Of a DNA stretch of 64,000 nucleotides, positions 1-64,000 are shown one piece after another; positions within the stretch are counted from its first letter, which is position 1, and the number at the start of each line of letters is the position of its first letter. Below the pieces are notes generated by a model. The model searched no databases. It was given only the letters and a program-made list of their open reading frames with translations, and was not told the origin of the DNA. The DNA is from Balneola sp. GTDB taxonomy: Bacteria; Bacteroidota; Rhodothermia; Balneolales; Balneolaceae. The position numbers were made by a program, and so were the translations under genes. The stretch covers positions 62,001-126,000 of the forward strand of contig JANQSE010000002.1 of assembly GCA_028284195.1 (NCBI GenBank), written 5' to 3'.

Positions 1-774
1 GATTTTGATGGAAAGCCTGCCACTGCCGTTTTGAAATGCTGTTTCTAAGGATCCTGCAATCCTTGTTATAGTAGCTTCATCGTCTTTCAAAACCAAACGA
101 TCTACCAATACTCTGAAATTATCGGGCGTAATTTTTTTTGGATCCAGGTCTTGATCTGTGAGATCTGTAATACTTTCATCTTTTAAATTAACAAGGCGGG
201 TAAATCCTTTCTCCTTTAAAACTTTCAGCTCTTCGGGGAGTTTCTTCTTCTCATGTTGAGGAACAGGAAACAGAATATAAAACCGAGTGCCTTCTTCCTG
301 AGATTTGTACAGCTCTTCAATTACGATCTTTGGAGTATCCTTTTTTACCTGCCTGCCTGAGATCGGAGAAATGGTTTTTCCAATTCGGGCAAATAAAAGC
401 CGAAGATAATCATAGATCTCGGTGGTGGTGCCAACGGTTGATCTTGGATTGTTTGATGTGGTTTTTTGTTGGATGGCCATTGCCGGCGAAATACCCTGCA
501 TAAAATCCACATCGGGTTTGTCCATTCGTTCTAAGAATTGGCGTGCATAACTGGAAAGGCTTTCCACATAACGGCGCTGCCCCTCTGCATAAATAGTATC
601 GAACGCCAAGCTGGACTTTCCTGACCCCGAAACCCCGGTTACAACGGTAAGCTTGTTTCTTGGAATTTCTACATCAACATTTTTGAGGTTGTGTGTTCTG
701 GCACCCTTTATAATTATCGGGCGTTCCAGCACTTCCTCTTTCGCTTCAATTGTAGCCGTTTCTTTTGGGGACAT
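1..774 (-). CDS. uvrA: Excinuclease ABC subunit A, N-terminal part (cut by window edge)
   Basis: UvrA is the DNA-damage sensor ATPase of nucleotide excision repair; it works as a dimer with UvrB in the cytoplasm. The 258 residues visible here begin with a short lead, then the '[19 protein letters not shown]' entry to the first ABC ATPase domain, and a Walker A (GVSGSGKSS) near residue 50. The UvrA-specific '[18 protein letters not shown]' and '[12 protein letters not shown]' segments follow. Where many UvrAs have the first zinc-module CxxC after 'LLFARIG', this protein reads SPISG; to my knowledge this Cys loss is usual in Bacteroidota. The rest of the gene lies left of the window. The ATG start follows a GAGAAT stretch. 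Identification is secure. Confidence 0.97.
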
Positions 775-963
775 ATTCTCCGTTTATATCGAACCCTGAA
801 TATAATGCTTTATCATTTTTGTTCTGATAAAATTATGAGCAAAAGTTTTTGACCATAGATTTTCTTCTGCAAAAAAATGGTTAACCGCAGCCCCATTAAC
901 GATTAACCATTAGTTTAATGCTACAATAAACACATCCTAGACTAAGTCTGGGATAACCCCCCG
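775..963. other. Intergenic spacer with an 8-bp inverted repeat
   Basis: This gap separates the uvrA start (to its left) from the end of the propeller-protein gene; both are read leftwards. It should hold the uvrA promoter, but I find no clear TTTG / TAnnTTTG pair. An 8-base perfect inverted repeat, ATGGTTAA / TTAACCAT, sits at 877-884 and 903-910 with an 18-base loop. A short palindrome AGACT-A-AGTCT lies at 939-949. Neither is followed by a clean T-run, so a terminator or operator role is only possible. Confidence 0.4.
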
Positions 964-3900
964 TCAATTCTGAATTTTTCCACTTTGAGCTTCAAATTCC
1001 TGGATGATGGTTTCGTATTTGCCATCCCATACCTTTTGCAGCTTTGCAAACTGAACATCCACTTTTGCCGCGAGGTCTTCATGCACTTCATACTGTTGTT
1101 TGGTTGGTCTTCCGTAACCTGTAGCTACAGTGCTTGCTAATGCGGCCAGTTTGTTATTCAGTTTTATCTTGAAGTTCAGTACATCCTGTGTGGCTTCTGC
1201 TTTGGTTTGCATCAATTCGTTTTCCACTTCAGACATTGCTTTTAGCATGGCTTTCGCTTTGTCTTGTAGTTCTTTGTTATCCTTAGCTTCTGCCATCATT
1301 TCGTTGATTTCATTACGAACTTCCCGAATGCGGTTGATTGTTTTATGAGTGGTATCCAGTTTCGCTTTTATGGTTTTTACCAGCTCAAACTGGGCGATGA
1401 AATCATCCTGAGATACCTCCGTTAAACGTGGATCTTTGACCACATCAAATGTTCGTTCGCCAACAACGTTTTCACCAATATGCATACGAACGGTGTACGT
1501 TCCGGGAATGGCTGTTGGGCCGGAAGTATTCCCTGCCCAAAGAATCTGAGTTCCTTTTAACCGGGTTACCGAAGGATATTGAAGGTTCCATACAAATTTG
1601 TTCAATCCTTTTTGATTTGTTACCACACTTGGACGAGTTTTGTTTTCATCTTCATAGAATGTACTTGATTCCCGTACCGGCCTGTCGTTTGCATCTTTTG
1701 TGCTGGAATAAGTTCGGATTGTATTTCCGCTTGGGTCGATAAATTCCAATTTAATTTCTTCATCCACTTCATTCCGGAGCGTATAGAAAATTACAGCACC
1801 ACGTTCTGGGTTTTGTCCGTTTGTTGAACCGGGACTGGTGAAACTTGGGCCACCAAATAAGTATGTTTTCTCTGGCTGGAAGAGGTGATTCTCTGCCTTT
1901 GCAATTTGCTCGCTCATTTGATGAAGTACTGGTAAATCGTCCAATATCCAGAACGAGCGCCCTTGAGTGGCTACGACTAAATCTTTATCCCGCTTATGGA
2001 TGGCGAGATCGGTGATTGGTACCGCCGGAAGATTTAATTGCAAATCCTGCCAGTTTTCGCCCGCATCAAAAGAAACATACATACCAGTCTCTGTTCCTGC
2101 ATACAATAAACCAGCTTTATTTGGGTCTTCACGAACTGCCCGGGTAAAGTCCATATCAGGGATACCGTTGGTGATTTTTTTCCAGCTTTTACCATAGTTA
2201 GTGGTTTTGTAGATCATGGGTTGGAAGTCGTTGAACTTATATCGCGTTGCAGCAAAATAAGCTGTACCGGCATCATGATGGGAAGCATCCAGAATACTTA
2301 TCATCGTTTCAGGTAATCCTTTTGGGGTTACGTTTTTCCAGGTTTGTCCATTATCTCTGCTGATGTGAATCAACCCGTCATCAGAACCAGCCCAAAGCAG
2401 GCCGGGTTCGATAGGAGACTCGACAAAAGTGAAAATAGTATTGTAATACTCTACAGAGGTATCATCTTTAGTGATAGGCCCACCGGACTCTTTTTGTTTT
2501 TCCTTATCATCGCGGGTCAGATCATCGCTGATAACTTCCCAGCTCATTCCTTCATCTGTGGAACGGTGTACATGTTGCGAGGTAGCATAAAGAATATTTG
2601 GATTGTGCGGAGATATCACAATCGGAAATGTCCATTGGAAACGGTATTTCAAATCCTCTGCTCCGGCTCCCATTGGGTTATCCGGCCAAACATCGATACG
2701 ATCGCTTAACCCAAGCTCTGCATCGTATTTGTTCAGATATCCACCATAACTTCCTCCATAAGTTACATTTGGATTTTCCGGGTCAGGAGCGATATAACCG
2801 CTTTCTCCACCAGCGACTCTCCACCAATCGTTTTCAGTGATTCCAAAACCATTCGTTCTGTTCTTGATCGCAAATGTGCTGTTATCCTGTTGAGCTCCAT
2901 ACACTAAATAAGGAAATTGGTTATCAACCGTAACCTGATAGATCTGAGCCGTTGCAGAGGTGTAGTACGATGACCACCCCTGGCCGCCATTATAGGTAAC
3001 CTGTCCACCACCATCATCACCAATTATCATACGTTGAGGATCACTTGGTGCTATCCATAAATCGTGATGGTCGCCATGTGGTGTTCCAATTCGGCTGAAT
3101 TTGCTTCCTCCATCTGTTGATTTCCAAAAACCAACATTAAGAACGTACACTCCATTTTCGTTTTTGGGATCGGCAATTACTTTAGAATAGTACCATGCTC
3201 GCTGGCGAAGGTTTCTGTCCGCACTTATTCTTTTCCATGTATCTCCGCCATTTTCAGATCGGAACAACCCTCCGCCTTTTTCGTTTTCTACAATTGCCCA
3301 TACACGATTTGAATTAGCAGGGGAAACTGCCACACCGATTTTACCCAGCAACCCTTTAGGCATCCCGGGATACTTTGATATTTCTTCCCATGTTTCACCA
3401 CCATCTTTACTACGAAACAAGCCGCTTCCTTCCCCGCCGCTACTCATTTCCCATGGGTTTCTATAAGCTTCCCAAAGTGCTGCAAATAAAATTCTTGGAT
3501 TGTTTGGGTCAACAGCTATATCAACTGCTCCGGTTTTTGAGTTTCTGGAAAGTACTTTCTTCCACGTGGTGCCTCCATCGGTTGACTTATAAACTCCTCG
3601 TTCATCACTGCCTTCTATTCCAAAGAGTTGCCCCATTGCGGCTACCCAAACTACATCATCGTTTGCCGGGTGTACTTCTATATCGCCAATAAACTGGCTT
3701 TGCTCCAACCCAATGTGTTTCCAGGTTTTTCCTGCATCGGTAGATTTATACATGCCATCTCCTGCACTCATATTTCCACGGATGTCGGTTTCTCCCATCC
3801 CAGCATAAATTACGTTTGGATCAGAAGGGGCTACAGTAATAGCTCCAACAGATCCCGTTTTAAAGAATCCGTCTGACACGTTAATCCATGAACTTCCTCC

Positions 3901-4164
3901 ATCAGTAGTTTTATAGACACCACCACCTGCGAATCCTGTATAAAAAGTATATGGTTGAGAATCATGCCCGGAAACAGCAACTGAACGGCCTCCCCGGTAC
4001 GGCCCAATGTTTCGGTATTTCAGATCTTTGAATAATTCTTTTTTATAAGCAGGGGAATCTGTTTCTGAACCATGTCCAAAAATCTGAGCGGTTGAAATGT
4101 CCATCAATAAAACAGAAAGGATTATAGTGAATGATGCGAAGGTGAATTTCTTGCATGTTTTCAT
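964..4164 (-). CDS. Secreted VPS10/sortilin-like BNR-repeat propeller protein
   Basis: A large exported beta-propeller protein of the kind often annotated 'glycosyl hydrolase' or 'VPS10 domain-containing'. A signal peptide (MKTCKKF then a hydrophobic core ending ISTAQ, about 27 residues) precedes many Asp-box repeats such as KSTDAGKTWKHIG, KSTDGGTTWKKV and RSKDGGETWEEI across roughly residues 50-720. Residues about 790-920 look like an immunoglobulin-like beta domain, and the last 150 are helical and charged. An upstream in-frame ATG at 4179 exists, but the start at 4164 gives a normal signal peptide. Asp-box propellers of this size bind peptides or glycans; the real ligand is unknown and no glycosidase catalytic residues are evident. 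The gene stands alone, with the S41 remnant upstream in the same direction. Confidence 0.85.
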   Translation of the reverse strand: MKTCKKFTFASFTIILSVLLMDISTAQIFGHGSETDSPAYKKELFKDLKYRNIGPYRGGRSVAVSGHDSQPYTFYTGFAGGGVYKTTDGGSSWINVSDGFFKTGSVGAITVAPSDPNVIYAGMGETDIRGNMSAGDGMYKSTDAGKTWKHIGLEQSQFIGDIEVHPANDDVVWVAAMGQLFGIEGSDERGVYKSTDGGTTWKKVLSRNSKTGAVDIAVDPNNPRILFAALWEAYRNPWEMSSGGEGSGLFRSKDGGETWEEISKYPGMPKGLLGKIGVAVSPANSNRVWAIVENEKGGGLFRSENGGDTWKRISADRNLRQRAWYYSKVIADPKNENGVYVLNVGFWKSTDGGSKFSRIGTPHGDHHDLWIAPSDPQRMIIGDDGGGQVTYNGGQGWSSYYTSATAQIYQVTVDNQFPYLVYGAQQDNSTFAIKNRTNGFGITENDWWRVAGGESGYIAPDPENPNVTYGGSYGGYLNKYDAELGLSDRIDVWPDNPMGAGAEDLKYRFQWTFPIVISPHNPNILYATSQHVHRSTDEGMSWEVISDDLTRDDKEKQKESGGPITKDDTSVEYYNTIFTFVESPIEPGLLWAGSDDGLIHISRDNGQTWKNVTPKGLPETMISILDASHHDAGTAYFAATRYKFNDFQPMIYKTTNYGKSWKKITNGIPDMDFTRAVREDPNKAGLLYAGTETGMYVSFDAGENWQDLQLNLPAVPITDLAIHKRDKDLVVATQGRSFWILDDLPVLHQMSEQIAKAENHLFQPEKTYLFGGPSFTSPGSTNGQNPERGAVIFYTLRNEVDEEIKLEFIDPSGNTIRTYSSTKDANDRPVRESSTFYEDENKTRPSVVTNQKGLNKFVWNLQYPSVTRLKGTQILWAGNTSGPTAIPGTYTVRMHIGENVVGERTFDVVKDPRLTEVSQDDFIAQFELVKTIKAKLDTTHKTINRIREVRNEINEMMAEAKDNKELQDKAKAMLKAMSEVENELMQTKAEATQDVLNFKIKLNNKLAALASTVATGYGRPTKQQYEVHEDLAAKVDVQFAKLQKVWDGKYETIIQEFEAQSGKIQN

Positions 4165-4263
4165 GGCAGACCTATACATTGTTTAGTTAGTTATTACAGA
4201 ATTTGAATAACTGAATGTATCGCAAGAGAAGCAAGCAATGGGTAAAAAGTTGTGAAGCCAGGG

Positions 4264-4703
4264 TTAGTTTTGGTTGTTAACTTCCTTTAAAATATTTTCC
4301 AACTTTAAAGCTCTTTCATCAGCCAGGTTTTGATATGGGCGTGGGGCAGCTTTTGCTGGATTGGCAGCCTGTCCGGTAATTAACTCAACGGCTTTAGCCA
4401 GCAAGGGATCATTCAAATCTCCTATGGGAACCGGTTGTAACAGGTTTTCTTCAACTTCATGATCGGGCGTTAAGTCATCTCGGAAATCAGTAGTGCCAAT
4501 AGAATTTGAGTATTTTAAAGACACGGGAACGATGGCATAATTGTTAGGGGGGGTAAAGCAGAACCCTCTGTAAGTACAAAAGAGCCATAGAGTTTGCCAA
4601 ATGCTGACCCCCCGATCTGAACCACATTCATATGAGGAATCAATCCATTTATAAGAAGTTCGCTCACTGATGCAGAGTTGCCCGTTGTTAAAAAATAAAC
4701 GTT
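4264..4703 (-). pseudogene. Decayed C-terminal fragment of an S41-family (C-terminal processing) peptidase
   Basis: Translation right after the tonB stop codon, in the same frame, gives 'NVYFLTTGNSASVSELLING' followed by 'IPHMNVVQIGGSAFGKLYGS'. This matches the catalytic-serine strand of Bacteroidota S41 peptidases (TxxxSASxSE). The frame breaks at a run of seven G on the plus strand (4547-4553). One frame over, the family tail resumes: NNYAIVPVSLKYSNS, then 'TPDHEVEEN', 'PIGDLNDPLLAKAVELITG', and a stop. About 145 residues remain; the N-terminal lipoprotein/PDZ part is missing. I read this as the 3' end of an S41 gene joined to tonB by a deletion, then frameshifted by one base. A long open frame that overlaps the tonB 3' end covers only the second half and is not a real gene start. 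A homopolymer sequencing error could explain the frameshift but not the truncation. Confidence 0.75.
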
Positions 4704-5525
4704 CTATCTGAATACGAAACGGAAAGTAATGGTTCCCCATTGTGCCTGTTGAGGAACACCGCTTGGCAGGCGTGAGAATTTCCAGCTTCTTAATGTTCGC
4801 TGTACTTCTTTCTCTAATTCGGGATTCATTTTCTTGAGGGGAATAATCAACCCAACCGAACCGTTTGGTTTTACCTGGAAGCGGACGGTGATCTTGGCTT
4901 CTGTATTTGCAGTATTTTGGGGAAGCGGCTGAACCATTGGGTCTCTTTCTATATTGCCTTCCCATTTTAATTCGTACGGCGCAGATTTTTCATCATCGGC
5001 TTCTGTACCTGCATCTACATTTGTTTCTCCGGTATTTCCTTTAACGTCTCCACTTTCCTTAGCTCCTTCACTGGTTTCAAGATTTTCTTTTGCCTGCGGT
5101 GGAATTTCAACCTCTTTTTTTGCTTCCTCTGTATTTTGCTTAGTTGGATCCACCACTTCAGTATCAGGTGTTTCCACCTTTTCTTCTTTAATTTGCTCTG
5201 TCTGATCCGGAAGGTCTACTTCTTTGGTAATTTCTTCGGTTGGGTTTTGGGGAACTTCCTCTGGTTTTGGAGTTTCCTCTACAGGTTCTTGTGGTTCTGT
5301 TTTTGAAGGATTAGGGCGTTGTGCTACTTCTTCTTCTTTTACCTCAGAAAATTCTGCCAAACTACCTGATTGGAACTCCCCAAATTCTACTTCAATAAAC
5401 GATGGGCGGAAATTCTGATTCATGTCTAATGTGTACCACAATGAAAACAGTACAAGGGCAATACTAACACTCAGCGTTACCGTTAGCGCAAATCCATCAT
5501 CTTTATTAAAGCGGGAATTTTTCAT
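4704..5525 (-). CDS. tonB: TonB-family energy transducer
   Basis: TonB links the inner-membrane proton-driven ExbB/ExbD motor to outer-membrane receptors. The 273-residue protein has one membrane span near residues 11-32, then a long Pro/Glu/Lys/Thr-rich periplasmic spacer (about 60-190). It ends with a TonB C-terminal domain containing 'ITVRFQVKPNGSVGL', 'ELEKEVQRTLRSWKF' and a final FRFVFR strand. It is the last gene of a tight minus-strand run (HU-SPOR, exbB, exbD, tonB) with gaps of a few bases, so it should be co-translated with its motor partners. The domain ends cleanly although an S41 fragment abuts the stop codon. Confidence 0.9.
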   Translation of the reverse strand: MKNSRFNKDDGFALTVTLSVSIALVLFSLWYTLDMNQNFRPSFIEVEFGEFQSGSLAEFSEVKEEEVAQRPNPSKTEPQEPVEETPKPEEVPQNPTEEITKEVDLPDQTEQIKEEKVETPDTEVVDPTKQNTEEAKKEVEIPPQAKENLETSEGAKESGDVKGNTGETNVDAGTEADDEKSAPYELKWEGNIERDPMVQPLPQNTANTEAKITVRFQVKPNGSVGLIIPLKKMNPELEKEVQRTLRSWKFSRLPSGVPQQAQWGTITFRFVFR

Positions 5526-5530
5526 AGTTG

Positions 5531-5947
5531 TTAAAAAGAGCTTTGTTCTGTAGCCATCAGTAAGTTAAGATCCAGTAGCTTTCCAATATTCATTACACGA
5601 ACGGCATCATCTACTTTTGCATCTTTATCTGCCCGCAATACTATCGTACTACTTTGGTTATTATTGCGTGCGGCGCGAATGGTAATGGCAAGAGATGCGC
5701 GTTCTGTAAGGTCACCGTTTACATAAAATTCTCCATCTTTTGTAATAGCTACCGAAATAAATTCATTCTGAGTGGTGGACCCTGACTCTGCTTTTGGAAT
5801 GTTCACTTTAATCCCAAAGTTAGTAACGAATGATGAGGTGAGCAGAAAAAAAATCAACAGCAAAAGCACAATATCTGTCAGCGATGACTGGGAAAAGAGT
5901 GAAAGGGGTGTTAAGCGTTTATCTCCTCTTCTGAAATCACGAGCCAT
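5531..5947 (-). CDS. exbD: ExbD/TolR biopolymer transport protein
   Basis: Inner-membrane partner of ExbB/TolQ that takes part in the proton channel. It is 138 residues long, with a short basic cytoplasmic N-terminus, one membrane helix from about residue 23, and a periplasmic domain of about 90 residues. The essential channel aspartate is present as D25 in 'SLTDIVLLLLIFF'. Length and layout fit the family. It lies 5 bases before tonB and 2 bases after exbB. Whether it serves TonB or a Tol-like function cannot be told from sequence alone; the adjacent tonB favours the former. Confidence 0.93.
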   Translation of the reverse strand: MARDFRRGDKRLTPLSLFSQSSLTDIVLLLLIFFLLTSSFVTNFGIKVNIPKAESGSTTQNEFISVAITKDGEFYVNGDLTERASLAITIRAARNNNQSSTIVLRADKDAKVDDAVRVMNIGKLLDLNLLMATEQSSF

Positions 5948-5949
5948 TG

Positions 5950-6657
5950 TTATGCCTGTTTTTTAGGTGCGGGTGATTGAAGAAGATCCATAAAATCGGC
6001 GGAGGCGTTCTCAAGTTCAAAAATGGAGCGGTTTATTTTGCCAAGCAGAAAGTTGTAAAACCCAAAGGCAATTAATCCTACAATTAATCCTGCAGCGGTG
6101 GTGATTAATGCTTCCCAAATTCCCCCGGCCAGCTCACTTGGGTTTACATTTCCCTGAAGTGACTGGATATCCATGAAAGCTTCTATCATACCTGTTACTG
6201 TTCCGGTAAACCCGATTAAAGGGGCTACACCGGCAATAGTTGCCAGCCAGTTCATTCGCTTTTCCAGGAAAAAAATTTCCTTTTTACCCGCATTGTCAAT
6301 GGCATCTTCAATATCCCGGATCGGCCGGCCGAGCCGTTTAATTCCTGCTTTAATAATTCGGGCAAGGGGTTTATCGAAATCATCGCAATACGTAATGGCA
6401 TCAGTTTGTTTTCCTGATTTAAGCATTCCTTTCACAGAATTAAGGAATTTGTCAGTATCGGTATGAGATCTGTTTAGTGCTCTCCAGCGTTCTACAATTA
6501 CATACATCGAAATCATGAAAAGAATAAAGATAGGGATCATTAAAACCCCGCCTTCAATTATTAAATCAAAAAGTGTAATGGTTTCTTCCTTTAAAGAAAG
6601 CGCCATGGAATCGGCTGCTGCTGTTGAGTCTTGGAGTAATAAAAGAAGGCTGTGCAT
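5950..6657 (-). CDS. exbB: MotA/TolQ/ExbB proton channel protein
   Basis: This is the proton-channel scaffold that works with ExbD to energise TonB or Tol. It has 235 residues from the ATG at 6657, with three membrane segments: 'IIEGGVLMIPIFILFMISMY' near the N-terminus and two later helices around 'APLIGFTGTVTGMIEAF' and 'EALITTAAGLIVGLIAFGFY'. A longer frame extends into the upstream HU-SPOR gene. The start at MHSLLLL is preferred because it lies 13 bases beyond the upstream stop and begins the natural N-terminus. It has no Shine-Dalgarno, as usual in this phylum. Confidence 0.93.
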   Translation of the reverse strand: MHSLLLLLQDSTAAADSMALSLKEETITLFDLIIEGGVLMIPIFILFMISMYVIVERWRALNRSHTDTDKFLNSVKGMLKSGKQTDAITYCDDFDKPLARIIKAGIKRLGRPIRDIEDAIDNAGKKEIFFLEKRMNWLATIAGVAPLIGFTGTVTGMIEAFMDIQSLQGNVNPSELAGGIWEALITTAAGLIVGLIAFGFYNFLLGKINRSIFELENASADFMDLLQSPAPKKQA

Positions 6658-6670
6658 GTATGTAATTCGT

Positions 6671-8344
6671 TTAAATTTTTGTGATGATATAATTCCCAAG
6701 TATTTCAGGGTCAGCTCTTTCGGCCGCAATTGCTGCATCAACCAGTGATTTAAATTGCCCAATGCTTACCTGGTAAAGTACTCCATATTTGCTTGATGAT
6801 TTTTCTTTGATAAGTACCCGGTAACCATCTTTTGAAAGCTTTTCAAACTGAGCGTCTGCTCCCTGCTTTCTGCTTAGGGTATATAATACGATTGTGTAGC
6901 CATTGTTCCCTTGCTGTGTGGCGGTTCCTGTTAATCCATAAGGTTCTGAGTTATCCTGAATATTTACCGGAGAAATTATTCCGCCTTCCCCGGGAGATTT
7001 TTCATCCGCCCGTAACGGTCGTTCATTCGATGATGGCGTTTCCGAATTATTAACCGGATCATTTAACATTTCCGGCAATTCTTCCGGCCGGGGGGTAGGC
7101 GTTGGAGGGTTTGAGGTTTCAATTGCCTGATCTTCAGTATTTTCCGAATTAGTTTGATCAGGCACGTCTGTGTTTTCGTCAGTTTGTTGGGTAGGATCCT
7201 GAGCCGGAGGAGTTGTTTGAACCTGAGCAGGTGCAGTATTTTGTGCCACTTGAGGGTTGTATTTCGAAGGGGTAATGCCTTCAATATTTACTATTCCAAA
7301 ATATGCCAGTATGTACCCTGTTCCGGCAAGAACTACCAATGCCAAAATCATGTATAAGAAAACCGGTGAACCTTGCTGCCTGGCTCTGTGATTTCGGGAT
7401 TTTGATTTCTTTTCTTTTTCAGGCTTTTCTTCTTCCATTTCTTGTTTCTCCTCCGGCTCTTCTTTCGTTTCCGTTTGATCTGATGGCACGTTGGTTACTA
7501 CCGGCACAAAATCTTCATCATCGCTTTCGTCGTTTTCTTCCGCTTCATCTTCAAGGCTAGCAAAAGGATCATCAAAGTCTTCATCATCTGTTGTATTTTC
7601 TAAAGCCGAAAAATCCAGATCCTCGTTATCTGCAGTACTTTCTTCAATCTCATCTGTTTCAGGGATTACTCCCTCTTCAGCATTTTCAGCTTCAGTGCTT
7701 CCTAAAAGTCCTGCAAAAGCACTTTCCTGGTGCTCTTGTTTATGAGCATCGATACCCCATTCATCCGGGCCGGGAGCGTCTTCTTGTTCTTCATCACTTT
7801 CATTGGAAGGCACTTCATCAACTGGTTCTGTTTTTTCCTGCTCATCAGATAACTCGTTGAAAATATCTTCTACTGTTTCGTTTTCGATCTCTTCTTCTAC
7901 TGCAGCTTCTATTTCTGCTTCATTAACAAGGGGGGCTTCTGTTTGGTTTTCATTGTCTTCTTCTTTGCCCTCATCTAATGCTTCTGCAAAAGGATCCTCA
8001 AAACTGTCTTCTTTTGGTTCTTCTTCAACCAGAACTTCCTGAATTGGATTTTTTTCGCTCGTGTCTGCCGCTGTTTCTTCGGAAGCTTCGTTTGGCAACT
8101 CTATAGGCTCCATGCCTACGTATTTGTAGTTGATTTCTGTTTCTAATTCCTCTGAAGGCATAAAAAGTATGTTGTTTCCAAGCTTGTTAAAAACACCAAA
8201 GCCATCGATTTCGTAGGTTCCTTCTTTAGCTAGTGTTGCTTTGATATCAGATATCAAATCGGCAAGGTTTTTTTCGATTTTTTCTTTCTCGATTCCGGAA
8301 TTTTCAACAAGTAACCCAATAAACTTATCATGATCTAATAACAT
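6671..8344 (-). CDS. HU-like domain - transmembrane - SPOR domain protein
   Basis: A 557-residue composite protein. Residues 1 to about 85 resemble an HU/IHF-fold domain (two-helix start, then 'TYEIDGFGVFNKLGNN') of the HU-CCDC81-like clade known from Bacteroidota. Residues about 95-320 form a very acidic, low-complexity linker rich in Glu, Asp and Ser. A Lys/Glu/Arg-rich patch leads into one membrane helix ('VFLYMILALVVLAGTGYILA'). A Pro/Thr/Gln-rich periplasmic linker and a C-terminal SPOR domain (about 475-557; 'YTIVLYTLSRKQGADAQFEK') complete it. SPOR domains bind denuded peptidoglycan at division sites, so the protein could link a cytoplasmic partner or DNA to the septal wall. Its place just before exbB/exbD/tonB suggests an envelope role. 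Confidence 0.82.
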   Translation of the reverse strand: MLLDHDKFIGLLVENSGIEKEKIEKNLADLISDIKATLAKEGTYEIDGFGVFNKLGNNILFMPSEELETEINYKYVGMEPIELPNEASEETAADTSEKNPIQEVLVEEEPKEDSFEDPFAEALDEGKEEDNENQTEAPLVNEAEIEAAVEEEIENETVEDIFNELSDEQEKTEPVDEVPSNESDEEQEDAPGPDEWGIDAHKQEHQESAFAGLLGSTEAENAEEGVIPETDEIEESTADNEDLDFSALENTTDDEDFDDPFASLEDEAEENDESDDEDFVPVVTNVPSDQTETKEEPEEKQEMEEEKPEKEKKSKSRNHRARQQGSPVFLYMILALVVLAGTGYILAYFGIVNIEGITPSKYNPQVAQNTAPAQVQTTPPAQDPTQQTDENTDVPDQTNSENTEDQAIETSNPPTPTPRPEELPEMLNDPVNNSETPSSNERPLRADEKSPGEGGIISPVNIQDNSEPYGLTGTATQQGNNGYTIVLYTLSRKQGADAQFEKLSKDGYRVLIKEKSSSKYGVLYQVSIGQFKSLVDAAIAAERADPEILGNYIITKI

Positions 8345-8347
8345 GGC

Positions 8348-8545
8348 TTAACCCTCCAGGTCTGCTTTAAATTCAATGCTATCTTTTGGGGGGTGCATAA
8401 CTGTAGTGCCATCTGCCTTTTTGGTTTGTTCCTGGCTGGTATGCTCAGCTTTAAATGTTCCCAACCCCTTTATCTCTACTGAGTTTTTCATTATGATCTG
8501 ATCGCGGATTGTAAGCCCGAATGCTTTTAAAAAATCTTTAGTCAT
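8348..8545 (-). CDS. Short HU/IHF-like protein
   Basis: A 65-residue basic protein. 'IKGLGTFKAEHTSQEQTKKA' followed by 'MHPPKDSIEFKADLEG' matches the beta-arm region of HU-family proteins. The usual N-terminal helix pair is largely absent: canonical HU is about 90 residues and this one starts inside helix 2. The stop lies 3 bases before the HU-SPOR start and the start 3 bases after the barrel gene, so it is firmly in the operon. It may dimerise with the HU-like domain of the next gene product. This is inference; it could also be a truncated HU kept for its position. Confidence 0.7.
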   Translation of the reverse strand: MTKDFLKAFGLTIRDQIIMKNSVEIKGLGTFKAEHTSQEQTKKADGTTVMHPPKDSIEFKADLEG

Positions 8546-8548
8546 AGC

Positions 8549-10261
8549 TTATAACGTTAGTTTTATACCTCCAAAAACCTGGAAAGGACGTTCTTCATAT
8601 CCTTCCCAAAGTTCATATTTTTCCCCCAGAATATTCAACACTTTAAAGTAAACGCCAAATTTTTCGTTGATCTTATAATTCAGCTCTCCATTTACCAGAA
8701 TATATCCATTTAAATTTGATGTGTTTGCAGGGTTTTCTCTTTCTCCTTTAAATTGAGCCCAGCTTGATATAATAAGAGGGTCTGCTATTCTGATGTTAAA
8801 TGCTCCTTCTGCCCCTAAACGTTCTTCGAAAGGAACATCCCCGCCTGTTTTCAGTTCAGGTCTTTGAGCATAAAGCAATCCATCAAACCAAATTTTGTTA
8901 TTTACGAGTTTTTGAGTAACTCCCATTTCCACTCTGAACGTTGATACTGTTGCATAATTGATGCCATAGAAAGTTTGTTCCTGATTTGCTCCAAAAGTCT
9001 GGGTTGTTCTTGCATAAAATGCATAATTATCAGTGGACTGAAATGAGAATGAGCCAAAGAGCATAGTGGATGGAATTGGACTGAATTCCAATCCTGCGTC
9101 GATACCAAACACGTACTGGTACCGGGTCTGAGAGTTCGCATTCAAAAATCGGTTGGTTTGATGGTGCTGCGACATTGATTTTATTTCAGGGCGTGTATAT
9201 ACAGAGCCGATCAGGTTTATGTTATCCTGTATGCCATGATTCATACTTGCTTCAGAAATAAACAAGGGTTTACTTCTGAAACCATCAGATAAAAAACCAA
9301 TACCGCCTTCGAGCTTTATTTTAGTTACGTAGTTAAACAAAGAGCTATACCCGAATGTAGCAGAAGAGTTTATCCATTGGGTATCTCCGGCCCCCCCGGC
9401 GGAGTAATTGCCTCCTTTTACATTTATTGTTGCTGTGAATACATCATATATATCTGACCCTGCCCAGGTTTTTTTAAACCCGGATTGCACAAACTGCTCC
9501 GACTGGTTTCCTCTTAGAGCTGTGTTTGGGGCCTTCAAATCGATACCGATTAGTGTTCCGTTTAGATAAAACTCCCAACCTTCAAGCGCATTGCTATTAT
9601 TTTCGAGAATAAACCCGGCGCTTGCACCCTGATATTCTTTTTTAGCCGTACCCGAATTATCGTTTGGAACGTTGGCAGAAAGATCGAACAAATGATTGAA
9701 GTCACTAAAAGCACTGGCTTTTACCGAAAATTTAGCACCGTTATTTAGCCTGGTACCATAAACGCCATCAATGTTCAGGAATCGAAAGCCCGAATCCTGG
9801 TTGTTTAGATGCCCATCCGAACTGCTAAAATCCAGATTTGCCGAAGCTATGCTGTTTTCATGTAACCGATGAAGTGCATAAGCTTCTATTTCGGGAGTTA
9901 TAAAGGTTCCAAATCCGGCTTTAATGAAGGCACGGGTTCTTGGGGGCTTTTGCAGGATTATTTTTTGAGGCGGAGTTGGCCTGTCTAGCTGAGTAAGCAC
10001 TATACTTGCAACGGCATCTTTATCCGATTCCATAAAAGGTGTTCTATTAGGGTCTATCCTGAAGATGCGTGGTTTTGGATTAAATCCTAGAATTGGTTGT
10101 CTGCGTATTCCGGGAAATCTTGCACGAAATTCACTTCTGATTTCAATGTCTTGGGGGTCTATTTCGGGAAGAAGGGAGTTTTGGGTATTTCCACTTTGGG
10201 CAAAAGCAGGCCCAACCGGGCAAAAGAGTAATAAGATGAATACAAGTAGAGATCTTTTCAT
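8549..10261 (-). CDS. Outer-membrane beta-barrel protein (TonB-receptor-like, no plug seen)
   Basis: 570 residues with a clear signal peptide ending AFAQ at about residue 22. The rest is a string of amphipathic beta strands with alternating aromatics, ending in 'EERPFQVFGGIKLTL', typical of a barrel closing strand. Fragments such as 'NYKINEKFGVYFKVLNILGE' resemble the last strands of TonB-dependent receptors. I see no N-terminal plug domain or TonB box, and the length is well under that of a full receptor. It heads the run HU, HU-SPOR, exbB, exbD, tonB. It is probably an outer-membrane channel or structural barrel tied to that motor; the substrate is unknown. Confidence 0.72.
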   Translation of the reverse strand: MKRSLLVFILLLFCPVGPAFAQSGNTQNSLLPEIDPQDIEIRSEFRARFPGIRRQPILGFNPKPRIFRIDPNRTPFMESDKDAVASIVLTQLDRPTPPQKIILQKPPRTRAFIKAGFGTFITPEIEAYALHRLHENSIASANLDFSSSDGHLNNQDSGFRFLNIDGVYGTRLNNGAKFSVKASAFSDFNHLFDLSANVPNDNSGTAKKEYQGASAGFILENNSNALEGWEFYLNGTLIGIDLKAPNTALRGNQSEQFVQSGFKKTWAGSDIYDVFTATINVKGGNYSAGGAGDTQWINSSATFGYSSLFNYVTKIKLEGGIGFLSDGFRSKPLFISEASMNHGIQDNINLIGSVYTRPEIKSMSQHHQTNRFLNANSQTRYQYVFGIDAGLEFSPIPSTMLFGSFSFQSTDNYAFYARTTQTFGANQEQTFYGINYATVSTFRVEMGVTQKLVNNKIWFDGLLYAQRPELKTGGDVPFEERLGAEGAFNIRIADPLIISSWAQFKGERENPANTSNLNGYILVNGELNYKINEKFGVYFKVLNILGEKYELWEGYEERPFQVFGGIKLTL

Positions 10262-10301
10262 CGCTTGATAAAAGTTTTGGGAATGTACTAAATTTTTAAA
10301 G

Positions 10302-10315
10302 CAAGGTTAACCTTG
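10302..10315. promoter_or_regulatory. 14-bp perfect palindrome upstream of the barrel gene
   Basis: CAAGGTTAACCTTG is a perfect dyad 41 bases before the barrel gene's start codon, in the only gap of any size in this operon. It has no loop and no T-run, so it fits a dimeric repressor or activator site better than a terminator. The binding protein is unknown. Confidence 0.3.
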
Positions 10316-10342
10316 TAACGCTAAAAGATGTACTGAGCCAGT

Positions 10343-11371
10343 TCAGGCTTGCTCCCCTGTATTGGCAGAATGTTTTAGTACTATATATTTGTCTATTGCC
10401 AATAATACCGGCGTACTGATTATTATAACCGCCAATGTTGATGCGTGCGTTATGGTACCATATGCGAGGCCTGTTGCCTCAGGTACTGCATACAAAAGGA
10501 GCAACGCTTTAGTAACAAATAAATGATACGTACCCACACCACCCGGAGTGGGGATAATAATTCCAACAGCCGATACCATAGTGAGAATTAAAGCATCAGC
10601 GTAAGACAGCTCATATACTGTTTGGAGATCAAACATCCAAAACGGGATGTAGGTCATGCTAATGTAACATGCCCATATTAAGGCGGTGTACAAAATAAAC
10701 AGTGGCCAGTTTTTTAATTCTTTTATAGCGAGTACGCCATCAACAAATGTTTTGCTGATCTCTTTGAGCTTTTCAAAACCGGTTGATATGATCTCAATTT
10801 TGCTGCTAAGAGCTCTTAGTACAAAATAGATAACGCCGATTGCAATAGCTCCGATGGCCAGATATTTGGCAATGAGTAGGGCAAAGGATAATAACACCCC
10901 AGAATCAGTGATATCAATGCCAAACAAGTTATTGAGTATTTCCGGGTCAGACACCATAAAAATTACTACAGAAGTCATAAGTAATATCAGGCTGAGCATG
11001 TCAATGATGCGCTCCAGAACAATGGTGCCAATAAGTTTACTGTTGCTTTCATCAACCTGGCGGGCAACATAAACGGGGCGCGTAATTTCTCCCAACCGGG
11101 CAAAAGGGATGTTCGATAAATAACCAATCATTACTCCGGTAAACAGAGTAATCCGGTGCGGAGTTTTTTCTTCATTGCTGAACAAAAGGCTCCATCGTTC
11201 GGCACGGATGAAATGTGATACTAGTGTTGCAAGAAAAAAGGGAAGTATCCATCCATAACTCATGTTTTTGGATGCTTCTAGAACCTGCTCAATTTCTACT
11301 TCTTTAAATGCAATCCAGAGAAACACAGCTGCTATGAGTATTCCGGCAAGTACTTTAAGAGTTGTTTTCAA
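10343..11371 (-). CDS. Flippase-like/UPF0104 (lysylphosphatidylglycerol synthase TM-type) membrane protein
   Basis: A polytopic inner-membrane protein of 342 residues with about eight hydrophobic segments. It carries the family signature around 'RAERWSLLF', 'ARLGEITRPVYVARQVDESN' and 'PTPGGVGTYHLFV'. The same fold forms the membrane half of MprF. Stand-alone versions are often called flippase-like, but their substrates are mostly unproven. Translation appears to start at a TTG three bases after the lolA stop; the next Met is 36 residues in and would remove the first helix. It probably shares a transcript with lolA and ftsK. Confidence 0.85.
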   Translation of the reverse strand: MKTTLKVLAGILIAAVFLWIAFKEVEIEQVLEASKNMSYGWILPFFLATLVSHFIRAERWSLLFSNEEKTPHRITLFTGVMIGYLSNIPFARLGEITRPVYVARQVDESNSKLIGTIVLERIIDMLSLILLMTSVVIFMVSDPEILNNLFGIDITDSGVLLSFALLIAKYLAIGAIAIGVIYFVLRALSSKIEIISTGFEKLKEISKTFVDGVLAIKELKNWPLFILYTALIWACYISMTYIPFWMFDLQTVYELSYADALILTMVSAVGIIIPTPGGVGTYHLFVTKALLLLYAVPEATGLAYGTITHASTLAVIIISTPVLLAIDKYIVLKHSANTGEQA

Positions 11372-11374
11372 TAA

Positions 11375-11989
11375 TCAGTACCTGGTATCTACAATTTCAG
11401 CATCCTGTGGGTAGCTCAATATAAATAGCTCCTCATTTTTAGGAAGAAAGGCGCCGTTTTTAAAGGTGGTGATAATCACATTTTCGGAAAAATCATAAGC
11501 CGTTATGCTTACCGGATTTGATTTACTATCCACAACAATTTCTACTTTTACAAAGGTTGCGAAGTCATCCCCGGTTGTCATCGTGATTTTGGTTGTTCCT
11601 TTAGCGGATGCTTCTTCTGTAATAGTGTAGGTCGAATCCACTCCGTTTAACATTCTGGATGGAGCAAAGTCGTCATCTTCTTCTGCATAATCACTGATGA
11701 TGACACGATTCCTGTTCTCATCATACACTTTAGAAGTTGTTCCATCCACAATCAGTAACTGCTCTTCGCTGTCCAGTCGGTATTTATCCGATGCGACCCA
11801 GATCTTCCCATCGCTGGTAAGCGACTCGTTTGTGTAAGAATCTATATAGGTGTGTTTGAAGTCTGCTGCGAATACTTTGTTATTCTCAAAGTTTGATCGC
11901 AGTTTTTGAAAAGCTGTTTGCTGAGCTGAAATGCCTTTTATTCCAACAAACAGCATCACAAAAAGTAGTTTACAGATCTTCAAGTCCAT
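11375..11989 (-). CDS. lolA: Outer-membrane lipoprotein carrier protein LolA
   Basis: This periplasmic chaperone carries lipoproteins from the LolCDE transporter to the outer membrane. From the chosen ATG the protein is 204 residues, with a signal peptide (KICKLLFVMLFVGIKGISAQ). Core LolA features follow: 'FKHTYIDSYTNESLTSDGKI', 'SDKYRLDSEEQLLIVDG', and a C-terminal 'PVSITAYDFSENVIITTF' strand pair. A longer frame reaches back to 12088 inside ftsK but would bury the signal peptide. The start used overlaps the ftsK 3' end by 20 bases, so translational coupling is likely. A lolA-ftsK pairing is common in this phylum. Confidence 0.88.
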   Translation of the reverse strand: MDLKICKLLFVMLFVGIKGISAQQTAFQKLRSNFENNKVFAADFKHTYIDSYTNESLTSDGKIWVASDKYRLDSEEQLLIVDGTTSKVYDENRNRVIISDYAEEDDDFAPSRMLNGVDSTYTITEEASAKGTTKITMTTGDDFATFVKVEIVVDSKSNPVSITAYDFSENVIITTFKNGAFLPKNEELFILSYPQDAEIVDTRY

Positions 11990-14492
11990 CAAGTATTTCC
12001 TGAAGTTCTTCTTCGTCCTGAACGAGAACATCTCGCGCGGTACTTCCCTGATATGGGCCAACAATCCCTGCATTAAATAATTGATCAATAATTCTTCCGG
12101 CTCTGTTATAACCGATTTTTAATTTTCTTTGCAATAGCGAAACCGATCCCTGCTGATGAAGCATTACTACTTTTGCCGCAGCCTGGAACATTTCATCCAT
12201 GTCTTCTAACGGATCGGGTATGCCTGCATTGTCCTCCTGAATAATTGGTAGATGGAAAGGTTCTTTATAACCCGCCTGTTGGCCGATGAATGAATTTATG
12301 CTTTCTACTTCTTCTGTGGATACAAATGCGTTTTGGAGCCGGGTCATGCCTGCGCCATTAGTAAATAACATATCTCCGGCACCTACTAATTGATCCGCGC
12401 CTCCCACATCTAAAATGGTTCTTGAATCTACTTTTGAGGCAACCTGATAGGCAATTCGGGCCGGGAAGTTAGCTTTTATCGTTCCGGTAATTACGTTTAC
12501 CGAAGGCCGTTGTGTTGCCACCACTAAATGAATTCCAATTGCCCGTGCTAACTGAGCAAGCCGTGCTATAGGCTCTTCGATCTGCTTTCCGGCGGTCATC
12601 ATCAAATCCGCAAGCTCATCAATAATTACTACAATGTAAGGGAGATGGCGGTGTCCCAATTCTTCATCCAGCTCTCCGGCTTTAAACTTTTTATTATAGG
12701 CCTTGATGTCGCGTACTAACGCCATTTTCAACAGGTCGTAACGATCATCCATTTCTTTACAAACACTATTTAAGGTTTCTAATGCCTTGGAAGTATCCGT
12801 TACAATGGGTTCGTCTGCATTAGGCAGCATAGCCAAAAAATGGTTCTGGATATTTCGATAGAGAGCCAATTCTATTTTCTTCGGGTCAATCATCACAAAC
12901 TTGAGGTTCTCGGGGTCGCATTTGTACAAGAGGCAAGTGATGATTGTGTTAACCCCTACCGATTTACCTGAGCCTGTTGCACCTGCCATTAATAAGTGGG
13001 GCATCTTTGCCAGATCAATCATGAATACTTCGTTTTCGATGGTTTTACCAAAGGCAACCGGAAGTGTCATGTCGGTTTCCACAAATTTCTTTGTGTTGAT
13101 GACCTGTTTGATGTACACTGTTTCCCGTGTACTGTTTGGTACTTCAATTCCTACCGCAGATTTCCCCGGAATGGGCGTAAGCATACGAAGGCCTTTCACC
13201 GCCATCGCCATTTTTAAATCATTCGAATAGCTTTCAATCTTGCTGATTTTTACATCCGGAGCTGGCTCTAATTCATATAAGGTTACTGTTGGCCCCACTA
13301 TGGCGTTTATTCCCACTATCTCTATACGGTGTCTTTTCAGTTTATCAAGAATAATGCGTTTGTTCTCACGTATTTCCTCAAGATCAACTTCTGCACGATC
13401 ATCTGAAGGCGTGTCCAGCAAATCCATAGTGGGGAACTTGTACCGAATTATAGGTACTTCTTTAGCCTTGTCCTGGTTGATCTTATCCAGCTCCCTTTCG
13501 TCTGCTTGTTCGTCGCCTTCACCTTTGAAAACGGCTACTTCAAGATCATCTTCATCATCGTCAAGCACCTCTTTTTCTTCAAGGGTTTTTTCCATTACCG
13601 CCTTCGGGCGGGTATCCAGGTTTTGCACGTTATGCTTTTCACTTTCAATGCGCTCGAGATCTTCTTCCTGAGATTTAGCCACGATATCTTCGATACTTGG
13701 GGCAGGTTCTGAAGATCCTTTTGCCTCTTCAATTTGGATTGCTTTGGCTTTTTTGTTCTCTTTCTCTTTTTTAGCTGCGTCCCTTTCAGCTCGTTTTGCA
13801 GCAAGGCGGTCTTCACGTTCTTGAGCTCTGATTTCTTTTTTTTCTTCGCGGGCTATTCGGGTGTCTTCTAATTTATGCTGAATGTTTTCGATCCAGAGCT
13901 TCAGGTTATCAATAGATTTCTGAAGGTCTCTGTCCCATAGTAACAGTAGTGTAACTATGGCAAGTAAGAAAAGAATTATTCCGGAACCAATACTGCTGGT
14001 AAAGTTTTGAAGTACTTTTGAAATAACAACTCCTGCACCTCCGCTCCATACTGAATCGGAAGGGAAATCAGCGTTGGCATTTGTCCACCCCAAAATGGTT
14101 GAAAGCAGCAGCATACTCCAGATGCCGAGAATTGTAATCCAGCCGAGTTCTTTATAGCTGCGCCTCCGAAAAATATGCCAGCCTTGGAAAAAGATGAGTA
14201 TGGATAAAATAAAACTTGTGTACCCGAACATCTGATGAACTACAAAATGGGAGAGATATGCCCCAACCGGCCCCAGCCAGTTTTGCACCAGACGGGAAGA
14301 GGCATCGGTATTAAAAAGATCGGGAAAGGAAAGTGTACGGGCGTATTGGTAGTCTTCGGATGTATAGGACACAATACTTAACCCAAGCAGCACAGCGATT
14401 GCGATAATAATGACCCCAATGATCTCAACCTTTCGGTTGTCATCTATACCTGCTTTTGAGCTGCCTGCGGTATTTAGCTTCTTTTTAGCCAT
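11970..14492 (-). CDS. ftsK: DNA translocase FtsK/SpoIIIE
   Basis: A hexameric ATP-driven DNA pump at the septum that clears chromosomes and aids dimer resolution. The 840 residues hold about four N-terminal membrane helices (25-200) and a charged Lys/Glu/Ala coiled linker (about 215-330). The alpha/beta motor has its Walker A (GATGSGKSVGVN) near residue 503 and a Walker B in 'YIVVIIDELADLMM'. The C-terminal winged-helix gamma domain ('GSVSLLQRKLKIGYNRAGRI') reads the polar guide sequences. Length and order are complete. Its start overlaps comB by 8 bases. Confidence 0.97.
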   Translation of the reverse strand: MAKKKLNTAGSSKAGIDDNRKVEIIGVIIIAIAVLLGLSIVSYTSEDYQYARTLSFPDLFNTDASSRLVQNWLGPVGAYLSHFVVHQMFGYTSFILSILIFFQGWHIFRRRSYKELGWITILGIWSMLLLSTILGWTNANADFPSDSVWSGGAGVVISKVLQNFTSSIGSGIILFLLAIVTLLLLWDRDLQKSIDNLKLWIENIQHKLEDTRIAREEKKEIRAQEREDRLAAKRAERDAAKKEKENKKAKAIQIEEAKGSSEPAPSIEDIVAKSQEEDLERIESEKHNVQNLDTRPKAVMEKTLEEKEVLDDDEDDLEVAVFKGEGDEQADERELDKINQDKAKEVPIIRYKFPTMDLLDTPSDDRAEVDLEEIRENKRIILDKLKRHRIEIVGINAIVGPTVTLYELEPAPDVKISKIESYSNDLKMAMAVKGLRMLTPIPGKSAVGIEVPNSTRETVYIKQVINTKKFVETDMTLPVAFGKTIENEVFMIDLAKMPHLLMAGATGSGKSVGVNTIITCLLYKCDPENLKFVMIDPKKIELALYRNIQNHFLAMLPNADEPIVTDTSKALETLNSVCKEMDDRYDLLKMALVRDIKAYNKKFKAGELDEELGHRHLPYIVVIIDELADLMMTAGKQIEEPIARLAQLARAIGIHLVVATQRPSVNVITGTIKANFPARIAYQVASKVDSRTILDVGGADQLVGAGDMLFTNGAGMTRLQNAFVSTEEVESINSFIGQQAGYKEPFHLPIIQEDNAGIPDPLEDMDEMFQAAAKVVMLHQQGSVSLLQRKLKIGYNRAGRIIDQLFNAGIVGPYQGSTARDVLVQDEEELQEILDGLEDL

Positions 14493-15222
14493 TTACATTT
14501 ACTAAGATACCATCTTTCATGCCTGGTAGCACATCAAATTTATCAACCTTACAAACAAAAGAAATATCGCCTTCGGGTACAAGTTCTTTCAGGCGCATGG
14601 CGTGGTTACTTCCGTTAATGGCATCTTCAAGTTCATCTTTGTATTTCTGATATAAGCTGAATGCGATCTTTACACCGTCTTTGGTGTTCTTAGGTAATCT
14701 TCCTTTACACATTTTATAAATAACAGAACCGGCAAAAAGAGTGTCCTCTAAAGACATTTTTCCTTGCCACCCCGAGCAAACCAGAACCACATCATCGTCG
14801 TGCTCATCAAGTACCTTTAAAATACTTTTCTGGTTTAAAAAACATCCTACATATAACCGGTTTGCCAATGAAGCTTTTTTTATTGCCTTGGTTCCATTCG
14901 TTGTATTAATGATAAGTGTTTTATTAGTTACTGTATCTTTGGTGTATTCCAACGGTGAGTTCCCCAAATGGAATCCTTCAATTTTGTATCCATTTTGCTC
15001 ACCACAAAGTAGATAGTCATTACTATCCATAGTTTGAGCAATACGTACGGCGTCTTCCATAGCACCTACGGGGATAATTTTTTTTGCGCCGTTACTAAGT
15101 GCTGTTACCATCGAAGATGCCGCTCTCAACACATCAATAATTATTGCAGATTTTCCTCTCAGTTCTTCTTCCTGGAAGGACTGAACAGAAAAATACACAT
15201 CCATATAATCTAGTCTTGCCAT
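14485..15222 (-). CDS. comB: 2-phosphosulfolactate phosphatase (ComB family)
   Basis: ComB removes phosphate from 2-phosphosulfolactate to give sulfolactate, a step of coenzyme M synthesis in archaea; in bacteria the family takes part in sulfonate metabolism. The 245 residues show the family features 'KSAIIIDVLRAASSMVTAL', 'TLIINTTNGTKAI', 'VVLVCSGWQGKMSLEDTLFA' and a Met-poor C-terminus. No other coenzyme M or sulfolactate gene (comA, comC) is visible nearby. It overlaps ftsK by 8 bases and follows gcvT by 25. The enzymatic family is clear; its physiological role here is open. Confidence 0.88.
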   Translation of the reverse strand: MARLDYMDVYFSVQSFQEEELRGKSAIIIDVLRAASSMVTALSNGAKKIIPVGAMEDAVRIAQTMDSNDYLLCGEQNGYKIEGFHLGNSPLEYTKDTVTNKTLIINTTNGTKAIKKASLANRLYVGCFLNQKSILKVLDEHDDDVVLVCSGWQGKMSLEDTLFAGSVIYKMCKGRLPKNTKDGVKIAFSLYQKYKDELEDAINGSNHAMRLKELVPEGDISFVCKVDKFDVLPGMKDGILVNVNG

Positions 15223-15247
15223 CGTAAATTATTAAGTAAATCTCTCT

Positions 15248-16342
15248 TTATTTTTTGATAAAAGGAGGGCGTGTTATTGTTGCCTCTCCGGTTTTCTTTC
15301 GGATGGCAATGTGAATGGTATTGCCTTCAACAGCAAATTCTTTTTTCACATATCCCATCCCAATTCCTTTACCCAAAGTAATAGACATTGTTCCACTGGC
15401 AACTTCCCCGATTATGTTGCCGCTTTCATCCACAATTTCATATCCATGCCTTGGAATGTTGCGCTCATCGTTCATTACAAAGCCGACCAATTGCCGGGCA
15501 TTGCCTTCTTCTTTCTTTTTTAGTAAGGCTTCTCTTCCAACAAAATCACCTTTCTCGAATTTGGTGATCCAGCCTAATCGTGCCTCTAATGGGTGGGTGT
15601 TTTTAGTGATGTCATTTCCATACAGGGCAAAGCCCATTTCAAGGCGAAGGGTATCACGGGCACCCAGCCCGCAAGGCTCTATTCCGAATTCCTCACCGGC
15701 TTCAAAAATTGTGTTCCACACAGTTTCTACGTCCACACCCTCGGTTTTAAAATAAAGCTCAAAGCCTTTTTCTCCGGTATAGCCTGTTCCGGATATAATC
15801 ATATCAATGCCAGCCAGCTTTCCGGTTGTAAAGGCATAAAACCCAATACCAGCCATATCAACATCTGTAAGCTTTTGTAACGCCTGCGCAGATTTAGGCC
15901 CCTGAACTGCGAGTAAGGCATAATCATCCGAGCGGTTAACCAATTCAGCATTCATAGTATTCTGAGAACTGACCCAATCAAAATCTTTGTCAACATTTGC
16001 TCCGTTTACCACCAGCATGTATTCATTTTCAGTCAGCATATAAACGATCAAATCATCAACAATACCACCATCTTCGTAGCACATGCAAGAATATTGGGCT
16101 TTGCCGGGAACTAACTTTGAAGCGTCGTTCACCGTCACTTTTTGAATCAGATCAAGAGCGTATTCTCCTGAAATAAAAAACTCACCCATATGCGACACAT
16201 CAAAAACTCCCACATCGTTACGAATCGCTTCATGTTCAGTTTTAATGCCTTTGTACTGCACGGGCATTTCGAATCCGGCAAATTCAACAAGCTTTCCACC
16301 TTCTTTTTGATGAATGGAATGAAACGGGGTTTTTTTTGACAT
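15248..16342 (-). CDS. gcvT: Glycine cleavage system T protein (aminomethyltransferase)
   Basis: GcvT takes the aminomethyl group from lipoyl-GcvH, releases ammonia and passes the carbon to tetrahydrofolate. The 364-residue protein has the usual length and motifs: 'MPVQYKGIKTEHEAIRNDVG', 'FDVSHMGEFFI', 'SGTGYTGEKGFELYF', and 'PCGLGARDTLRLEMGFALYG', which contains the folate-site region. The C-terminal barrel carries 'GEVASGTMSITLGKGIGMGY'. No gcvH or gcvP is in the window, so the system is split on the chromosome, as is common. It is the first gene of the block that runs left to ftsK. Confidence 0.97.
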   Translation of the reverse strand: MSKKTPFHSIHQKEGGKLVEFAGFEMPVQYKGIKTEHEAIRNDVGVFDVSHMGEFFISGEYALDLIQKVTVNDASKLVPGKAQYSCMCYEDGGIVDDLIVYMLTENEYMLVVNGANVDKDFDWVSSQNTMNAELVNRSDDYALLAVQGPKSAQALQKLTDVDMAGIGFYAFTTGKLAGIDMIISGTGYTGEKGFELYFKTEGVDVETVWNTIFEAGEEFGIEPCGLGARDTLRLEMGFALYGNDITKNTHPLEARLGWITKFEKGDFVGREALLKKKEEGNARQLVGFVMNDERNIPRHGYEIVDESGNIIGEVASGTMSITLGKGIGMGYVKKEFAVEGNTIHIAIRKKTGEATITRPPFIKK

Positions 16343-16393
16343 CTTTAATTAAATACTTTTTAAACTCTAAAATGAAAAGTTAAGATTATTCTT

Positions 16394-16624
16394 ATGAATA
16401 CTAAAAAAAGATTGCATGCACATAGTTTCATTTATATTGCCGAGGCATCAATATCAGCGTGCAATGGAGGCATCTGTACAAACATGGTTGTTTGTTTTGG
16501 CCCCTGGTGGTATCCAGAGTACTATAATTTATATGCGTACCCAGACGAAGAGCATGTTAGCTGTGTTCATGATAGAGGAGTTGAAGATAATGGGTGTGTT
16601 ACATTTGTCTGCGGTGTTTTTTGA
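16394..16624 (+). CDS. Putative small Cys-rich exported peptide (NVEAL-like, possibly decayed)
   Basis: A 76-residue frame whose stop is 14 bases before the propeller lipoprotein start. After a short basic lead it reads 'IYIAEASISACNGGICT', then several more Cys, including a final 'VSCVHD...GC..FVC' pattern, seven Cys in total. Bacteroidota six-bladed propeller lipoproteins are often encoded beside small 'NVEAL' peptides that have a leader ending near N-V-E-A-L and a Cys-rich tail. 'IAEAS' followed by a Cys-rich tail is reminiscent of this. A proper hydrophobic leader is missing, so the 5' part may be eroded or the frame may be chance. An alternative frame (16416-16637) has no such pattern. 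Confidence 0.35.
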   Translation: MNTKKRLHAHSFIYIAEASISACNGGICTNMVVCFGPWWYPEYYNLYAYPDEEHVSCVHDRGVEDNGCVTFVCGVF

Positions 16625-16638
16625 TGTGGAAAATTAAA

Positions 16639-17889
16639 ATGAAGAATGGGCAATTTTTAAAAAATTTCTTTAAGCTTTTTGTGTTGAGCTTAGTTTTTTT
16701 TGGTTGCTTAGGTAATTCAGAAAAGAAGATTCACCCATCTCTACAAAAGCTTTCTAAATTTGAGCCGATAGACTTTTTTTTGGACATAAGTGCCGAATCA
16801 GAAGTAAAAGACTTGCTTGCTAGTTTGAATGATAGTTCGATTAAAGCTAAGATTAGATCAAAGAAAACAGATTCTTTATATACTCAGATTTTTGGAGTAA
16901 AGGAATTAGAGGTTGATGATTTTGGAAATATATACCTGACAAAAGATCAACTAAATTCTATTCTTGTATATAATAGTATGGGAGAGTTTATATATAAAAT
17001 TGGCAGAGGGGGGAGTGGACCAGGTGAGTTTTTAGAGATAAGAACGTTCGAATTTAATTCAGATTTTTCAACGTTGTATGTTCTTGATAGAAATGAGATA
17101 GAAATTTTTAAAATGTCTAAAAAAAATAAATTTGAGCCTGATAAAACATTAATTCATAATCTTAGTATGTCACATGATTTATGTACGCTTAATGATAGAT
17201 TATTTGTTCAAGGATTTAAATATGTTGCTACGGATTCAAATTCATTAAAAAAGGGAGTGTTTTCTCACGTTAAGACAACAAAATCTGTTCACGAAATTGA
17301 TATAAATACACAAGAAATCAATAATTCTTTTGGTCAACTATACACTTCTTATTCAGGTGCCCCTCCTCTTGATGCAATGCTCTCAAGCACCTTTTTAAGT
17401 TGTAATGAAGATACAGATACTATTGTAACAGCACTTAAGCACTTCGCTTATTTTTTTGGTTACGGATCATCTGGAGAGTTAAAGTGGACTTCAAAAATTG
17501 AAAATTTTAAATATCCGGCAATAGAAGAACTGGATATTAAATCCCCAACTGTAGGCATAAGGTTTGGGTCTGGGGGAGGAGAAATCTTTAACTTTCTTTT
17601 ACCGATACAAGAATATAGAAATGGGTTTTCAATAGTTCAGTTTGGTACCCAATTGACAAATCAATCGCTAAAAGAGTTTATAAAAAATAAAGATGCTTCT
17701 GAAACTGAGACAGATATAAAGCCTAATACCGTTTTAATTAATACTTCTAACGGTGAGCTAATGTATGATAATTCTTTTAAGGGGCGCTATATGAGTGCCA
17801 GTCAAAATTTCTTTGCAATTATTGGAGATGATGAAACTGATTTCAATTCATTTTCTTTACCTGAAGTGGTTATTTACGAAGCAAGATGA
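16639..17889 (+). CDS. Six-bladed beta-propeller lipoprotein
   Basis: 416 residues from the ATG at 16639 (a longer frame from 16594 adds an unlikely lead). The signal peptide ends at a lipobox with Cys23 (LVFFGC), predicting a lipid anchor. Propeller repeats follow, for example 'LEVDDFGNIYLTKDQLNSIL', 'YNSMGEFIYKIGRGGSGPGE' and 'NSDFSTLYVLDRNEIEIF', the NHL/6-bladed pattern seen in Bacteroidota surface lipoproteins (BF3164-like). The end overlaps the metzincin start by ATGA, so the two are translationally coupled. Codons are rich in AGA, ATA and AAT compared with the flanking gcvT and apbC, suggesting transfer. Ligand unknown. Confidence 0.75.
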   Translation: MKNGQFLKNFFKLFVLSLVFFGCLGNSEKKIHPSLQKLSKFEPIDFFLDISAESEVKDLLASLNDSSIKAKIRSKKTDSLYTQIFGVKELEVDDFGNIYLTKDQLNSILVYNSMGEFIYKIGRGGSGPGEFLEIRTFEFNSDFSTLYVLDRNEIEIFKMSKKNKFEPDKTLIHNLSMSHDLCTLNDRLFVQGFKYVATDSNSLKKGVFSHVKTTKSVHEIDINTQEINNSFGQLYTSYSGAPPLDAMLSSTFLSCNEDTDTIVTALKHFAYFFGYGSSGELKWTSKIENFKYPAIEELDIKSPTVGIRFGSGGGEIFNFLLPIQEYRNGFSIVQFGTQLTNQSLKEFIKNKDASETETDIKPNTVLINTSNGELMYDNSFKGRYMSASQNFFAIIGDDETDFNSFSLPEVVIYEAR

Positions 17890-18926
17890 AGTTGCTCAAT
17901 ACTAAAGCAGTTTTACTTTATCTTGCTTTATGCTGCATTATTATGGCCTGTAGTAAGGCTATGCCCAAAGGGAGTTCTCCTGGTTATTTTAACAATCATA
18001 CTGAATTGGCAATAGAAGAATTGGAGGTTTTACCTGTCATCTTTTTACCACAAAATGAAGCGGTTGACATTCATTCCCTGAGTGATGCGAAGCACAGACT
18101 TAAAACTATGCTTAATATTGCCCGGCAAACATACAAAGAGCTTTTAAATATTGATCGATCATTTCTTATATCGGATTCAGGGATAGAAATATATTCAGCT
18201 CAACAATCTTACGCCGATTATCAACAAACAAATCCCGACATTGCTCATCGAATCGTCAAAGAGTTATTCGAATGGCAAAATGATGATCGTATGTTGTCGA
18301 ATAAACTATATCTGGTGATTGTTGTAAATCAGCATGACAATAATTTAGCAAAAGTGGGTGGTGGCAGAACATTTAATGGCCAGCCTGGCAGTGGTGGAGC
18401 TATTGTTCTGATGGAATATTCGTCTCTAGTTAATGATCAGCCTTATCCCTTTTTATCTACTTTAATTCATGAATTAGGCCATGGGTTTGGTTTAAGCCAT
18501 GTTGATTGTTTGGGCTATGATATGTCTACAAATCCGTCAGTAATGTCATATAATTTGGATCATCATTCAAATGGTTCGGAATTAGCTGATGTTGATCTGC
18601 AATTTAATCCGGAAGAATTGTTTATTCTTTCCCAAAATGTAATGGCTTTCCCGGATTTTCAATTCAATCCAGCCTTGCATAATCCAGGCGGAAAAAATCT
18701 TAATTCAATAGAAAGTTGTTATTTAGGCCGCATGACTGATTTTATCGGGCCCATTTCACAAGAAGATGGAAAAGGGTATGAACTGTTTTTTAATGGTCGT
18801 AAAGTGAATGGTGTTGAAGCTGTTTTTTATACATTTTCACAAGCAAAAAAAAATTGTGAATGGAACGTAAACAATAAGCCTAATACTCAGGTTGAATGCC
18901 GTTTTAATGGTGTAAGCATTAAATAA
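17886..18926 (+). CDS. Lipoprotein metzincin metalloprotease
   Basis: 346 residues. The signal peptide ends at Cys22 (IIMAC), predicting a lipoprotein. A full metzincin zinc motif HELGHGFGLSH occupies residues 195-205 (ligands H195, H199, H205; base E196), with the Met-turn S-V-M220-S-Y 15 residues later. The prodomain-like 60-190 segment and a C-terminal 'GYELFFNGRKVNGVEAVFYT' domain have no name I recognise. The gene overlaps the propeller lipoprotein by 4 bases, so the pair is probably made together and displayed on the same membrane. The substrate is unknown; the small Cys-rich peptide upstream or the propeller's ligand are candidates. Confidence 0.8.
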   Translation: MKLLNTKAVLLYLALCCIIMACSKAMPKGSSPGYFNNHTELAIEELEVLPVIFLPQNEAVDIHSLSDAKHRLKTMLNIARQTYKELLNIDRSFLISDSGIEIYSAQQSYADYQQTNPDIAHRIVKELFEWQNDDRMLSNKLYLVIVVNQHDNNLAKVGGGRTFNGQPGSGGAIVLMEYSSLVNDQPYPFLSTLIHELGHGFGLSHVDCLGYDMSTNPSVMSYNLDHHSNGSELADVDLQFNPEELFILSQNVMAFPDFQFNPALHNPGGKNLNSIESCYLGRMTDFIGPISQEDGKGYELFFNGRKVNGVEAVFYTFSQAKKNCEWNVNNKPNTQVECRFNGVSIK

Positions 18927-18931
18927 GTTAG

Positions 18932-19123
18932 TTATGTCATGTCTTCAATAAAGTTTTGATAACTCAAGGGTAAGCCAGGCTTTTTGAAACGATATCTGGA
19001 ATAATATTGAACCCAAAAATTCCTTGATAATCCCTCAGTTTCTAATAACAATGCGAGAACGTGCTTACACGGCTTCAACTGCTTCCTCATATACTGGCAC
19101 TGCCCAAGTAAAGCAGGAGACAA
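18932..19123 (-). pseudogene. Probable decayed SWIM zinc-finger gene fragment
   Basis: This fills most of the 359-base gap before apbC. Read on the minus strand, a 63-codon frame contains 'CQYMRKQLKPCKHVLALLLE' and 'QYYSRYRFKKPGLPLSYQNF', then stops. The C-x-H after a Cys-rich lead, followed by ALLL, resembles the second half of a SWIM zinc finger (CxC...CxH). The first half seems to lie in a neighbouring frame just upstream (KIVSCFTW), with stop codons between, as expected for a frameshifted remnant. There is no upstream gene body in this gap. The homology is by eye and the call is tentative. Confidence 0.35.
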
Positions 19124-19238
19124 TCTTGGTCAGCGCAAATGTTGCAATAGAGTTGTATCTGTTACTTCAGGAGGAACTAAAAAATAAAATATTTAAAAGG
19201 GCAAACTTAATTGCTATAACACTGAATTGAATTCTCCC

Positions 19239-19246
19239 TATCTTTG
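19239..19246 (+). promoter_or_regulatory. Candidate -7 promoter element (TATCTTTG) for apbC
   Basis: TATCTTTG fits the Bacteroidota -7 consensus TAnnTTTG and lies 40 bases before the apbC start codon, allowing a leader of about 30 bases. The matching -33 TTTG is not at a convincing distance, so this is weak support. Confidence 0.35.
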
Positions 19247-19285
19247 TTTTTTTGATACTGAAAGAAAAACGATCGCACTAAAGTT

Positions 19286-20401
19286 ATGGCAATTCAAAAA
19301 GAGCAAATTAAGACTGCACTCGCTCATGTTCTGCATCCCGAAGAAAAGCAAGACCTTGTTTCCCTGAATATGATCCAGGACATCATTGTGCAGGACAAAT
19401 ACATTTCGTTTACGCTCGAAATGCCGGAAAAGAATGAAGCATTGGCTCAGCACATTCAGTTAAAGTGCGAAGAAGTAATCCATAATTTTATCGACAAAGA
19501 TGCCGTGGTGGATATACAGGTTGGTATTAATGTTTCGAAAAGAAAGCAGCAACCCGGGCAGACTACCCAACCTCAGCAGCAGAACATACTGCCGGGAGTA
19601 AAACACATTATTGCAGTGGCATCCGGGAAAGGTGGAGTGGGTAAATCTACTGTTGCGGTAAATATTGCATCAGCACTGGCAAAAAACGGAGCTTCTGTTG
19701 GCTTGATGGATACAGACATTTACGGGCCAAGTATTCCTACTATGTTTAATATCTTTGATCGCCCAAACATCACTACACAAAAAAAACTGATTCCTATTGA
19801 AAAGCATGGAATCAAAATGGTGTCGATGGGTTTTTTGGTAGATGTGAATCAGGCCATGGTTTGGCGTGGACCGATGGCAACAAGTGCCGTCAAACAATTT
19901 ATGACAGAGGTAGAATGGGGTGAACTTGACTATCTGATCATGGACCTTCCTCCCGGAACCGGAGACATTCAGCTTACCATTGTGCAAACTGTTCCGCTTA
20001 GCGGAGCAGTGATTGTTTCCACGCCGCAAACCGTTGCTTTAGACGATGTTCGCAAAGGTGTGGCTATGTTCCAAAAAGTAAACGTTCCTGTGCTTGGCGT
20101 GATTGAAAACATGGCGTATTTCACTCCACCGGATATGCCGGAAAAGAAATACCACATTTTTGGAGAAGGCGGAGCTAAACATCTTGCACAGGAATTGAAT
20201 GTACCTGTACTGGGAGAAGTGCCTTTGGAACAACCTGTTCGGGAAGCCGGCGATAACGGAACCCCTATTGTACTGGCAGATGATGCAACTCCTGCCGCTC
20301 AGGCATTAATTCAGGCAACTGAAGCAATGAAACAGCAGCTTGAATTACGAGCTGAAGAAATCGGCAATACTCAAAAAGTGGAGATAAAATTCCGGCCGTG
20401 A
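19286..20401 (+). CDS. apbC: Mrp/ApbC family Fe-S cluster carrier ATPase
   Basis: A P-loop ATPase that carries or helps insert [4Fe-4S] clusters. The 371 residues comprise an N-terminal MIP18/DUF59-type domain (about 1-95) and a Gln-rich linker. The MinD-like ATPase has the deviant Walker A ASGKGGVGKS at 112-121, the 'DTDIYGPSIPTMF' and 'DYLIMDLPPGTGDIQLT' motifs, and 'VIENMAYF'. The CxxC cluster motif found in many homologues is replaced by 'TPPDMPEKKYHIFGEGG', which lacks Cys, a variant also known in some Mrp proteins. The stop overlaps the next start (GTGA). Confidence 0.93.
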   Translation: MAIQKEQIKTALAHVLHPEEKQDLVSLNMIQDIIVQDKYISFTLEMPEKNEALAQHIQLKCEEVIHNFIDKDAVVDIQVGINVSKRKQQPGQTTQPQQQNILPGVKHIIAVASGKGGVGKSTVAVNIASALAKNGASVGLMDTDIYGPSIPTMFNIFDRPNITTQKKLIPIEKHGIKMVSMGFLVDVNQAMVWRGPMATSAVKQFMTEVEWGELDYLIMDLPPGTGDIQLTIVQTVPLSGAVIVSTPQTVALDDVRKGVAMFQKVNVPVLGVIENMAYFTPPDMPEKKYHIFGEGGAKHLAQELNVPVLGEVPLEQPVREAGDNGTPIVLADDATPAAQALIQATEAMKQQLELRAEEIGNTQKVEIKFRP

Positions 20402-21003
20402 GCATAGTTTCTCTCCTTGATTTAGTTGGTACTTTTGTATTTGCCATTAGCGGGATACGAATGGCTGGAAGAAAAGAACTGGATATTTTTGGAGCGGCAG
20501 TAATTGGTTTTGCAACGGCAATTGGCGGGGGTACAACCAGAGATATTTTATTGGGAGCCCAACCCATTACCTGGATTTCAGATATTACCTACCCAATCGT
20601 AATTTTATCTGCTATCCCGTTTACATATCTGATCCGGAACCGGTTGAATGACATCAATAAACCACTCTTTTTGTTTGATACAATCGGGATTGCCTTATTT
20701 ACTATAAGCGGAATGGAAAAGGCTTTAAGCCTGGGGCTGAATCCTTTTATGGCGGGAATAATGGGAATGACTTCAGCAGTTGTTGGTGGAATTATCCGGG
20801 ATGTGCTTTGCCGGGAAGTACCATTGATCTTCAGAAAAGAAATTTATGCTACGGCTTGTTTGATGGGCGCATTGGTTTTTTATCTTGGAATCTTATTTGA
20901 GGTTCCCGAAACCTTGAACTATTTCATTACCACGGGAGTCATAATCAGTATTCGAATTGCTGCTATCAAGTTGGATCTTCAACTCCCAAAGATGAAGGTT
21001 TAA
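20398..21003 (+). CDS. Trimeric intracellular cation channel family (YadS/UPF0126) protein
   Basis: 201 residues, about seven membrane helices, made of two repeats each with the family glycine-rich signature: '[13 protein letters not shown]' and '[13 protein letters not shown]'. Bacterial TRIC homologues form trimeric K+/Na+ permeable channels; others in the UPF0126 family remain uncharacterised. Translation starts at a GTG inside the apbC stop (GTGA), which couples the two genes although their functions look unrelated. Confidence 0.9.
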
Positions 21004-21059
21004 CTTCACAGCATCTTCACATTTCAACACTACATTTTTTTCAACCAAGACTCTTCATC

Positions 21060-21512
21060 ATGTTTGAAAGATATTTTAACAAGGTTGATTACGCCATTAC
21101 CCATTGGATGGCTGAACACGGAATTAATACACTTCGGATTGGACTTGGAATTATCTTTTTGTGGTTTGGAACATTGAAGTTTTTTCCGGGACTAAGCCCG
21201 GCCGAAGAATTGGTTCGCAATACAGTTTTCTTTGTCGAACCGGAATTTTTTATCCCAGTTCTTGCTGCATGGGAAGTGCTTATCGGCATTGGGTTAATTG
21301 CAGGAAAGCTTATGCGGATTACTTTACTCTTACTATTTTTGCAAATGCCTGGAACCCTCTTGCCTGTTTTCATTCTCCCTGAGGTAGTCTGGACTTCATT
21401 TCCATTTGGGCTTACCCTGGAGGGGCAGTATATCGTAAAGAATTTGGTACTGGTAAGTGCGGGCTTAGTATTAGGGGCAACAGTTAGGGGTGGCAAATTG
21501 GTAAGTGAATAA
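21060..21512 (+). CDS. DoxX/YkgB-like (DUF417-type) membrane protein
   Basis: 150 residues with four membrane helices: an '[20 protein letters not shown]' first helix, an '[19 protein letters not shown]' helix, '[18 protein letters not shown]', and '[18 protein letters not shown]'. This order (G-x-x-F-x-W-F-G-x-x-K-F, then E-x-x-I-G-x-G, then E-G-Q-Y-I-x-K-N) fits the DUF417/DoxX group of small respiratory-type or redox-associated membrane proteins. Function is not established. It lies 56 bases after the TRIC gene. Confidence 0.75.
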
Positions 21513-21582
21513 TACCTGGTCGTAAAAGATTCTGAATCAATATTGCCTCCCAAGGGATGCCAGCTGCCAAATTAAAAAGTCA

Positions 21583-21632
21583 TCCAGAGCGGAGCGATGG
21601 ATCTTCACAATCAAGAGATTGCTTCGCTCTGC
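21583..21632. repeat. REP-like imperfect palindrome (CATCCAGAGCGGAGCGATGGATCT type)
   Basis: In the gap between the convergent DoxX-like and putP genes, arms at about 21586-21604 and 21614-21630 (AGAGCGGAGCGATGGATCT / AGAGATTGCTTCGCTCT) pair over most of 17 bases around a short loop. The wording is close to the dispersed 'GAGCGGAGCGAAGGATCT' palindromes common in Bacteroidota intergenic DNA. A small plus-strand frame (21557-21742) arises from it and is not a gene. Confidence 0.5.
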
Positions 21633-21732
21633 TTGTCTTTGCCGAATCCAGCCTCGAAAACTCTCGGAATCGGGAGCAGGAAGCTAGTCTCCTAAAGACA
21701 GGTTCTCTTACAGCTACAAGAACAACTGAAAG

Positions 21733-23184
21733 CTATTTTTGAGTCAATTTACTCACCAAAATAGTTGCCAGCCCTCCAGCAATAAAAGCCGGCACCAATT
21801 CATACATATTGCTTTTTAAAACCGGAATGAAGTACCAGATAATGGTTACGGCTGTTCCGGTTAGGATTCCGGCAATTACTCCTTCTTTGGTAGTCGCTTT
21901 CCAGTAAAGTGCTAAAATAGAAGTCGGCCCAAGGGCAGCTCCTAACCCCGCCCAGGCAAATAGCACCAGCCAGTACACCAAGTCTTCAGCAATCAAGCCG
22001 AAAAGGAGGGCAATAATTACTAACCCAACCACTACCAAGCGGCTATAGAGAACCAGTTTTTTTTGAGGAATTTCTTCGTTTTTCTTAATGATTTTCTGAT
22101 ACCAATCCCGAACTACACTGGAAGCTGCTACGAGTAACTGCGAATCAGCAGTGGACATAATTGCCGCAAAGATAGATGCAATTACAATTCCAAACAGGAT
22201 CGGATGCAAATGAATCTGGGCCAAAAACGGATACAGGTTTTCAGGATCGGCAGCAGGAAGAGATTCAACGGAAGAAAAATACGCTCGTCCAACCAGCCCA
22301 ATTAAAACCGCTCCGCCAGCCATTACTATATTCCAGAATGTTCCAACCGCAGCAGCGAACTTCAGATTCTTTGGATCGTCAATGGCCATGTACCGGGAAA
22401 GTATATGTGGATTTCCCGGTGAACCCAATCCAATGCCAACAAATCCAATAAAAGCTCCCACAGAAAATGAAAAAGGGTCAATTAGAGCTGAGTCCTGGAT
22501 ACTGAGTTGATTGATCATTGCTTCCCATCCACCCAAATCCTGAATAGCGATTACAGGAAGAAGCACCAACGCAAAGATCATAAAGAAAGCCTGAAATGCA
22601 TCTGTGAGGCTTACCGCGAGAAACCCGCCAAGTACGGTATAGGCCAAAATGATTGCTGCTGAAAGTAACACCCCGGTATCTTGTTCAATACCAAAACTGG
22701 AAGAAAACGCTTTTCCTCCGGCAACGAACTGTGCAGAAACATAGCTTACCATGAAAATCAAAAACGTAAACAGAAGAATAGATCGAAGTGTACCTGATTT
22801 ATCCCCAAACCGTTCAGCAAAAAAATCCGGAACCGTGATACAGTCATTTTCTTCTGAAAATTCACGGAGCTTTTTTGCATAAGTGAGAAAAAGAATGAGT
22901 TCAACAACAGTATATCCAACCACGGCCCATATCGCTGAAAGCCCGCGGGTATAAACCAACCCTGTTACACCAAGCAAAAGCCAGGCACTTCTTCCTGACA
23001 CAACAGCGGAAAGAGCAATGACCATTTTGTTCATTTTTCTTCCACCAATAAAAAACTCGCTAATTCCCGAAGAAGAAAAGCGAGCTGAATAAAGTCCAAT
23101 ACCTATAAGAAGAACAAGATAACCTATGAATGCGTAGATCGCATATTGGTCAACGGCTAACTCAAAAACCTGAGATTCGTTCAT
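21733..23184 (-). CDS. putP: Sodium/proline symporter (SSS family)
   Basis: A sodium-coupled solute symporter of 483 residues with about 13 membrane helices and the LeuT-like inverted repeat. Matches to the PutP branch include 'ISEFFIGGRKMNKMVIALSA', 'SGRSAWLLLGVTGLVYTRGL', 'FAERFGDKSGTLRSI' and 'GLGSPGNPHILSRYMAIDDP'. The helix-8 sodium-site region reads 'FAAIMSTADSQLLVAAS'. Proline is the likely substrate; related amino acids are possible. It lies downstream of gdhA in the same direction with a hairpin between them, so both may serve amino-acid catabolism but are probably separate transcripts. Confidence 0.92.
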   Translation of the reverse strand: MNESQVFELAVDQYAIYAFIGYLVLLIGIGLYSARFSSSGISEFFIGGRKMNKMVIALSAVVSGRSAWLLLGVTGLVYTRGLSAIWAVVGYTVVELILFLTYAKKLREFSEENDCITVPDFFAERFGDKSGTLRSILLFTFLIFMVSYVSAQFVAGGKAFSSSFGIEQDTGVLLSAAIILAYTVLGGFLAVSLTDAFQAFFMIFALVLLPVIAIQDLGGWEAMINQLSIQDSALIDPFSFSVGAFIGFVGIGLGSPGNPHILSRYMAIDDPKNLKFAAAVGTFWNIVMAGGAVLIGLVGRAYFSSVESLPAADPENLYPFLAQIHLHPILFGIVIASIFAAIMSTADSQLLVAASSVVRDWYQKIIKKNEEIPQKKLVLYSRLVVVGLVIIALLFGLIAEDLVYWLVLFAWAGLGAALGPTSILALYWKATTKEGVIAGILTGTAVTIIWYFIPVLKSNMYELVPAFIAGGLATILVSKLTQK

Positions 23185-23189
23185 TAGTT

Positions 23190-23236
23190 AATAGTTATTT
23201 GTTGTTGGGTGTAACCCTGATTTTCAAATAACCATT
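23190..23236. terminator. Hairpin between gdhA and putP
   Basis: Arms AATAGTTATTTG (23190-23201) and CAAATAACCATT (23225-23236) pair at 11 of 12 positions. A smaller GGGT/ACCC stem lies inside the loop. It lies just after the gdhA stop on the minus strand and just before the putP start, so it may end gdhA transcripts or form the putP leader. There is no strong U-run. Confidence 0.4.
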
Positions 23237-23243
23237 AACGAAA

Positions 23244-24650
23244 TCACGGGAAGATACCCATTTGCTCATACATGATACCAATTTTATTGATAGCACTTAT
23301 AAACGAAGCGGTTCTTAAATCGGTAAGATTATGCTCCTCTCTTAGTTCGGTTAATTGGTCGTAAGCAGTAATCATTGTTTCCTGAAGCCCCGAATCTACG
23401 AGGTCATATTCTGAAGCACCATGTGCCAATCTGTCCATTTCGTTTTCAGAAAACTTTTTGCCGGAGATTTTTTCTATTTCCTGAACAATTCGGGTCAGGC
23501 TTTCTTCATTAAATCGTTTGTTCATTCTTCCATAACGAACGTGCTGTATATTTTTTAACCACTCGAAATAAGACACTACAACACCGCCCGCATTCAAATA
23601 TGCATCAGGAAGAATCAAAGCTCCGCGCTCTTTCAGCATTTCGTGTGCATCAGCAGTAGTTGGCCCATTAGCTGCTTCAGCAATGATTTTTGCTTTTACA
23701 TTTGGAGCATTCTCTCCGGTAATCTGACTTTCAAGAGCAGCAGGAATTAAGATATCGCACTCCAGTTCGAGGGCATCTTTATTATTTGCAAGCTCTTTGG
23801 TTCCTTCAAAACCAATAATGCTTCCGGTTTCTTTACGGAACTCGACCAGCTTTTTAAAATCGATTCCATTCGGATCATAGATAGCTCCTTCCATTTCTGC
23901 TACGCCAATCAATTTGGCCCCGGCTTCAGCCATATAAAGAGATGCGTGATACCCCACATTACCGAGCCCTTGCACAACAAAGGTTTTGCCGTCAACCCCA
24001 ACAGGCAGCCCCAAAGCATCCATATCCTTTTTTACGTTACAAGCTTCACGAATTCCAAAAAATACCCCACGTCCGGTGGCTTCTGTTCTGCCGCGAATAC
24101 CGCCTTGTTGAATGGGCTTACCGGTTACACAAGCCTCAGCATTAAGATCGTCGCTCATTTGGCGGTATGTATCCAGAATCCATCCCATTTCGCGCGCTCC
24201 GGTACCATAATCGGGAGCCGGCACATCAACTCCGGCACCAATGAATCCTTTTCTAACCAGCTCATAAGTATAACGCCGGGTAATTCTTTCCAACTCGCTC
24301 ACGGAGTACTCCCGGGTGCTTATTTTAACGCCGCCTTTTGCTCCACCAAACGGAACATCCACAATGGCGCATTTATACGTCATAAGAGCAGCAAGTGCCA
24401 TCGTTTCATCTTCATCCACTTTATGGCTGTAGCGGATTCCACCTTTCGTTGGTGTTTTATGATGACTGTGTTCTACTCTCCAACCCTCAATTACCTCAAC
24501 ATCTCCGTTATCCCTGCGAATGGGAAAAGCAACATGATAAACGGTGTTACAAACTTTAATTTGGTCTAAAAGTCCTTGATCAAAACGAGTATATTTTGCG
24601 GCCTTATCGAAATTTTTATTTACCTGTTCGTAGAATTTATAGTGCGACAT
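23244..24650 (-). CDS. gdhA: Glu/Leu/Phe/Val-type glutamate dehydrogenase
   Basis: Interconverts glutamate and 2-oxoglutarate plus ammonia with NAD(P). The 468 residues include the substrate site 'KTPTKGGIRYSHKVDEDE', the catalytic lysine region 'YKCAIVDVPFGGAKGGVKI', 'GVDVPAPDYGTGAREMGWI', and a Rossmann segment 'TFVVQGLGNVGYHASLYMAE'. The tail 'DRLAHGASEYDLVDSGLQET' is typical of the bacterial group. The cofactor preference cannot be told. Regulation is not visible in the 76-base upstream gap. Confidence 0.95.
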   Translation of the reverse strand: MSHYKFYEQVNKNFDKAAKYTRFDQGLLDQIKVCNTVYHVAFPIRRDNGDVEVIEGWRVEHSHHKTPTKGGIRYSHKVDEDETMALAALMTYKCAIVDVPFGGAKGGVKISTREYSVSELERITRRYTYELVRKGFIGAGVDVPAPDYGTGAREMGWILDTYRQMSDDLNAEACVTGKPIQQGGIRGRTEATGRGVFFGIREACNVKKDMDALGLPVGVDGKTFVVQGLGNVGYHASLYMAEAGAKLIGVAEMEGAIYDPNGIDFKKLVEFRKETGSIIGFEGTKELANNKDALELECDILIPAALESQITGENAPNVKAKIIAEAANGPTTADAHEMLKERGALILPDAYLNAGGVVVSYFEWLKNIQHVRYGRMNKRFNEESLTRIVQEIEKISGKKFSENEMDRLAHGASEYDLVDSGLQETMITAYDQLTELREEHNLTDLRTASFISAINKIGIMYEQMGIFP

Positions 24651-24726
24651 GTTGAATTTTTGTTAATGCTTGTTGTGCAAAAGGATGGTCGCAATAATAT
24701 CATTTATAAACAAGAAAAAGCAACGC

Positions 24727-25470
24727 TCAATTTTTGGAAACAGGTAACGAAATATGTAAGTGATCGGCTGTGCCTACATGACGGATGGTATGTAAACCCA
24801 TTAACCGAATAGAAGTGTTTAGTACAATATTCCGGAACTCGGAATGGCCTTTGGTTCTTAGATCAATGGCATGTACATAGCCGTCTTTTTGGGGAAAATG
24901 AAGGGAACTTTGATGCAATGGAAGCCCCATTTTTGCATAATCTTGTTCTGTTCTTTTGATGTCTGTGATAACGAGATCTGCTTCAGCTAAAGTGGTAGTT
25001 GCCACAGCAACTCTTAGAATAGGATGAAGCGATCGGTAAACCTCACGAACAGATTCTGTTTTGGCGTTTACACTTGAAAGATACAGCAGTCCGTACAGGC
25101 AAAAACCTCCTACTAGGGCCCCGGTGCCTCCTAAGCTAAATCGCATTAACAGTTTTTTGTTTTGAACCTTCCTGAACAGAATAATTATATAGGCAAGCAA
25201 AAGAAGAACAGTTGTGCCGATGCCGCCTGCTAAAGAAAGCCAACCGTTCCAACCTTGTTCTACATTCAGAAAAACAGACGTTCTTATAAGAAGGAAAAAC
25301 GGGAGAATAGTAAGAGTGGTTACTAATAACAGCCACAACCCAAAGTGAATAAGTTTTCTTTTGAAGGAAAGTGGTTTTACTTTTTCTTCACTAGAAGGCT
25401 GTGAAAGATAATCAAACTCCTGATTTGGCTGAAGCAGCCATTCTATATCTTTTTCCGAAACGCGTTCCAT
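24727..25470 (-). CDS. Membrane protein with a possible periplasmic M15-like peptidase domain
   Basis: 247 residues. The N-terminal 45 are polar, followed by three membrane helices (about 53-72, 80-102 and 112-135). The C-terminal domain of about 110 residues faces the periplasm. It holds S-L-H plus 'DGYVHAIDLRTKG' and, near the end, 'HVGTADHLHISLP'. The SxH...AxD...HxH spacing resembles the zinc ligands of M15 D-Ala-D-Ala peptidases (VanY/VanX type). I have not seen this arrangement under a name. If right, the product is a membrane-tethered cell-wall peptidase; if not, an uncharacterised membrane protein. Confidence 0.6.
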   Translation of the reverse strand: MERVSEKDIEWLLQPNQEFDYLSQPSSEEKVKPLSFKRKLIHFGLWLLLVTTLTILPFFLLIRTSVFLNVEQGWNGWLSLAGGIGTTVLLLLAYIIILFRKVQNKKLLMRFSLGGTGALVGGFCLYGLLYLSSVNAKTESVREVYRSLHPILRVAVATTTLAEADLVITDIKRTEQDYAKMGLPLHQSSLHFPQKDGYVHAIDLRTKGHSEFRNIVLNTSIRLMGLHTIRHVGTADHLHISLPVSKN

Positions 25471-25509
25471 GCGCCTTACACGAGCATGTATTGCTCATGT
25501 TGCGCTACA

Positions 25510-25902
25510 TCATCCCCGCTGATTTTGCCGGATCAGGAATGGCAGGCTTTGTAACGTTATAATTAGTATAACAGCCATAAAAATTGCTTCGGTGGGATTT
25601 TCATAAATAGCCCTTCCCAAATTATTTAAATGAAAAGCCATCAATAATCCTGCATTGAAAAGAGAAAATGAAAAAGCCCGTGGCGTTCTTAACCAAAGCA
25701 TAAAACCTGAGAACAAACTCACAAAACCAATTAACAGTTGAGAGATGTACATGAATACCGGGATATCCTGGTTATCAATAGAAAATAAGTCTTTTTGATT
25801 TGCAGCGGCCAAATCCAAACCTGATGAAACAGCCATATAACCACCAACCACAATCAAAAATGCGAGCAAAAAATGGTGAATGTTTCGGTCTTTTCGATTC
25901 AT
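25510..25902 (-). CDS. Small four-helix membrane protein, unknown
   Basis: 130 residues, mostly hydrophobic, with about four membrane helices ('HFLLAFLIVVGGYMAVSSG', 'FMYISQLLIGFVSLFSGFML', 'FSFSLFNAGLLMAFHLNN', 'AIFMAVILIITLQSLPFLI'). The overall layout resembles DoxX-type proteins, but the signature residues are not convincing. Same strand as its neighbours, 39 bases before the start of the next gene downstream. Function not assigned. Confidence 0.7.
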   Translation of the reverse strand: MNRKDRNIHHFLLAFLIVVGGYMAVSSGLDLAAANQKDLFSIDNQDIPVFMYISQLLIGFVSLFSGFMLWLRTPRAFSFSLFNAGLLMAFHLNNLGRAIYENPTEAIFMAVILIITLQSLPFLIRQNQRG

Positions 25903-25991
25903 CTGATAGTAAATAGAATTTTATATACAGTTGTGAATGCTTATACCAATCTCCCTTCTTTTGTTCCCATTTTAACTTCATTATTGGAATA

Positions 25992-27017
25992 TTATGGTAT
26001 CAAAACCACCTTCCCAATATTTCTTCTGTCTTCGATGTAACGGTGAGCTTCTCCGGCTTTTTCGAGGGGAAAGGTTTTATCCACATGATGGCGAACCCAT
26101 CCGTCTTTTACTCCCTGAAGAATAGCATTCATCCAGGCGGCGGCTTTTTCAGGTTCGTGCCAGAGATGCCCCAGGTTTACTCCATATACTCCGCGGTTTT
26201 TATCCAACAGTGAAAGAGGTTTGTAGGTAGGCATCGCTAAAACAGTTTTTATGAGTTCCAATTTAGCAGCCAATCCACCTGACGAATTTTTGCTTGCTAC
26301 AGAAATACCAAACATTCCCAGCTTGCCGGTTGCCCGAAGTGCTTTGTAGCTTTTCTTCCATTCCTTTCCTCCCAGCGGGTCGGTAACTAACTCAACTCCC
26401 CGGTTGTTAGTGAGCTTCATTAGCTCATCGAGCCAATCTTTATTACGGTAATCAATAGCATAATCTAGCCCTCGCTCTTTCAAAAACTCATGTTTTTGCT
26501 CACTGGCCGTTCCATAGGTGGCAGCACCAATATGCTTTGCAATGTCCAGTTGAGCAAGCCCAACACCTCCTCCGGTATTGTGAATGAGAACGGATTCCCC
26601 TTTTCTTAACCCGCCCATGACTACCAACAATACCCACGCAGTTAAATAGGTTACCGGAATGGAGGCGGCTTCCTCAAAGGAAAGTGTTTCCGGTTTTTCA
26701 TATACCTGATTTTGTTTTAAGGCTACCTGTTCTGCCTGTCCTTTAAATCTGCACAATCCGATTACTTCTTTACCCACCCAGGAAGCATCAATTTTTGACC
26801 CGGCTTCTTTCACAATTCCCGAAACTTCATAACCCATTACGCAAGGGGTTTTGGGTCCATCGGGGTACAGACCCTTGCGGGCAAGAATGTCTGCGAAGTT
26901 CAGCCCCGCCGCTTTTACCTCAACAATAAGTTCATCTGCTTTCGGAGAAAGATCGGGAGCTTCCTGTATTTCAAGTACATTATAACTTCCGGTTTTGGTG
27001 TTTACCAGCTGGCGCAT
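25992..27017 (-). CDS. Zinc-independent quinone oxidoreductase-like MDR family protein
   Basis: An NADPH-dependent medium-chain reductase of about 341 residues. It shows 'VKAAGLNFADILARKGLYPD', 'PCVMGYEVSGIVKEAGSKI', and the cofactor motif in 'VLIHNTGGGVGLAQLDIAKH'. The tail 'IEDRRNIGKVVLIP' is typical of quinone reductase and synaptic vesicle VAT1-like proteins. Zinc-ligand Cys residues are absent. An ATG two codons earlier (27023) is also possible; 27017 was chosen because family members start M-R-x-L-V. The substrate is probably an enone or quinone. Confidence 0.88.
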   Translation of the reverse strand: MRQLVNTKTGSYNVLEIQEAPDLSPKADELIVEVKAAGLNFADILARKGLYPDGPKTPCVMGYEVSGIVKEAGSKIDASWVGKEVIGLCRFKGQAEQVALKQNQVYEKPETLSFEEAASIPVTYLTAWVLLVVMGGLRKGESVLIHNTGGGVGLAQLDIAKHIGAATYGTASEQKHEFLKERGLDYAIDYRNKDWLDELMKLTNNRGVELVTDPLGGKEWKKSYKALRATGKLGMFGISVASKNSSGGLAAKLELIKTVLAMPTYKPLSLLDKNRGVYGVNLGHLWHEPEKAAAWMNAILQGVKDGWVRHHVDKTFPLEKAGEAHRYIEDRRNIGKVVLIP

Positions 27018-27143
27018 AAGCATTGGATTTTTTTTGAATGAAGTAACCCAAAATCAGGTTAAAAGAATGAATAAACAATCTGTTAATATCATCTCTCTTA
27101 TCAAATTTATATTTTAAGAGAAAAAATAAGGTCGGGGCTTCTG

Positions 27144-27767
27144 ATGTCAAAAAAATTTGTCTCAAATAAAGACGAAACAGTACGGATGTTTGAAAATGAT
27201 TTTCTGGAGTCATTAACAAAGATTCACTTTTCTGTTCCACTCATATTGTATGTCCCGATTATCGGATACTTTATATTCCTATCGGCAACAACTTATGAGA
27301 AGAGCGTTCTGATTATTACAGGGCTTTTTTTGGCGGGATTTTTTTTCTGGTCGGTGTTCGAGTATATACTGCATCGATACATTTTTCATTATGAACCTAA
27401 AAGCAAGTTTGGAAAAAGGGTGCATTTTATATTCCACGGTGTGCATCACGATTATCCAAACGACTCTATGAGATTAGTGATGCCTCCCATAGTTAGTCTT
27501 ACCCTGTTCGTGGTTTTTTATTTCATCTATAAATCGATTTTTGGGCTGGAATGGATGCATTCATTTTATGCAGGGTTCATATTCGGGTATTTGATATACG
27601 ATATCGGGCATTATGCTATGCACCATTTTAATATTAGAAACAGGTTTTGGCTCAAGATAAAAAGGCATCACATGCTCCATCATTATAAAGATGAGCATAA
27701 AGGATATGGAGTGAGTTTTCCGTTTTGGGATAAGATTTTTAAAACAGATTTTGAGAAGAAGAAGTAG
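27144..27767 (+). CDS. Fatty acid hydroxylase / sterol desaturase family protein
   Basis: A di-iron membrane hydroxylase of 207 residues with four membrane spans. The histidine clusters needed for iron binding are present: 'LHRYIFHYEP', 'HFIFHGVHHDYPND', 'YDIGHYAMHHF' and 'HHMLHHYKDEHKGYGVSFPF'. This pattern matches the fatty-acid 2-hydroxylase (FA2H/Scs7) branch, which hydroxylates acyl chains of sphingolipids. A role on sulfonolipid or ceramide-type lipids would suit the phylum, but that is inference. It is divergent from the MDR gene and convergent with the small protein at 27809. Confidence 0.88.
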   Translation: MSKKFVSNKDETVRMFENDFLESLTKIHFSVPLILYVPIIGYFIFLSATTYEKSVLIITGLFLAGFFFWSVFEYILHRYIFHYEPKSKFGKRVHFIFHGVHHDYPNDSMRLVMPPIVSLTLFVVFYFIYKSIFGLEWMHSFYAGFIFGYLIYDIGHYAMHHFNIRNRFWLKIKRHHMLHHYKDEHKGYGVSFPFWDKIFKTDFEKKK

Positions 27768-27808
27768 GTTTCGTTATTTGTAAAGTATAAAACTATAGAA
27801 TGCGAAGG

Positions 27809-28096
27809 CTATGAAGCCTCCTCGCAAATTGATCCGGCTATTTTTTTCAAAAGTGATGTAACAGAATCGGGATATGTTGTATCCATTTCTAAAGCCTGTG
27901 CAGCAATGGTTGACATATTATAGCCAGAATTTTGTTCCTGCATTACAAAGGCGGTATAAAGAGTGTCGCTTAAGTGTGGTTGAATTAGCTTTTCGATTTC
28001 TGCAATTCCATAATCAGAACAGGTAATTTCTGCTTTTTTGTTGGTGCAAGTACATAAGGCTGCTATAACAGTTAAGGTATAGAAACAAGTTTTCAT
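27809..28096 (-). CDS. Small exported protein, unknown
   Basis: 95 residues with a signal-like start (MKTCFYTLTVIAALCTC) and an acidic, helical body. Cys residues at the end of the hydrophobic core could serve as a lipidation site, though the lipobox is poor. No family recognised. It is 9 bases after DUF3127 in the same direction, so it is probably co-transcribed. A GC-rich stem (27802-27825) overlaps the stop codon and may end the transcript. Confidence 0.6.
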   Translation of the reverse strand: MKTCFYTLTVIAALCTCTNKKAEITCSDYGIAEIEKLIQPHLSDTLYTAFVMQEQNSGYNMSTIAAQALEMDTTYPDSVTSLLKKIAGSICEEAS

Positions 28097-28105
28097 CTCA
28101 AGCTG

Positions 28106-28474
28106 TCAGAAAGGTAAATCATCATCCAGATCATCAAATTCGTTTGTGTCAACGGTGAAGTCTTCAGAGCCTGGGGACGACAGCTCTGGGGCATTTTGCT
28201 GGCTGCTTCCAGCTTCTACTTTCCAGGCTTTAACATCAGTGTACCAGTTTCCCTTGTATTCACGGCTTTGAATATCTATAGAAACGGTTACGTCTGATCC
28301 TTCCTGAACAGGTTGTGTATCAATAGAATCACCCCATTGGGTAATACATACTTTCCTGGGGTATTTTCCGGGAATTTCAAGAATAAAATCTCGTTTTTTC
28401 CAGGGTCCGTTTTTCCCTTCTCCTGATTGTTCATTCAAAATTTGTACTACTTTTCCGGTAAGTTGTAAATTCAT
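28106..28474 (-). CDS. DUF3127 OB-fold protein with SSB-like acidic tail
   Basis: 122 residues from the ATG at 28474. The N-terminal 90 form the DUF3127 domain ('LQLTGKVVQILNEQSGEGKN', 'KKRDFILEIPG', 'EYKGNWYTDVKAWKVE'), predicted to be an OB-fold restricted mainly to Bacteroidota. After a Ser/Pro-rich linker it ends in the acidic tail EFDDLDDDLPF, almost identical to the tip used by single-stranded DNA-binding protein to recruit partners. I infer a role in DNA binding or repair. Confidence 0.85.
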   Translation of the reverse strand: MNLQLTGKVVQILNEQSGEGKNGPWKKRDFILEIPGKYPRKVCITQWGDSIDTQPVQEGSDVTVSIDIQSREYKGNWYTDVKAWKVEAGSSQQNAPELSSPGSEDFTVDTNEFDDLDDDLPF

Positions 28475-28480
28475 AATCAA

Positions 28481-28757
28481 AAATTTGAAAGGTTATTAGT
28501 TAAGCAAGAAATGCCAGATTAATATTTTAGAGAGTTTACACAAACTCTTTAAAGAGAACATGATTTTACGGCATTTTTCTTTTTTAGCTGGAAAAAGGAA
28601 ATACAATTCTGTGACAATTTCGTAGTTTGAATTTTGTACATTGCTTTATATTCACTTTAATGTAAAATGAAAAAGCAATAGACTTAAAGAGAATTCTGTT
28701 GTTTAGAAACAGCAGAAATGATACTAAATTTTATTTACTGACAAATAATTTATACTC
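28481..28757. promoter_or_regulatory. Divergent promoter region with a strong hairpin at 28526-28553
   Basis: This 277-base AT-rich gap separates the diverging DUF3127 and secreted metzincin genes and must hold both promoters. Arms TTTAGAGAGTTT (28526-28537) and AAACTCTTTAAA (28542-28553) pair over 12 positions with one G-T, around ACAC. The symmetry suits either a dimeric regulator site or a leader hairpin. A weak plus-strand pair TTTG (28626) / TATATTCA (28647) could drive the protease gene. No coding potential is visible. Confidence 0.45.
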
Positions 28758-31352
28758 ATGAAGATTAAACTAACCCTGTTCACTATTCTGGTTTTTTCTG
28801 GTTTCATCAATGCTCAGAAATCAGATGTTATAAGGTTTAATACAATTAATAAATCAGAATTGGTTAAAGCAAAAGCCGGTGCAAATCTTATCAATTACGA
28901 ATTGAATGACTCGATATTCGAGAATAAGAATTTAAATACCGGAGATGTTATCGAAATAGAAACGTTATCCGGAAAAGAAGTTTTGCGGATCTCACGTATA
29001 TCTGAGTTTATTCCAGGGACCATATCAATGAGAGCAGTATCAGATCAGGATGAGAGTAAAGTGTTCAGTTTTACTTACCATAAAGGTATTTTAAAGGGCA
29101 TTTATCACGAATCGCATGAAGAAGCCCATTTTTTCCGTTTCAATTCTAAGAAAAAAAGCAACTACATCACAAAACAGAAGGAAGAAGAGTTAGCGTGTTC
29201 TTTAGAAATATCGGAAGAAGAATTTGTTTCTATGTCTAAGCTCTCCGAACAAAGAATTTCGGTTGGTAGTAAGAAAAAATCAGAAAGTTCAAACAATGGC
29301 ACACTAGGAGTTAATTTAGAAAATAATACTACTGTGGATATTTTAATAGCTTATACAAATAATGCTGAGTTATGGGCTGTCTTAAATGGAGATTATGTAG
29401 ATATAAATGGTGAGATAGCTCAAGCTATGAATTTATCACAAACAGCATTAGACAACAGCAATATTCCTGTTACTTTAAGAGTAGTGCATATAGAGAAAGT
29501 CGATTATGATGAATCTTCGAACGCAAGCTCCGGTGAAAGACTTCGAGTACTTACAGCATCTCCAAGTTTCAATCCTTTTGGAATTACAGATGGAAAAATG
29601 GATGAGCTTCATCAGTTAAGAGATCAATACGGAGCTGATTTGGTTACGTTATTTGCTCAAGTTGATGACACAGGGGGTATTGCTTGGAGATTATCAAATA
29701 GAACAGGGAACCCCTCATTTGGCTTTTCTCTTAACAGGGTTCAACAAGTTTCAAGTGGTTATACAGTAGTACATGAGTTTGGGCATAATATGGGTAATGC
29801 ACATTCTAGGACACAAAGTGTTCAAACAGCAGCTGCTACTGGAGGAGTATTTCATGAATCAGTAGGTTACCAAAATTTTCTTGCGGGTACTCATACCGTA
29901 ATGGCGTATAGCGCACCAGGTTTAACAAGGGTTCCAGTTTTTTCTGATCCAGACTTGCTTTGGCAGGGTAGCCCCTCAGGATCACCTAGTTCGACTGGGA
30001 TTACCAATGCTGCACTTAGTATTAAAAAAATCAAAAATGTAATTGCTTCTTACAGATCAACAAAAACAGATTCTCCTATTCCAGAAGTTTCTACTAACAA
30101 CATTACGGTAAACATGAATAGGGAAGAAAATTTTAATGTTTCTTTTGATATTCAAAATTCAGGAGCCTCCAATTTAGATTACTCTATTGATTTTGAGTTG
30201 CCTAATAATCTTGTTTTAAAAAACAAACAGAACTTAGTTTTTACTGACTCAGCATTAGCTGATACCCTAATTGCAACAAGTTTCGAATCAGAAGAAAATT
30301 TTAGCACTGCATCGTACTCTGCTATTAATTCCTGGCGGTCATTTTCTGACGATGCAGTATTTTATATCGAAAATGATACTGCAACAGATGGGACTAATCA
30401 TATACGTTTTACAGGTTCGGGATCAGGAAATGCAAAGTTTTTATATAGTCCTTTTTTAGCAGGACTTACATTCGGCTCATATAAAGTATCCTATAATATT
30501 CGAATTCCGGATATTACTGGAATTGAAAATGAACAATTTGATTTAATTTTATACGGAAACGCTGGCACTGCTAGCGCAGGTATAATCATAGATCAAGGAC
30601 AATTTTTTATTCGAGATAAAGATGAAGTTGGCAATGAACAATACGTTTCAACTGCGGTAGCAGTACAAGCGGGAGATTATCATAATATTGGAATCGAGTA
30701 CGAGGCAAACAAAGGTGTTGTTAAATATTTAATTGATTCTGTATTTATTGATGAAGTGCCATTTGCAAAATCAGATAATATTCCATCAGAGTTGCTAGTG
30801 GTACATGCAAATAGCATGGCAGAAGCGTATATAGACATCGATGAATTCACAGTAATAAAATACGGTAACCCTTACCCATGGTTAATTGTAGAAGAACCTT
30901 CTGGATCGATTGGGCCTAACTCTACGGGGAATGTGATTTTATCTTTTAATACAGTAGGTGTGTTGTCAGACAGTTACTTTGGCTTAATGACTGTTACTAC
31001 AAATAATGATGGAGTAAATAAGTTTGAAGTTCCAATCGAGCTAAATGTGAGCAATATTGTTTCAAATGAAGACGATGAGGATGTTGCTTCTTCTTTCCAG
31101 TTGAAGCAGAATTATCCAAATCCTTTTAATCCAAGTACTACAATCAACTTTGTACTTCCTGAAGCGTCAGAAGTATCATTAAAAGTTTTCAATATGTTAG
31201 GGCAAGAGGTGGCAACGTTAGTTGATGGAAGAATGACAGCAGGTGCACAATCTCTTCAATTTGATGCAAGTGGATTAGCAAGCGGCGCGTATGTTTATAC
31301 GTTAAAGGCGGGTAATTTTATTCAAACCAAAAAAATGATGCTTATCAAATAG
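28758..31352 (+). CDS. Secreted reprolysin-like metzincin with C-terminal sorting domain
   Basis: 864 residues. A signal peptide (to INAQ, about residue 20) is followed by a 180-residue propeptide-like segment. The catalytic domain has the zinc motif HEFGHNMGNAH at 339-349 (base E340) and the Met-turn H-T-V-M-A-Y-S about 35 residues later, as in M12/reprolysin-like enzymes. Residues about 430-760 are beta-sandwich, lectin- or Ig-like. The last 80 residues contain 'QLKQNYPNPFNPSTTINF' and 'VFNMLGQEVATLVDG', ending KKMMLIK, a type-A-like sorting domain for secretion and cell-surface attachment. The gene is AT-rich relative to its neighbours and stands alone, so a separate origin is possible. 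Confidence 0.85.
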   Translation: MKIKLTLFTILVFSGFINAQKSDVIRFNTINKSELVKAKAGANLINYELNDSIFENKNLNTGDVIEIETLSGKEVLRISRISEFIPGTISMRAVSDQDESKVFSFTYHKGILKGIYHESHEEAHFFRFNSKKKSNYITKQKEEELACSLEISEEEFVSMSKLSEQRISVGSKKKSESSNNGTLGVNLENNTTVDILIAYTNNAELWAVLNGDYVDINGEIAQAMNLSQTALDNSNIPVTLRVVHIEKVDYDESSNASSGERLRVLTASPSFNPFGITDGKMDELHQLRDQYGADLVTLFAQVDDTGGIAWRLSNRTGNPSFGFSLNRVQQVSSGYTVVHEFGHNMGNAHSRTQSVQTAAATGGVFHESVGYQNFLAGTHTVMAYSAPGLTRVPVFSDPDLLWQGSPSGSPSSTGITNAALSIKKIKNVIASYRSTKTDSPIPEVSTNNITVNMNREENFNVSFDIQNSGASNLDYSIDFELPNNLVLKNKQNLVFTDSALADTLIATSFESEENFSTASYSAINSWRSFSDDAVFYIENDTATDGTNHIRFTGSGSGNAKFLYSPFLAGLTFGSYKVSYNIRIPDITGIENEQFDLILYGNAGTASAGIIIDQGQFFIRDKDEVGNEQYVSTAVAVQAGDYHNIGIEYEANKGVVKYLIDSVFIDEVPFAKSDNIPSELLVVHANSMAEAYIDIDEFTVIKYGNPYPWLIVEEPSGSIGPNSTGNVILSFNTVGVLSDSYFGLMTVTTNNDGVNKFEVPIELNVSNIVSNEDDEDVASSFQLKQNYPNPFNPSTTINFVLPEASEVSLKVFNMLGQEVATLVDGRMTAGAQSLQFDASGLASGAYVYTLKAGNFIQTKKMMLIK

Positions 31353-31388
31353 TTGTTAGATAAGGGTGCGAAGTTAATTAGCTGATTT

Positions 31389-32450
31389 TTATTCTTTCAT
31401 TCGGCTGAATTTTAAGGCTGAGATCATCCAATTTGGAAGATTCTTCTTAGGGTTGCGTTTAGTCATATCAACAAACCAACCAAGCTTTTTCATAATAGGT
31501 ACCTTATGGGTTTCCACAAACTCAATCAATGTTCCATCCGGATCTTCGATATAAGTAAAACGTCCGGCAGCTTCTCCCATATCAAAACTATCAGCACTAT
31601 CAACAGTAAAGGGAAAGCCTTTAGCAACGCATTCTCTTTTTAAGGCATCCATTCCTTGTATATCAAAACAAAGATGAATAAAGCCGAGATCTCCCCAATA
31701 CCGGTTTTCAAATATTTTATTGGGTTCCCGCCCAATGGCACTTACTAATTCAATTTCTGTAGGGCCGAATAGTTTACTGAATCCTCCTTGTCTTGGTTGT
31801 GAATGCCTTAGTAAGACTCTTCGGTATTTTCTTTTGCCGGAAGGAAGGCCTTCAAAATCCTCGAAGATATCTGTTTGATCGTATATAATTTCATCATAGC
31901 CTAAAACATCCGAATAAAGAGTTCGGGCTTTATCAATATCTGCAGAGCCAATTACTGCCCCTGAAACACCTCCTGTTAAGCGTTTTTCCTTGGTTTTAAA
32001 CCAGCCCAACCCTTTTACTACCTGGAAGATATTTCCATTCAGGTCTTTAACAAAAAAGTTAAGGTCGCCGTCGGGGTTTTTTCTTAAAGGTGTTATTACA
32101 TTCAACCCTGCGGTAACAAATTCTTCGTACGACTTGGCAACATCCCAGGATTTTATTTTAGCACAATTTATTCCCAGATCTCCAATTTGGAGTTCAAACC
32201 CGGCAGCTACAGGTTTCCGGCTGGTGTATTGCCAAATTTCAAACCCACCACCGCCGCGCATGCTCATGGTTAAAATAGCTGTACGGTCATGTGGTTTTCC
32301 TCCTGTATATGGCAGCATCAAATTCGCAGTAGCAGAATCTTCAAAAACTTTGATATCCATTCCAAAATAGTTGCGATACCATTCGGTGGCCTCGTAAACA
32401 TCAGGGTTACCGATTCCAATTTGCTGAATTCCTGAAATTACTTTTTCCAT
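31389..32450 (-). CDS. Two-domain VOC (glyoxalase/dioxygenase superfamily) protein
   Basis: 353 residues holding two vicinal-oxygen-chelate modules: residues about 5-150 ('ISGIQQIGIGNPDVYEATEW') and about 165-320 ('GAVIGSADIDKARTLYSDVL', 'GFIHLCFDIQGMDALKRECV', 'FTYIEDPDGTLIEFVETHKV'). The second module keeps a metal-like His/Glu pair (HLCFD and LIEFVE); the first has E in 'FEIWQYTS'. The total length recalls 4-hydroxyphenylpyruvate dioxygenase, but its typical C-terminal motif is not seen, so substrate and reaction are open. The ATG at 32450 is preferred to a TTG one codon upstream. It follows the thioredoxin-like gene by 21 bases. Confidence 0.75.
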   Translation of the reverse strand: MEKVISGIQQIGIGNPDVYEATEWYRNYFGMDIKVFEDSATANLMLPYTGGKPHDRTAILTMSMRGGGGFEIWQYTSRKPVAAGFELQIGDLGINCAKIKSWDVAKSYEEFVTAGLNVITPLRKNPDGDLNFFVKDLNGNIFQVVKGLGWFKTKEKRLTGGVSGAVIGSADIDKARTLYSDVLGYDEIIYDQTDIFEDFEGLPSGKRKYRRVLLRHSQPRQGGFSKLFGPTEIELVSAIGREPNKIFENRYWGDLGFIHLCFDIQGMDALKRECVAKGFPFTVDSADSFDMGEAAGRFTYIEDPDGTLIEFVETHKVPIMKKLGWFVDMTKRNPKKNLPNWMISALKFSRMKE

Positions 32451-32471
32451 CAAAAAAAGGTGAGTTTTAGC

Positions 32472-33089
32472 CTAGAAACTACGAAGAAATTCTTTGAACT
32501 TTGAAGTGTTATAATTAGCCATTCCTTTTCTTTCAGAAACAATATTACCCTCTGGAGAAATCACATAGGTTGTTGGTACTACCGTTGAATTATAGGTGGC
32601 AGGTTTTCTTCCGTTCAAAAAATAAACAGGAAAAGTATAGCCTTTGCGATTTATATATGAGCGGGCTTTGTTAAAATCTTCATCCAGAGAAACCATCACA
32701 AATTGAATACTGTCGTTGGCAACATCTTGGTAAAGAGCATGGATGTTCGGCATTTCGGCAATACATGGAGGGCACCAGGTTGCCCAGAAATTCAGAAAAA
32801 TGGTTTTATTCTCAAATTCTTTAAGGGTGAGCGTGGTATTCTCATCCATACTTAAAAGTGGAAGAGTATAACTGGCTTTTTTCACGTTTTCGAGATTAGT
32901 CTCGGGTGTTATTAATCCTGTCCAGAGTAAAACCCGTTGCAGGTTTCCAATTACAGGTACATGTAATCCGGTTGCATAAAGAACAGCAATAGTGCCCAGG
33001 AGGAGAGCCCATTCTGCTAATTCTCTTTTAAACGATTTAGTTTTCTGTTTTTCTTTTTTCACCTCATTCCAATAAAAAAGCCCGATCAT
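32472..33089 (-). CDS. TlpA-family membrane-anchored thiol-disulfide reductase
   Basis: A periplasmic thioredoxin-fold protein that reduces or resolves disulfides. It has one N-terminal membrane span (about 26-45), then a linker and a thioredoxin domain with active site W-C-P-P-C (C106/C109 counted from the ATG) in 'FLNFWATWCPPCIAEMPNIH', and the cis-Pro segment 'TVVPTTYVISPEG'. The apparent ATG at 33087-33089 lies inside the terminator hairpin of the upstream ompA gene. A GTG nine codons later (33060-33062) would start right after that hairpin and still keep the membrane span, so it may be the true start. Confidence 0.87.
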   Translation of the reverse strand: MIGLFYWNEVKKEKQKTKSFKRELAEWALLLGTIAVLYATGLHVPVIGNLQRVLLWTGLITPETNLENVKKASYTLPLLSMDENTTLTLKEFENKTIFLNFWATWCPPCIAEMPNIHALYQDVANDSIQFVMVSLDEDFNKARSYINRKGYTFPVYFLNGRKPATYNSTVVPTTYVISPEGNIVSERKGMANYNTSKFKEFLRSF

Positions 33090-33105
33090 TTTATATGACC
33101 AGGCT
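33071..33105 (-). terminator. Rho-independent terminator after the OmpA gene, overlapping the tlpA start
   Basis: On the minus strand AGCCTGGTCAT pairs with ATGATCGGGCT over 11 positions (two G-U) around ATAAA, followed directly by TTTTTTATT. It lies 19 bases past the OmpA stop codon. The second arm contains the ATG that opens the longest TlpA frame, so termination and translation initiation would compete. Confidence 0.75.
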
Positions 33106-33123
33106 AAACATAGTGAAAAAGTA

Positions 33124-34596
33124 TTATTTGTAGGAGAGGGTTAGTTCTACCCTGCTATTCTTAATTCGACCTTGCGCAGTGTCATTTGTTGTAACAGGAC
33201 GGGTTTCTCCATAGCCATCGGCCCGAATTCTATCAGCGTTTATACCCCTATTTACTAAGTGCTTTTTTACGGCTTCTGCTCTTAAGCGGGATAATTTAAG
33301 GTTAGATGCGCTGTCTCCACGATTATCGGTATGGCCTTCAATACTTAACCGAAGGTTTTTATCAGAGTTCATAATTTTTACTAATTCATCAAGATCATCC
33401 AAAGAGGTGGCATCAATGGTGGCTGAGTTTGTTGCAAATAACAGATTGTTAAAAATTAAATCCAGCTTTCTGCGAACTTCTGCATGTACTTCCGGGCAGC
33501 CTTTGTTCGGCTTAAATCCTTTTAGTGCAGGGCAGTCATCTTCTTTATCGATAATGCCGTCGTTATCACTATCGGGGCAGCCGTCAAATTTAGTTGTTCC
33601 TGCAAAAGCCGGGCAGAGGTCTGCGGAATTTTTTATACCGTCACCGTCGTCATCCGGGCATCCTTCAGTTTCCGGGGTTCCTTTTTCGTTTGGGCATGTA
33701 TCTTGTGTGTCCGGGATGTTATCTCCGTCTGAATCAGCACACCCTTTAAATTCTGTTGTCCCGGCTATGTTTGGGCATGCATCCTCAAAATCTACGATGC
33801 CATCGTTGTCACTATCAGGGCAGCCGCGGTTTGCGGATGCTCCGGGAGTATCGGGGCATAAATCTTTTGAGTTAATAATTCCGTCCTCATCATTATCCGG
33901 GCAGCCATTTGCCGCTTCTGTTCCGCGGATATCCGGGCAGGCATCCATTTTGTCTTTAATACCATCTCCATCAGTATCTTTATTTTTTGAGCCGGAAAGC
34001 CGGAACCTTAGTCCTACAGAATGTATGAGGTAATCATCGTGATCCCGGTTATCTATGGAGTTGTTGCCATCAATGCGATCAGAAAAAGTTCTGCTATACG
34101 TTGATTTCAACTGTAAAACAGCTCCCTTAGAAATAGGAATATCTAAACCTGCTGTAATGGGAATATGAGGGTAGATATTGTTCTTGATTCCCTTGTCTTC
34201 ACCAAACATATATGTAGCTCCTGCTCCGGTACCAATAAACGGTTGAATGAAAGCGTCTTCACTTAAAATCACATCGTTAGCAAAGTTAAAACTGAGTATG
34301 AGATTAGTATTAATAAAATACTTGTTGAAGCCGGCCCCGTTAAAGTCGGTATCCAGAGATCCGAAACTTGAAAGAAAACTCAGATCGAAAGAGTTGTTCA
34401 GAAAGCGGTGAACCCCAAACCCTGTGGAGATATCATCTAACGGGTTAGGCAGGGGCATTTCGTTATCAAAGTCGCCATCATATTTGTGGCTACCTATAGC
34501 TACAGATAACCAGGTTTTATTGGCAGAGGTTTGAGCAAAAACTCCTTGAAAGGATAATAAAACCCCAAAAAAGGTGAACAGTATCTTATACTTCAT
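33124..34596 (-). CDS. OmpA-family porin/peptidoglycan anchor with thrombospondin type-3 repeats
   Basis: 490 residues. A signal peptide (…GVFAQ, about 22 residues) precedes an eight-strand-type barrel (about 25-205). Six calcium-binding thrombospondin type-3 repeats follow (about 210-365), such as 'DTDGDGIKDKMDACPDIRGT' and 'DSDNDGIVDFEDACPNIAGT'. The C-terminal OmpA domain (about 375-490) carries the peptidoglycan-binding signature 'IEGHTDNRGDSASNLKLSRL' and a later NSRVEL. The layout is the standard OprF/OmpA-TSP3 type that links the outer membrane to the wall. Its own terminator follows, and an AT-rich hairpin lies in front of the start. Confidence 0.95.
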   Translation of the reverse strand: MKYKILFTFFGVLLSFQGVFAQTSANKTWLSVAIGSHKYDGDFDNEMPLPNPLDDISTGFGVHRFLNNSFDLSFLSSFGSLDTDFNGAGFNKYFINTNLILSFNFANDVILSEDAFIQPFIGTGAGATYMFGEDKGIKNNIYPHIPITAGLDIPISKGAVLQLKSTYSRTFSDRIDGNNSIDNRDHDDYLIHSVGLRFRLSGSKNKDTDGDGIKDKMDACPDIRGTEAANGCPDNDEDGIINSKDLCPDTPGASANRGCPDSDNDGIVDFEDACPNIAGTTEFKGCADSDGDNIPDTQDTCPNEKGTPETEGCPDDDGDGIKNSADLCPAFAGTTKFDGCPDSDNDGIIDKEDDCPALKGFKPNKGCPEVHAEVRRKLDLIFNNLLFATNSATIDATSLDDLDELVKIMNSDKNLRLSIEGHTDNRGDSASNLKLSRLRAEAVKKHLVNRGINADRIRADGYGETRPVTTNDTAQGRIKNSRVELTLSYK

Positions 34597-34610
34597 GTCC
34601 CACTGGTTAA

Positions 34611-34633
34611 TTTAGTTATGTTCTATAACTAAA
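34611..34633. promoter_or_regulatory. 9-bp hairpin in the ompA leader
   Basis: TTTAGTTAT (34611-34619) and ATAACTAAA (34625-34633) pair perfectly around GTTCT, ending 15 bases before the OmpA start codon on the minus strand. With no following U-run on that strand, it is more likely a leader hairpin or protein site than a terminator. Confidence 0.4.
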
Positions 34634-34692
34634 AAGTACAGATTATGTTCCTTACCGGGAATTTGAAAGCTTTAATATTTTAGCGGTTTTGT

Positions 34693-35361
34693 TTAAATGA
34701 AGGAGGTGATTTCATTCAGTGGTTTCTTTTCTATATCAGGAACTTGTACTCCCTCTTCAGGATAACCAACTACCAAAAGCAGGAAAGGCTTTTCATTGTC
34801 AGGCCGTTTCATTACCTGGTTTAAGAACCCCATTGGGCTTGGGGTATGGGTGAGCGTAGCCAGTCCTGCATTATGCAGGGCAGTAATTAACATCCCGGTA
34901 GCAATACCTACCGATTCTTTAACATAGTAGTTTTTAATGCGATTTCCTTCCTCATCAAGGGCGTAACTTTCGGCAAAAATGCCGATCAAGTAAGGTGCTT
35001 TTTCAAGAAATGGTTTGTGTTCGTTGGTTCCAAAAGGCAGCAGATCATCTAACCAATCCTGTGGTGCCCGGCGATGATAAAACTCATGTTCTTCATCTTC
35101 GGCTGCTTCTCTCAGTTTCTTTTTTATATCAGCACTTTCAACAACGGCAAAATGCCAGGGTTGTTTATTGGCGCCATTTGGAGCTGTGCCTGCAGCTAGT
35201 ATGCACTTTTCAATAATTTCTCTTGGAACAGGACGAGGCGAAAATTCGCGTACGGTTCTTCTTCGTTTTAAATCTTCATAAAAGTTTTCTGCACGTTTTT
35301 TCATTTCCTCAACGGGATATTCTTTATAGGCATGGTGAGGAATGAAGGTATAATCAGTCAT
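34693..35361 (-). CDS. Nitroreductase-fold flavoprotein of the iodotyrosine deiodinase type
   Basis: 222 residues from the ATG at 35361; a longer frame from 35472 adds an unrelated lead. FMN-binding R-R-x-T-V-R-E-F occurs near residue 34, then '[19 protein letters not shown]' and a C-terminal '[20 protein letters not shown]'. The active-site lid residues that bind the halotyrosine zwitterion in mammalian deiodinase (Glu, Tyr, Lys; human E157, Y161, K182) have counterparts E91, Y95 and K116 with identical spacing. By family knowledge the reaction is reductive dehalogenation of halotyrosines; in this organism that is inference. It lies 64 bases after the YciI-like gene. Confidence 0.85.
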
Positions 35362-35425
35362 TAAGTAATAGTTAATTTTAAGAGGTGTTTCTGTCTTGCT
35401 ATTTAAAATAAAAATAGAAAAAGTT

Positions 35426-35857
35426 TTATTTAACAATACTTCCTTTTGCAAGCCACCATGGAAGAGCTTCAATTATAAGCCTTCCGGTTTTTACCGCTGG
35501 GTCTTTGCTTGCATATGCCAGGGCTTCTTTTTTTGTAGCAACGGCATATAAAGAAAAACCCTTTATCGCTCCGCCATCCCCGCCAGGCCCATTAAGTACT
35601 ATAATTTCCTGTTTATATAAGTTTGCGAGGTAAGCAAGATGTTCTCTCTGAATTTTGGCTGCCTCTTCTTTATTCTGATCTCGGTTCGGGCCTTCTTTCA
35701 AAAAAACGATGAAGTATTTTTGCATCGTATAATCGGTTCCCTCCCAATTATATTCAAAAGTTTCAGGAAGCTTTGCAGCAGTTGTGTCTGTTTTCTGAGC
35801 GGCTGACGAAGTTACAATAAAAAGAGAGAGTAGTGATAAAAGAGAAAGGATTTTCAT
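35426..35857 (-). CDS. Exported YciI-like protein
   Basis: 143 residues from the ATG at 35857, beginning with a signal peptide ([20 protein letters not shown]). The mature part is a YciI/dimeric ferredoxin-like domain: '[20 protein letters not shown]', '[20 protein letters not shown]', and '[20 protein letters not shown]' followed by a conserved P-A. YciI domains are usually cytoplasmic; the signal peptide makes this one periplasmic or secreted. Catalytic function is unknown in most of the family. It sits between the deiodinase-like gene and the membrane gluzincin gene, with the latter ending just upstream. Confidence 0.8.
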
Positions 35858-35862
35858 TTTGA

Positions 35863-37986
35863 TCAATTTGTTTGTGCGATAAAAATTTTCCATTTGTAAA
35901 GTTCTTCCAAACGTTCTTTGTGGCGTTGCCTAAGTGTTAATTCGGAAAGTTGAGCCAGCCACTTATCTGCAATGTTTAAATAGTCGTGAAAAATCAGTTG
36001 ATCTACAAATTGCTCATAGATATCAAACCAATCCGAATGTAACGAGTGTTTTTTTAAAGTTGCAGAGTAATCAGGCAGAAACTTACTGTGATGAAATTCT
36101 GCTGCTTTTGAAGTTGTAACCAACTGAACAGGATAATTCAGAAGGGCAAATAGCTCTGGCTCAGGATGAATGTTGTTATATCTGGATTGCAAAAAAGCAG
36201 ACCAATTCAGCGAATCGGATCTCAATGAATGTGAGTATTTAAAATTACGGGCATTCGATAAAGCTAATTTTGGCGTAAGGGCTTCCATAAACTTTTGGGC
36301 TGAGGAGTAATCTCCTGAAAGAAAAAGAGCATCAGCGTGGAGTAACTCAAGAGTGAGTAATGAGTCCGTTTCGTTAAATGCATATAGTGCTGTGGCATAC
36401 TTCTTGTTTTGTAATTGTTGCTGAATCCAGTCCCGCTTTACTAACTGATTATCAGGGTTGGTTTCAAAAAGTTCGTTGATGGTTTGCAACGCGCCAGCAG
36501 AATCCCGGTTCGCCATGTGGAAGTTATACTTATCCCATAATGCGGCTTCTTTAGAAACAGCATGCGGGCATTTTTTCTGAAACAAAGAGCGGCGGCTGAA
36601 AATGAATTCAGAGATTTGCTGGTCTATGGAATCAACTTTTACAGAGTCAAGTTGTTTATGCCATTCTTCTACCAAAGTGTCGAAAGAAACAGGGTAAGCA
36701 GATTCAAAATTATTATTTGGATAAGCTCTCTTAAAGTTATCAACGGGGTAATTATTCAATAAATATCGTACAAAGGAGCCAGCAGTTGTATAGCTAATGG
36801 AAGATGCAGAGCTATAAAATCCCGCATTAGACAAAGCTGTTTTCATTTGGTCAGGGGTAGGATACGAATCCTCTGCTGCTATGATCTGATCTAGTGTTGA
36901 TTCCCGGGAAGCATCTGCTGCAATTGCTTCGGCTACGCCTTCTATCATTCCGATGCTCCAGCTGCCATTAAACAGGTTATTTCCAAATTGCTTTGAAATG
37001 GCGTGAACCAGTTCATGCTTTAATACACCATCCAATTGTTGTTTTGCGATATGGAGCTGATCCTGTTCCAGCCAGATAGGCACATAGCTTGTAAATTTAG
37101 CACCAACCAGTTTCTTTTTTTGCCAGGCATTTGCATAGATAAAACTTTCGATCTTACGGTTTTTGGGCCAATCAATGTTCAGTTCTTCAACAATTTGCTG
37201 AAAATGGAACTCATGTTTGGCTGACCAATACTCAGTCTCTTCTTCATTAAAACTGCTTTCATCAAAGTATAGATCGAAGTGTTGGGTTTTTTGATGTATT
37301 GCCAGCCGTTCTTTTAATGTTTCACGGGAAGTAATCACTCCCATTTCGTCCAGGTTTAAATAACAGAACAGCAAAGATGCCAATGCCAGAAAAGTGATCA
37401 TCTTATTTTGGATTGAGCTATTCCAGTTCGGTAATACCCATAGTAAAACTATCCATAGAGTTGTAATCCACCGAAAAAAAAGCAGGCTGTCGGTTACTTT
37501 TAAGGTTTCGTCATAGATTGGCCCCGGCCATGTTCCCCAAACATGATTGAAAAAGTAAACCTGGGGCAGCGTAAAAAATTCAACCAGCCAACCAACCACA
37601 CTTAAGATGAGTAATAATGTGATTGAAAAAATGAGAGGCTTTGGAAAAGACAACTCCCGGACCAACCGGGCAATCCCGGTACCGAAAAACACACTTGGAA
37701 CAGGAAGCAAAACCCAAAAACCGAATCCATCAAAAGTGAGACACCCAGCGAATAATGAAAAAAGAAAAGGTGGCAGTCCTATTAATAATGTATAACATAC
37801 AATTTTTACAGTTGGGGAGAAATCTCCGGATGAAGTTCGTTTTATAGCGGTAACAGCTCCCCAAAAGCAACCGACAATACTGGCAACAAAAGCAGACTCA
37901 AAATGAAAATCCCGCAAAAGCGGAAATAATAGCATAAGTACGCCAATAAAAAGTGGCAGCGTAATATGTAATCGAAAATTTCTCAT
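35863..37986 (-). CDS. Polytopic membrane protein with gluzincin-like (peptidase MA) domain
   Basis: 707 residues. The first 210 hold about six membrane helices. A peptidase-MA-like domain follows, with HELVHAI (H324, E325, H328) and a likely third ligand, E349, in 'MIEGVAEAIAA'. The C-terminal about 230 residues look helical and repeat-like ('NPDNQLVKRDWIQQQLQNKK', 'ATALYAFNETDSLL', 'ADALFLSGDYSSAQKFMEAL'), possibly TPR. The catalytic residues are in place, so activity is plausible; topology puts the protease outside the cytoplasm. I know no characterised member. It starts the operon-like run that continues into the YciI-like and deiodinase-like genes. Confidence 0.72.
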   Translation of the reverse strand: MRNFRLHITLPLFIGVLMLLFPLLRDFHFESAFVASIVGCFWGAVTAIKRTSSGDFSPTVKIVCYTLLIGLPPFLFSLFAGCLTFDGFGFWVLLPVPSVFFGTGIARLVRELSFPKPLIFSITLLLILSVVGWLVEFFTLPQVYFFNHVWGTWPGPIYDETLKVTDSLLFFRWITTLWIVLLWVLPNWNSSIQNKMITFLALASLLFCYLNLDEMGVITSRETLKERLAIHQKTQHFDLYFDESSFNEEETEYWSAKHEFHFQQIVEELNIDWPKNRKIESFIYANAWQKKKLVGAKFTSYVPIWLEQDQLHIAKQQLDGVLKHELVHAISKQFGNNLFNGSWSIGMIEGVAEAIAADASRESTLDQIIAAEDSYPTPDQMKTALSNAGFYSSASSISYTTAGSFVRYLLNNYPVDNFKRAYPNNNFESAYPVSFDTLVEEWHKQLDSVKVDSIDQQISEFIFSRRSLFQKKCPHAVSKEAALWDKYNFHMANRDSAGALQTINELFETNPDNQLVKRDWIQQQLQNKKYATALYAFNETDSLLTLELLHADALFLSGDYSSAQKFMEALTPKLALSNARNFKYSHSLRSDSLNWSAFLQSRYNNIHPEPELFALLNYPVQLVTTSKAAEFHHSKFLPDYSATLKKHSLHSDWFDIYEQFVDQLIFHDYLNIADKWLAQLSELTLRQRHKERLEELYKWKIFIAQTN

Positions 37987-38055
37987 CCAGGAAATAATAA
38001 CAATTCAACCGAAGTACTGCTGTAACTTTTTGAATAATACAAAGTGTAACGTTTG

Positions 38056-38086
38056 CGGTGGTTGAAACATCAAAAGGAGACCACCG
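38056..38086 (+). promoter_or_regulatory. 5' leader hairpin before the DUF4097 gene
   Basis: CGGTGGT (38056-38062) pairs with ACCACCG (38080-38086) around a 17-base loop, 33 bases before the start codon. It may be a leader hairpin of the DUF4097 mRNA. A GGAG within the loop is unrelated to the start-codon context CGGAGAAATACA. Confidence 0.3.
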
Positions 38087-38119
38087 TACGGAACACGGGA
38101 ATTAAAACGGAGAAATACA

Positions 38120-39070
38120 ATGAGTAAAGCAAACAGGTTTAAATTTCAGATGGCAGTGTCATTTGTTTTCACATTAGTAGTGATGTTGACAGCTGTAAAA
38201 ATGGGATGGGCACAATCTACAAGTGATGCCTACCAGGTTGAAAGATTTGGAGTGAGCGACGGAGTTAATATAGATGTACTAACATCAGGGGGGAGCATAG
38301 ATGTAATCGGTAAAAATACCGATGAAGTTACGGTTGAAATGTATGTGCGCCGAAAAGGCAGGTATATAGATAAGGGAGACGCAGACTTGAGCGAATGGGA
38401 AATAGACATATCTAAAGATGGAAATACCGTTAATGCACACGCAAAAAGAGAGAAAAACAAGGGTTGGAACTGGAATAGAAATAGTGTTTCTATTTCGTTT
38501 GTGGTGTATGCGCCAAAAGAATCGGTTAGCAATTTAAGAACCTCTGGCGGAAGCATCGAATTAGAAAACCTGATTGGAGAGCAATCTGCAAGAACAAGTG
38601 GCGGTTCAGTCCGGGCAGAAGGTATCAAGGGAGATATTAACCTTAAGACATCGGGTGGAAGTATAACAATTAATGATGTTCAGGGAGATGTTGATGCGAA
38701 CACAAGTGGTGGACGAATTAGCGTTGAAAATGTATCCGGAGATATAGATGTAAGAACTTCAGGAGGAAGTATTTCTTTGGAAAGTGTTGAAGGAAGCGTA
38801 GAGGCGAGTACAAGTGGTGGTTCAATAAGAGCAAGCATACCAGAACCAAGCGACTTTATAAACCTTCGCACATCAGGAGGCAGCATTACTATCGAAGTTC
38901 CAAGGGACAGAGGGTATGATCTGGATTTGGATGGAAACCGTGTAAGAGCAGATTTAAGGAACTTTGATGGAGAAATTGAAAGAGACGAAGTAAGAGGATC
39001 ATTAAACGGAGGAGGAATCCGCATTAAGGCAAGAACTTCTGGCGGTTCCGTTCGTCTTAATTACCTCTAA
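38120..39070 (+). CDS. DUF4097-family exported beta-repeat protein
   Basis: 316 residues. A long signal or anchor helix (about 10-32, ending GWAQS) is followed by a Greek-key/beta-helix repeat region with at least seven copies of a 'TSGGSI' strand motif, roughly every 17-22 residues, spanning about residues 55-310. This is the DUF4097 (putative adhesin) fold. It is probably periplasmic or on the surface, with unknown function. The gene is isolated on the plus strand, with a leader hairpin upstream and a shared terminator downstream. Confidence 0.82.
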   Translation: MSKANRFKFQMAVSFVFTLVVMLTAVKMGWAQSTSDAYQVERFGVSDGVNIDVLTSGGSIDVIGKNTDEVTVEMYVRRKGRYIDKGDADLSEWEIDISKDGNTVNAHAKREKNKGWNWNRNSVSISFVVYAPKESVSNLRTSGGSIELENLIGEQSARTSGGSVRAEGIKGDINLKTSGGSITINDVQGDVDANTSGGRISVENVSGDIDVRTSGGSISLESVEGSVEASTSGGSIRASIPEPSDFINLRTSGGSITIEVPRDRGYDLDLDGNRVRADLRNFDGEIERDEVRGSLNGGGIRIKARTSGGSVRLNYL

Positions 39071-39100
39071 GGGGCTTTAATAATCCTTATTGTTAGTTAT

Positions 39101-39136
39101 AAAAGGTGTAGGTGGATAGCCTTCACCTTTTTATTT
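39101..39136. terminator. Bidirectional terminator between convergent genes
   Basis: AAAAGGTG (39101-39108) pairs with CACCTTTT (39124-39131), with an inner AGG/CCT extension and loop TGGATAG, followed by TTATTTTTT on the plus strand. It serves DUF4097 on the plus strand and may serve the amidohydrolase gene on the other, whose stop codon it overlaps by one base. Confidence 0.7.
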
Positions 39137-40438
39137 TTTATGAATTTTTCCACCTTTCATTACAAAAGTGATGTTCTTTAGTTCGCTGATATCTTTTAAA
39201 GGATCGCTGTCCACAGCAACAATATCAGCAAGCTTTCCCTTTTCAATAGAACCGATCTGATTTTTCATCCCCAGAAGTTCTGCGGCATTTAAAGTGGCAG
39301 TTTTTATAGCGTGTGCTTCATCCATTCCATAATCTACCATAATTTCAAACTCGCGGGCATTTTCTCCATGTTTACTTACTCCCGAATCTGTGCCAAATGC
39401 AATTTTTACCCCACCTTTTAATGCCCGCTTAAAGGAGGCCTCTACTACAGGAACTACGGTATTTATTTTATCTACTATCGCAGGTGGAATTTGATCGTTA
39501 ATCAAAACTTCATCTCTTACGGAAACACCGGCCAGCAATGTGGGTACCAACCAGGCGTCTTTTTCCAGAAATAACTTCACAGATTCATCATTAAGGTATG
39601 AGCCATGGTCGATAGAACTTACTCCGGCCCTGAGTGCAGCGTTAATTCCATCAGCGGCATGTGCATGCGCTGCTACCTTCCTTCCCAGGCTATTTGCAGC
39701 ATCTACAATGGCTTTCATTTCAGCGTCTGTTAATTGCTGGCTAAGCCCGGCTGCTGTATTGCTTAACACGCCCCCGGTTGCTGTTATTTTAATGACTCCT
39801 GCACCTTGTTTTACCCTTGCCCGAACAGCGCGGCGACAATCATCTGCACCATCACAAATACCGGGATTATCATTTAACTCCAGAATATCTGTTCGGTATC
39901 CGTGAGAATCGCCATGCCCTCCGGTCGCAGAAATAGCACCTCCCGAATAGATGATTCTCGGGCCTTCGAGGAGTTCTTTGTCAATTGCTCTTTGAATAGC
40001 TCCGATCAATTCTGCATCTGCGCCGAGATTTCGTACGGTTGTAAATCCGGCATGTAATGTTCGCTTCAAATAAGGAATAGATTTGAATGCAATATCTTGA
40101 TCGTTTTGAGTAGTCCACTCATGAGGATTCGCTTTGGGATTTCTTTCTCCGGTAACATGGGTGTGCATATCAATAAGTCCGGGAAGTACGAATTTATTTT
40201 TAAGATCGGTCACTTCGGCATTGTCAAAGCCAAGATCTGATGCGGAAATAAACCCTGATTGTACTCCTTCAATCTTCCCGTTTTTAATGATGATGGTTTG
40301 ATTCCTGAGGGGTTTTTCTCCCGGCACGGCCAGCAATGTTCCTGCATGAATAATCTTAATGTTGTCCTGTGTATAAGAGAAGTCGGTTCCTAAAATTAAT
40401 AGCAGAAGAAGAACAAAGGTGCTTCTAAGTGTTTTCAT
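39131..40438 (-). CDS. Exported metal-dependent amidohydrolase (prolidase/imidazolonepropionase-like)
   Basis: 435 residues from the ATG at 40438, with a signal peptide (LRSTFVLLLLLILGTDFSYT). The amidohydrolase signature is complete: the HxH in 'PGLIDMHTHVTGER', the lysine in 'KQGAGVIKITATGGVLS', the His in 'KVAAHAHAADGINAAL', 'GVSSIDHGSYL', and the Asp in 'IAFGTDSGVSKHGENAREFE'. This pattern is seen in Xaa-Pro dipeptidases and related secreted amidohydrolases; the true substrate is open. A longer frame reaching 40567 runs into the MscS gene and lacks a signal-compatible start. Confidence 0.85.
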   Translation of the reverse strand: MKTLRSTFVLLLLLILGTDFSYTQDNIKIIHAGTLLAVPGEKPLRNQTIIIKNGKIEGVQSGFISASDLGFDNAEVTDLKNKFVLPGLIDMHTHVTGERNPKANPHEWTTQNDQDIAFKSIPYLKRTLHAGFTTVRNLGADAELIGAIQRAIDKELLEGPRIIYSGGAISATGGHGDSHGYRTDILELNDNPGICDGADDCRRAVRARVKQGAGVIKITATGGVLSNTAAGLSQQLTDAEMKAIVDAANSLGRKVAAHAHAADGINAALRAGVSSIDHGSYLNDESVKLFLEKDAWLVPTLLAGVSVRDEVLINDQIPPAIVDKINTVVPVVEASFKRALKGGVKIAFGTDSGVSKHGENAREFEIMVDYGMDEAHAIKTATLNAAELLGMKNQIGSIEKGKLADIVAVDSDPLKDISELKNITFVMKGGKIHKK

Positions 40439-40514
40439 GAGTAGCTTTTTTGAATTGTGGCTAAATGTATTAATCGTAAAGGAAAAAGAAAAAGTGAGCA
40501 GCTCGGTTGTCACT

Positions 40515-41453
40515 TTAATTGTCTTGCTTAACATTCTTGTTAGAATAAGTCTCTTTAGATAAGTCATTTCTAAAATTAATATCCCTTTGTGGGAACGGGA
40601 TTTCGATATCGTATTCCCTGAATTTTCTCACAATAGCCTGGTTCAATTCATTCAAAATAGTATAGTGTTCTTTCACATTGCTCACCCAAACCAGGAGCTT
40701 CATATTCCAGGCAGAATCTCCAAAAGAACGCAGATGTACATTGTGTTTTGGAGTTTTCATGATGGAATCAGATTCTTCGGCCACTTCGTTAAGTGCTTTA
40801 ATCACCAGGTCCAGATCTGAGTTATAAGATACACCCACATCAATAGCCAGGCGATAGGTAGGATCACCGTACGAATAATTCACCACATCCTTTGAGATAA
40901 ATTCCGAGTTCGGTACAATGATGGAGATATTGTTCAGGGAACGTACTGTTGTAGATCGAATATTGATTTCCTGAACATCGCCTTCGATACCATTAACAAG
41001 AACCCTATCTCCTATGCTAATCGGGCGTTCAAACAATACGATAAGGCCTGAAATAAAATTTGAGGTAATGTTCTGTAAACCAAAACCAATACCCACAGAA
41101 AGGAAACCAAAAATAACGGCTAACCCGGTAAGGTCTATCCCGATAAATTGAAAGGAAACTAACAACCCAATTATCATCACTACATATTGAGTCATTCTGG
41201 CAAGTGTAAATCGTAACCCTCCATCTTTAATAAACCGCGGGAGTACTTTTTTGTGGAGCAACTTTTTTACAAAAGACCCCAGGTGAGAAAAACCTATAAT
41301 GAAAAGAATAAAAATAAAGATAGAAAGCAGGGTAACCGGCGTTTCTTTTAAACTGAATAATGTTGTGTTTAAAAGATCTCCGATGTAGTTAAATATTTCT
41401 GAGGGAGTAAGGCTTTCTAAAATAGGAGTAGTTGAGGTAGAATCAGCTTGCAT
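40515..41453 (-). CDS. Small-conductance mechanosensitive channel (MscS family)
   Basis: An osmotic safety valve in the inner membrane. The 312 residues have three N-terminal membrane helices. The pore-lining helix contains 'LAVIFGFLSVGIGFGLQNIT', followed by the classic 'NFISGLIVLFERPISIGDRV' and beta domain 'VNGIEGDVQEINIRSTTVRS'. The C-terminal alpha/beta vestibule ends at 'FREYDIEIPFPQRDINF'. Length and order are complete for the MscS core. Confidence 0.95.
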   Translation of the reverse strand: MQADSTSTTPILESLTPSEIFNYIGDLLNTTLFSLKETPVTLLSIFIFILFIIGFSHLGSFVKKLLHKKVLPRFIKDGGLRFTLARMTQYVVMIIGLLVSFQFIGIDLTGLAVIFGFLSVGIGFGLQNITSNFISGLIVLFERPISIGDRVLVNGIEGDVQEINIRSTTVRSLNNISIIVPNSEFISKDVVNYSYGDPTYRLAIDVGVSYNSDLDLVIKALNEVAEESDSIMKTPKHNVHLRSFGDSAWNMKLLVWVSNVKEHYTILNELNQAIVRKFREYDIEIPFPQRDINFRNDLSKETYSNKNVKQDN

Positions 41454-41505
41454 ACTTCTTTGTGTTTCAAAAGAAAATAATCAAATCTGATACAATCTCA
41501 CCACT

Positions 41506-42015
41506 CTAGTTCTTTCCTCTTGGGAGAGAAGGAGGCCCGTTACGATCAGGGGCACGATTTCCACGATACCGGATCATTTTCTGGAAAAGTGAATCCAGTG
41601 TTACAAGTTGTTCAGGAGTACAAATTGCACGGATATTGGAAATATGTTCAAAAGTTACAAATTCTATTTCACCAACAAGAATACCAATATGTTCAGTAAG
41701 TGCTTTTACAGAATCTGCTGACACACTTTGCGTTCGGGAGAGCCTGTAAACCTCTCTGCGGTTCTCGTTGATCTGTTTTTGAAGTTTCTGCACCTTTGAC
41801 CGGTGCGTGGTATTCAAAGAATCATAAGCAAGTTTTTGCTGCTCGCTGAACCCTATCTTTTTTGCCACATAACTTTTTCGGTGTTCTTTTTTTCTGAAGT
41901 CCCAATCTTTTTTAAAAACCGAAGGGCCTGCAAAAGTAGCAATTAATGCCAGGTTTATAAGCACCAACACCGAAATAGTAAAAATTACAAAGCGTCTATT
42001 TTCAAAAAAACTCAT
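41506..42015 (-). CDS. Membrane-anchored CpxP/Spy-like (CnrX-type) periplasmic sensor
   Basis: 169 residues. One N-terminal membrane span (about 10-28) is followed by a basic, helix-rich periplasmic part with heptad-like Leu/Gln spacing ('KKIGFSEQQKLAYDSLNTTH', 'VQKLQKQINENRREVYRL', 'CTPEQLVTLDSLFQKM') and a Pro/Arg tail. The LTxxQ-like CTPEQLVTLD matches the Spy/CpxP/heavy-metal sensor fold. The start overlaps the preceding gene by ATGA. Together with the sigma factor it mirrors the CnrX-CnrY-CnrH plan, in which this protein reports envelope stress. Confidence 0.72.
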   Translation of the reverse strand: MSFFENRRFVIFTISVLVLINLALIATFAGPSVFKKDWDFRKKEHRKSYVAKKIGFSEQQKLAYDSLNTTHRSKVQKLQKQINENRREVYRLSRTQSVSADSVKALTEHIGILVGEIEFVTFEHISNIRAICTPEQLVTLDSLFQKMIRYRGNRAPDRNGPPSLPRGKN

Positions 42016-42344
42016 GGCTGCTCCAACAAAGTTAGTGTTGCATAGTTAGGAAAGTACTCATCAGCATATTCACTGAATTCAGGTTCCTGCTGAGTTTGAT
42101 CACTATTTCCAAAAGATAATATCACTACTGCATTTAAAATAAGGATAAGAACCACTGCGGCATACTTCCGTATTTCAACGAAACTGAAAATAGCAGCCTG
42201 TTTTGTTGAAGTTGCTGCATCAATCCTGTCTAGCTCAGCATTCAAATCATCCATGAATGAAGAAGAAGTAACAAGCTTTTCAGGTTTTTCTGCCTCGTTC
42301 ATCAATTGATTTATGTGGTTTTGTATGTCTTTTTTCGAACTCAT
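42012..42344 (-). CDS. Small single-span membrane protein, probable anti-sigma partner
   Basis: 110 residues: a helical, charged cytoplasmic N-terminus of about 70, one membrane span ('YAAVVLILILNAVVILSF'), and a short acidic periplasmic tail. No zinc (ZAS) motif is present. Its position between an ECF sigma gene (50 bases upstream) and the CpxP-like gene (ATGA overlap) makes an anti-sigma role likely, as for CnrY; this rests on context only. Confidence 0.6.
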   Translation of the reverse strand: MSSKKDIQNHINQLMNEAEKPEKLVTSSSFMDDLNAELDRIDAATSTKQAAIFSFVEIRKYAAVVLILILNAVVILSFGNSDQTQQEPEFSEYADEYFPNYATLTLLEQP

Positions 42345-42394
42345 AACAATTGGATTAATTTGTTAGGCGATATAGTGTGTAAAAACTTGTGTAC

Positions 42395-42976
42395 TCAAAA
42401 ATATTTTTCATAATCAGTCTCCATAATTTTTCTAAGGTTTTGCTTACTGCGATGTATTAAAGATTCGATGGAAGAAATGCTTTTCTCCATAACTTCAGAT
42501 ATTTCTTTATAACTCAATCCATCCTGTTGGCTTAGTACAAAAGCAGTTCTTTGTGTATTAGGAAGTTGATTGAGGCAAACTTTGATAAAGTGCTGTTGTT
42601 GTTTCTGGGTAAGACATTCTTCGGGATTAAGTGAATCGTTTGGAGTTTGCATCATTTCAAGATCGGCATCATCCGACCGGACTCTTTTCTCAAAAAAAGC
42701 AGCACGTTTCAGGCTTCTTTGTTTTTTCAATTCATCCAAAGATCTGGAAACAGCAATTCGATACATCCAGGTGTATAAAGCCGATTCTTCTTTGAAATTC
42801 GATATTGTCCTATACACTTCAACAAAAACTTCCTGGGTAAGATCTTCAGCATCATCTTTGTTTTTCAGGTATCCATAGCAAATATTCAGGATAGGATCTT
42901 TGTATTTCAGTACCAATTGCTCGAAAGCAACCCGGTCTCCTTCCCGAAGTTTTTGTATAAATAGCCGTTCTTCCAC
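42395..42976 (-). CDS. ECF-type RNA polymerase sigma factor
   Basis: 193 residues with sigma region 2 ('VLKYKDPILNICYGYLKNKD', 'DLTQEVFVEVYRTISNFKEE', 'LYTWMYRIAVSRSLDELKKQ') and region 4 ('LPNTQRTAFVLSQQDGLSYK' followed by 'EISEVMEKSISSIESLIHRS'). Region 3 is absent, as in group IV sigmas. Translation starts at a GTG. Downstream lie the putative anti-sigma and CpxP-like genes; glgP lies upstream but ends 57 bases earlier. I infer control of an envelope-stress regulon. Confidence 0.92.
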   Translation of the reverse strand: MEERLFIQKLREGDRVAFEQLVLKYKDPILNICYGYLKNKDDAEDLTQEVFVEVYRTISNFKEESALYTWMYRIAVSRSLDELKKQRSLKRAAFFEKRVRSDDADLEMMQTPNDSLNPEECLTQKQQQHFIKVCLNQLPNTQRTAFVLSQQDGLSYKEISEVMEKSISSIESLIHRSKQNLRKIMETDYEKYF

Positions 42977-43033
42977 AATAACTAATTTAACAAGTTAGGC
43001 GAGGATTGGAAGGATTTCTTTTGGTGGGTTAGC

Positions 43034-45517
43034 TTACTTCTTCTTCAATTCTATAGGTTTGGTCTGCCAGATCTCATCTGCGTAATCCATAATAGTACGA
43101 TCACTCGAAAACTTTCCGATATTAGCGACATTAAGAATTGCTTTACGATTCCATTCCGGTTGGTTTCTGTATTCCTGCTCAACCTTAGCCTGAGCACTTA
43201 CATACGTTTCGTAATCGGCCATCACCATAAAGTAATCTCCTTTTTGAAGCAAAGCGTCTATAACGGGTTCAAAAAGAGCGGGATCTTCCGGGCAGAAGAA
43301 ACCGGTTTTTATTTGATCGATAACCTGTTTTAGTTCGCTGTTAGCGTTGTAGTAATCCCTCGGATTGTATCCTTGTTTTCTAAGATCATCAACCTGTTCA
43401 ACGGTAAGGCCGAAAATGAAGATATTATCATCGCCCACTTCTTCTTTTATTTCTACATTCGCTCCGTCTAATGTTCCAATGGTAAGGGCACCGTTTAAGG
43501 CAAACTTCATATTACCGGTGCCAGAGGCTTCCATCCCTGCAGTAGATATCTGCTCAGAAAGATCTGCAGCCGGGATCATCATTTCAGCTAAAGTTACCCT
43601 GTAATTCTCAAGGAAAATACATTTTAGCTTATCACTAACATCAGGGTCGTTATTTACCTTTTCGCCAATACTGTTAATTAACTTGATGTGAAGCTTAGCC
43701 ATGGCATAACCCGGAGCAGCTTTACCACCAAATATTACTGTTCGGGGAACAATGTCTAAACCGGGGTTTGCTTTCAATCGATTATACAGGGTTGCTACAT
43801 GCAGTGCGGCCATTAGTTGGCGTTTATATTCGTGGATTCGTTTGATCTGAATATCGAATATTGATTTCGGATCTACCTCAATGCCGCGGGTTTCTTTAAT
43901 GTAGTTAGCCAGCTTTTTCTTGTTATTAAGCTTGATCTCAGAAAATTTATTCTGAAATGCCTCTTTTTTTGCAAGTGGAACCAACTTCTTAAGCTCATCC
44001 AAATTGGTAACCCAGTCATTTCCGATAGTACCAGAAATCAGGCTGGCAAGTTCAGGGTTGCATTGTTTTAACCATCTTCTTGGAGTAATGCCATTGGTTT
44101 TGTTAGTGAATTTATCCGGGTAGATCTCATCAAACTCATTGAACATAGTTTCTTTAACCAACCTTGAATGTAAGGCAGCAACACCGTTTACTTTACGCGA
44201 ACCTACAATACCCAGATGTGCCATGTGTACTATAGGATTTTCCCCTTCACTAACAATACTCATCCTTTGCATTTTTCCTGTGTCATTACCGTGTTTTGCC
44301 TTTATGGTGTCCATAAAACGCCGATTAATCTCGTAAATAATATTCAGGTGTCTTGGCAAAAGATTTCTTACCAAAGATACTGGCCATTTTTCCAGTGCTT
44401 CAGGAAGCAAGGTATGGTTGGTATAGGCCATGGTTTTAGAAGTAATTTCCCATGCTTTTTCCCAGGGCATTTTCACATCATCCAATAAAACCCGCATTAA
44501 CTCGGGAATGGCAAGGTTTGGGTGTGTATCGTTGCACTGTATGGCTACTTTTTCCGGTAGTTTTGTCCAGTCTTTATTCCCGTGTTTGAAGCGGCGTAGA
44601 ATGTCCTGCATAGAAGCCGATACCAAAAAATATTCTTGCTTTAACCGAAGTTCCTGCCCAACAAATACCTTGTCGTTTGGATAAAGGACCCGTGTTATAT
44701 TCTGTTCTAACTGGTTGTCTTTTACAGCATCAATGTATTGGCCCTGGTTAAAACTTTTTAGATCCAACGTGGTATCTGATTCGGCTTTCCAAAGGCGAAG
44801 GTTGTTTACGATTCCATTATCATATCCCGGAATGGGAGTATCGTAGGCAACAGCCTGTACTTTTTTAGTATCCTCCCAAGAATAATAAAACCCATCGTCT
44901 CCGTTTTTTACAGCTCCCTGGCGGCCATAAAACTCAACAGGATATTGAACTTTAGGTCGTACAATATCCCATGGGTTTCCATATCTCAACCAAAGATCTG
45001 GCTTCTCAACCTGGAACCCATTTTCCATGGTTTGGTAGAAAATGCCATAATCATATCTGAGCCCATAACCAATTGCCGGTATCCCAAGTGTGGCCATCGA
45101 GTCGAGGAAACAGGCGGCAAGTCTTCCAAGGCCACCGTTGCCAAGCCCCGCATCCCATTCTGCATTTCGAATGTCATCGTAATTCAGGCCAACATCATCC
45201 AGCGCATCCATGATCTCTTGTTTAATGTCAAGGTTTACGATCATGTTTTCCAAAAGGCTCCCAATCAAATATTCCATTGAGAGGTAATACACTCTTTTTG
45301 CCCCGGAATTATGATAATGTTGTTGAGTAGTTAACCAGCGTTCATTTAACCGGTCCATTAACGTAAGTACAACACTGCGGTAATTATCCCAATTGGTTTT
45401 TGAGAATTCGTCTTTTGCCAGCGTATGTTTAAGGTGCATCTTAATATCTTCGCGAAGCGAATCTTTATCCATTCCGGATCTTAAGTCAGGTGCGGGTGCG
45501 TTTTTTTTCTCAGCCAT
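43034..45517 (-). CDS. glgP: Glycogen/starch/alpha-glucan phosphorylase
   Basis: A PLP enzyme that releases glucose-1-phosphate from alpha-1,4-glucan. The 827-residue length is typical of the large glycosyltransferase-35 branch. Motifs seen: 'VYYLSMEYLIGSLLENM', 'NGGLGRLAACFLDSMATLGI', 'VAIQCNDTHPNLAIPELMRV', and the PLP-lysine region 'EASGTGNMKFALNGALTIGT'. It lies between ispE and the sigma gene. No other glycogen genes are nearby. Confidence 0.97.
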   Translation of the reverse strand: MAEKKNAPAPDLRSGMDKDSLREDIKMHLKHTLAKDEFSKTNWDNYRSVVLTLMDRLNERWLTTQQHYHNSGAKRVYYLSMEYLIGSLLENMIVNLDIKQEIMDALDDVGLNYDDIRNAEWDAGLGNGGLGRLAACFLDSMATLGIPAIGYGLRYDYGIFYQTMENGFQVEKPDLWLRYGNPWDIVRPKVQYPVEFYGRQGAVKNGDDGFYYSWEDTKKVQAVAYDTPIPGYDNGIVNNLRLWKAESDTTLDLKSFNQGQYIDAVKDNQLEQNITRVLYPNDKVFVGQELRLKQEYFLVSASMQDILRRFKHGNKDWTKLPEKVAIQCNDTHPNLAIPELMRVLLDDVKMPWEKAWEITSKTMAYTNHTLLPEALEKWPVSLVRNLLPRHLNIIYEINRRFMDTIKAKHGNDTGKMQRMSIVSEGENPIVHMAHLGIVGSRKVNGVAALHSRLVKETMFNEFDEIYPDKFTNKTNGITPRRWLKQCNPELASLISGTIGNDWVTNLDELKKLVPLAKKEAFQNKFSEIKLNNKKKLANYIKETRGIEVDPKSIFDIQIKRIHEYKRQLMAALHVATLYNRLKANPGLDIVPRTVIFGGKAAPGYAMAKLHIKLINSIGEKVNNDPDVSDKLKCIFLENYRVTLAEMMIPAADLSEQISTAGMEASGTGNMKFALNGALTIGTLDGANVEIKEEVGDDNIFIFGLTVEQVDDLRKQGYNPRDYYNANSELKQVIDQIKTGFFCPEDPALFEPVIDALLQKGDYFMVMADYETYVSAQAKVEQEYRNQPEWNRKAILNVANIGKFSSDRTIMDYADEIWQTKPIELKKK

Positions 45518-45553
45518 CTTGATGAATTGTTAAAGCCCTGAAAGTAGTAAAAG

Positions 45554-46432
45554 TTAGTTTGTTTGTTTTTTATAAATCCCCAAATCCGGTTTAAAAAGAG
45601 GCCGGCTCAGGTTGGCTGCAAAACCAAGCCTATGAAACGACTCATATGCATGAATTGCAACAAAATCTTGCTCAAAAATCCCATAAACACTGGAACCGCT
45701 TCCGCTCATAGCTGCATAGCTTGCTCCAAATTCATAACACTGATCTTTGATATTGCCAACAATTTCTAATCTTGGAAAAACCGCCGCTTCAAGCTCGTTC
45801 ATTACCAGGTATCGCCACTCTTCAACAGGTTCTTCCTGAAGCACTTTTTTAAGAGAAAATTCAGGGATCGGGTTGGGTGTTGCATGTTGATATGCATCCG
45901 GAGTGCTGCTATGTTCTCCCGGAAAAATGGTAACAATCCATCCATCGGGTTGTATTTCTATGGGTTCGATCTCGGTTCCTAAACCTGTGGCAAATCCGGT
46001 TTCCCCCCGGATAAAAAATGGAACATCTGCTCCAAGTTGTTTTCCCATATCTGTAAGTTCAGCTTTCTGAAGGCCGAGGTTTGCGATCTTATTGATCATT
46101 CTAAGAGTTGTAGCAGCGTTACTGCTTCCACCGCCTAAACCCGCCCCGGCAGGAATATTCTTTTGAACATTGATATGAAAGAAATCTTTCAGTCCGGCTT
46201 CTTTTTCTAATAGCTGAATAGCTTTGACTATAAGGTTTGAATCATCAACAGGAATAGATTCATCGCTCATCACCAAACTGTTCCGGCTCGATGGGATTAT
46301 CTCAAAACGGTCTATCCATTCTATAAAACAAAACCCGGTTTCAATAACGTGATATCCCGAATCCAGGCGTTCCAGTACATTTAAACCAAGGTTTATCTTT
46401 GCATAAGAATTGGATATCCAACATTCTTTCAT
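45554..46432 (-). CDS. ispE: 4-diphosphocytidyl-2-C-methyl-D-erythritol kinase
   Basis: Phosphorylates CDP-ME in the methylerythritol phosphate route to isoprenoids. The 292 residues carry the GHMP-kinase signature 'NIPAGAGLGGGSSNAATTL', the N-terminal 'YAKINLGLNVLERLDSGYHV', and the C-terminal 'AAMSGSGSSVYGIFEQ'. Its start overlaps the cca stop by ATGA, so they are coupled. Its presence shows that this bacterium uses the MEP pathway for isoprenoids. Confidence 0.96.
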   Translation of the reverse strand: MKECWISNSYAKINLGLNVLERLDSGYHVIETGFCFIEWIDRFEIIPSSRNSLVMSDESIPVDDSNLIVKAIQLLEKEAGLKDFFHINVQKNIPAGAGLGGGSSNAATTLRMINKIANLGLQKAELTDMGKQLGADVPFFIRGETGFATGLGTEIEPIEIQPDGWIVTIFPGEHSSTPDAYQHATPNPIPEFSLKKVLQEEPVEEWRYLVMNELEAAVFPRLEIVGNIKDQCYEFGASYAAMSGSGSSVYGIFEQDFVAIHAYESFHRLGFAANLSRPLFKPDLGIYKKQTN

Positions 46433-47847
46433 TTTAAAAACCGGCCTTTGTTTTCTATCATAAATTTAAAAGCCGCATTGTGATCGTTAGATATATCCCC
46501 ATTCAAAATGGCTTCTTTTATTGCGTCTTTAATATCCCCGACTGTTTTACCAGGCCCAATGTTCAGTGCTTTCATTATTTCTTCTCCGGAAACCGGATTC
46601 TTCCAATTTCTGATCCGGTCTTTTTTCTCTACTTCTCTGATCTTTATCTCCACCTTGTTAAAGTTTTCCTGAAAGCGCTCTACTTTGTGTTCGTTTTTGC
46701 TGGTGATATCAGCCCGGCAAAGGGTCATCAGATCGTCAATATCGTCGCCGGCTTCAAAAATAAGCCTGCGTATTGCAGAATCGCTAACCTCTTCGGATAC
46801 AAGAGCGATTGGGCGAAGATGTAAACGAACCAGTTTTCGAACGTATCGCATTCGTTCATCCAGAGGCAGCCCCAACTGGCGAAAAATTCCTTTTGTCCAT
46901 TTTGCACCAAGTGCATCGTGGCCATGGAAAGTCCATCCGGTATTTTCATCGAATCGTTGAGTGGGTGGTTTGGCAATATCATGCAAAATAGCGGCCCATC
47001 GTAGCCAAAGATTTCCACCATATTCAGCAACGTTGTCTAACACTTGCAGGGTATGCCAGAAATTATCTTTGTGGGTTTGGTCATTAACTTCTTTAACGCC
47101 CTGAAGGTTGTGCATTTGCGGAAAAAACTGTTTCAACAATCCGGTATGAAATAAATGAGAAAAACCAGCCGAAGGTGTATCAGCTAAAACTATTTTGTTC
47201 AACTCGCTAATAATCCGCTCTTTTGAAATAATCTCCAGACGCTGTGCCATTTCGCAAATTGCGCTATATGTTTTTTCATCAATATCAAAACCAAGTTGTG
47301 TAGCAAACCTGACGGCCCGGAGCATTCGAAGCGGATCATCATCAAATGTTTGCTTTGGGTTGATGGGAGTACGAATAATCTTATTCTTTAAATCCTGTAT
47401 TCCACCAAAGGGGTCGATAAGCGTTCCAAAGTCATCTTGGTTTAAACTCCAGGAAATAGCGTTGATGGTAAGGTCTCTGCGAAGCTGATCATCTTCAAGT
47501 GTTCCATCCTCAACAATGGGTTTACGCGAGTTTTTACGATAGCTTTCTTTGCGGGCACCAACAAACTCTAGCTCTAATTCATTAGTTTTAACTAAAGCCG
47601 TTCCAAACTGCTTAAAAACGGATAAGTGGGAACCTTCTAAAGCTTTATGAACCTGCTCAGCTAACAAAATTCCAGAACCAAGTGTAACAAAGTCAAGATC
47701 AGGTTTTGTTTGTGTAAGCCGGTTTAAGTAAAAATCGCGCACATATCCGCCAACAACATAAACAGGCTGGTTGATTGCTGTTGCAGCTTTACTTATCGTT
47801 TCAAAAACGGACCTATGAAGAGCAGGTATTTGATCAATAAAAATCAT
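46429..47847 (-). CDS. cca: CCA tRNA nucleotidyltransferase / polyA polymerase family with HD domain
   Basis: Adds or repairs the 3' CCA of tRNA. 472 residues. The class II nucleotidyltransferase head contains 'VYVVGGYVRDFYLNR' and the catalytic Asp pair in 'TKPDLDFVTLG'. Further motifs are 'DGTLEDDQLRRDLTINAISW', 'DDPLRMLRAVRFATQLGFDI' and 'RWAAILHDIAKP' with 'TFHGHDALGA', giving the HD-domain metal ligands. It belongs to the class II enzymes with a C-terminal HD module; poly(A) polymerase activity cannot be excluded. Divergent from usp. Confidence 0.94.
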   Translation of the reverse strand: MIFIDQIPALHRSVFETISKAATAINQPVYVVGGYVRDFYLNRLTQTKPDLDFVTLGSGILLAEQVHKALEGSHLSVFKQFGTALVKTNELELEFVGARKESYRKNSRKPIVEDGTLEDDQLRRDLTINAISWSLNQDDFGTLIDPFGGIQDLKNKIIRTPINPKQTFDDDPLRMLRAVRFATQLGFDIDEKTYSAICEMAQRLEIISKERIISELNKIVLADTPSAGFSHLFHTGLLKQFFPQMHNLQGVKEVNDQTHKDNFWHTLQVLDNVAEYGGNLWLRWAAILHDIAKPPTQRFDENTGWTFHGHDALGAKWTKGIFRQLGLPLDERMRYVRKLVRLHLRPIALVSEEVSDSAIRRLIFEAGDDIDDLMTLCRADITSKNEHKVERFQENFNKVEIKIREVEKKDRIRNWKNPVSGEEIMKALNIGPGKTVGDIKDAIKEAILNGDISNDHNAAFKFMIENKGRFLK

Positions 47848-47941
47848 TGGTGAAAAGATACCAATCTTAATACTTGCTTTCAGTCGTAGTTTTTGATTTT
47901 ATATGGAACAATAACACTAAACAAAACAAGTACAATAAATA

Positions 47942-48343
47942 ATGGAATTTCCGTCAAACTGGTTAATAGCTACAAATGGGAGTAAGTATGCAAGCGAAGC
48001 GGTAAAGTACGCAGGGATACTCAGCTCTCTACTGAAAAACAAACCAAGTGTAACCATTTTAGTGGTTGCTAACGACAAAGAAAGCGAAGATATCGCCAAA
48101 GGAGTTGTTGAAATGGCTAAGTTTCTGTTTGAGGAAAATAGCGGCCCTGAAATGGATCCGGATTTAAAGGTTGAAGTAGGCGAGCCGGGAAAAACGGTTG
48201 TTAAAGTTGCAGAGGAGCTGGGTTGTGATCAAATTTTGATAGGAGGGGCTGATTTTAAATGGGATGTGAACGATGGCAAACCAGGGGGAATCAGTAATTA
48301 CATTATTGATAAGTTTAATGGAGTGGTAACGGTTGTGAAGTAA
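47942..48343 (+). CDS. Universal stress protein (UspA-like)
   Basis: 133 residues with a single Usp domain: 'NWLIATNGSKYASEAVKYAG', 'KPSVTILVVANDKESEDIAK', 'GKTVVKVAEELGCDQILIGG', and a final 'GGISNYIIDKFNGVVTVVK'. The ATP loop pattern G-x2-G-x9-G(S/T) is only partly conserved, so nucleotide binding is uncertain. It stands alone, divergent from cca and convergent with the toxin gene. Confidence 0.9.
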   Translation: MEFPSNWLIATNGSKYASEAVKYAGILSSLLKNKPSVTILVVANDKESEDIAKGVVEMAKFLFEENSGPEMDPDLKVEVGEPGKTVVKVAEELGCDQILIGGADFKWDVNDGKPGGISNYIIDKFNGVVTVVK

Positions 48344-48349
48344 CCTGAG

Positions 48350-48742
48350 TTAGAGTGAGAAAGAGTTTTGCCTTAGAAACTCAGCTACCCCTTCTTTGGT
48401 TTGTTTCTTTGTCACCAGGGAAAGAACTAAGTCTGCTAATTCTTCCTCATAAGACTCATTAACTTCATATCCATTCAAATACAGAAAAGTAAGTGCAGAA
48501 GCCAATGCTGTGCGTTTATTGCCATCTACAAAAGGATGCCTAAACACAAAACACGAAATATAAGAAGCAGCCATGCCAAAAAGATCGAGCAGAAAATTTC
48601 CACCAAAGGTTGCTTTTGGTGCTTCAATACAGGCTTTTACCGCTTCTAAATCTCTTATGCTAGGTTCTCCGCCAGCAGTTTTTATTTCTTGCTCATGCAT
48701 AAAAAGTATGTCATCAAGGCTGAGAAAAATTCGAGAAATCAT
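48350..48742 (-). CDS. doc: Doc/Fic-family toxin (death-on-curing)
   Basis: 130 residues with the Fic-fold motif H69-P-F-V-D-G-N-K-R77 (HxFxDxNKR), the Doc variant. The Lys in place of Gly is the change that makes Doc a kinase of elongation factor Tu rather than an AMP-transferase. The family N-terminus ('MISRIFLSLDDILFMHEQEI') is intact. Its start overlaps the antitoxin stop (TAATG), the usual gene order of an antitoxin-toxin pair. The partner is AbrB/MazE-like instead of the Phd type used by phage P1. Confidence 0.92.
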   Translation of the reverse strand: MISRIFLSLDDILFMHEQEIKTAGGEPSIRDLEAVKACIEAPKATFGGNFLLDLFGMAASYISCFVFRHPFVDGNKRTALASALTFLYLNGYEVNESYEEELADLVLSLVTKKQTKEGVAEFLRQNSFSL

Positions 48743-48948
48743 TACTGTCCAAGCTTATCTAATGATTTTCTGTGTTTGTCACTGATTTTGTGATAAGCTG
48801 TTTTTACATCCACTTTTTTTATAAGGAGCCCATCGGGCTGAGGAATAATTTCAACCTGATCATCTTTTTCTACTTTTATGAGCTTTAGCAATGCCTTTTC
48901 AAGAATAATGCCCCGGCTATTTCCAATATTTTGAAGTTTCTTAATCAT
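48742..48948 (-). CDS. AbrB/MazE-like antitoxin
   Basis: 68 residues. The swapped-hairpin DNA-binding domain occupies the first 45 ('IKKLQNIGNSRGIILEKALL', 'VEKDDQVEIIPQPDGLLIKK'). The tail 'AYHKISDKHRKSLDKLGQ' is the likely toxin-wrapping helix. It is expected to neutralise Doc and repress the operon; a perfect 12-base palindrome lies 12 bases before its start. The gene pair is intact, so the module should be functional. Confidence 0.88.
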   Translation of the reverse strand: MIKKLQNIGNSRGIILEKALLKLIKVEKDDQVEIIPQPDGLLIKKVDVKTAYHKISDKHRKSLDKLGQ

Positions 48949-48960
48949 GAAAACATAATT

Positions 48961-48972
48961 TTGTTATAACAA
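48961..48972. promoter_or_regulatory. Candidate toxin-antitoxin operator palindrome
   Basis: TTGTTATAACAA is a perfect 12-base dyad 12 bases before the antitoxin ATG on the minus strand, within a short AT-rich leader. Its place between promoter and start is where AbrB-type antitoxins autoregulate. A TACATTGT stretch overlaps it and may be the promoter -7 element. Confidence 0.45.
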
Positions 48973-49092
48973 TGTATAAACAAGATACTTGATTATTTAT
49001 TTTGAATCGACTACTAAATTAAATCACCATTAAAAGTAATAAGTACAACTTTGCTGCTTTCTTCAATTACGTAAGCTGCTTCAATCGGTTGA
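48973..49092. other. AT-rich gap without a gene
   Basis: I see no coding frame or clear hairpin here. It lies upstream of the toxin-antitoxin promoter and just past the end of the nucleotidyltransferase gene. Confidence 0.4.
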
Positions 49093-50097
49093 TTAAGATA
49101 TCTCCAAACTCGAATGATCTCCCACATCCACTTTACCTTTCACATTTTTGAGCGCAGTATGTGCACCAATGGTGGAGCCGGATGTTTCTACATCTTCAAG
49201 ATGGGCGTTATCTCTGATGATGGTGTTTTCAATCTTTGAATTCTTTATTGATGTACCTGTTTCAATACTCACGTTAGGACCGATAGTACTGTTTTGGATA
49301 GAAACGCCTTCTGCAATAAAAACGGGAGTATGAATGGTGCATCCCGGAAATCTTGAAGTATCAAACTCAGGATTTTCTTTAGCTATAATTTCCCCTGTGG
49401 TTTCCAGCCATGCGGTAAGCGTTCCACAATCAAGCCACTGATCCACAGTAGCAATTTTAAAGATTTTCCCTTCATTAATCATATTATCTAATGCTTCTGT
49501 GAGGAAGTATTCTCCGCCCGGCCCTTTCAAATCTTCTTCCATCACACGATTAACCTGTCGCTTCAGTTCTTCTCCATCTTTGAAATAGTACACCCCGATT
49601 ATGGCAAGGTCAGAAATAAATTCTTTGGGTTTTTCAACAAAGCTCGTGATCGTTTCTCCTTCATGAACAGCTACTCCAAATCGTGAAGGATCTTCCACAC
49701 GTTTTAACCAAATCACACTGTCGGCACCATCCAGATTAAATTTCTCTTTGCTATCGAACAAGGTATCTGCAAAAGCAACTATTACTTCTCCCTCCAGGTC
49801 TTCATTAGTACATGCTACTGCATGAGCGGTTCCCAGTGCCGGAAATTGGACCCGAAAAACAGCTTTTGCATTATGGCGGTCGCTCATAGCGGTAAGCTGA
49901 TCTTTAATATCCTGTCCAAAATCGGGCCCCAGTATGTAAACGATCTCTTCGATCTTACGATCCAAAGTTCGAATAAAAGTTTCCACTAATCGCTCTATAA
50001 TCATAGTTCCGGCCACAGGTAACAATGGTTTTGGAATAGTATGAGAATGTGGACGAACACGGGTTCCGCGGCCCGCCATTGGGATAATTAATTTCAT
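49093..50097 (-). CDS. NDP-sugar pyrophosphorylase with left-handed beta-helix tail
   Basis: 334 residues from the ATG at 50097; a frame reaching 50208 only adds a lead that is unlikely to be translated. The nucleotidyltransferase head starts 'MKLIIPMAGRGTRVRPHSHT' and continues 'PKPLLPVAGTMIIERLVETF'. 'WLDCGTLTAWLETTGEIIAK' and a hexapeptide-repeat helix (about 255-330, 'IQNSTIGPNVSIETGTSIKN') follow. The family includes glucose-1-phosphate thymidylyl- and mannose-1-phosphate guanylyltransferases; the sugar and base are not certain. It is divergent from the Mur ligase gene. Confidence 0.85.
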   Translation of the reverse strand: MKLIIPMAGRGTRVRPHSHTIPKPLLPVAGTMIIERLVETFIRTLDRKIEEIVYILGPDFGQDIKDQLTAMSDRHNAKAVFRVQFPALGTAHAVACTNEDLEGEVIVAFADTLFDSKEKFNLDGADSVIWLKRVEDPSRFGVAVHEGETITSFVEKPKEFISDLAIIGVYYFKDGEELKRQVNRVMEEDLKGPGGEYFLTEALDNMINEGKIFKIATVDQWLDCGTLTAWLETTGEIIAKENPEFDTSRFPGCTIHTPVFIAEGVSIQNSTIGPNVSIETGTSIKNSKIENTIIRDNAHLEDVETSGSTIGAHTALKNVKGKVDVGDHSSLEIS

Positions 50098-50216
50098 ATA
50101 TTTGTCTCCGATTCGAAACTTTGTTTTAAATGTGCGGTGAATATACGGGCGATCTCTTACAAATTCGAGATGCTTAAAATACTCCTGCGAAACATCACTT
50201 TTTAACAACCTGCGGC

Positions 50217-51893
50217 TTGAACTGGTATTTCGGTTTTCTCAACTTATTCTCCATTGTATTCTGTGCATTTCTTTTTCGGTATCATTGGTATCGTACTCGT
50301 TTTTTTATTCACACCTTGCAGCAGGTTGGTTACAAAAATAAGGAGTTTTGGGTTTGGTTAAGGCACAATTGGGATCAAAAAGTGATTCCAATTGATCTGG
50401 GCATATTTAATATTTTTATATTTATTGCCATTATTCTGGAGGGATGGACATCTATAAAGTTTACCCCGTCTGCAACGTCTTTAGTCTTCTTTGTATATGC
50501 CGTTTTCTGGTTAGCTTCAGTAAAAAAATACAAGCAGGAGAAAGTTAAAAAACCGCTGGTTATTACCAGTCGTATAAAAAGATTGCTGGTTTCTGTGAGT
50601 ATTTTGGGGGTTATAATTCCTGCGTTTTTTGCTTACGTAGCTTTTGCTAAAATCGATTTTTTGGATACCTCTTATGCAGAGGAGTTTCTTTGGTTCGATG
50701 CTATTTTGCTGGTTTTTGGATGGGTATTTGGAGCTATACTTATTCCGTTTAATATTTTTATTGCAAACTGGTTTACAAAGCCGATCGAAAAAAATATCCA
50801 GGAAGGGTTTAAAAAGCAGGCCAGGAAAAAACTGGCTTCAATGCCACACTTAAAAATTATTGCTATTACCGGGAGCTATGGCAAAACCAGTACTAAGTTC
50901 ATGGTTCGTGATTTGTTAAAAGAAAGATTTAGTGTGTGTTCAACTCCGGGCAGTTACAATACCCCTATGGGAATTTGTAAGGTTATTAATAATGACCTGC
51001 AATCTCATCACCAAATCTTGATCCTGGAGATGGGTGCCCGTTATGCCGGTAATATTCAGGAGCTTTGCAATATTGCTCAACCCGACATTTCTATAGTAAC
51101 TAACGTGGGTGTTGCCCATCTTGAAACATTTGGATCACAAGATGTGATTGCAAGAGAAAAAGGAACGTTAGTGGATAATTTACCGGATGGAGGAATTGCT
51201 GTTTTAAATGCTGATGATGAGCGGGTAGCAAAAATGGGAGAAAACCGCAATGATATAAAACGGATGCTAGTGGGGCTTAAGAACGGAGAAACTAAGGCAG
51301 AAAATACTGCATATAGCATAGAGGGATCAACGTTTAAAGTTGATTTTGGCAACGATAAAACAGTATTCAAAACAAAATTACTTGGGGCGCATAACATTCA
51401 AAATATGATGTTTGCAATCGGAACGGCTCTTCAATTTGGGATTCGTCCAAAAACTATGGCGATTGGTGCAAAAAACATTGAACCGATTGAACACCGGCTT
51501 GAGCTTAAAAAAGCAGGGGAATTTTACATTATTGATGATGCGTTTAATTCAAATCCGGTAGGGGCAAAAAATGCCGTGGAGATTCTAAGCCAGTTCAACT
51601 CAGGTAGAAAAATTATAGTAACACCCGGTATGGTAGAACTAGGGGAAATTGAATATGAAGAAAACCGAAGGTTTGGAGAAGCGATTGGAATGGGTAATCT
51701 GGATAAAATTATTTTGGTTGGAGAAGAACGAGCAAAACCGATTATAGAAGGAATTCAGTCTGTTCAGGGTCAGGAAGAAAAAGTAGAAGTTGTTAGGAGT
51801 CTATTCGAGGCTAATGAGTTGATGCGAGATTTTGTACAACCCGGAGATGTAGTACTATATGAGAATGATCTCCCAGATGTTTACAATGAATAA
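50217..51893 (+). CDS. Membrane-anchored Mur ligase (MurF-like)
   Basis: 558 residues. The first about 190 contain four membrane helices, an addition not found in normal MurF (about 450 residues and soluble). A full Mur ligase follows: ATP-binding 'IAITGSYGKTSTKFM' (near 219-225), 'HQILILEMGARYAGNIQELC', 'PDISIVTNVGVAHLETFGSQ', and 'PIEHRLELKKAGEFYIIDDA' with the C-terminal 'NSNPVGAKNAVEILSQF'. The enzyme probably joins an amino acid or dipeptide to a muropeptide or related acceptor, but the membrane part suggests a lipid-linked substrate. Translation starts at TTG; no nearby ATG fits. Confidence 0.85.
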   Translation: MNWYFGFLNLFSIVFCAFLFRYHWYRTRFFIHTLQQVGYKNKEFWVWLRHNWDQKVIPIDLGIFNIFIFIAIILEGWTSIKFTPSATSLVFFVYAVFWLASVKKYKQEKVKKPLVITSRIKRLLVSVSILGVIIPAFFAYVAFAKIDFLDTSYAEEFLWFDAILLVFGWVFGAILIPFNIFIANWFTKPIEKNIQEGFKKQARKKLASMPHLKIIAITGSYGKTSTKFMVRDLLKERFSVCSTPGSYNTPMGICKVINNDLQSHHQILILEMGARYAGNIQELCNIAQPDISIVTNVGVAHLETFGSQDVIAREKGTLVDNLPDGGIAVLNADDERVAKMGENRNDIKRMLVGLKNGETKAENTAYSIEGSTFKVDFGNDKTVFKTKLLGAHNIQNMMFAIGTALQFGIRPKTMAIGAKNIEPIEHRLELKKAGEFYIIDDAFNSNPVGAKNAVEILSQFNSGRKIIVTPGMVELGEIEYEENRRFGEAIGMGNLDKIILVGEERAKPIIEGIQSVQGQEEKVEVVRSLFEANELMRDFVQPGDVVLYENDLPDVYNE

Positions 51894-51980
51894 AAAGGAA
51901 CGTTAAATTTTATTGGTCAAGCTGGTTTAATTTCAGCATATTCTGTTGGTCAAAACTGAAGCACAACCCGGCATAGTGCC

Positions 51981-52547
51981 ATGCAAAAAAGAAGCAGTTT
52001 TCATTTTAGGTATCCATTAAATATCCAGGAACTGGATTTAGCTACAATGGTGAATATGTTCCGAACCAGGGGTGAACCACAAAAAGCACCTTCAGGGCAA
52101 TATTTTGCATGCGCTGTAACACATGAACTCCTTAAAGAAGGGAAACACTGGTTTGGATTACACTATTCTCAAAAAACATGGGATAATATGTTAACCAAGG
52201 GCAGTGAAGGGTTTCCATTAACAGAGGCAGAACTCAATGTTCTAGGGAAGTTGTATATGGCTCAGGATGAAGCTCCTCATCGGGAAATAATTGAAAAAAG
52301 CTCAGGGGTTGCCGAAAAACTCGCTTATCTCATTGTTAATGATTTGCGTTCTTTTGGATTTATTCTGGAAGATGATGGTGGTTTTTTAACTATTACTCCA
52401 CGTGGAGAGAAAGCACTACATGGAATCGCCCGTCGTATTTACGAAAAACGCTTTATGCCCGAAATGCTCAACAACTTCGAAATTAGAGAAGACCCCACCA
52501 TAGAAAGAGCTCAAAAGAAAGATCAGGAACAGAAAAGCTTGTTTTAG
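51981..52547 (+). CDS. Conserved-looking protein with winged-helix-like C-terminus, unknown
   Basis: 188 residues, soluble. The second half ('LTEAELNVLGKLYMAQDEAP', 'HREIIEKSSGVAEKLAYLIV', 'LRSFGFILEDDGGFLTITPR') has the helix-turn-helix plus wing rhythm of a winged-helix domain, without a DNA-binding motif I can name. The first half has no recognised features. It lies 87 bases after the Mur ligase gene in the same direction. Function not assigned. Confidence 0.6.
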   Translation: MQKRSSFHFRYPLNIQELDLATMVNMFRTRGEPQKAPSGQYFACAVTHELLKEGKHWFGLHYSQKTWDNMLTKGSEGFPLTEAELNVLGKLYMAQDEAPHREIIEKSSGVAEKLAYLIVNDLRSFGFILEDDGGFLTITPRGEKALHGIARRIYEKRFMPEMLNNFEIREDPTIERAQKKDQEQKSLF

Positions 52548-52552
52548 AAGAA

Positions 52553-52665
52553 GGTCATTCCTACGAAGGTGGGAATTCGGATTTATTAAATGGATAGAAA
52601 TTTTACGCTATCCCGATCTCCATAATTTTGTCATTTCGAAGGAATAAAATGACTGAGAAATCTAA
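52553..52665. repeat. Two REP-like palindromes between convergent genes
   Basis: The first, ATTCCTAC-GAAG-GTGGGAAT (52557-52576), forms an 8-base stem with one G-T and a GAAG tetraloop. The second, GTCATTT...AAATGAC (52630-52653) followed by TGAGAAATCT, matches the 'TCATTTCGA...GAGAAATC' dispersed palindrome of Bacteroidota. Both lie in the 149-base gap between the winged-helix gene and the malic enzyme gene and could also serve as terminators. Confidence 0.5.
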
Positions 52666-52696
52666 CTTTTGAGAGGGATTAATTATTCAAAAAGCT

Positions 52697-53851
52697 TTAT
52701 GCTTTAAAATTTCTCACCGCATCAGCTACTCTTCCTGGTACACGCTCATCAAATGGGCTTGGGATAATCTTTTCAGGATTTAAGTCTTCAACACTATCTG
52801 CTATTGCCTTGGCTACTTCTATGAACATGGCCGAAGTAAGATTATTTGTTCTTGCATCCAACGCTCCTCTGAATAATCCTGGAAAGGCAAGTACGTTGTT
52901 TATCTGGTTGGCAAAATCGGAGCGTCCTGTAGCAACAATTCCTGCACCTGCCTCTGTGGCTTCATCGGGCATTATTTCAGGAGTAGGATTAGCCATGGCA
53001 AAAATGATTGGATCTTTCGTCATGGTTTTTATCATGTTTTTGCTTAGAACCTCCGGCGCAGAAACGCCAATAAATACATCAGATTCTTTTACAGCATCTT
53101 CAAGACTTCCTGTAACATTTGATTTATTGGTGAGATTAGACATCCTCTGTTTAATATTATTAAGATCTTTTCTGTCTTTATGAATAATTCCACGGCTGTC
53201 ACACATAATCACTTCTTTTACGCCAGCTTCAAACAGTAAATGTACAATCGCAACACCGGCCGCTCCGGCTCCATTAATTACTACTTTAAGATCTTTAAGT
53301 TTTCTTCCAGTTAGCTTACATGCATTTAACATGCCAGCCAGTGTAACTATAGCCGTGCCATGTTGGTCGTCATGAAAAACCGGAATATTAAGTTCTTTTT
53401 TAAGCCGCTCTTCAATCTCAAAACATCGTGGCGCAGAGATATCTTCCAGGTTAATTCCACCAAATGTAGGGGCGATCATTTTTACGGTGGTAATAATTTC
53501 TTCCGTATCCTGTGTATTAAGTACAATTGGAACAGCATCAACATGTGCGAACTTCTTAAAAAGAACGGCTTTACCTTCCATAACAGGAAGTGCTGCTTCA
53601 GGGCCGATATTGCCGAGCCCAAGAACGGCTGAGCCATCACTTACTACAGCTACAAGATTTCCTTTAGCGGTATAATCGTAAGCCTTGGTTACATCATCTG
53701 CGATTTCATTACAGGGTTCCGCAACACCAGGAGTATATGCAATGCTTAAATCATCCTTAGTGTTTAAAGGCAACTTAGATTCTACTGAAATTTTACCCTT
53801 TACTTTTTTATGCGCTTCTATCGAAAGTGCTGCGTAGTTTTTTCCCGCCAT
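52697..53851 (-). CDS. NAD(P)-dependent malic enzyme, short form
   Basis: Oxidatively decarboxylates malate to pyruvate. 384 residues. The malic domain holds 'LSIAYTPGVAEPCNEIADD' and 'VLGLGNIGPEAALPVMEGKA'. Further motifs are 'IPVFHDDQHGTAIVTLAGML' and the Rossmann motif 'VVINGAGAAGVAIVHLL'. It lacks the phosphotransacetylase-like C-terminal half of the approximately 750-residue MaeB form, so it is the stand-alone type. The cofactor is unclear. A strong terminator lies just ahead, closing the upstream M1 peptidase gene, so this gene has its own promoter. Confidence 0.94.
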   Translation of the reverse strand: MAGKNYAALSIEAHKKVKGKISVESKLPLNTKDDLSIAYTPGVAEPCNEIADDVTKAYDYTAKGNLVAVVSDGSAVLGLGNIGPEAALPVMEGKAVLFKKFAHVDAVPIVLNTQDTEEIITTVKMIAPTFGGINLEDISAPRCFEIEERLKKELNIPVFHDDQHGTAIVTLAGMLNACKLTGRKLKDLKVVINGAGAAGVAIVHLLFEAGVKEVIMCDSRGIIHKDRKDLNNIKQRMSNLTNKSNVTGSLEDAVKESDVFIGVSAPEVLSKNMIKTMTKDPIIFAMANPTPEIMPDEATEAGAGIVATGRSDFANQINNVLAFPGLFRGALDARTNNLTSAMFIEVAKAIADSVEDLNPEKIIPSPFDERVPGRVADAVRNFKA

Positions 53852-53865
53852 AGTTTTAGTTCGTT

Positions 53866-53901
53866 AAATAAAAAAGGCATCAAACAATTTGTTTGATGCC
53901 T
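53866..53901 (-). terminator. Rho-independent terminator after the M1 peptidase gene
   Basis: On the minus strand AGGCATCAAACA pairs perfectly with TGTTTGATGCCT over 12 bases around AAT, then TTTTTTATTT. It lies 18 bases beyond the M1 stop codon and is the strongest terminator in the window. Confidence 0.93.
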
Positions 53902-53918
53902 GTTCCGTAAAATACAAT

Positions 53919-55796
53919 TTATTTTTTCATCATTTCTGCAACATCGAAAGAATTGTTGGAATACTCAACATCAGCCAATCGTTGGCTAGGATCAATTGAA
54001 ATAGTTTTTATGGAAGATGCTGCAGCCGAAATATCAAATGTGTACGTTGGGTTTACCCAGTGCCAATCATCCAGAACGGTTCGTTTCATATCACCTTCGG
54101 CCGGTTTTTCTCCACGCATAATTCGAAGAGGTATATAGAATAACTCGCTTGTTCCGTCTTTATACTCTACGGCCACATCTATAGGCATTGGCATTAGCCC
54201 AATTCTTTCAAGCTCAATTACCGTTTTGTTGTTATCACCAACCAAAGCCTTAATTCCATAATCAATCGTTTTGGTAGTGTTTACAAAATACTCATTATAC
54301 CAATCCAGCACCATGCCTGATTCTTTTTCCATAATGCGAAGAAAATCATTGGAAGTAGGGTGCTTCATTTTCCAGGTATCAAAGTAAGTAAGCATTCCCT
54401 TTCTAAAAGTTTTATCGCCTATAATGTAACTGAGCTGTGCCAGGTATACAGAACCTTTGGAATACGAAGCTGAGCCATACGCTCTGTTGGTATTAAAGTG
54501 ATCGGCATGAGTTGTTAAGGGCTCTTCGAGGCCTGAGCGAACGATGCTATAATAACCTCTGTAAGAACCCATGTACGGCATATCAGATTGCCTGTCAAAA
54601 ATATGATTCATCGTTTCAGCAGAGGCAAAGCTGGTAAAGCCTTCGTCCATCCATGCATAAAGTGCTTCGTTTGTGGCTAATACACCCTGAAACCAGCTAT
54701 GATAAAATTCATGTACTGTTACGCCAACCAGGCTTCCGAGAGATCTTGCACCGGTAATAAGCGTGCCCATCGGATATTCCATGCCGCCGTCACCACCTTG
54801 TACGGTAGAAAACTGTGGATACGGATATTTCCCAAATCGCTCGTTCGCATATTGAAAGCCCTTTACAGTTAGTTCTGGCAACTGTTCCCAATATTGTTTG
54901 TATTTCGCATTTTCTTCATCAGTAGCTCGTTCGCTTACTTTATCCTGGTAGAAAAAATGAAGCTTTGGCCCGTTAGGAACCTGAGCGGTTGTGTGAATAA
55001 AATCAGGATCGGCACCCCAGAAAAAATCGATTACATTTTCTGCAACGAAATGGTACGTGATTTTACCGGGCCTTCTTCTGTTTAGCTTTGTTCCTGGTTT
55101 TTCGTATCCATGCCCAACTTCATTTGGATTTTGAAGAACACCGGTTCCACCTACAACATAATCTTGATGAATTGAGATCTTCACGTCAAAATCACCCCAA
55201 ATGCCATGAAACTCTCGACCAATGTATGGATTTGGATGCCAACCCATGTAATCATATTCTGCCATTTTTGGGTACCACTGGCTCATTGAAAACTCAACCC
55301 CCTCAGCGTTATCCCGCCCAGATCTCCTGATTTGAAGAGGAACCTGAGCATCCCATTCCATTTCAAAAGTTGATTTTTTTCCTGGTTTAATCGGGTCATT
55401 TAGCTCTACCACCAGTATGGTACCTTCTGTTGTAAATTTAACATCTTTGCCATTTTGTTTAAGAGAACGAACCCGTTGATATCCAACCTCATCTTCAGAT
55501 AGCTTTGAAATACGATCTCCTACCCGTCTGTCCGGGTCGGCAATAGTTCTGGAACGAACATCCATCATGCTGCCTGGCTGAAAAGCATTGAAGTATAAGT
55601 GGTAATAAACCCTTGTCAATTCATCCGGAGAATTATTTGTGTATTCTATCTTTTGAACACCTGTGTATTGATGCTTATCAACATCTACATCAATTTCCAT
55701 GGTGTAATTTGCTGCCTGCTGCCAGTATGTTCGCTGAGCGTTTGTTACTGAATAAGTGAATAGAGTAATTAGTAAAATTGAAAATGATTTTTTCAT
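53919..55796 (-). CDS. Exported M1-family metallopeptidase
   Basis: 625 residues. A signal peptide (FSILLITLFTYSVTNAQ) precedes the M1 N-terminal beta domain. The catalytic domain has the substrate loop 'GGDGGMEYPMG' (a GxMEN variant) and zinc motif H362-E-F-Y-H366, with third ligand E385 in 'ALYAWMDEGFTS' at the canonical 18-residue spacing. The length is short for an aminopeptidase, so the C-terminal helical domain is absent or reduced. It probably acts in the periplasm or outside the cell. It has a dedicated downstream terminator. Confidence 0.93.
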   Translation of the reverse strand: MKKSFSILLITLFTYSVTNAQRTYWQQAANYTMEIDVDVDKHQYTGVQKIEYTNNSPDELTRVYYHLYFNAFQPGSMMDVRSRTIADPDRRVGDRISKLSEDEVGYQRVRSLKQNGKDVKFTTEGTILVVELNDPIKPGKKSTFEMEWDAQVPLQIRRSGRDNAEGVEFSMSQWYPKMAEYDYMGWHPNPYIGREFHGIWGDFDVKISIHQDYVVGGTGVLQNPNEVGHGYEKPGTKLNRRRPGKITYHFVAENVIDFFWGADPDFIHTTAQVPNGPKLHFFYQDKVSERATDEENAKYKQYWEQLPELTVKGFQYANERFGKYPYPQFSTVQGGDGGMEYPMGTLITGARSLGSLVGVTVHEFYHSWFQGVLATNEALYAWMDEGFTSFASAETMNHIFDRQSDMPYMGSYRGYYSIVRSGLEEPLTTHADHFNTNRAYGSASYSKGSVYLAQLSYIIGDKTFRKGMLTYFDTWKMKHPTSNDFLRIMEKESGMVLDWYNEYFVNTTKTIDYGIKALVGDNNKTVIELERIGLMPMPIDVAVEYKDGTSELFYIPLRIMRGEKPAEGDMKRTVLDDWHWVNPTYTFDISAAASSIKTISIDPSQRLADVEYSNNSFDVAEMMKK

Positions 55797-56035
55797 GCTT
55801 TCGAATTTAAACTGCAGAGAAAAGTAAGCTCCGCAGAGTTTTTGTTAAAGGTTATTTACAGCTCGTCTAAAACTATTTTTCTAAAGATTGATGATAACGT
55901 TTATCAGCAGCTCTAATTTACACTCTGATAATTTTAAATATGTTAAAAATTGTGCCATAAAGATGTAAGTCTAAATCTCAATAGATTGAGCTTCAATAAT
56001 CCCCTTTGCGAGCGTTTGAAGGTTAGGCATTACAA
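55797..56035. other. Upstream region of the M1 gene; no gene seen
   Basis: 239 bases between the recR stop and the M1 start. I find no coding frame. It should contain the M1 promoter, but no clear -7/-33 pair stands out. A short CTCAA/TTGAG dyad around position 55980 is too weak to call. Confidence 0.4.
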
Positions 56036-56638
56036 CTAAAAAGAGTTCCGGCTTAAAAACGCTCTGCTTAATGTGGCTTCATCAATAAACTCCAGCTCGG
56101 TACCCATTGGTATTCCGTAGGCGATGCGGGTTACCTTAACTTCATATGGCTGTAACAATTTGTTGATGTAGTAAGAAGTGGCTTCGCCTTCAGCATCAGG
56201 ATTAAGAGCAAGAATAACCTCTTCTATCTCTTCTGTACCACCAGCTCTTTGTAACAACTCTTTAATTCGAAGGTTGTCCGGGCCAATGTTATCCATAGGA
56301 GATATAACCCCGCCAAGCACATGGTAACGCCCCCGGAATTCGTTGGTCTTTTCGATGATATATACATCATTGAATTCTTCGACCACACAGATAATCCCAT
56401 TTTGCCGCTTCGCGTTTTCACAAATCGAACATAGTTCCGTATCGCTTACATTTCCACAAACCAAGCAGCGTGTAACTTTGTTTTTGAGATCAACAATAGC
56501 GTTAGCAAGATTGAGAGCATACTCATCATTTTGCTTTAGTAGATGAATGGCTATGCGTTGAGCAGATTTTCTACCCGTACCTGGCAGTTTGGCAAGTTGC
56601 TCAATTGCCCGCTCTAAGTACTCTGATGTTAATTGCAT
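56036..56638 (-). CDS. recR: Recombination protein RecR
   Basis: Part of the RecFOR loader of RecA at gaps. 200 residues: helix-hairpin-helix ('LPGTGRKSAQRIAIHLLKQ'), a four-Cys zinc finger (C58, C61, C70, C73), and a Toprim domain ('NGIICVVEEFNDVYIIEKTN', 'VILALNPDAEGEATSYYINK'). The C-terminal tail 'TRIAYGIPMGTELEFIDEAT' is standard. It follows ybaB by 4 bases in the conserved dnaX-ybaB-recR order. Confidence 0.98.
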   Translation of the reverse strand: MQLTSEYLERAIEQLAKLPGTGRKSAQRIAIHLLKQNDEYALNLANAIVDLKNKVTRCLVCGNVSDTELCSICENAKRQNGIICVVEEFNDVYIIEKTNEFRGRYHVLGGVISPMDNIGPDNLRIKELLQRAGGTEEIEEVILALNPDAEGEATSYYINKLLQPYEVKVTRIAYGIPMGTELEFIDEATLSRAFLSRNSF

Positions 56639-56642
56639 CTAC

Positions 56643-56987
56643 TTATAGCCCAAACTTGGAGAGGTCCATTCCGGGAAGCCCGCCTGGTATCATACCTTTA
56701 TAAGCTTCCTGCATTTGGGCTTTTGCTGCTTCATCAGCTTGCTCCAGAGCTTTGTTAACTCCGGCCACAACTAAGTCTTCAAGCATTTCCTTGTCGCTTG
56801 GGTCAATTACATCCTCGTCAAATTTAATGGAAAGTATTTGCCGTAACCCGTTTGCAGTTACTTTTACCATGCCGCCTCCAGCTTCCGCTTCAACCACAAC
56901 TTCAGCTAGTTTTGCCTGGCTTTCCTGCATCTTGGTTTGCATTTCCTGAATTTTGCCGAACATATCGGCCATGTTAAAATCGCTCAT
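56643..56987 (-). CDS. YbaB/EbfC nucleoid-associated protein
   Basis: 114 residues from the ATG at 56987, with a Met-rich N-terminus. A small DNA-binding protein with helices around 'MADMFGKIQEMQTKMQESQA' and the family core 'GGMVKVTANGLRQILSIKFD'. It is encoded between dnaX and recR, the arrangement found across bacteria. A slightly longer frame from 57029 overlaps dnaX and is not preferred. Confidence 0.93.
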   Translation of the reverse strand: MSDFNMADMFGKIQEMQTKMQESQAKLAEVVVEAEAGGGMVKVTANGLRQILSIKFDEDVIDPSDKEMLEDLVVAGVNKALEQADEAAKAQMQEAYKGMIPGGLPGMDLSKFGL

Positions 56988-56997
56988 AATCTTTTTA

Positions 56998-58743
56998 TTA
57001 ATATTCCAACTCAGCTCCAAAACGTTCAACCAGCTCCCTTACTATCGGGTCTTTTTGCTGGATTTCTTTAAAACGTTCGTATGGATTTTGAACCTTTTTT
57101 TCTTCTCCATTCTTTTGTGAAACTTCGATCTTAAAACGAAGCATCACTCCAATACATTCCTGCAATTTTCCTGCCAGTTCTTTTGCCTGTTCATCAAGCA
57201 TCTTTTTCCCTAACGGATTGTCACACTCAATAGTAAGTTCAGTTCCCCTTAATTCAATTGGTTTGGTACGTTCTACCTGTAATTTTAGAACCAGAGGAAA
57301 TCCACCATTTAAAGAGTTTATGAATGTTGGCCAGGCAGACTGAACTTCATCAAATCGAACGGCTTTTCTGGTTTCCGAAATGGTAATGCTTTGTTGTGTT
57401 ACTTGCAGCTCCTGTTTAGCTGCAGTAGTTTCTTTTCGGGAAAATTTTGTTGAAAGAGCCGGAGGGCCTAAATCAAACTCATCATCAACTTCTTCAGGCT
57501 TTTCGCTTTGTATTTGTTTTTGAATTATGGATTGTGCGTTTTGCTCTGTTTCTTTTTCATGAACCGGATCCTTTTCGAATCCTTTAGCCGGTTCAGAATT
57601 TTCAAGAGAAACAGCTACGAGATTTTTAGAGTTTTTTTTTACTTCTTCCAAATCGGCCAGCAACTTCCTGAGGTTTTCAGACCGTTCCATATGTATCAAT
57701 TTCAGAAGAGTAATTTCAAACTGAATTCTTGGCTGGCTTGCATCTTTGATCTTGATCTGAGCTTCCGAAACTATGTGGAGCATCCGCATCAAATCATCAC
57801 TGGAAAAATCAGGTGCTGACTGCTTGTATTTTGCTTTGGTTTCTTCTGAAGCTTCTACAAGATATAGCTGATCTGAATGATGGGCGATGTATAAATTCCG
57901 AAGGTGCTCTGTAAGCCCTATTAAAAATTCCTGGATGTCGTAGCCTTCCTGCAGCAAAGTATTGATAAGCTCTAACCCTTTATCAGCGGCATGTTCCTTC
58001 ACACATTCCATAAACTGGAACAAACGGTCGGCACCAACAACATTCAGCGCAAGCAGTAACTCATTGTGCGTGATGGCATCACCACAAAACGCAATGGCCT
58101 GATCCATCAAGCCCAAAGCATCGCGGAGAGCACCATCTGCCTTTTTTGCAATTACATGCAATGATTCTTCATCAATTGCGATGTTCTCATCAACCGAAAT
58201 TTTTCTTAGCCGATGAACAATCTCTTCTACAGAGATCCGCTTAAAATCGAAACGTTGTACACGGGATAAAATAGTAGGGAGAACTTTATGTGGCTCGGTT
58301 GTAGCAAAAATAAAAATGGCGTGTTCGGGCGGTTCTTCCAGCGTTTTAAGCAAGGCATTAAATGCCGCTTTTGAAAGCATGTGAACCTCATCCACAATAA
58401 ATACTTTGTATTTCCCATTTTGTGGTGGAATCCGAACACTCTCACGAAGGTGATGAACATCATCTACTTTATTATTGGATGCGGCATCCATCTCAACAAT
58501 GTTGAGTGTTTGATTTAGCGACTCTCCATCGATGCTGCTATCAATTTCGTTGATAGTTCTTGCGAGAACCCGGGCCATGGTTGTTTTGCCTACACCTCTT
58601 GGGCCACAAAACATGTAGGCATGAGAAAGCCTGTTTTGCTTGATGGCGTTCATTAACGTACTGCTCACATGCTCCTGAGAAACAATATCCTCAAAATTTT
58701 GTGGGCGGTATTTACGGGTAAGGGCGCGGTAGTTTTCTGACAT
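56998..58743 (-). CDS. dnaX: DNA polymerase III subunit gamma/tau
   Basis: The clamp-loader ATPase subunit. 581 residues from the ATG at 58743. The AAA+ module has Walker A G-P-R-G-V-G-K-T (about 47-54) and Walker B region 'YKVFIVDEVHMLSKAAFNAL', followed by 'TEPHKVLPTILSRVQRFDFK'. The C-terminal tau extension (about 370-581) is acidic and linker-like, ending in a small domain that includes 'FINSLNGGFPLVLKLQVERT'. The cysteine zinc module that normally follows Walker A is missing: the segment 'NEIDSSIDGESLNQTLNIVE' has no Cys. A gamma frameshift site was not searched for. Confidence 0.96.
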   Translation of the reverse strand: MSENYRALTRKYRPQNFEDIVSQEHVSSTLMNAIKQNRLSHAYMFCGPRGVGKTTMARVLARTINEIDSSIDGESLNQTLNIVEMDAASNNKVDDVHHLRESVRIPPQNGKYKVFIVDEVHMLSKAAFNALLKTLEEPPEHAIFIFATTEPHKVLPTILSRVQRFDFKRISVEEIVHRLRKISVDENIAIDEESLHVIAKKADGALRDALGLMDQAIAFCGDAITHNELLLALNVVGADRLFQFMECVKEHAADKGLELINTLLQEGYDIQEFLIGLTEHLRNLYIAHHSDQLYLVEASEETKAKYKQSAPDFSSDDLMRMLHIVSEAQIKIKDASQPRIQFEITLLKLIHMERSENLRKLLADLEEVKKNSKNLVAVSLENSEPAKGFEKDPVHEKETEQNAQSIIQKQIQSEKPEEVDDEFDLGPPALSTKFSRKETTAAKQELQVTQQSITISETRKAVRFDEVQSAWPTFINSLNGGFPLVLKLQVERTKPIELRGTELTIECDNPLGKKMLDEQAKELAGKLQECIGVMLRFKIEVSQKNGEEKKVQNPYERFKEIQQKDPIVRELVERFGAELEY

Positions 58744-58827
58744 TCCTAAAATCAAACGTTGCTAACGCAGGGAATGTACAAAATGCGAGGATGAATGTTT
58801 AACACAATACCAAAGAATTAGCAATAA

Positions 58828-60456
58828 TTACATATGCTCTGGAGCTGAAATTCCCAGAATAGTTAACCCGTTTTTAAGTACTTGGGAAGTTGCCTTACAG
58901 AGCTCTATACGTGCCTGGGCAAGTTTCTCATTTACGCCAATAATTCTACAATCATGATAAAAACTCGTGAATGCTGATGCCACATCATTCAGGTAGTTGA
59001 TAAGGCGATGCGGTTCACGGGCGTTTGCTGCACTTGCAATCATTTCCGGAAATTTCAGCAATACCTTAACGAGTGCTTTTTCTGAGTTATGGGTTAGTAA
59101 ACTAAGATCTGCTTTTGTATTGAAAGAATATTGCTCAGCAACTTTGCGAAGAATGCTTGCGATTCGTGCGTGAGCATATTGCAGGTAAAACACGGGGTTT
59201 TTGTCTCCGGCTTCTTTAGCTTGAGCAATATCAAATTCGAGATGAGTATTTGGCGAACGCATCAAAAAGAAAAACCGGGTTACATCAGAGCCAACCTCAT
59301 CCATTAATTCATCCAATGTTATAAAGTTTGCTTTACGCGTGCTCATTTTAAATGGCTGACCATCTTTCACAATGGTAACAAATTGATAAATAACCACATC
59401 AATTTTTTCAGGATCATAACCCATTGCTGAAATGCCTGAAAGTACATCCGGATAGGTGGCAATATGGTCTGCTCCAAATACATCTACACACAAATCATAG
59501 CCTCGATCTAATTTGTTCGCATGATAGGCGATGTCCGGAAGTCTGTAAGTGGGTTCTCCGGTACTTTTAATAAGAACGGTATCCTGCTCTTTACCAAACT
59601 CAGAAGTTTTAAACCATACAGCTCCGTCTTTATCATACACCAGGCTAAGTTCGCGCAGTTTTTTAACCGTTGCATCAATTGCACCATCAGAATACAAACT
59701 GTGCTCATTGAAAAACGAATCCATATGAATCCCCATTCTTTCAAGCGTAGCACTTATATCAGCAAAAATGGCTTCCTCTGCTTTTTCTTTGAAAGGTTTC
59801 CAATCATCAGGATTACCGGATAGCTCCGGGTTTTCATTAACTAACTCATGAGCAATATCCCGAATGTACTCGCCTTCGTATCCGCCTTCCGGGAAATTGA
59901 AGTCATGCCCAAGTTCTTCCAGATACCTGGCCTGTACGCTTTGGCCGAGTATGCGCATTTGTCGCCCGGCATCGTTGAAATAATACTCACGATCAACATC
60001 GGCTCCGGTCCATTCAAACAGGCGGGCTACCGTGTCACCTAAAACAGCATTTCTGCCATGGCCAACAGTTAGTGGGCCGGTTGGGTTGGCACTTACAAAT
60101 TCTACAAGAATTTTTTTCCCAGAGTGTTCTGATGTTTTCCCATAATTTTTTTCTTTATCCAGGATGGATTGCAGCTCGTTGAGCAGGTAGTCTTCTGCAA
60201 AACGAAAATTGATGAATCCGGGCCCTGCAATCTCAACCGCAGAGATTTTCTTCTCATCATATTTCAAACCATTAACTACTTGCTGGGCAATTGCTCTTGG
60301 GTTATTTCGGAGAGGTTTGGCAAGCAGCATCGCTACGTTGGTGGAAGCATCTCCATGGCCGGTTGCTTTTGGAGCCTCTATTTGAATTTCCGGGTGCTTT
60401 TTTAAATCAAATTGTTGTAAAGCGTCAGCGAGTATTTGCTGGAGGTAGTCGTTCAT
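58828..60456 (-). CDS. argS: Arginyl-tRNA synthetase
   Basis: Charges tRNA-Arg. 542 residues with the additional N-terminal tRNA-binding domain (1-85). The HIGH-type motif is H133-G-H... in 'ANPTGPLTVGHGRNAVLGDT'. The KMSTR signature is in 'QPFKMSTRKANFITLDELM', and a DALR-type anticodon helical bundle lies at the C-terminus. Length and order are complete for a class Ia synthetase. It is read as a single gene, with the four-helix-bundle gene to its right in the same direction. Confidence 0.98.
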   Translation of the reverse strand: MNDYLQQILADALQQFDLKKHPEIQIEAPKATGHGDASTNVAMLLAKPLRNNPRAIAQQVVNGLKYDEKKISAVEIAGPGFINFRFAEDYLLNELQSILDKEKNYGKTSEHSGKKILVEFVSANPTGPLTVGHGRNAVLGDTVARLFEWTGADVDREYYFNDAGRQMRILGQSVQARYLEELGHDFNFPEGGYEGEYIRDIAHELVNENPELSGNPDDWKPFKEKAEEAIFADISATLERMGIHMDSFFNEHSLYSDGAIDATVKKLRELSLVYDKDGAVWFKTSEFGKEQDTVLIKSTGEPTYRLPDIAYHANKLDRGYDLCVDVFGADHIATYPDVLSGISAMGYDPEKIDVVIYQFVTIVKDGQPFKMSTRKANFITLDELMDEVGSDVTRFFFLMRSPNTHLEFDIAQAKEAGDKNPVFYLQYAHARIASILRKVAEQYSFNTKADLSLLTHNSEKALVKVLLKFPEMIASAANAREPHRLINYLNDVASAFTSFYHDCRIIGVNEKLAQARIELCKATSQVLKNGLTILGISAPEHM

Positions 60457-60568
60457 TATGAAATCGGGTTCTTAGTTCTCTTTAAAGATAAAGGAATTCT
60501 TATTAGGAATAAGAGAATTAGAAATATTTGCTAGGCTTTTTCAGTATCCAATATTCATCAAGGAATGA

Positions 60569-60943
60569 TCAATTTCCAAGTAACTTTAAATTCTGTTTAG
60601 CAGTTGTAATACTTTTATGGAAAATCGCAATTAGTTCGTCACATTCTTTCAAAGCGATATCTAATTTTTCTGAAGTTGATAGAGGATGATTTTTGATAAT
60701 GGTCAGGCATATAAACGTTTCCCGAAGCTCTTTTTGGCCAATTTTGAGTTTATGTATAAAATCTTTTCGTGATTCTGCAGCTTGAGCTTCTCCGTATTGG
60801 AAGGATGGTGAAGTTCCTGAACGGACTAATTGTTTTGCAAAATGTTGGCCGGTATATGTATTAGGTAGCTCGTCCGTAATTTTCATTATTAGCAAAGAGA
60901 ATTTTATTAAACGATTTTGAAGATCAAATTTGGAATTTTTCAT
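60569..60943 (-). CDS. Four-helix bundle protein (23S rRNA intervening-sequence/S23 family)
   Basis: 124 residues from the ATG at 60943. It carries the family pattern 'NRLIKFSLLIMKITDELPNT', 'QLVRSGTSPSFQYGEAQAA', 'DFIHKLKIGQKELRETFICL' and a C-terminal 'KECDELIAIFHKSITTAKQN', forming a four-helix bundle. Relatives are encoded inside intervening sequences of 23S rRNA and also stand alone; their function is unclear. Here it sits between radC and argS, away from any rRNA. A longer frame to 60994 would run toward radC and is less likely. Confidence 0.85.
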   Translation of the reverse strand: MKNSKFDLQNRLIKFSLLIMKITDELPNTYTGQHFAKQLVRSGTSPSFQYGEAQAAESRKDFIHKLKIGQKELRETFICLTIIKNHPLSTSEKLDIALKECDELIAIFHKSITTAKQNLKLLGN

Positions 60944-60977
60944 ACTTGAATATTTTTTATTGGTTATTAGATGTTGA

Positions 60978-61703
60978 TTATTGAAAAGCTCCATTGCCGC
61001 GCAAACTCACGAAATTATATCCGGCAATAATAATGTGGTCATCAACAGGGATGCCAAGCAATTTTCCGGATTCTGCAATACGTTTTGTTAATTGGATATC
61101 GGCTGTAGATGCGCTCGTATTCCCAGAAGGGTGATTGTGGAATAGAATAACAGAATTTGCCTGATGAAGAATTGCCTGCCGCATCACTTCTGCAGGTTCT
61201 ACAACAGTAGCGTTACTCCCTCCCGAACTTATCTGTTGGAAGCCTGTTAGTACCTTTCGGTTGTTTAGGAACCCAACCAGGAAAACCTCTTTCGCTAAAT
61301 GACGGATTTTCGGGCCGAAATAAGCAACGGCATCTTCCGGAGAAGTAATCTGTATTTCTTCACCTAAACCCGCAACCTGAATGCGCCGTGCTAGTTCAAA
61401 AGCTGCTTCTAATGTAATTGCCTTTACTTTTGCGATACCGGGAATTACCCGCAATTCATTCCATTCTTTTTTAATAAGAGTATGCAATCCGTTAAAATGA
61501 TTGAGCAAAGCTCTTGAGGTTTCAATCACATTCAGTTTTTTGGTTCCGGTACGCAGCAGAATGGCGAGAAGCTCCGCATCAGAAAGGGAACCAGCTCCAT
61601 GCTTCATTAGTTTTTCCCGGGGTTGTTCATCGGGGCGCATGTCTTTTACGCTGCGGTTTAAGAAGTCGTCTGCTGAAAAGGATTCGATATTAAGAGAATT
61701 CAT
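60978..61703 (-). CDS. radC: RadC/JAB-domain protein
   Basis: 241 residues. An N-terminal helix-hairpin-helix-like region ('GAGSLSDAELLAILLRTGTK') is followed by a JAB1/MPN metal domain with E139 in 'HLAKEVFLVGFLNNRKVLTG' and the H189-N-H-P-S-G... D202 motif. The classic link to DNA repair is disputed; relatives of this family act on DNA or protein with zinc. Ordered directly upstream of the four-helix-bundle gene, separated by 34 bases. Confidence 0.93.
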   Translation of the reverse strand: MNSLNIESFSADDFLNRSVKDMRPDEQPREKLMKHGAGSLSDAELLAILLRTGTKKLNVIETSRALLNHFNGLHTLIKKEWNELRVIPGIAKVKAITLEAAFELARRIQVAGLGEEIQITSPEDAVAYFGPKIRHLAKEVFLVGFLNNRKVLTGFQQISSGGSNATVVEPAEVMRQAILHQANSVILFHNHPSGNTSASTADIQLTKRIAESGKLLGIPVDDHIIIAGYNFVSLRGNGAFQ

Positions 61704-61800
61704 GGCTAATAGTTTTTAGCCAAGTAAGACGGGTTAAGGAGCTATTCCTTACAAATTATTTATACATGTTAGCCAAAAAGCTCAAGGGATGAGCAAATAG

Positions 61801-62982
61801 TCACTCTCCACTACCCATCAATGGTTCATTAAAAGCCCGAATGCTGGAATTAGGTAAGCCATTTGGGTAATTGGCTTTGATCATGTTGATGGTTTCGATC
61901 ACAATTTCCAGATGTTTCTCTTTTGAGTTTTGATAGAAAGCTTGTGCAGCATCAGAGAGTTTGGGTTTGCCATGAAGGGGTTTGTCGCTCACACAAAGTA
62001 AAGTAGCATGAGGAACCCGGTACCGGAATCCATTGGTTGCAACCGTGGCTGATTCCATGTCAACAGCCAGGCTTCTGCTTTGGTGAATTTTTTCAATGGT
62101 ATTTTTCTTGGAGAATTCCCAGTTGCGATTTGCGGTGGTAAATACCGTTCCGACCCGGTAATTTAAGCCTGCGTTATCAAGAGCTTGTTTCAGGTACAGA
62201 TTCAATAGGTAATTTGGGATTACTGGAATTCCAATAGGAAAAAGATCATCCAGTAAACGATCGTCCCGCATATATCCGCTTGCAAGAACAAAATCGCCGA
62301 TTTTCTGGTGGTTTCGCAACCCACCGCAATGGCCAACCATCATCATAGCATCGGGCCGGAGTACAGAAACGTGATCGGTAATGGTTTTGGCGTTTGAAGG
62401 CCCAACTCCAATATTGATTAATGTAATGCCTTTGTGGTCATCTAGCTTATGATGGAAAGCAGGCATTTGAACGCCGTCTCGACCGGGCTTTATACAATCA
62501 GGAAATTTTTCTCTAAATACCTCAACGTGCATATCGTAGTTGGTAAACAAGATGTAACGCTGAAAATCGCAAGCATCCGTTCCGGTATAATGCTGCAGCC
62601 TAGCTAGTGAAATATCTGTTCTCTCGGGGCTGAAGAGAAACAATTTTTTATTAGTGATATCCCAATCGCTTTCATCAACATGATCAAGCAATACCGGATC
62701 ATTCAGTTTCATTATTTCCCGGGAAGGCTCAATTTTTATATCTGCTGCTTTTTTTAAAAGCCTAACCAATTCCCTTTTTAAATACCATCTTAAAGCTTTT
62801 GGTTGTGCTATTTCTCCTTTAATAATAGGATTGTGTTCTGACCAGGCACGCTCCACAAAAAGTTTAGGATATTTTCCTGAGGCATAAATTTTCTCCATCA
62901 GGTCGCAGGCATTTTCCGTAGCTTCATCCAGCTTTTTAGCATCAGAGAATTGAGCGTGTGATAACAGAAGTGAATTTGACAT
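61801..62982 (-). CDS. amn: AMP nucleosidase
   Basis: Splits AMP to adenine and ribose-5-phosphate. 393 residues from the ATG at 62982. The N-terminal about 150 residues match the AMP nucleosidase-specific lead, and the C-terminal half is a nucleoside-phosphorylase fold: 'MMMVGHCGGLRNHQKIGDFV', 'NRNWEFSKKNTIEKI', and 'SRSLAVDMESATVATNGFRY'. The frame continues to 63060, but starts there would run through the divergent Nudix gene. The chosen start shares the CATG palindrome at 62980-62983 with the Nudix start. Confidence 0.9.
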   Translation of the reverse strand: MSNSLLLSHAQFSDAKKLDEATENACDLMEKIYASGKYPKLFVERAWSEHNPIIKGEIAQPKALRWYLKRELVRLLKKAADIKIEPSREIMKLNDPVLLDHVDESDWDITNKKLFLFSPERTDISLARLQHYTGTDACDFQRYILFTNYDMHVEVFREKFPDCIKPGRDGVQMPAFHHKLDDHKGITLINIGVGPSNAKTITDHVSVLRPDAMMMVGHCGGLRNHQKIGDFVLASGYMRDDRLLDDLFPIGIPVIPNYLLNLYLKQALDNAGLNYRVGTVFTTANRNWEFSKKNTIEKIHQSRSLAVDMESATVATNGFRYRVPHATLLCVSDKPLHGKPKLSDAAQAFYQNSKEKHLEIVIETINMIKANYPNGLPNSSIRAFNEPLMGSGE

Positions 62983-63547
62983 GAGCAAACCATTTAGTTT
63001 TATAATTGAACCCTGGGTAAAAACCAAAGAACAAGTTGAATATACAACGAATATCTTCAAGGTTTTTAAGACGGAAATGAGGATAGAATCAGAAAATCAT
63101 CAGGCTGCATTTTCTATCATAAAAGCTCCGGAATGGATAAATGTGATTGCTCTGACCGATGAAAATGAAATTGTTCTTGTTGAGCAATATAGGTATGGAA
63201 TTGAAAAGCCAACTTTGGAATTACCAGGCGGTGTTGTGGATGAAGGGGAGCATCCCAGAGAAGCGTCCATCAGAGAGCTGAAAGAAGAAACCGGATATGA
63301 AGGCAATGAAATCGTCAACCTTGGAAAGGTTAGCTCTAATCCGGCAATGATGAATAATTATACTCATACCTATCTTATCAAAGGCTGCAAAAAAGTCTCG
63401 GATCAAGAGCTGGATGGAAATGAGCGTATTAATGTGCACGTGATGCCGTTGGATGATTTTCTGAAACTGGTTGCAAACGGAGGAGTGCATCACTCATTAG
63501 TGGTTGCCGCAGTAGCGAAGTATTTATTGAGCAAACAAAGCTCTTAG
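62981..63547 (+). CDS. Nudix hydrolase, ADP-ribose pyrophosphatase-like
   Basis: 188 residues. The Nudix box is complete in 'GGVVDEGEHPREASIRELKE' and continues EETGYEG (from about residue 83). The N-terminal beta sheet and 'VNVIALTDENEIVLVEQYRY' style strands ('WINVIALTDENEIV') resemble ADP-ribose pyrophosphatases of the NudF/MutT-like group. The likely reaction is cleavage of ADP-ribose or a related nucleotide to AMP plus ribose-5-phosphate. AMP is the substrate of the divergent neighbour, so the pair could form a short salvage route. Its start codon overlaps that of amn. Confidence 0.88.
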   Translation: MSKPFSFIIEPWVKTKEQVEYTTNIFKVFKTEMRIESENHQAAFSIIKAPEWINVIALTDENEIVLVEQYRYGIEKPTLELPGGVVDEGEHPREASIRELKEETGYEGNEIVNLGKVSSNPAMMNNYTHTYLIKGCKKVSDQELDGNERINVHVMPLDDFLKLVANGGVHHSLVVAAVAKYLLSKQSS

Positions 63548-63555
63548 AATCGATT

Positions 63556-64000
63556 ATGAAAGAACACATCTACAAATCTACTTTAAACTGGACTGGAAAT
63601 ACCGGAAGAGGAACAGAAGGCTACTCTTCTTACGAGAGAAGTTATACTATCAAAATAAAAGGTAAGGCTGTTCTTGACGGGTCTTCCGATCCGGCATTCA
63701 GAGGGGATGCAACCAAGCACAATCCGGAAGAATTATTTCTGGTGTCCATTTCATCTTGCCATATGCTGTGGTATTTGCACCTTTGCTCGGTTAACAAGAT
63801 TGTTGTATTGGAATATGAAGATGAGGCAACCGGAACTATGGAAGAAGATAATGATGGAAGCGGTCGATTCACGGAGGTTGTACTTCATCCAGCGGTAAAA
63901 GTCAGTGATCAATCAATGATTGAAAAAGCCAGTTCACTTCATAAGCAAGCCAATGAAAAGTGCTTTATTGCAAACTCTTGTAACTTTAAAATCAAACATA
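63556..64000 (+). CDS. OsmC/Ohr-family peroxiredoxin-like protein, 3' end cut by window
   Basis: 148 codons visible. 'DGSSDPAFRGDATKHNPEEL' and 'SISSCHMLWYLHLCSVNKIV' match the OsmC family around its first reactive Cys (S-x-C-H-M). Near the cut the second Cys appears ('ANEKCFIANSCNFKI'). It is the OsmC-type rather than Ohr-type organic peroxide reductase. It follows the Nudix gene by 8 bases. The start ATG is well placed, with AATCGATT before it. Confidence 0.93.
   Translation, partial: MKEHIYKSTLNWTGNTGRGTEGYSSYERSYTIKIKGKAVLDGSSDPAFRGDATKHNPEELFLVSISSCHMLWYLHLCSVNKIVVLEYEDEATGTMEEDNDGSGRFTEVVLHPAVKVSDQSMIEKASSLHKQANEKCFIANSCNFKIKH

What the first reader, a model, noticed from the sequence alone, without database searches (positions are those of the whole stretch)
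16394..18926. Peptide-propeller-metzincin lipoprotein cassette
Three linked plus-strand frames lie between unrelated housekeeping genes: a small Cys-rich frame with an N-V-E-A-L-like segment (IAEAS), a six-bladed propeller lipoprotein 14 bases later, and a lipoprotein with a complete HELGHGFGLSH/Met-turn metzincin core that overlaps by ATGA. The two lipoproteins would sit on the same membrane. NVEAL-type peptides and BF3164-like propellers are known to co-occur in Bacteroidota, but a protease coupled to them is new to me. The simplest model is that the propeller binds the peptide (or a host/neighbour ligand) and the protease matures or destroys it. The region is more AT-rich than its surroundings, which points to transfer.
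Basis: partly seen in the sequence, partly recalled or inferred. Interest (0 to 1): 0.62.

Follow-up and report, generated by a model that had tools for sequence, protein, structure and literature searches.

The report
Protease grafted into propeller-peptide operon
A known-type gene pair (a small cysteine-rich peptide and a propeller-shaped surface lipoprotein) normally travels with a thioredoxin-like gene, but in this genome that third gene has been split by an unrelated metalloprotease that seems to have taken over its lipoprotein leader, so the three-gene protease cassette is a one-off rearrangement and not a conserved system.

Summary
The three frames are real. The propeller matches Pfam DUF5128. 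The third gene is an intact metzincin (AlphaFold pLDDT 88). The small frame is a genuine Cys-rich gene with a 67%-identical homologue beside a 57%-identical propeller in a sister genus, at the same gcvT-mrp site. The protease cassette is not a conserved system. In relatives the order is [Sec-exported Cys-rich peptide]-[propeller lipoprotein]-[thioredoxin-like protein], found in five families of the class; no other propeller among 133 has a neighbouring metzincin, and none of 40 homologous metzincin loci has a propeller. In the window the thioredoxin-like gene is broken. Its C-terminal 85 codons survive, with two stops, directly after the metzincin (E=1.9e-9). The metzincin's first 43 residues (lipoprotein signal plus disordered tether) match that gene's N-terminus without gaps, and metzincin homology begins at residue ~44. 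So the third gene is most likely a chimera made by a metzincin landing inside the thioredoxin-like gene. The peptide has lost its signal sequence and would not be exported. No NVEAL match was found. Best reading: a hijacked, partly decayed peptide/propeller/thiol-enzyme module, now a propeller plus a lipid-anchored protease. Peptide processing by the protease is unsupported.

The parts
16394..16624 (+). Cys-rich peptide gene, 76 aa, 6 Cys; 5'-truncated, lacks a signal sequence
   Evidence: 67% aa identity to G024 peptide; purifying selection dN 0.25 / dS 1.65; nucleotide homology only from 16413
16639..17889 (+). Six-bladed propeller lipoprotein, 416 aa, HP motif after the lipobox
   Evidence: PF17170 DUF5128 E=3.2e-10 over cut-off; 57% identical propeller at same site in G024
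17886..18014 (+). Leader and tether (codons 1-43) of the third gene, probably derived from the thioredoxin-like lipoprotein gene
   Evidence: Ungapped match to G024 thioredoxin-like protein 1-43 with lipobox Cys22 in register; post-Cys score 34, 0 of 1e5 shuffles, max 8 among 76 other lipoproteins; top hit of 160,466 positions; residues 26-41 disordered in model
18015..18926 (+). Metzincin domain with complete zinc site (18468-18500) and Met-turn (M220 at 18543), plus C-terminal Cys-containing region
   Evidence: 40-45% identical homologues starting at residue ~42-46; AF2 pLDDT 88; OgpA Z=15.1
18946..19200 (+). Remnant of the thioredoxin-like gene (aligned to residues 107-191 of the G024 protein), two in-frame stops
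   Evidence: the genome search E=1.9e-9; local score 125 vs shuffle maximum 45 in the same frame

Best explanation
The locus is one altered copy of a three-gene envelope module that in relatives reads: Sec-exported Cys-rich peptide, six-bladed propeller lipoprotein, thioredoxin-like lipoprotein or membrane protein. SHOWN: the peptide and propeller have orthologue-like partners at the same chromosomal site in a sister genus, followed there by the thioredoxin-like gene. SHOWN: the last ~85 codons of such a thioredoxin-like gene lie, broken by two stops, directly behind the window's metzincin. STRONGLY SUGGESTED: a metzincin domain entered that gene, replacing about codons 44-106 and keeping its first ~43 codons, so the protease now uses the old lipoprotein signal and flexible tether and stays translationally coupled to the propeller by ATGA. 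SHOWN: the window peptide frame has no signal sequence. INFERRED for the ancestral module: the thiol protein (one invariant Cys, several members with CxxC) helps form or shuffle the peptide's disulfides and the propeller binds the folded peptide at the envelope. INFERRED for the present state: the peptide is not exported and the working product, if any, is a propeller plus a lipid-anchored protease; the peptide is probably a relic.
For: Same-site synteny gcvT-[peptide, propeller]-mrp in G024. Thioredoxin-like gene directly after 16 of 37 HP propellers and 0 of 71 other propellers. Remnant at 18946-19200. N-terminal match in register, coinciding with where metzincin homology starts and with the disordered tether of the model. 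Metzincin family unlinked to propellers in 40 loci and no metzincin beside the other propellers. Signal sequence missing. Module with signal-bearing peptides in five families of the class.
Against: The N-terminal leader match is short (21 informative residues, 33% identity; only 41% nucleotide identity in codons 23-43) and was noticed before it was tested; a profile of all the thioredoxin-like proteins does not extend past the signal peptide. The thioredoxin assignment is weak: one member hits Thioredoxin_8 at 1.9e-4, and most hit nothing. No close relative carries the chimera, so selection on it cannot be measured. The function of the ancestral module is untested.
Confidence: 0.72

Rival explanations
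1. Functional three-part cassette: the propeller binds the peptide and the metzincin matures or destroys it.
For: All three frames are open, closely spaced and on one strand; catalytic site complete; peptide under past purifying selection.
Against: Peptide has no export signal, so it would not meet a lipid-anchored envelope protease. Protease linkage is unique to this genome. Module elsewhere uses a thioredoxin-like gene.
Confidence: 0.1
2. Separate insertion, no fusion: a whole metzincin lipoprotein gene landed between propeller and thioredoxin-like gene and the latter decayed; the N-terminal match is chance.
For: Short match; low nucleotide identity in codons 23-43; some metzincin relatives carry their own leader sequences.
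Against: Ungapped in-register match with lipobox Cys at residue 22 in both, best of 160,466 positions; N-terminal half of the thioredoxin-like gene is otherwise missing; extra ~16 residues absent from aligned metzincin homologues.
Confidence: 0.17
3. Assembly artefact joining unrelated sequences.
For: A unique gene in a draft assembly of 19 contigs.
Against: Flanks match congeners; fusion keeps frame and the remnant follows in the expected order; similar GC.
Confidence: 0.04

Closest known systems
DUF5128 / 6-bladed beta-propeller lipoproteins (PF17170)
   Same: Window propeller scores over the family cut-off
   Different: Belongs to a subset with an HP motif after the lipobox that tends to follow Cys-rich peptides and precede thioredoxin-like genes
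NVEAL/NVEALA peptides of Bacteroidota (PF14055)
   Same: Small Cys-rich peptide gene directly before a propeller lipoprotein (association recalled, not tested)
   Different: No profile match; no signal sequence in the window copy
Metzincin peptidases: OgpA and Amuc_1438 O-glycopeptidases of Akkermansia, adamalysins (M12B), fragilysin
   Same: Metzincin fold and zinc site; best structural match OgpA Z=15.1, 182 residues, 20% identity
   Different: Own sequence family scattered in Planctomycetota, Proteobacteria, SAR324 and Saprospiraceae; the window's lipoprotein leader and tether are not shared by the aligned relatives

Membership tests
NVEAL peptide (PF14055) | Profile match | tested here: not met
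   No hit; the Bacteroides control rings
NVEAL peptide (PF14055) | N-terminal export signal before the motif | tested here: not met
   Frame starts 51 bp from divergent gcvT; no hydrophobic segment; homology breaks at the signal
DUF5128 six-bladed propeller | Score above Pfam gathering cut-off | tested here: met
   40.1 vs 22.9 bits
TolB_like / BF3164-type propeller (PF15869) | Score above Pfam gathering cut-off | tested here: not met
   17.2 vs 29.2 bits
Metzincin peptidase | HExxHxxGxxH zinc site and Met-turn | tested here: met
   Invariant in 14-sequence alignment, H195-H205 and M220
Metzincin peptidase | Metzincin fold | tested here: met
   AF2 pLDDT 88.2; OgpA Z 15.1, adamalysins Z about 11
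Metzincin peptidase | Zinc-dependent proteolysis | not testable with these tools
   Needs an assay
Thioredoxin-like third gene of the module (remnant in the window) | Sequence homology to the family | tested here: met
   E=1.9e-9 and score 125 vs shuffle maximum 45
Thioredoxin-like third gene of the module (relatives) | Thioredoxin fold | tested here: inconclusive
   Thioredoxin_8 1.9e-4 in one member, Thioredoxin_2 weak in two; invariant Cys51 and Pro136

The most novel reading that the evidence does not exclude
The wider class holds an undescribed envelope module in which a dedicated thiol protein folds an exported disulfide-rich peptide that a propeller lipoprotein binds (a ligand-receptor or toxin-immunity pair), and in this genome the thiol protein was swapped in place for a tethered protease, turning a peptide-folding partner into a peptide-cutting one.
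Probability: 0.15. Interest if true: 0.65.

Novelty: new variant of a known kind. Interest (0 to 1): 0.42.

Why it matters
It corrects a plausible protease-peptide story into a documented gene replacement, and it shows that many peptide-propeller pairs in this class come with a thiol protein, which gives a concrete and testable role (disulfide formation of the peptide). It is also a neat case of a protease acquiring lipid anchoring and operon coupling by landing inside a resident lipoprotein gene. No paper in the held library names the peptide family or DUF5128 in this context.

Tried and rejected
NVEAL profile (no match). Metzincin relatives by single-sequence search in genome and viral contigs, plasmids and 146+394 genomes (nothing useful); a degenerate motif scan then found 40 loci, after a narrower one found none in viral contigs. 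DNA alignment of the metzincin start with the thioredoxin-like gene (not above shuffles), so the chimera rests on protein-level and positional evidence. tblastn missed the remnant because of its stops. Downstream spacer has no DNA-level match to the sister locus. Junction repeats: only 5-mers. Promoter/terminator scan at chance level. PADLOC and PHROGs: nothing. Literature searches: nothing on this module.

Full report
Observation. The three plus-strand frames are as described: 16394-16624, 16639-17889 and 17886-18926, with a 14-base gap and an ATGA overlap. They lie between a divergently transcribed gcvT (start at 16342) and mrp (19286). The propeller is DUF5128 (40.1 bits, cut-off 22.9) and only sub-threshold for TolB_like. 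The third protein passes Reprolysin_3. The small frame hits no informative family, and the NVEAL profile does not match it.

The small frame is a gene, but a truncated one. Among 146 relatives one genome of a sister genus (G024) encodes a 67%-identical peptide next to a 57%-identical propeller, at the same place between gcvT and mrp. Codon-position differences (13/16/31) and dN 0.25 against dS 1.65 show purifying selection since divergence. DNA homology begins at window 16413. In G024 the preceding 53 bases encode MGKRFILAFSILLLASFG, a typical signal sequence, though in another frame, so the G024 copy also carries a lesion or an assembly error there. The window has no counterpart: only 51 bases separate the frame from gcvT, and the first residues (MNTKKRLHAHSFIYIAEAS) are not a signal sequence. 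The G024 peptide has eight cysteines and the window six; the two missing ones were lost together, as expected of a disulfide pair (inference).

The module in relatives. Upstream and downstream neighbours were listed for 133 propeller ORFs in the fetched loci, a few loci being held twice. Propellers with an HP motif after the lipobox, to which the window and G024 proteins belong, have a signal-bearing small ORF with at least four C-terminal cysteines upstream in 16 of 41 cases, against 2 of 100 non-propeller genes (Fisher 2e-8) and 7 of 78 other propellers. A thioredoxin-like gene follows directly in 16 of 37, against 0 of 71 other propellers (duplicates removed). The HP class was defined after looking, and ORF calls are mechanical, so these figures are indicative. 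Full or partial modules occur in five families of the class (f1, f4, f7, f8, f13 in the handles). The third protein has one invariant Cys in YIGSSxC, several members a CxxC, and an invariant Pro. Pfam support for thioredoxin is weak, so 'thioredoxin-like' is tentative.

What happened in the window. Searching the window's genome with the G024 thioredoxin-like protein gave one hit, window 18931-19194, E=1.9e-9, with two stops. In that frame the stretch 18946-19200 aligns to residues 107-191 of 192, with score 125 against a shuffle maximum of 45. So the thioredoxin-like gene once stood where it stands in G024, and the metzincin now occupies its front part. The metzincin's first 43 residues line up without gaps with those of the G024 protein. 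The lipobox Cys is residue 22 in both, and SKAMPKGSSPGYFNNHTELAI faces TLFPSKNSIPNYFSQRSELVL (score 34; 0 of 100,000 shuffles; the best of 76 other lipoproteins scored 8). The two stretches are each other's best match among 160,466 positions. Homology to other metzincins begins at residue 42-46 in most alignments, and the structure model is disordered at 26-41 and has its first strand at 47. The simplest account is a metzincin domain landing inside the thioredoxin-like gene, keeping its lipoprotein signal and tether and losing about codons 44-106. The DNA-level match of the leader is not significant and a family profile does not extend past the signal peptide, so the fusion is probable rather than proven; the displaced gene itself is firmly shown.

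Origin of the metzincin. A motif scan of 84,980 species found 40 loci. All encode relatives, the nearest 45% identical in a deltaproteobacterial MAG (L137) and a Negativicutes MAG (L140), many in Planctomycetota. None of those loci has a propeller or thioredoxin-like gene. In 394 genomes of the window's phylum only the window's genome has a strong match. The model (pLDDT 88) is a metzincin closest to Akkermansia O-glycopeptidases OgpA (Z 15.1, 182 residues, 20% identity) and Amuc_1438, then adamalysins. A shared fold does not show a shared substrate.

Site. The gcvT-mrp gap is a variable spot: 0.2 to 2.1 kb in seven congeners, holding a RelBE-like pair, small lipoproteins or nothing. All these fillings are 30-35% GC, so AT-richness does not single out the window insert.

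Mechanism. For relatives I infer that the peptide is exported, its disulfides are made or corrected by the thiol protein, and the propeller binds it. For the window I infer that this no longer operates: export signal and thiol protein are both gone, while the propeller and a lipid-anchored protease remain intact. Whether the protease acts on any peptide is open.

Limits.

Noticed in passing
L045 (G024:C63), about 1899-2382 on the - strand: A signal peptidase I gene (TIGR02227 E=9e-29) sits between the Cys-rich peptide and the propeller of another module copy: a dedicated protease of a different kind.
   Followed up: partly
L123 (congener G006:C11) 512-6374: Three propellers accompanied by double-glycine-leader Cys-rich peptides (TIGR04149/NF047798-like leaders just under cut-off) next to what looks by eye like a VKOR-DsbA fusion: same peptide + propeller + disulfide-enzyme logic with another export route.
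   Followed up: partly
L093 (G020:C1): Two to three tandem Cys-rich peptides before one propeller and thioredoxin-like gene, suggesting peptide diversification.
   Followed up: no
gcvT-mrp gap in L056-L060: Variable spot with a RelBE-like toxin-antitoxin pair and duplicated small lipoproteins in congeners.
   Followed up: partly
L038 10849-13874: In G024 the same site also holds a transposase-like ORF, a second propeller broken by a stop and a truncated thioredoxin-like gene: the site is decaying there too.
   Followed up: partly
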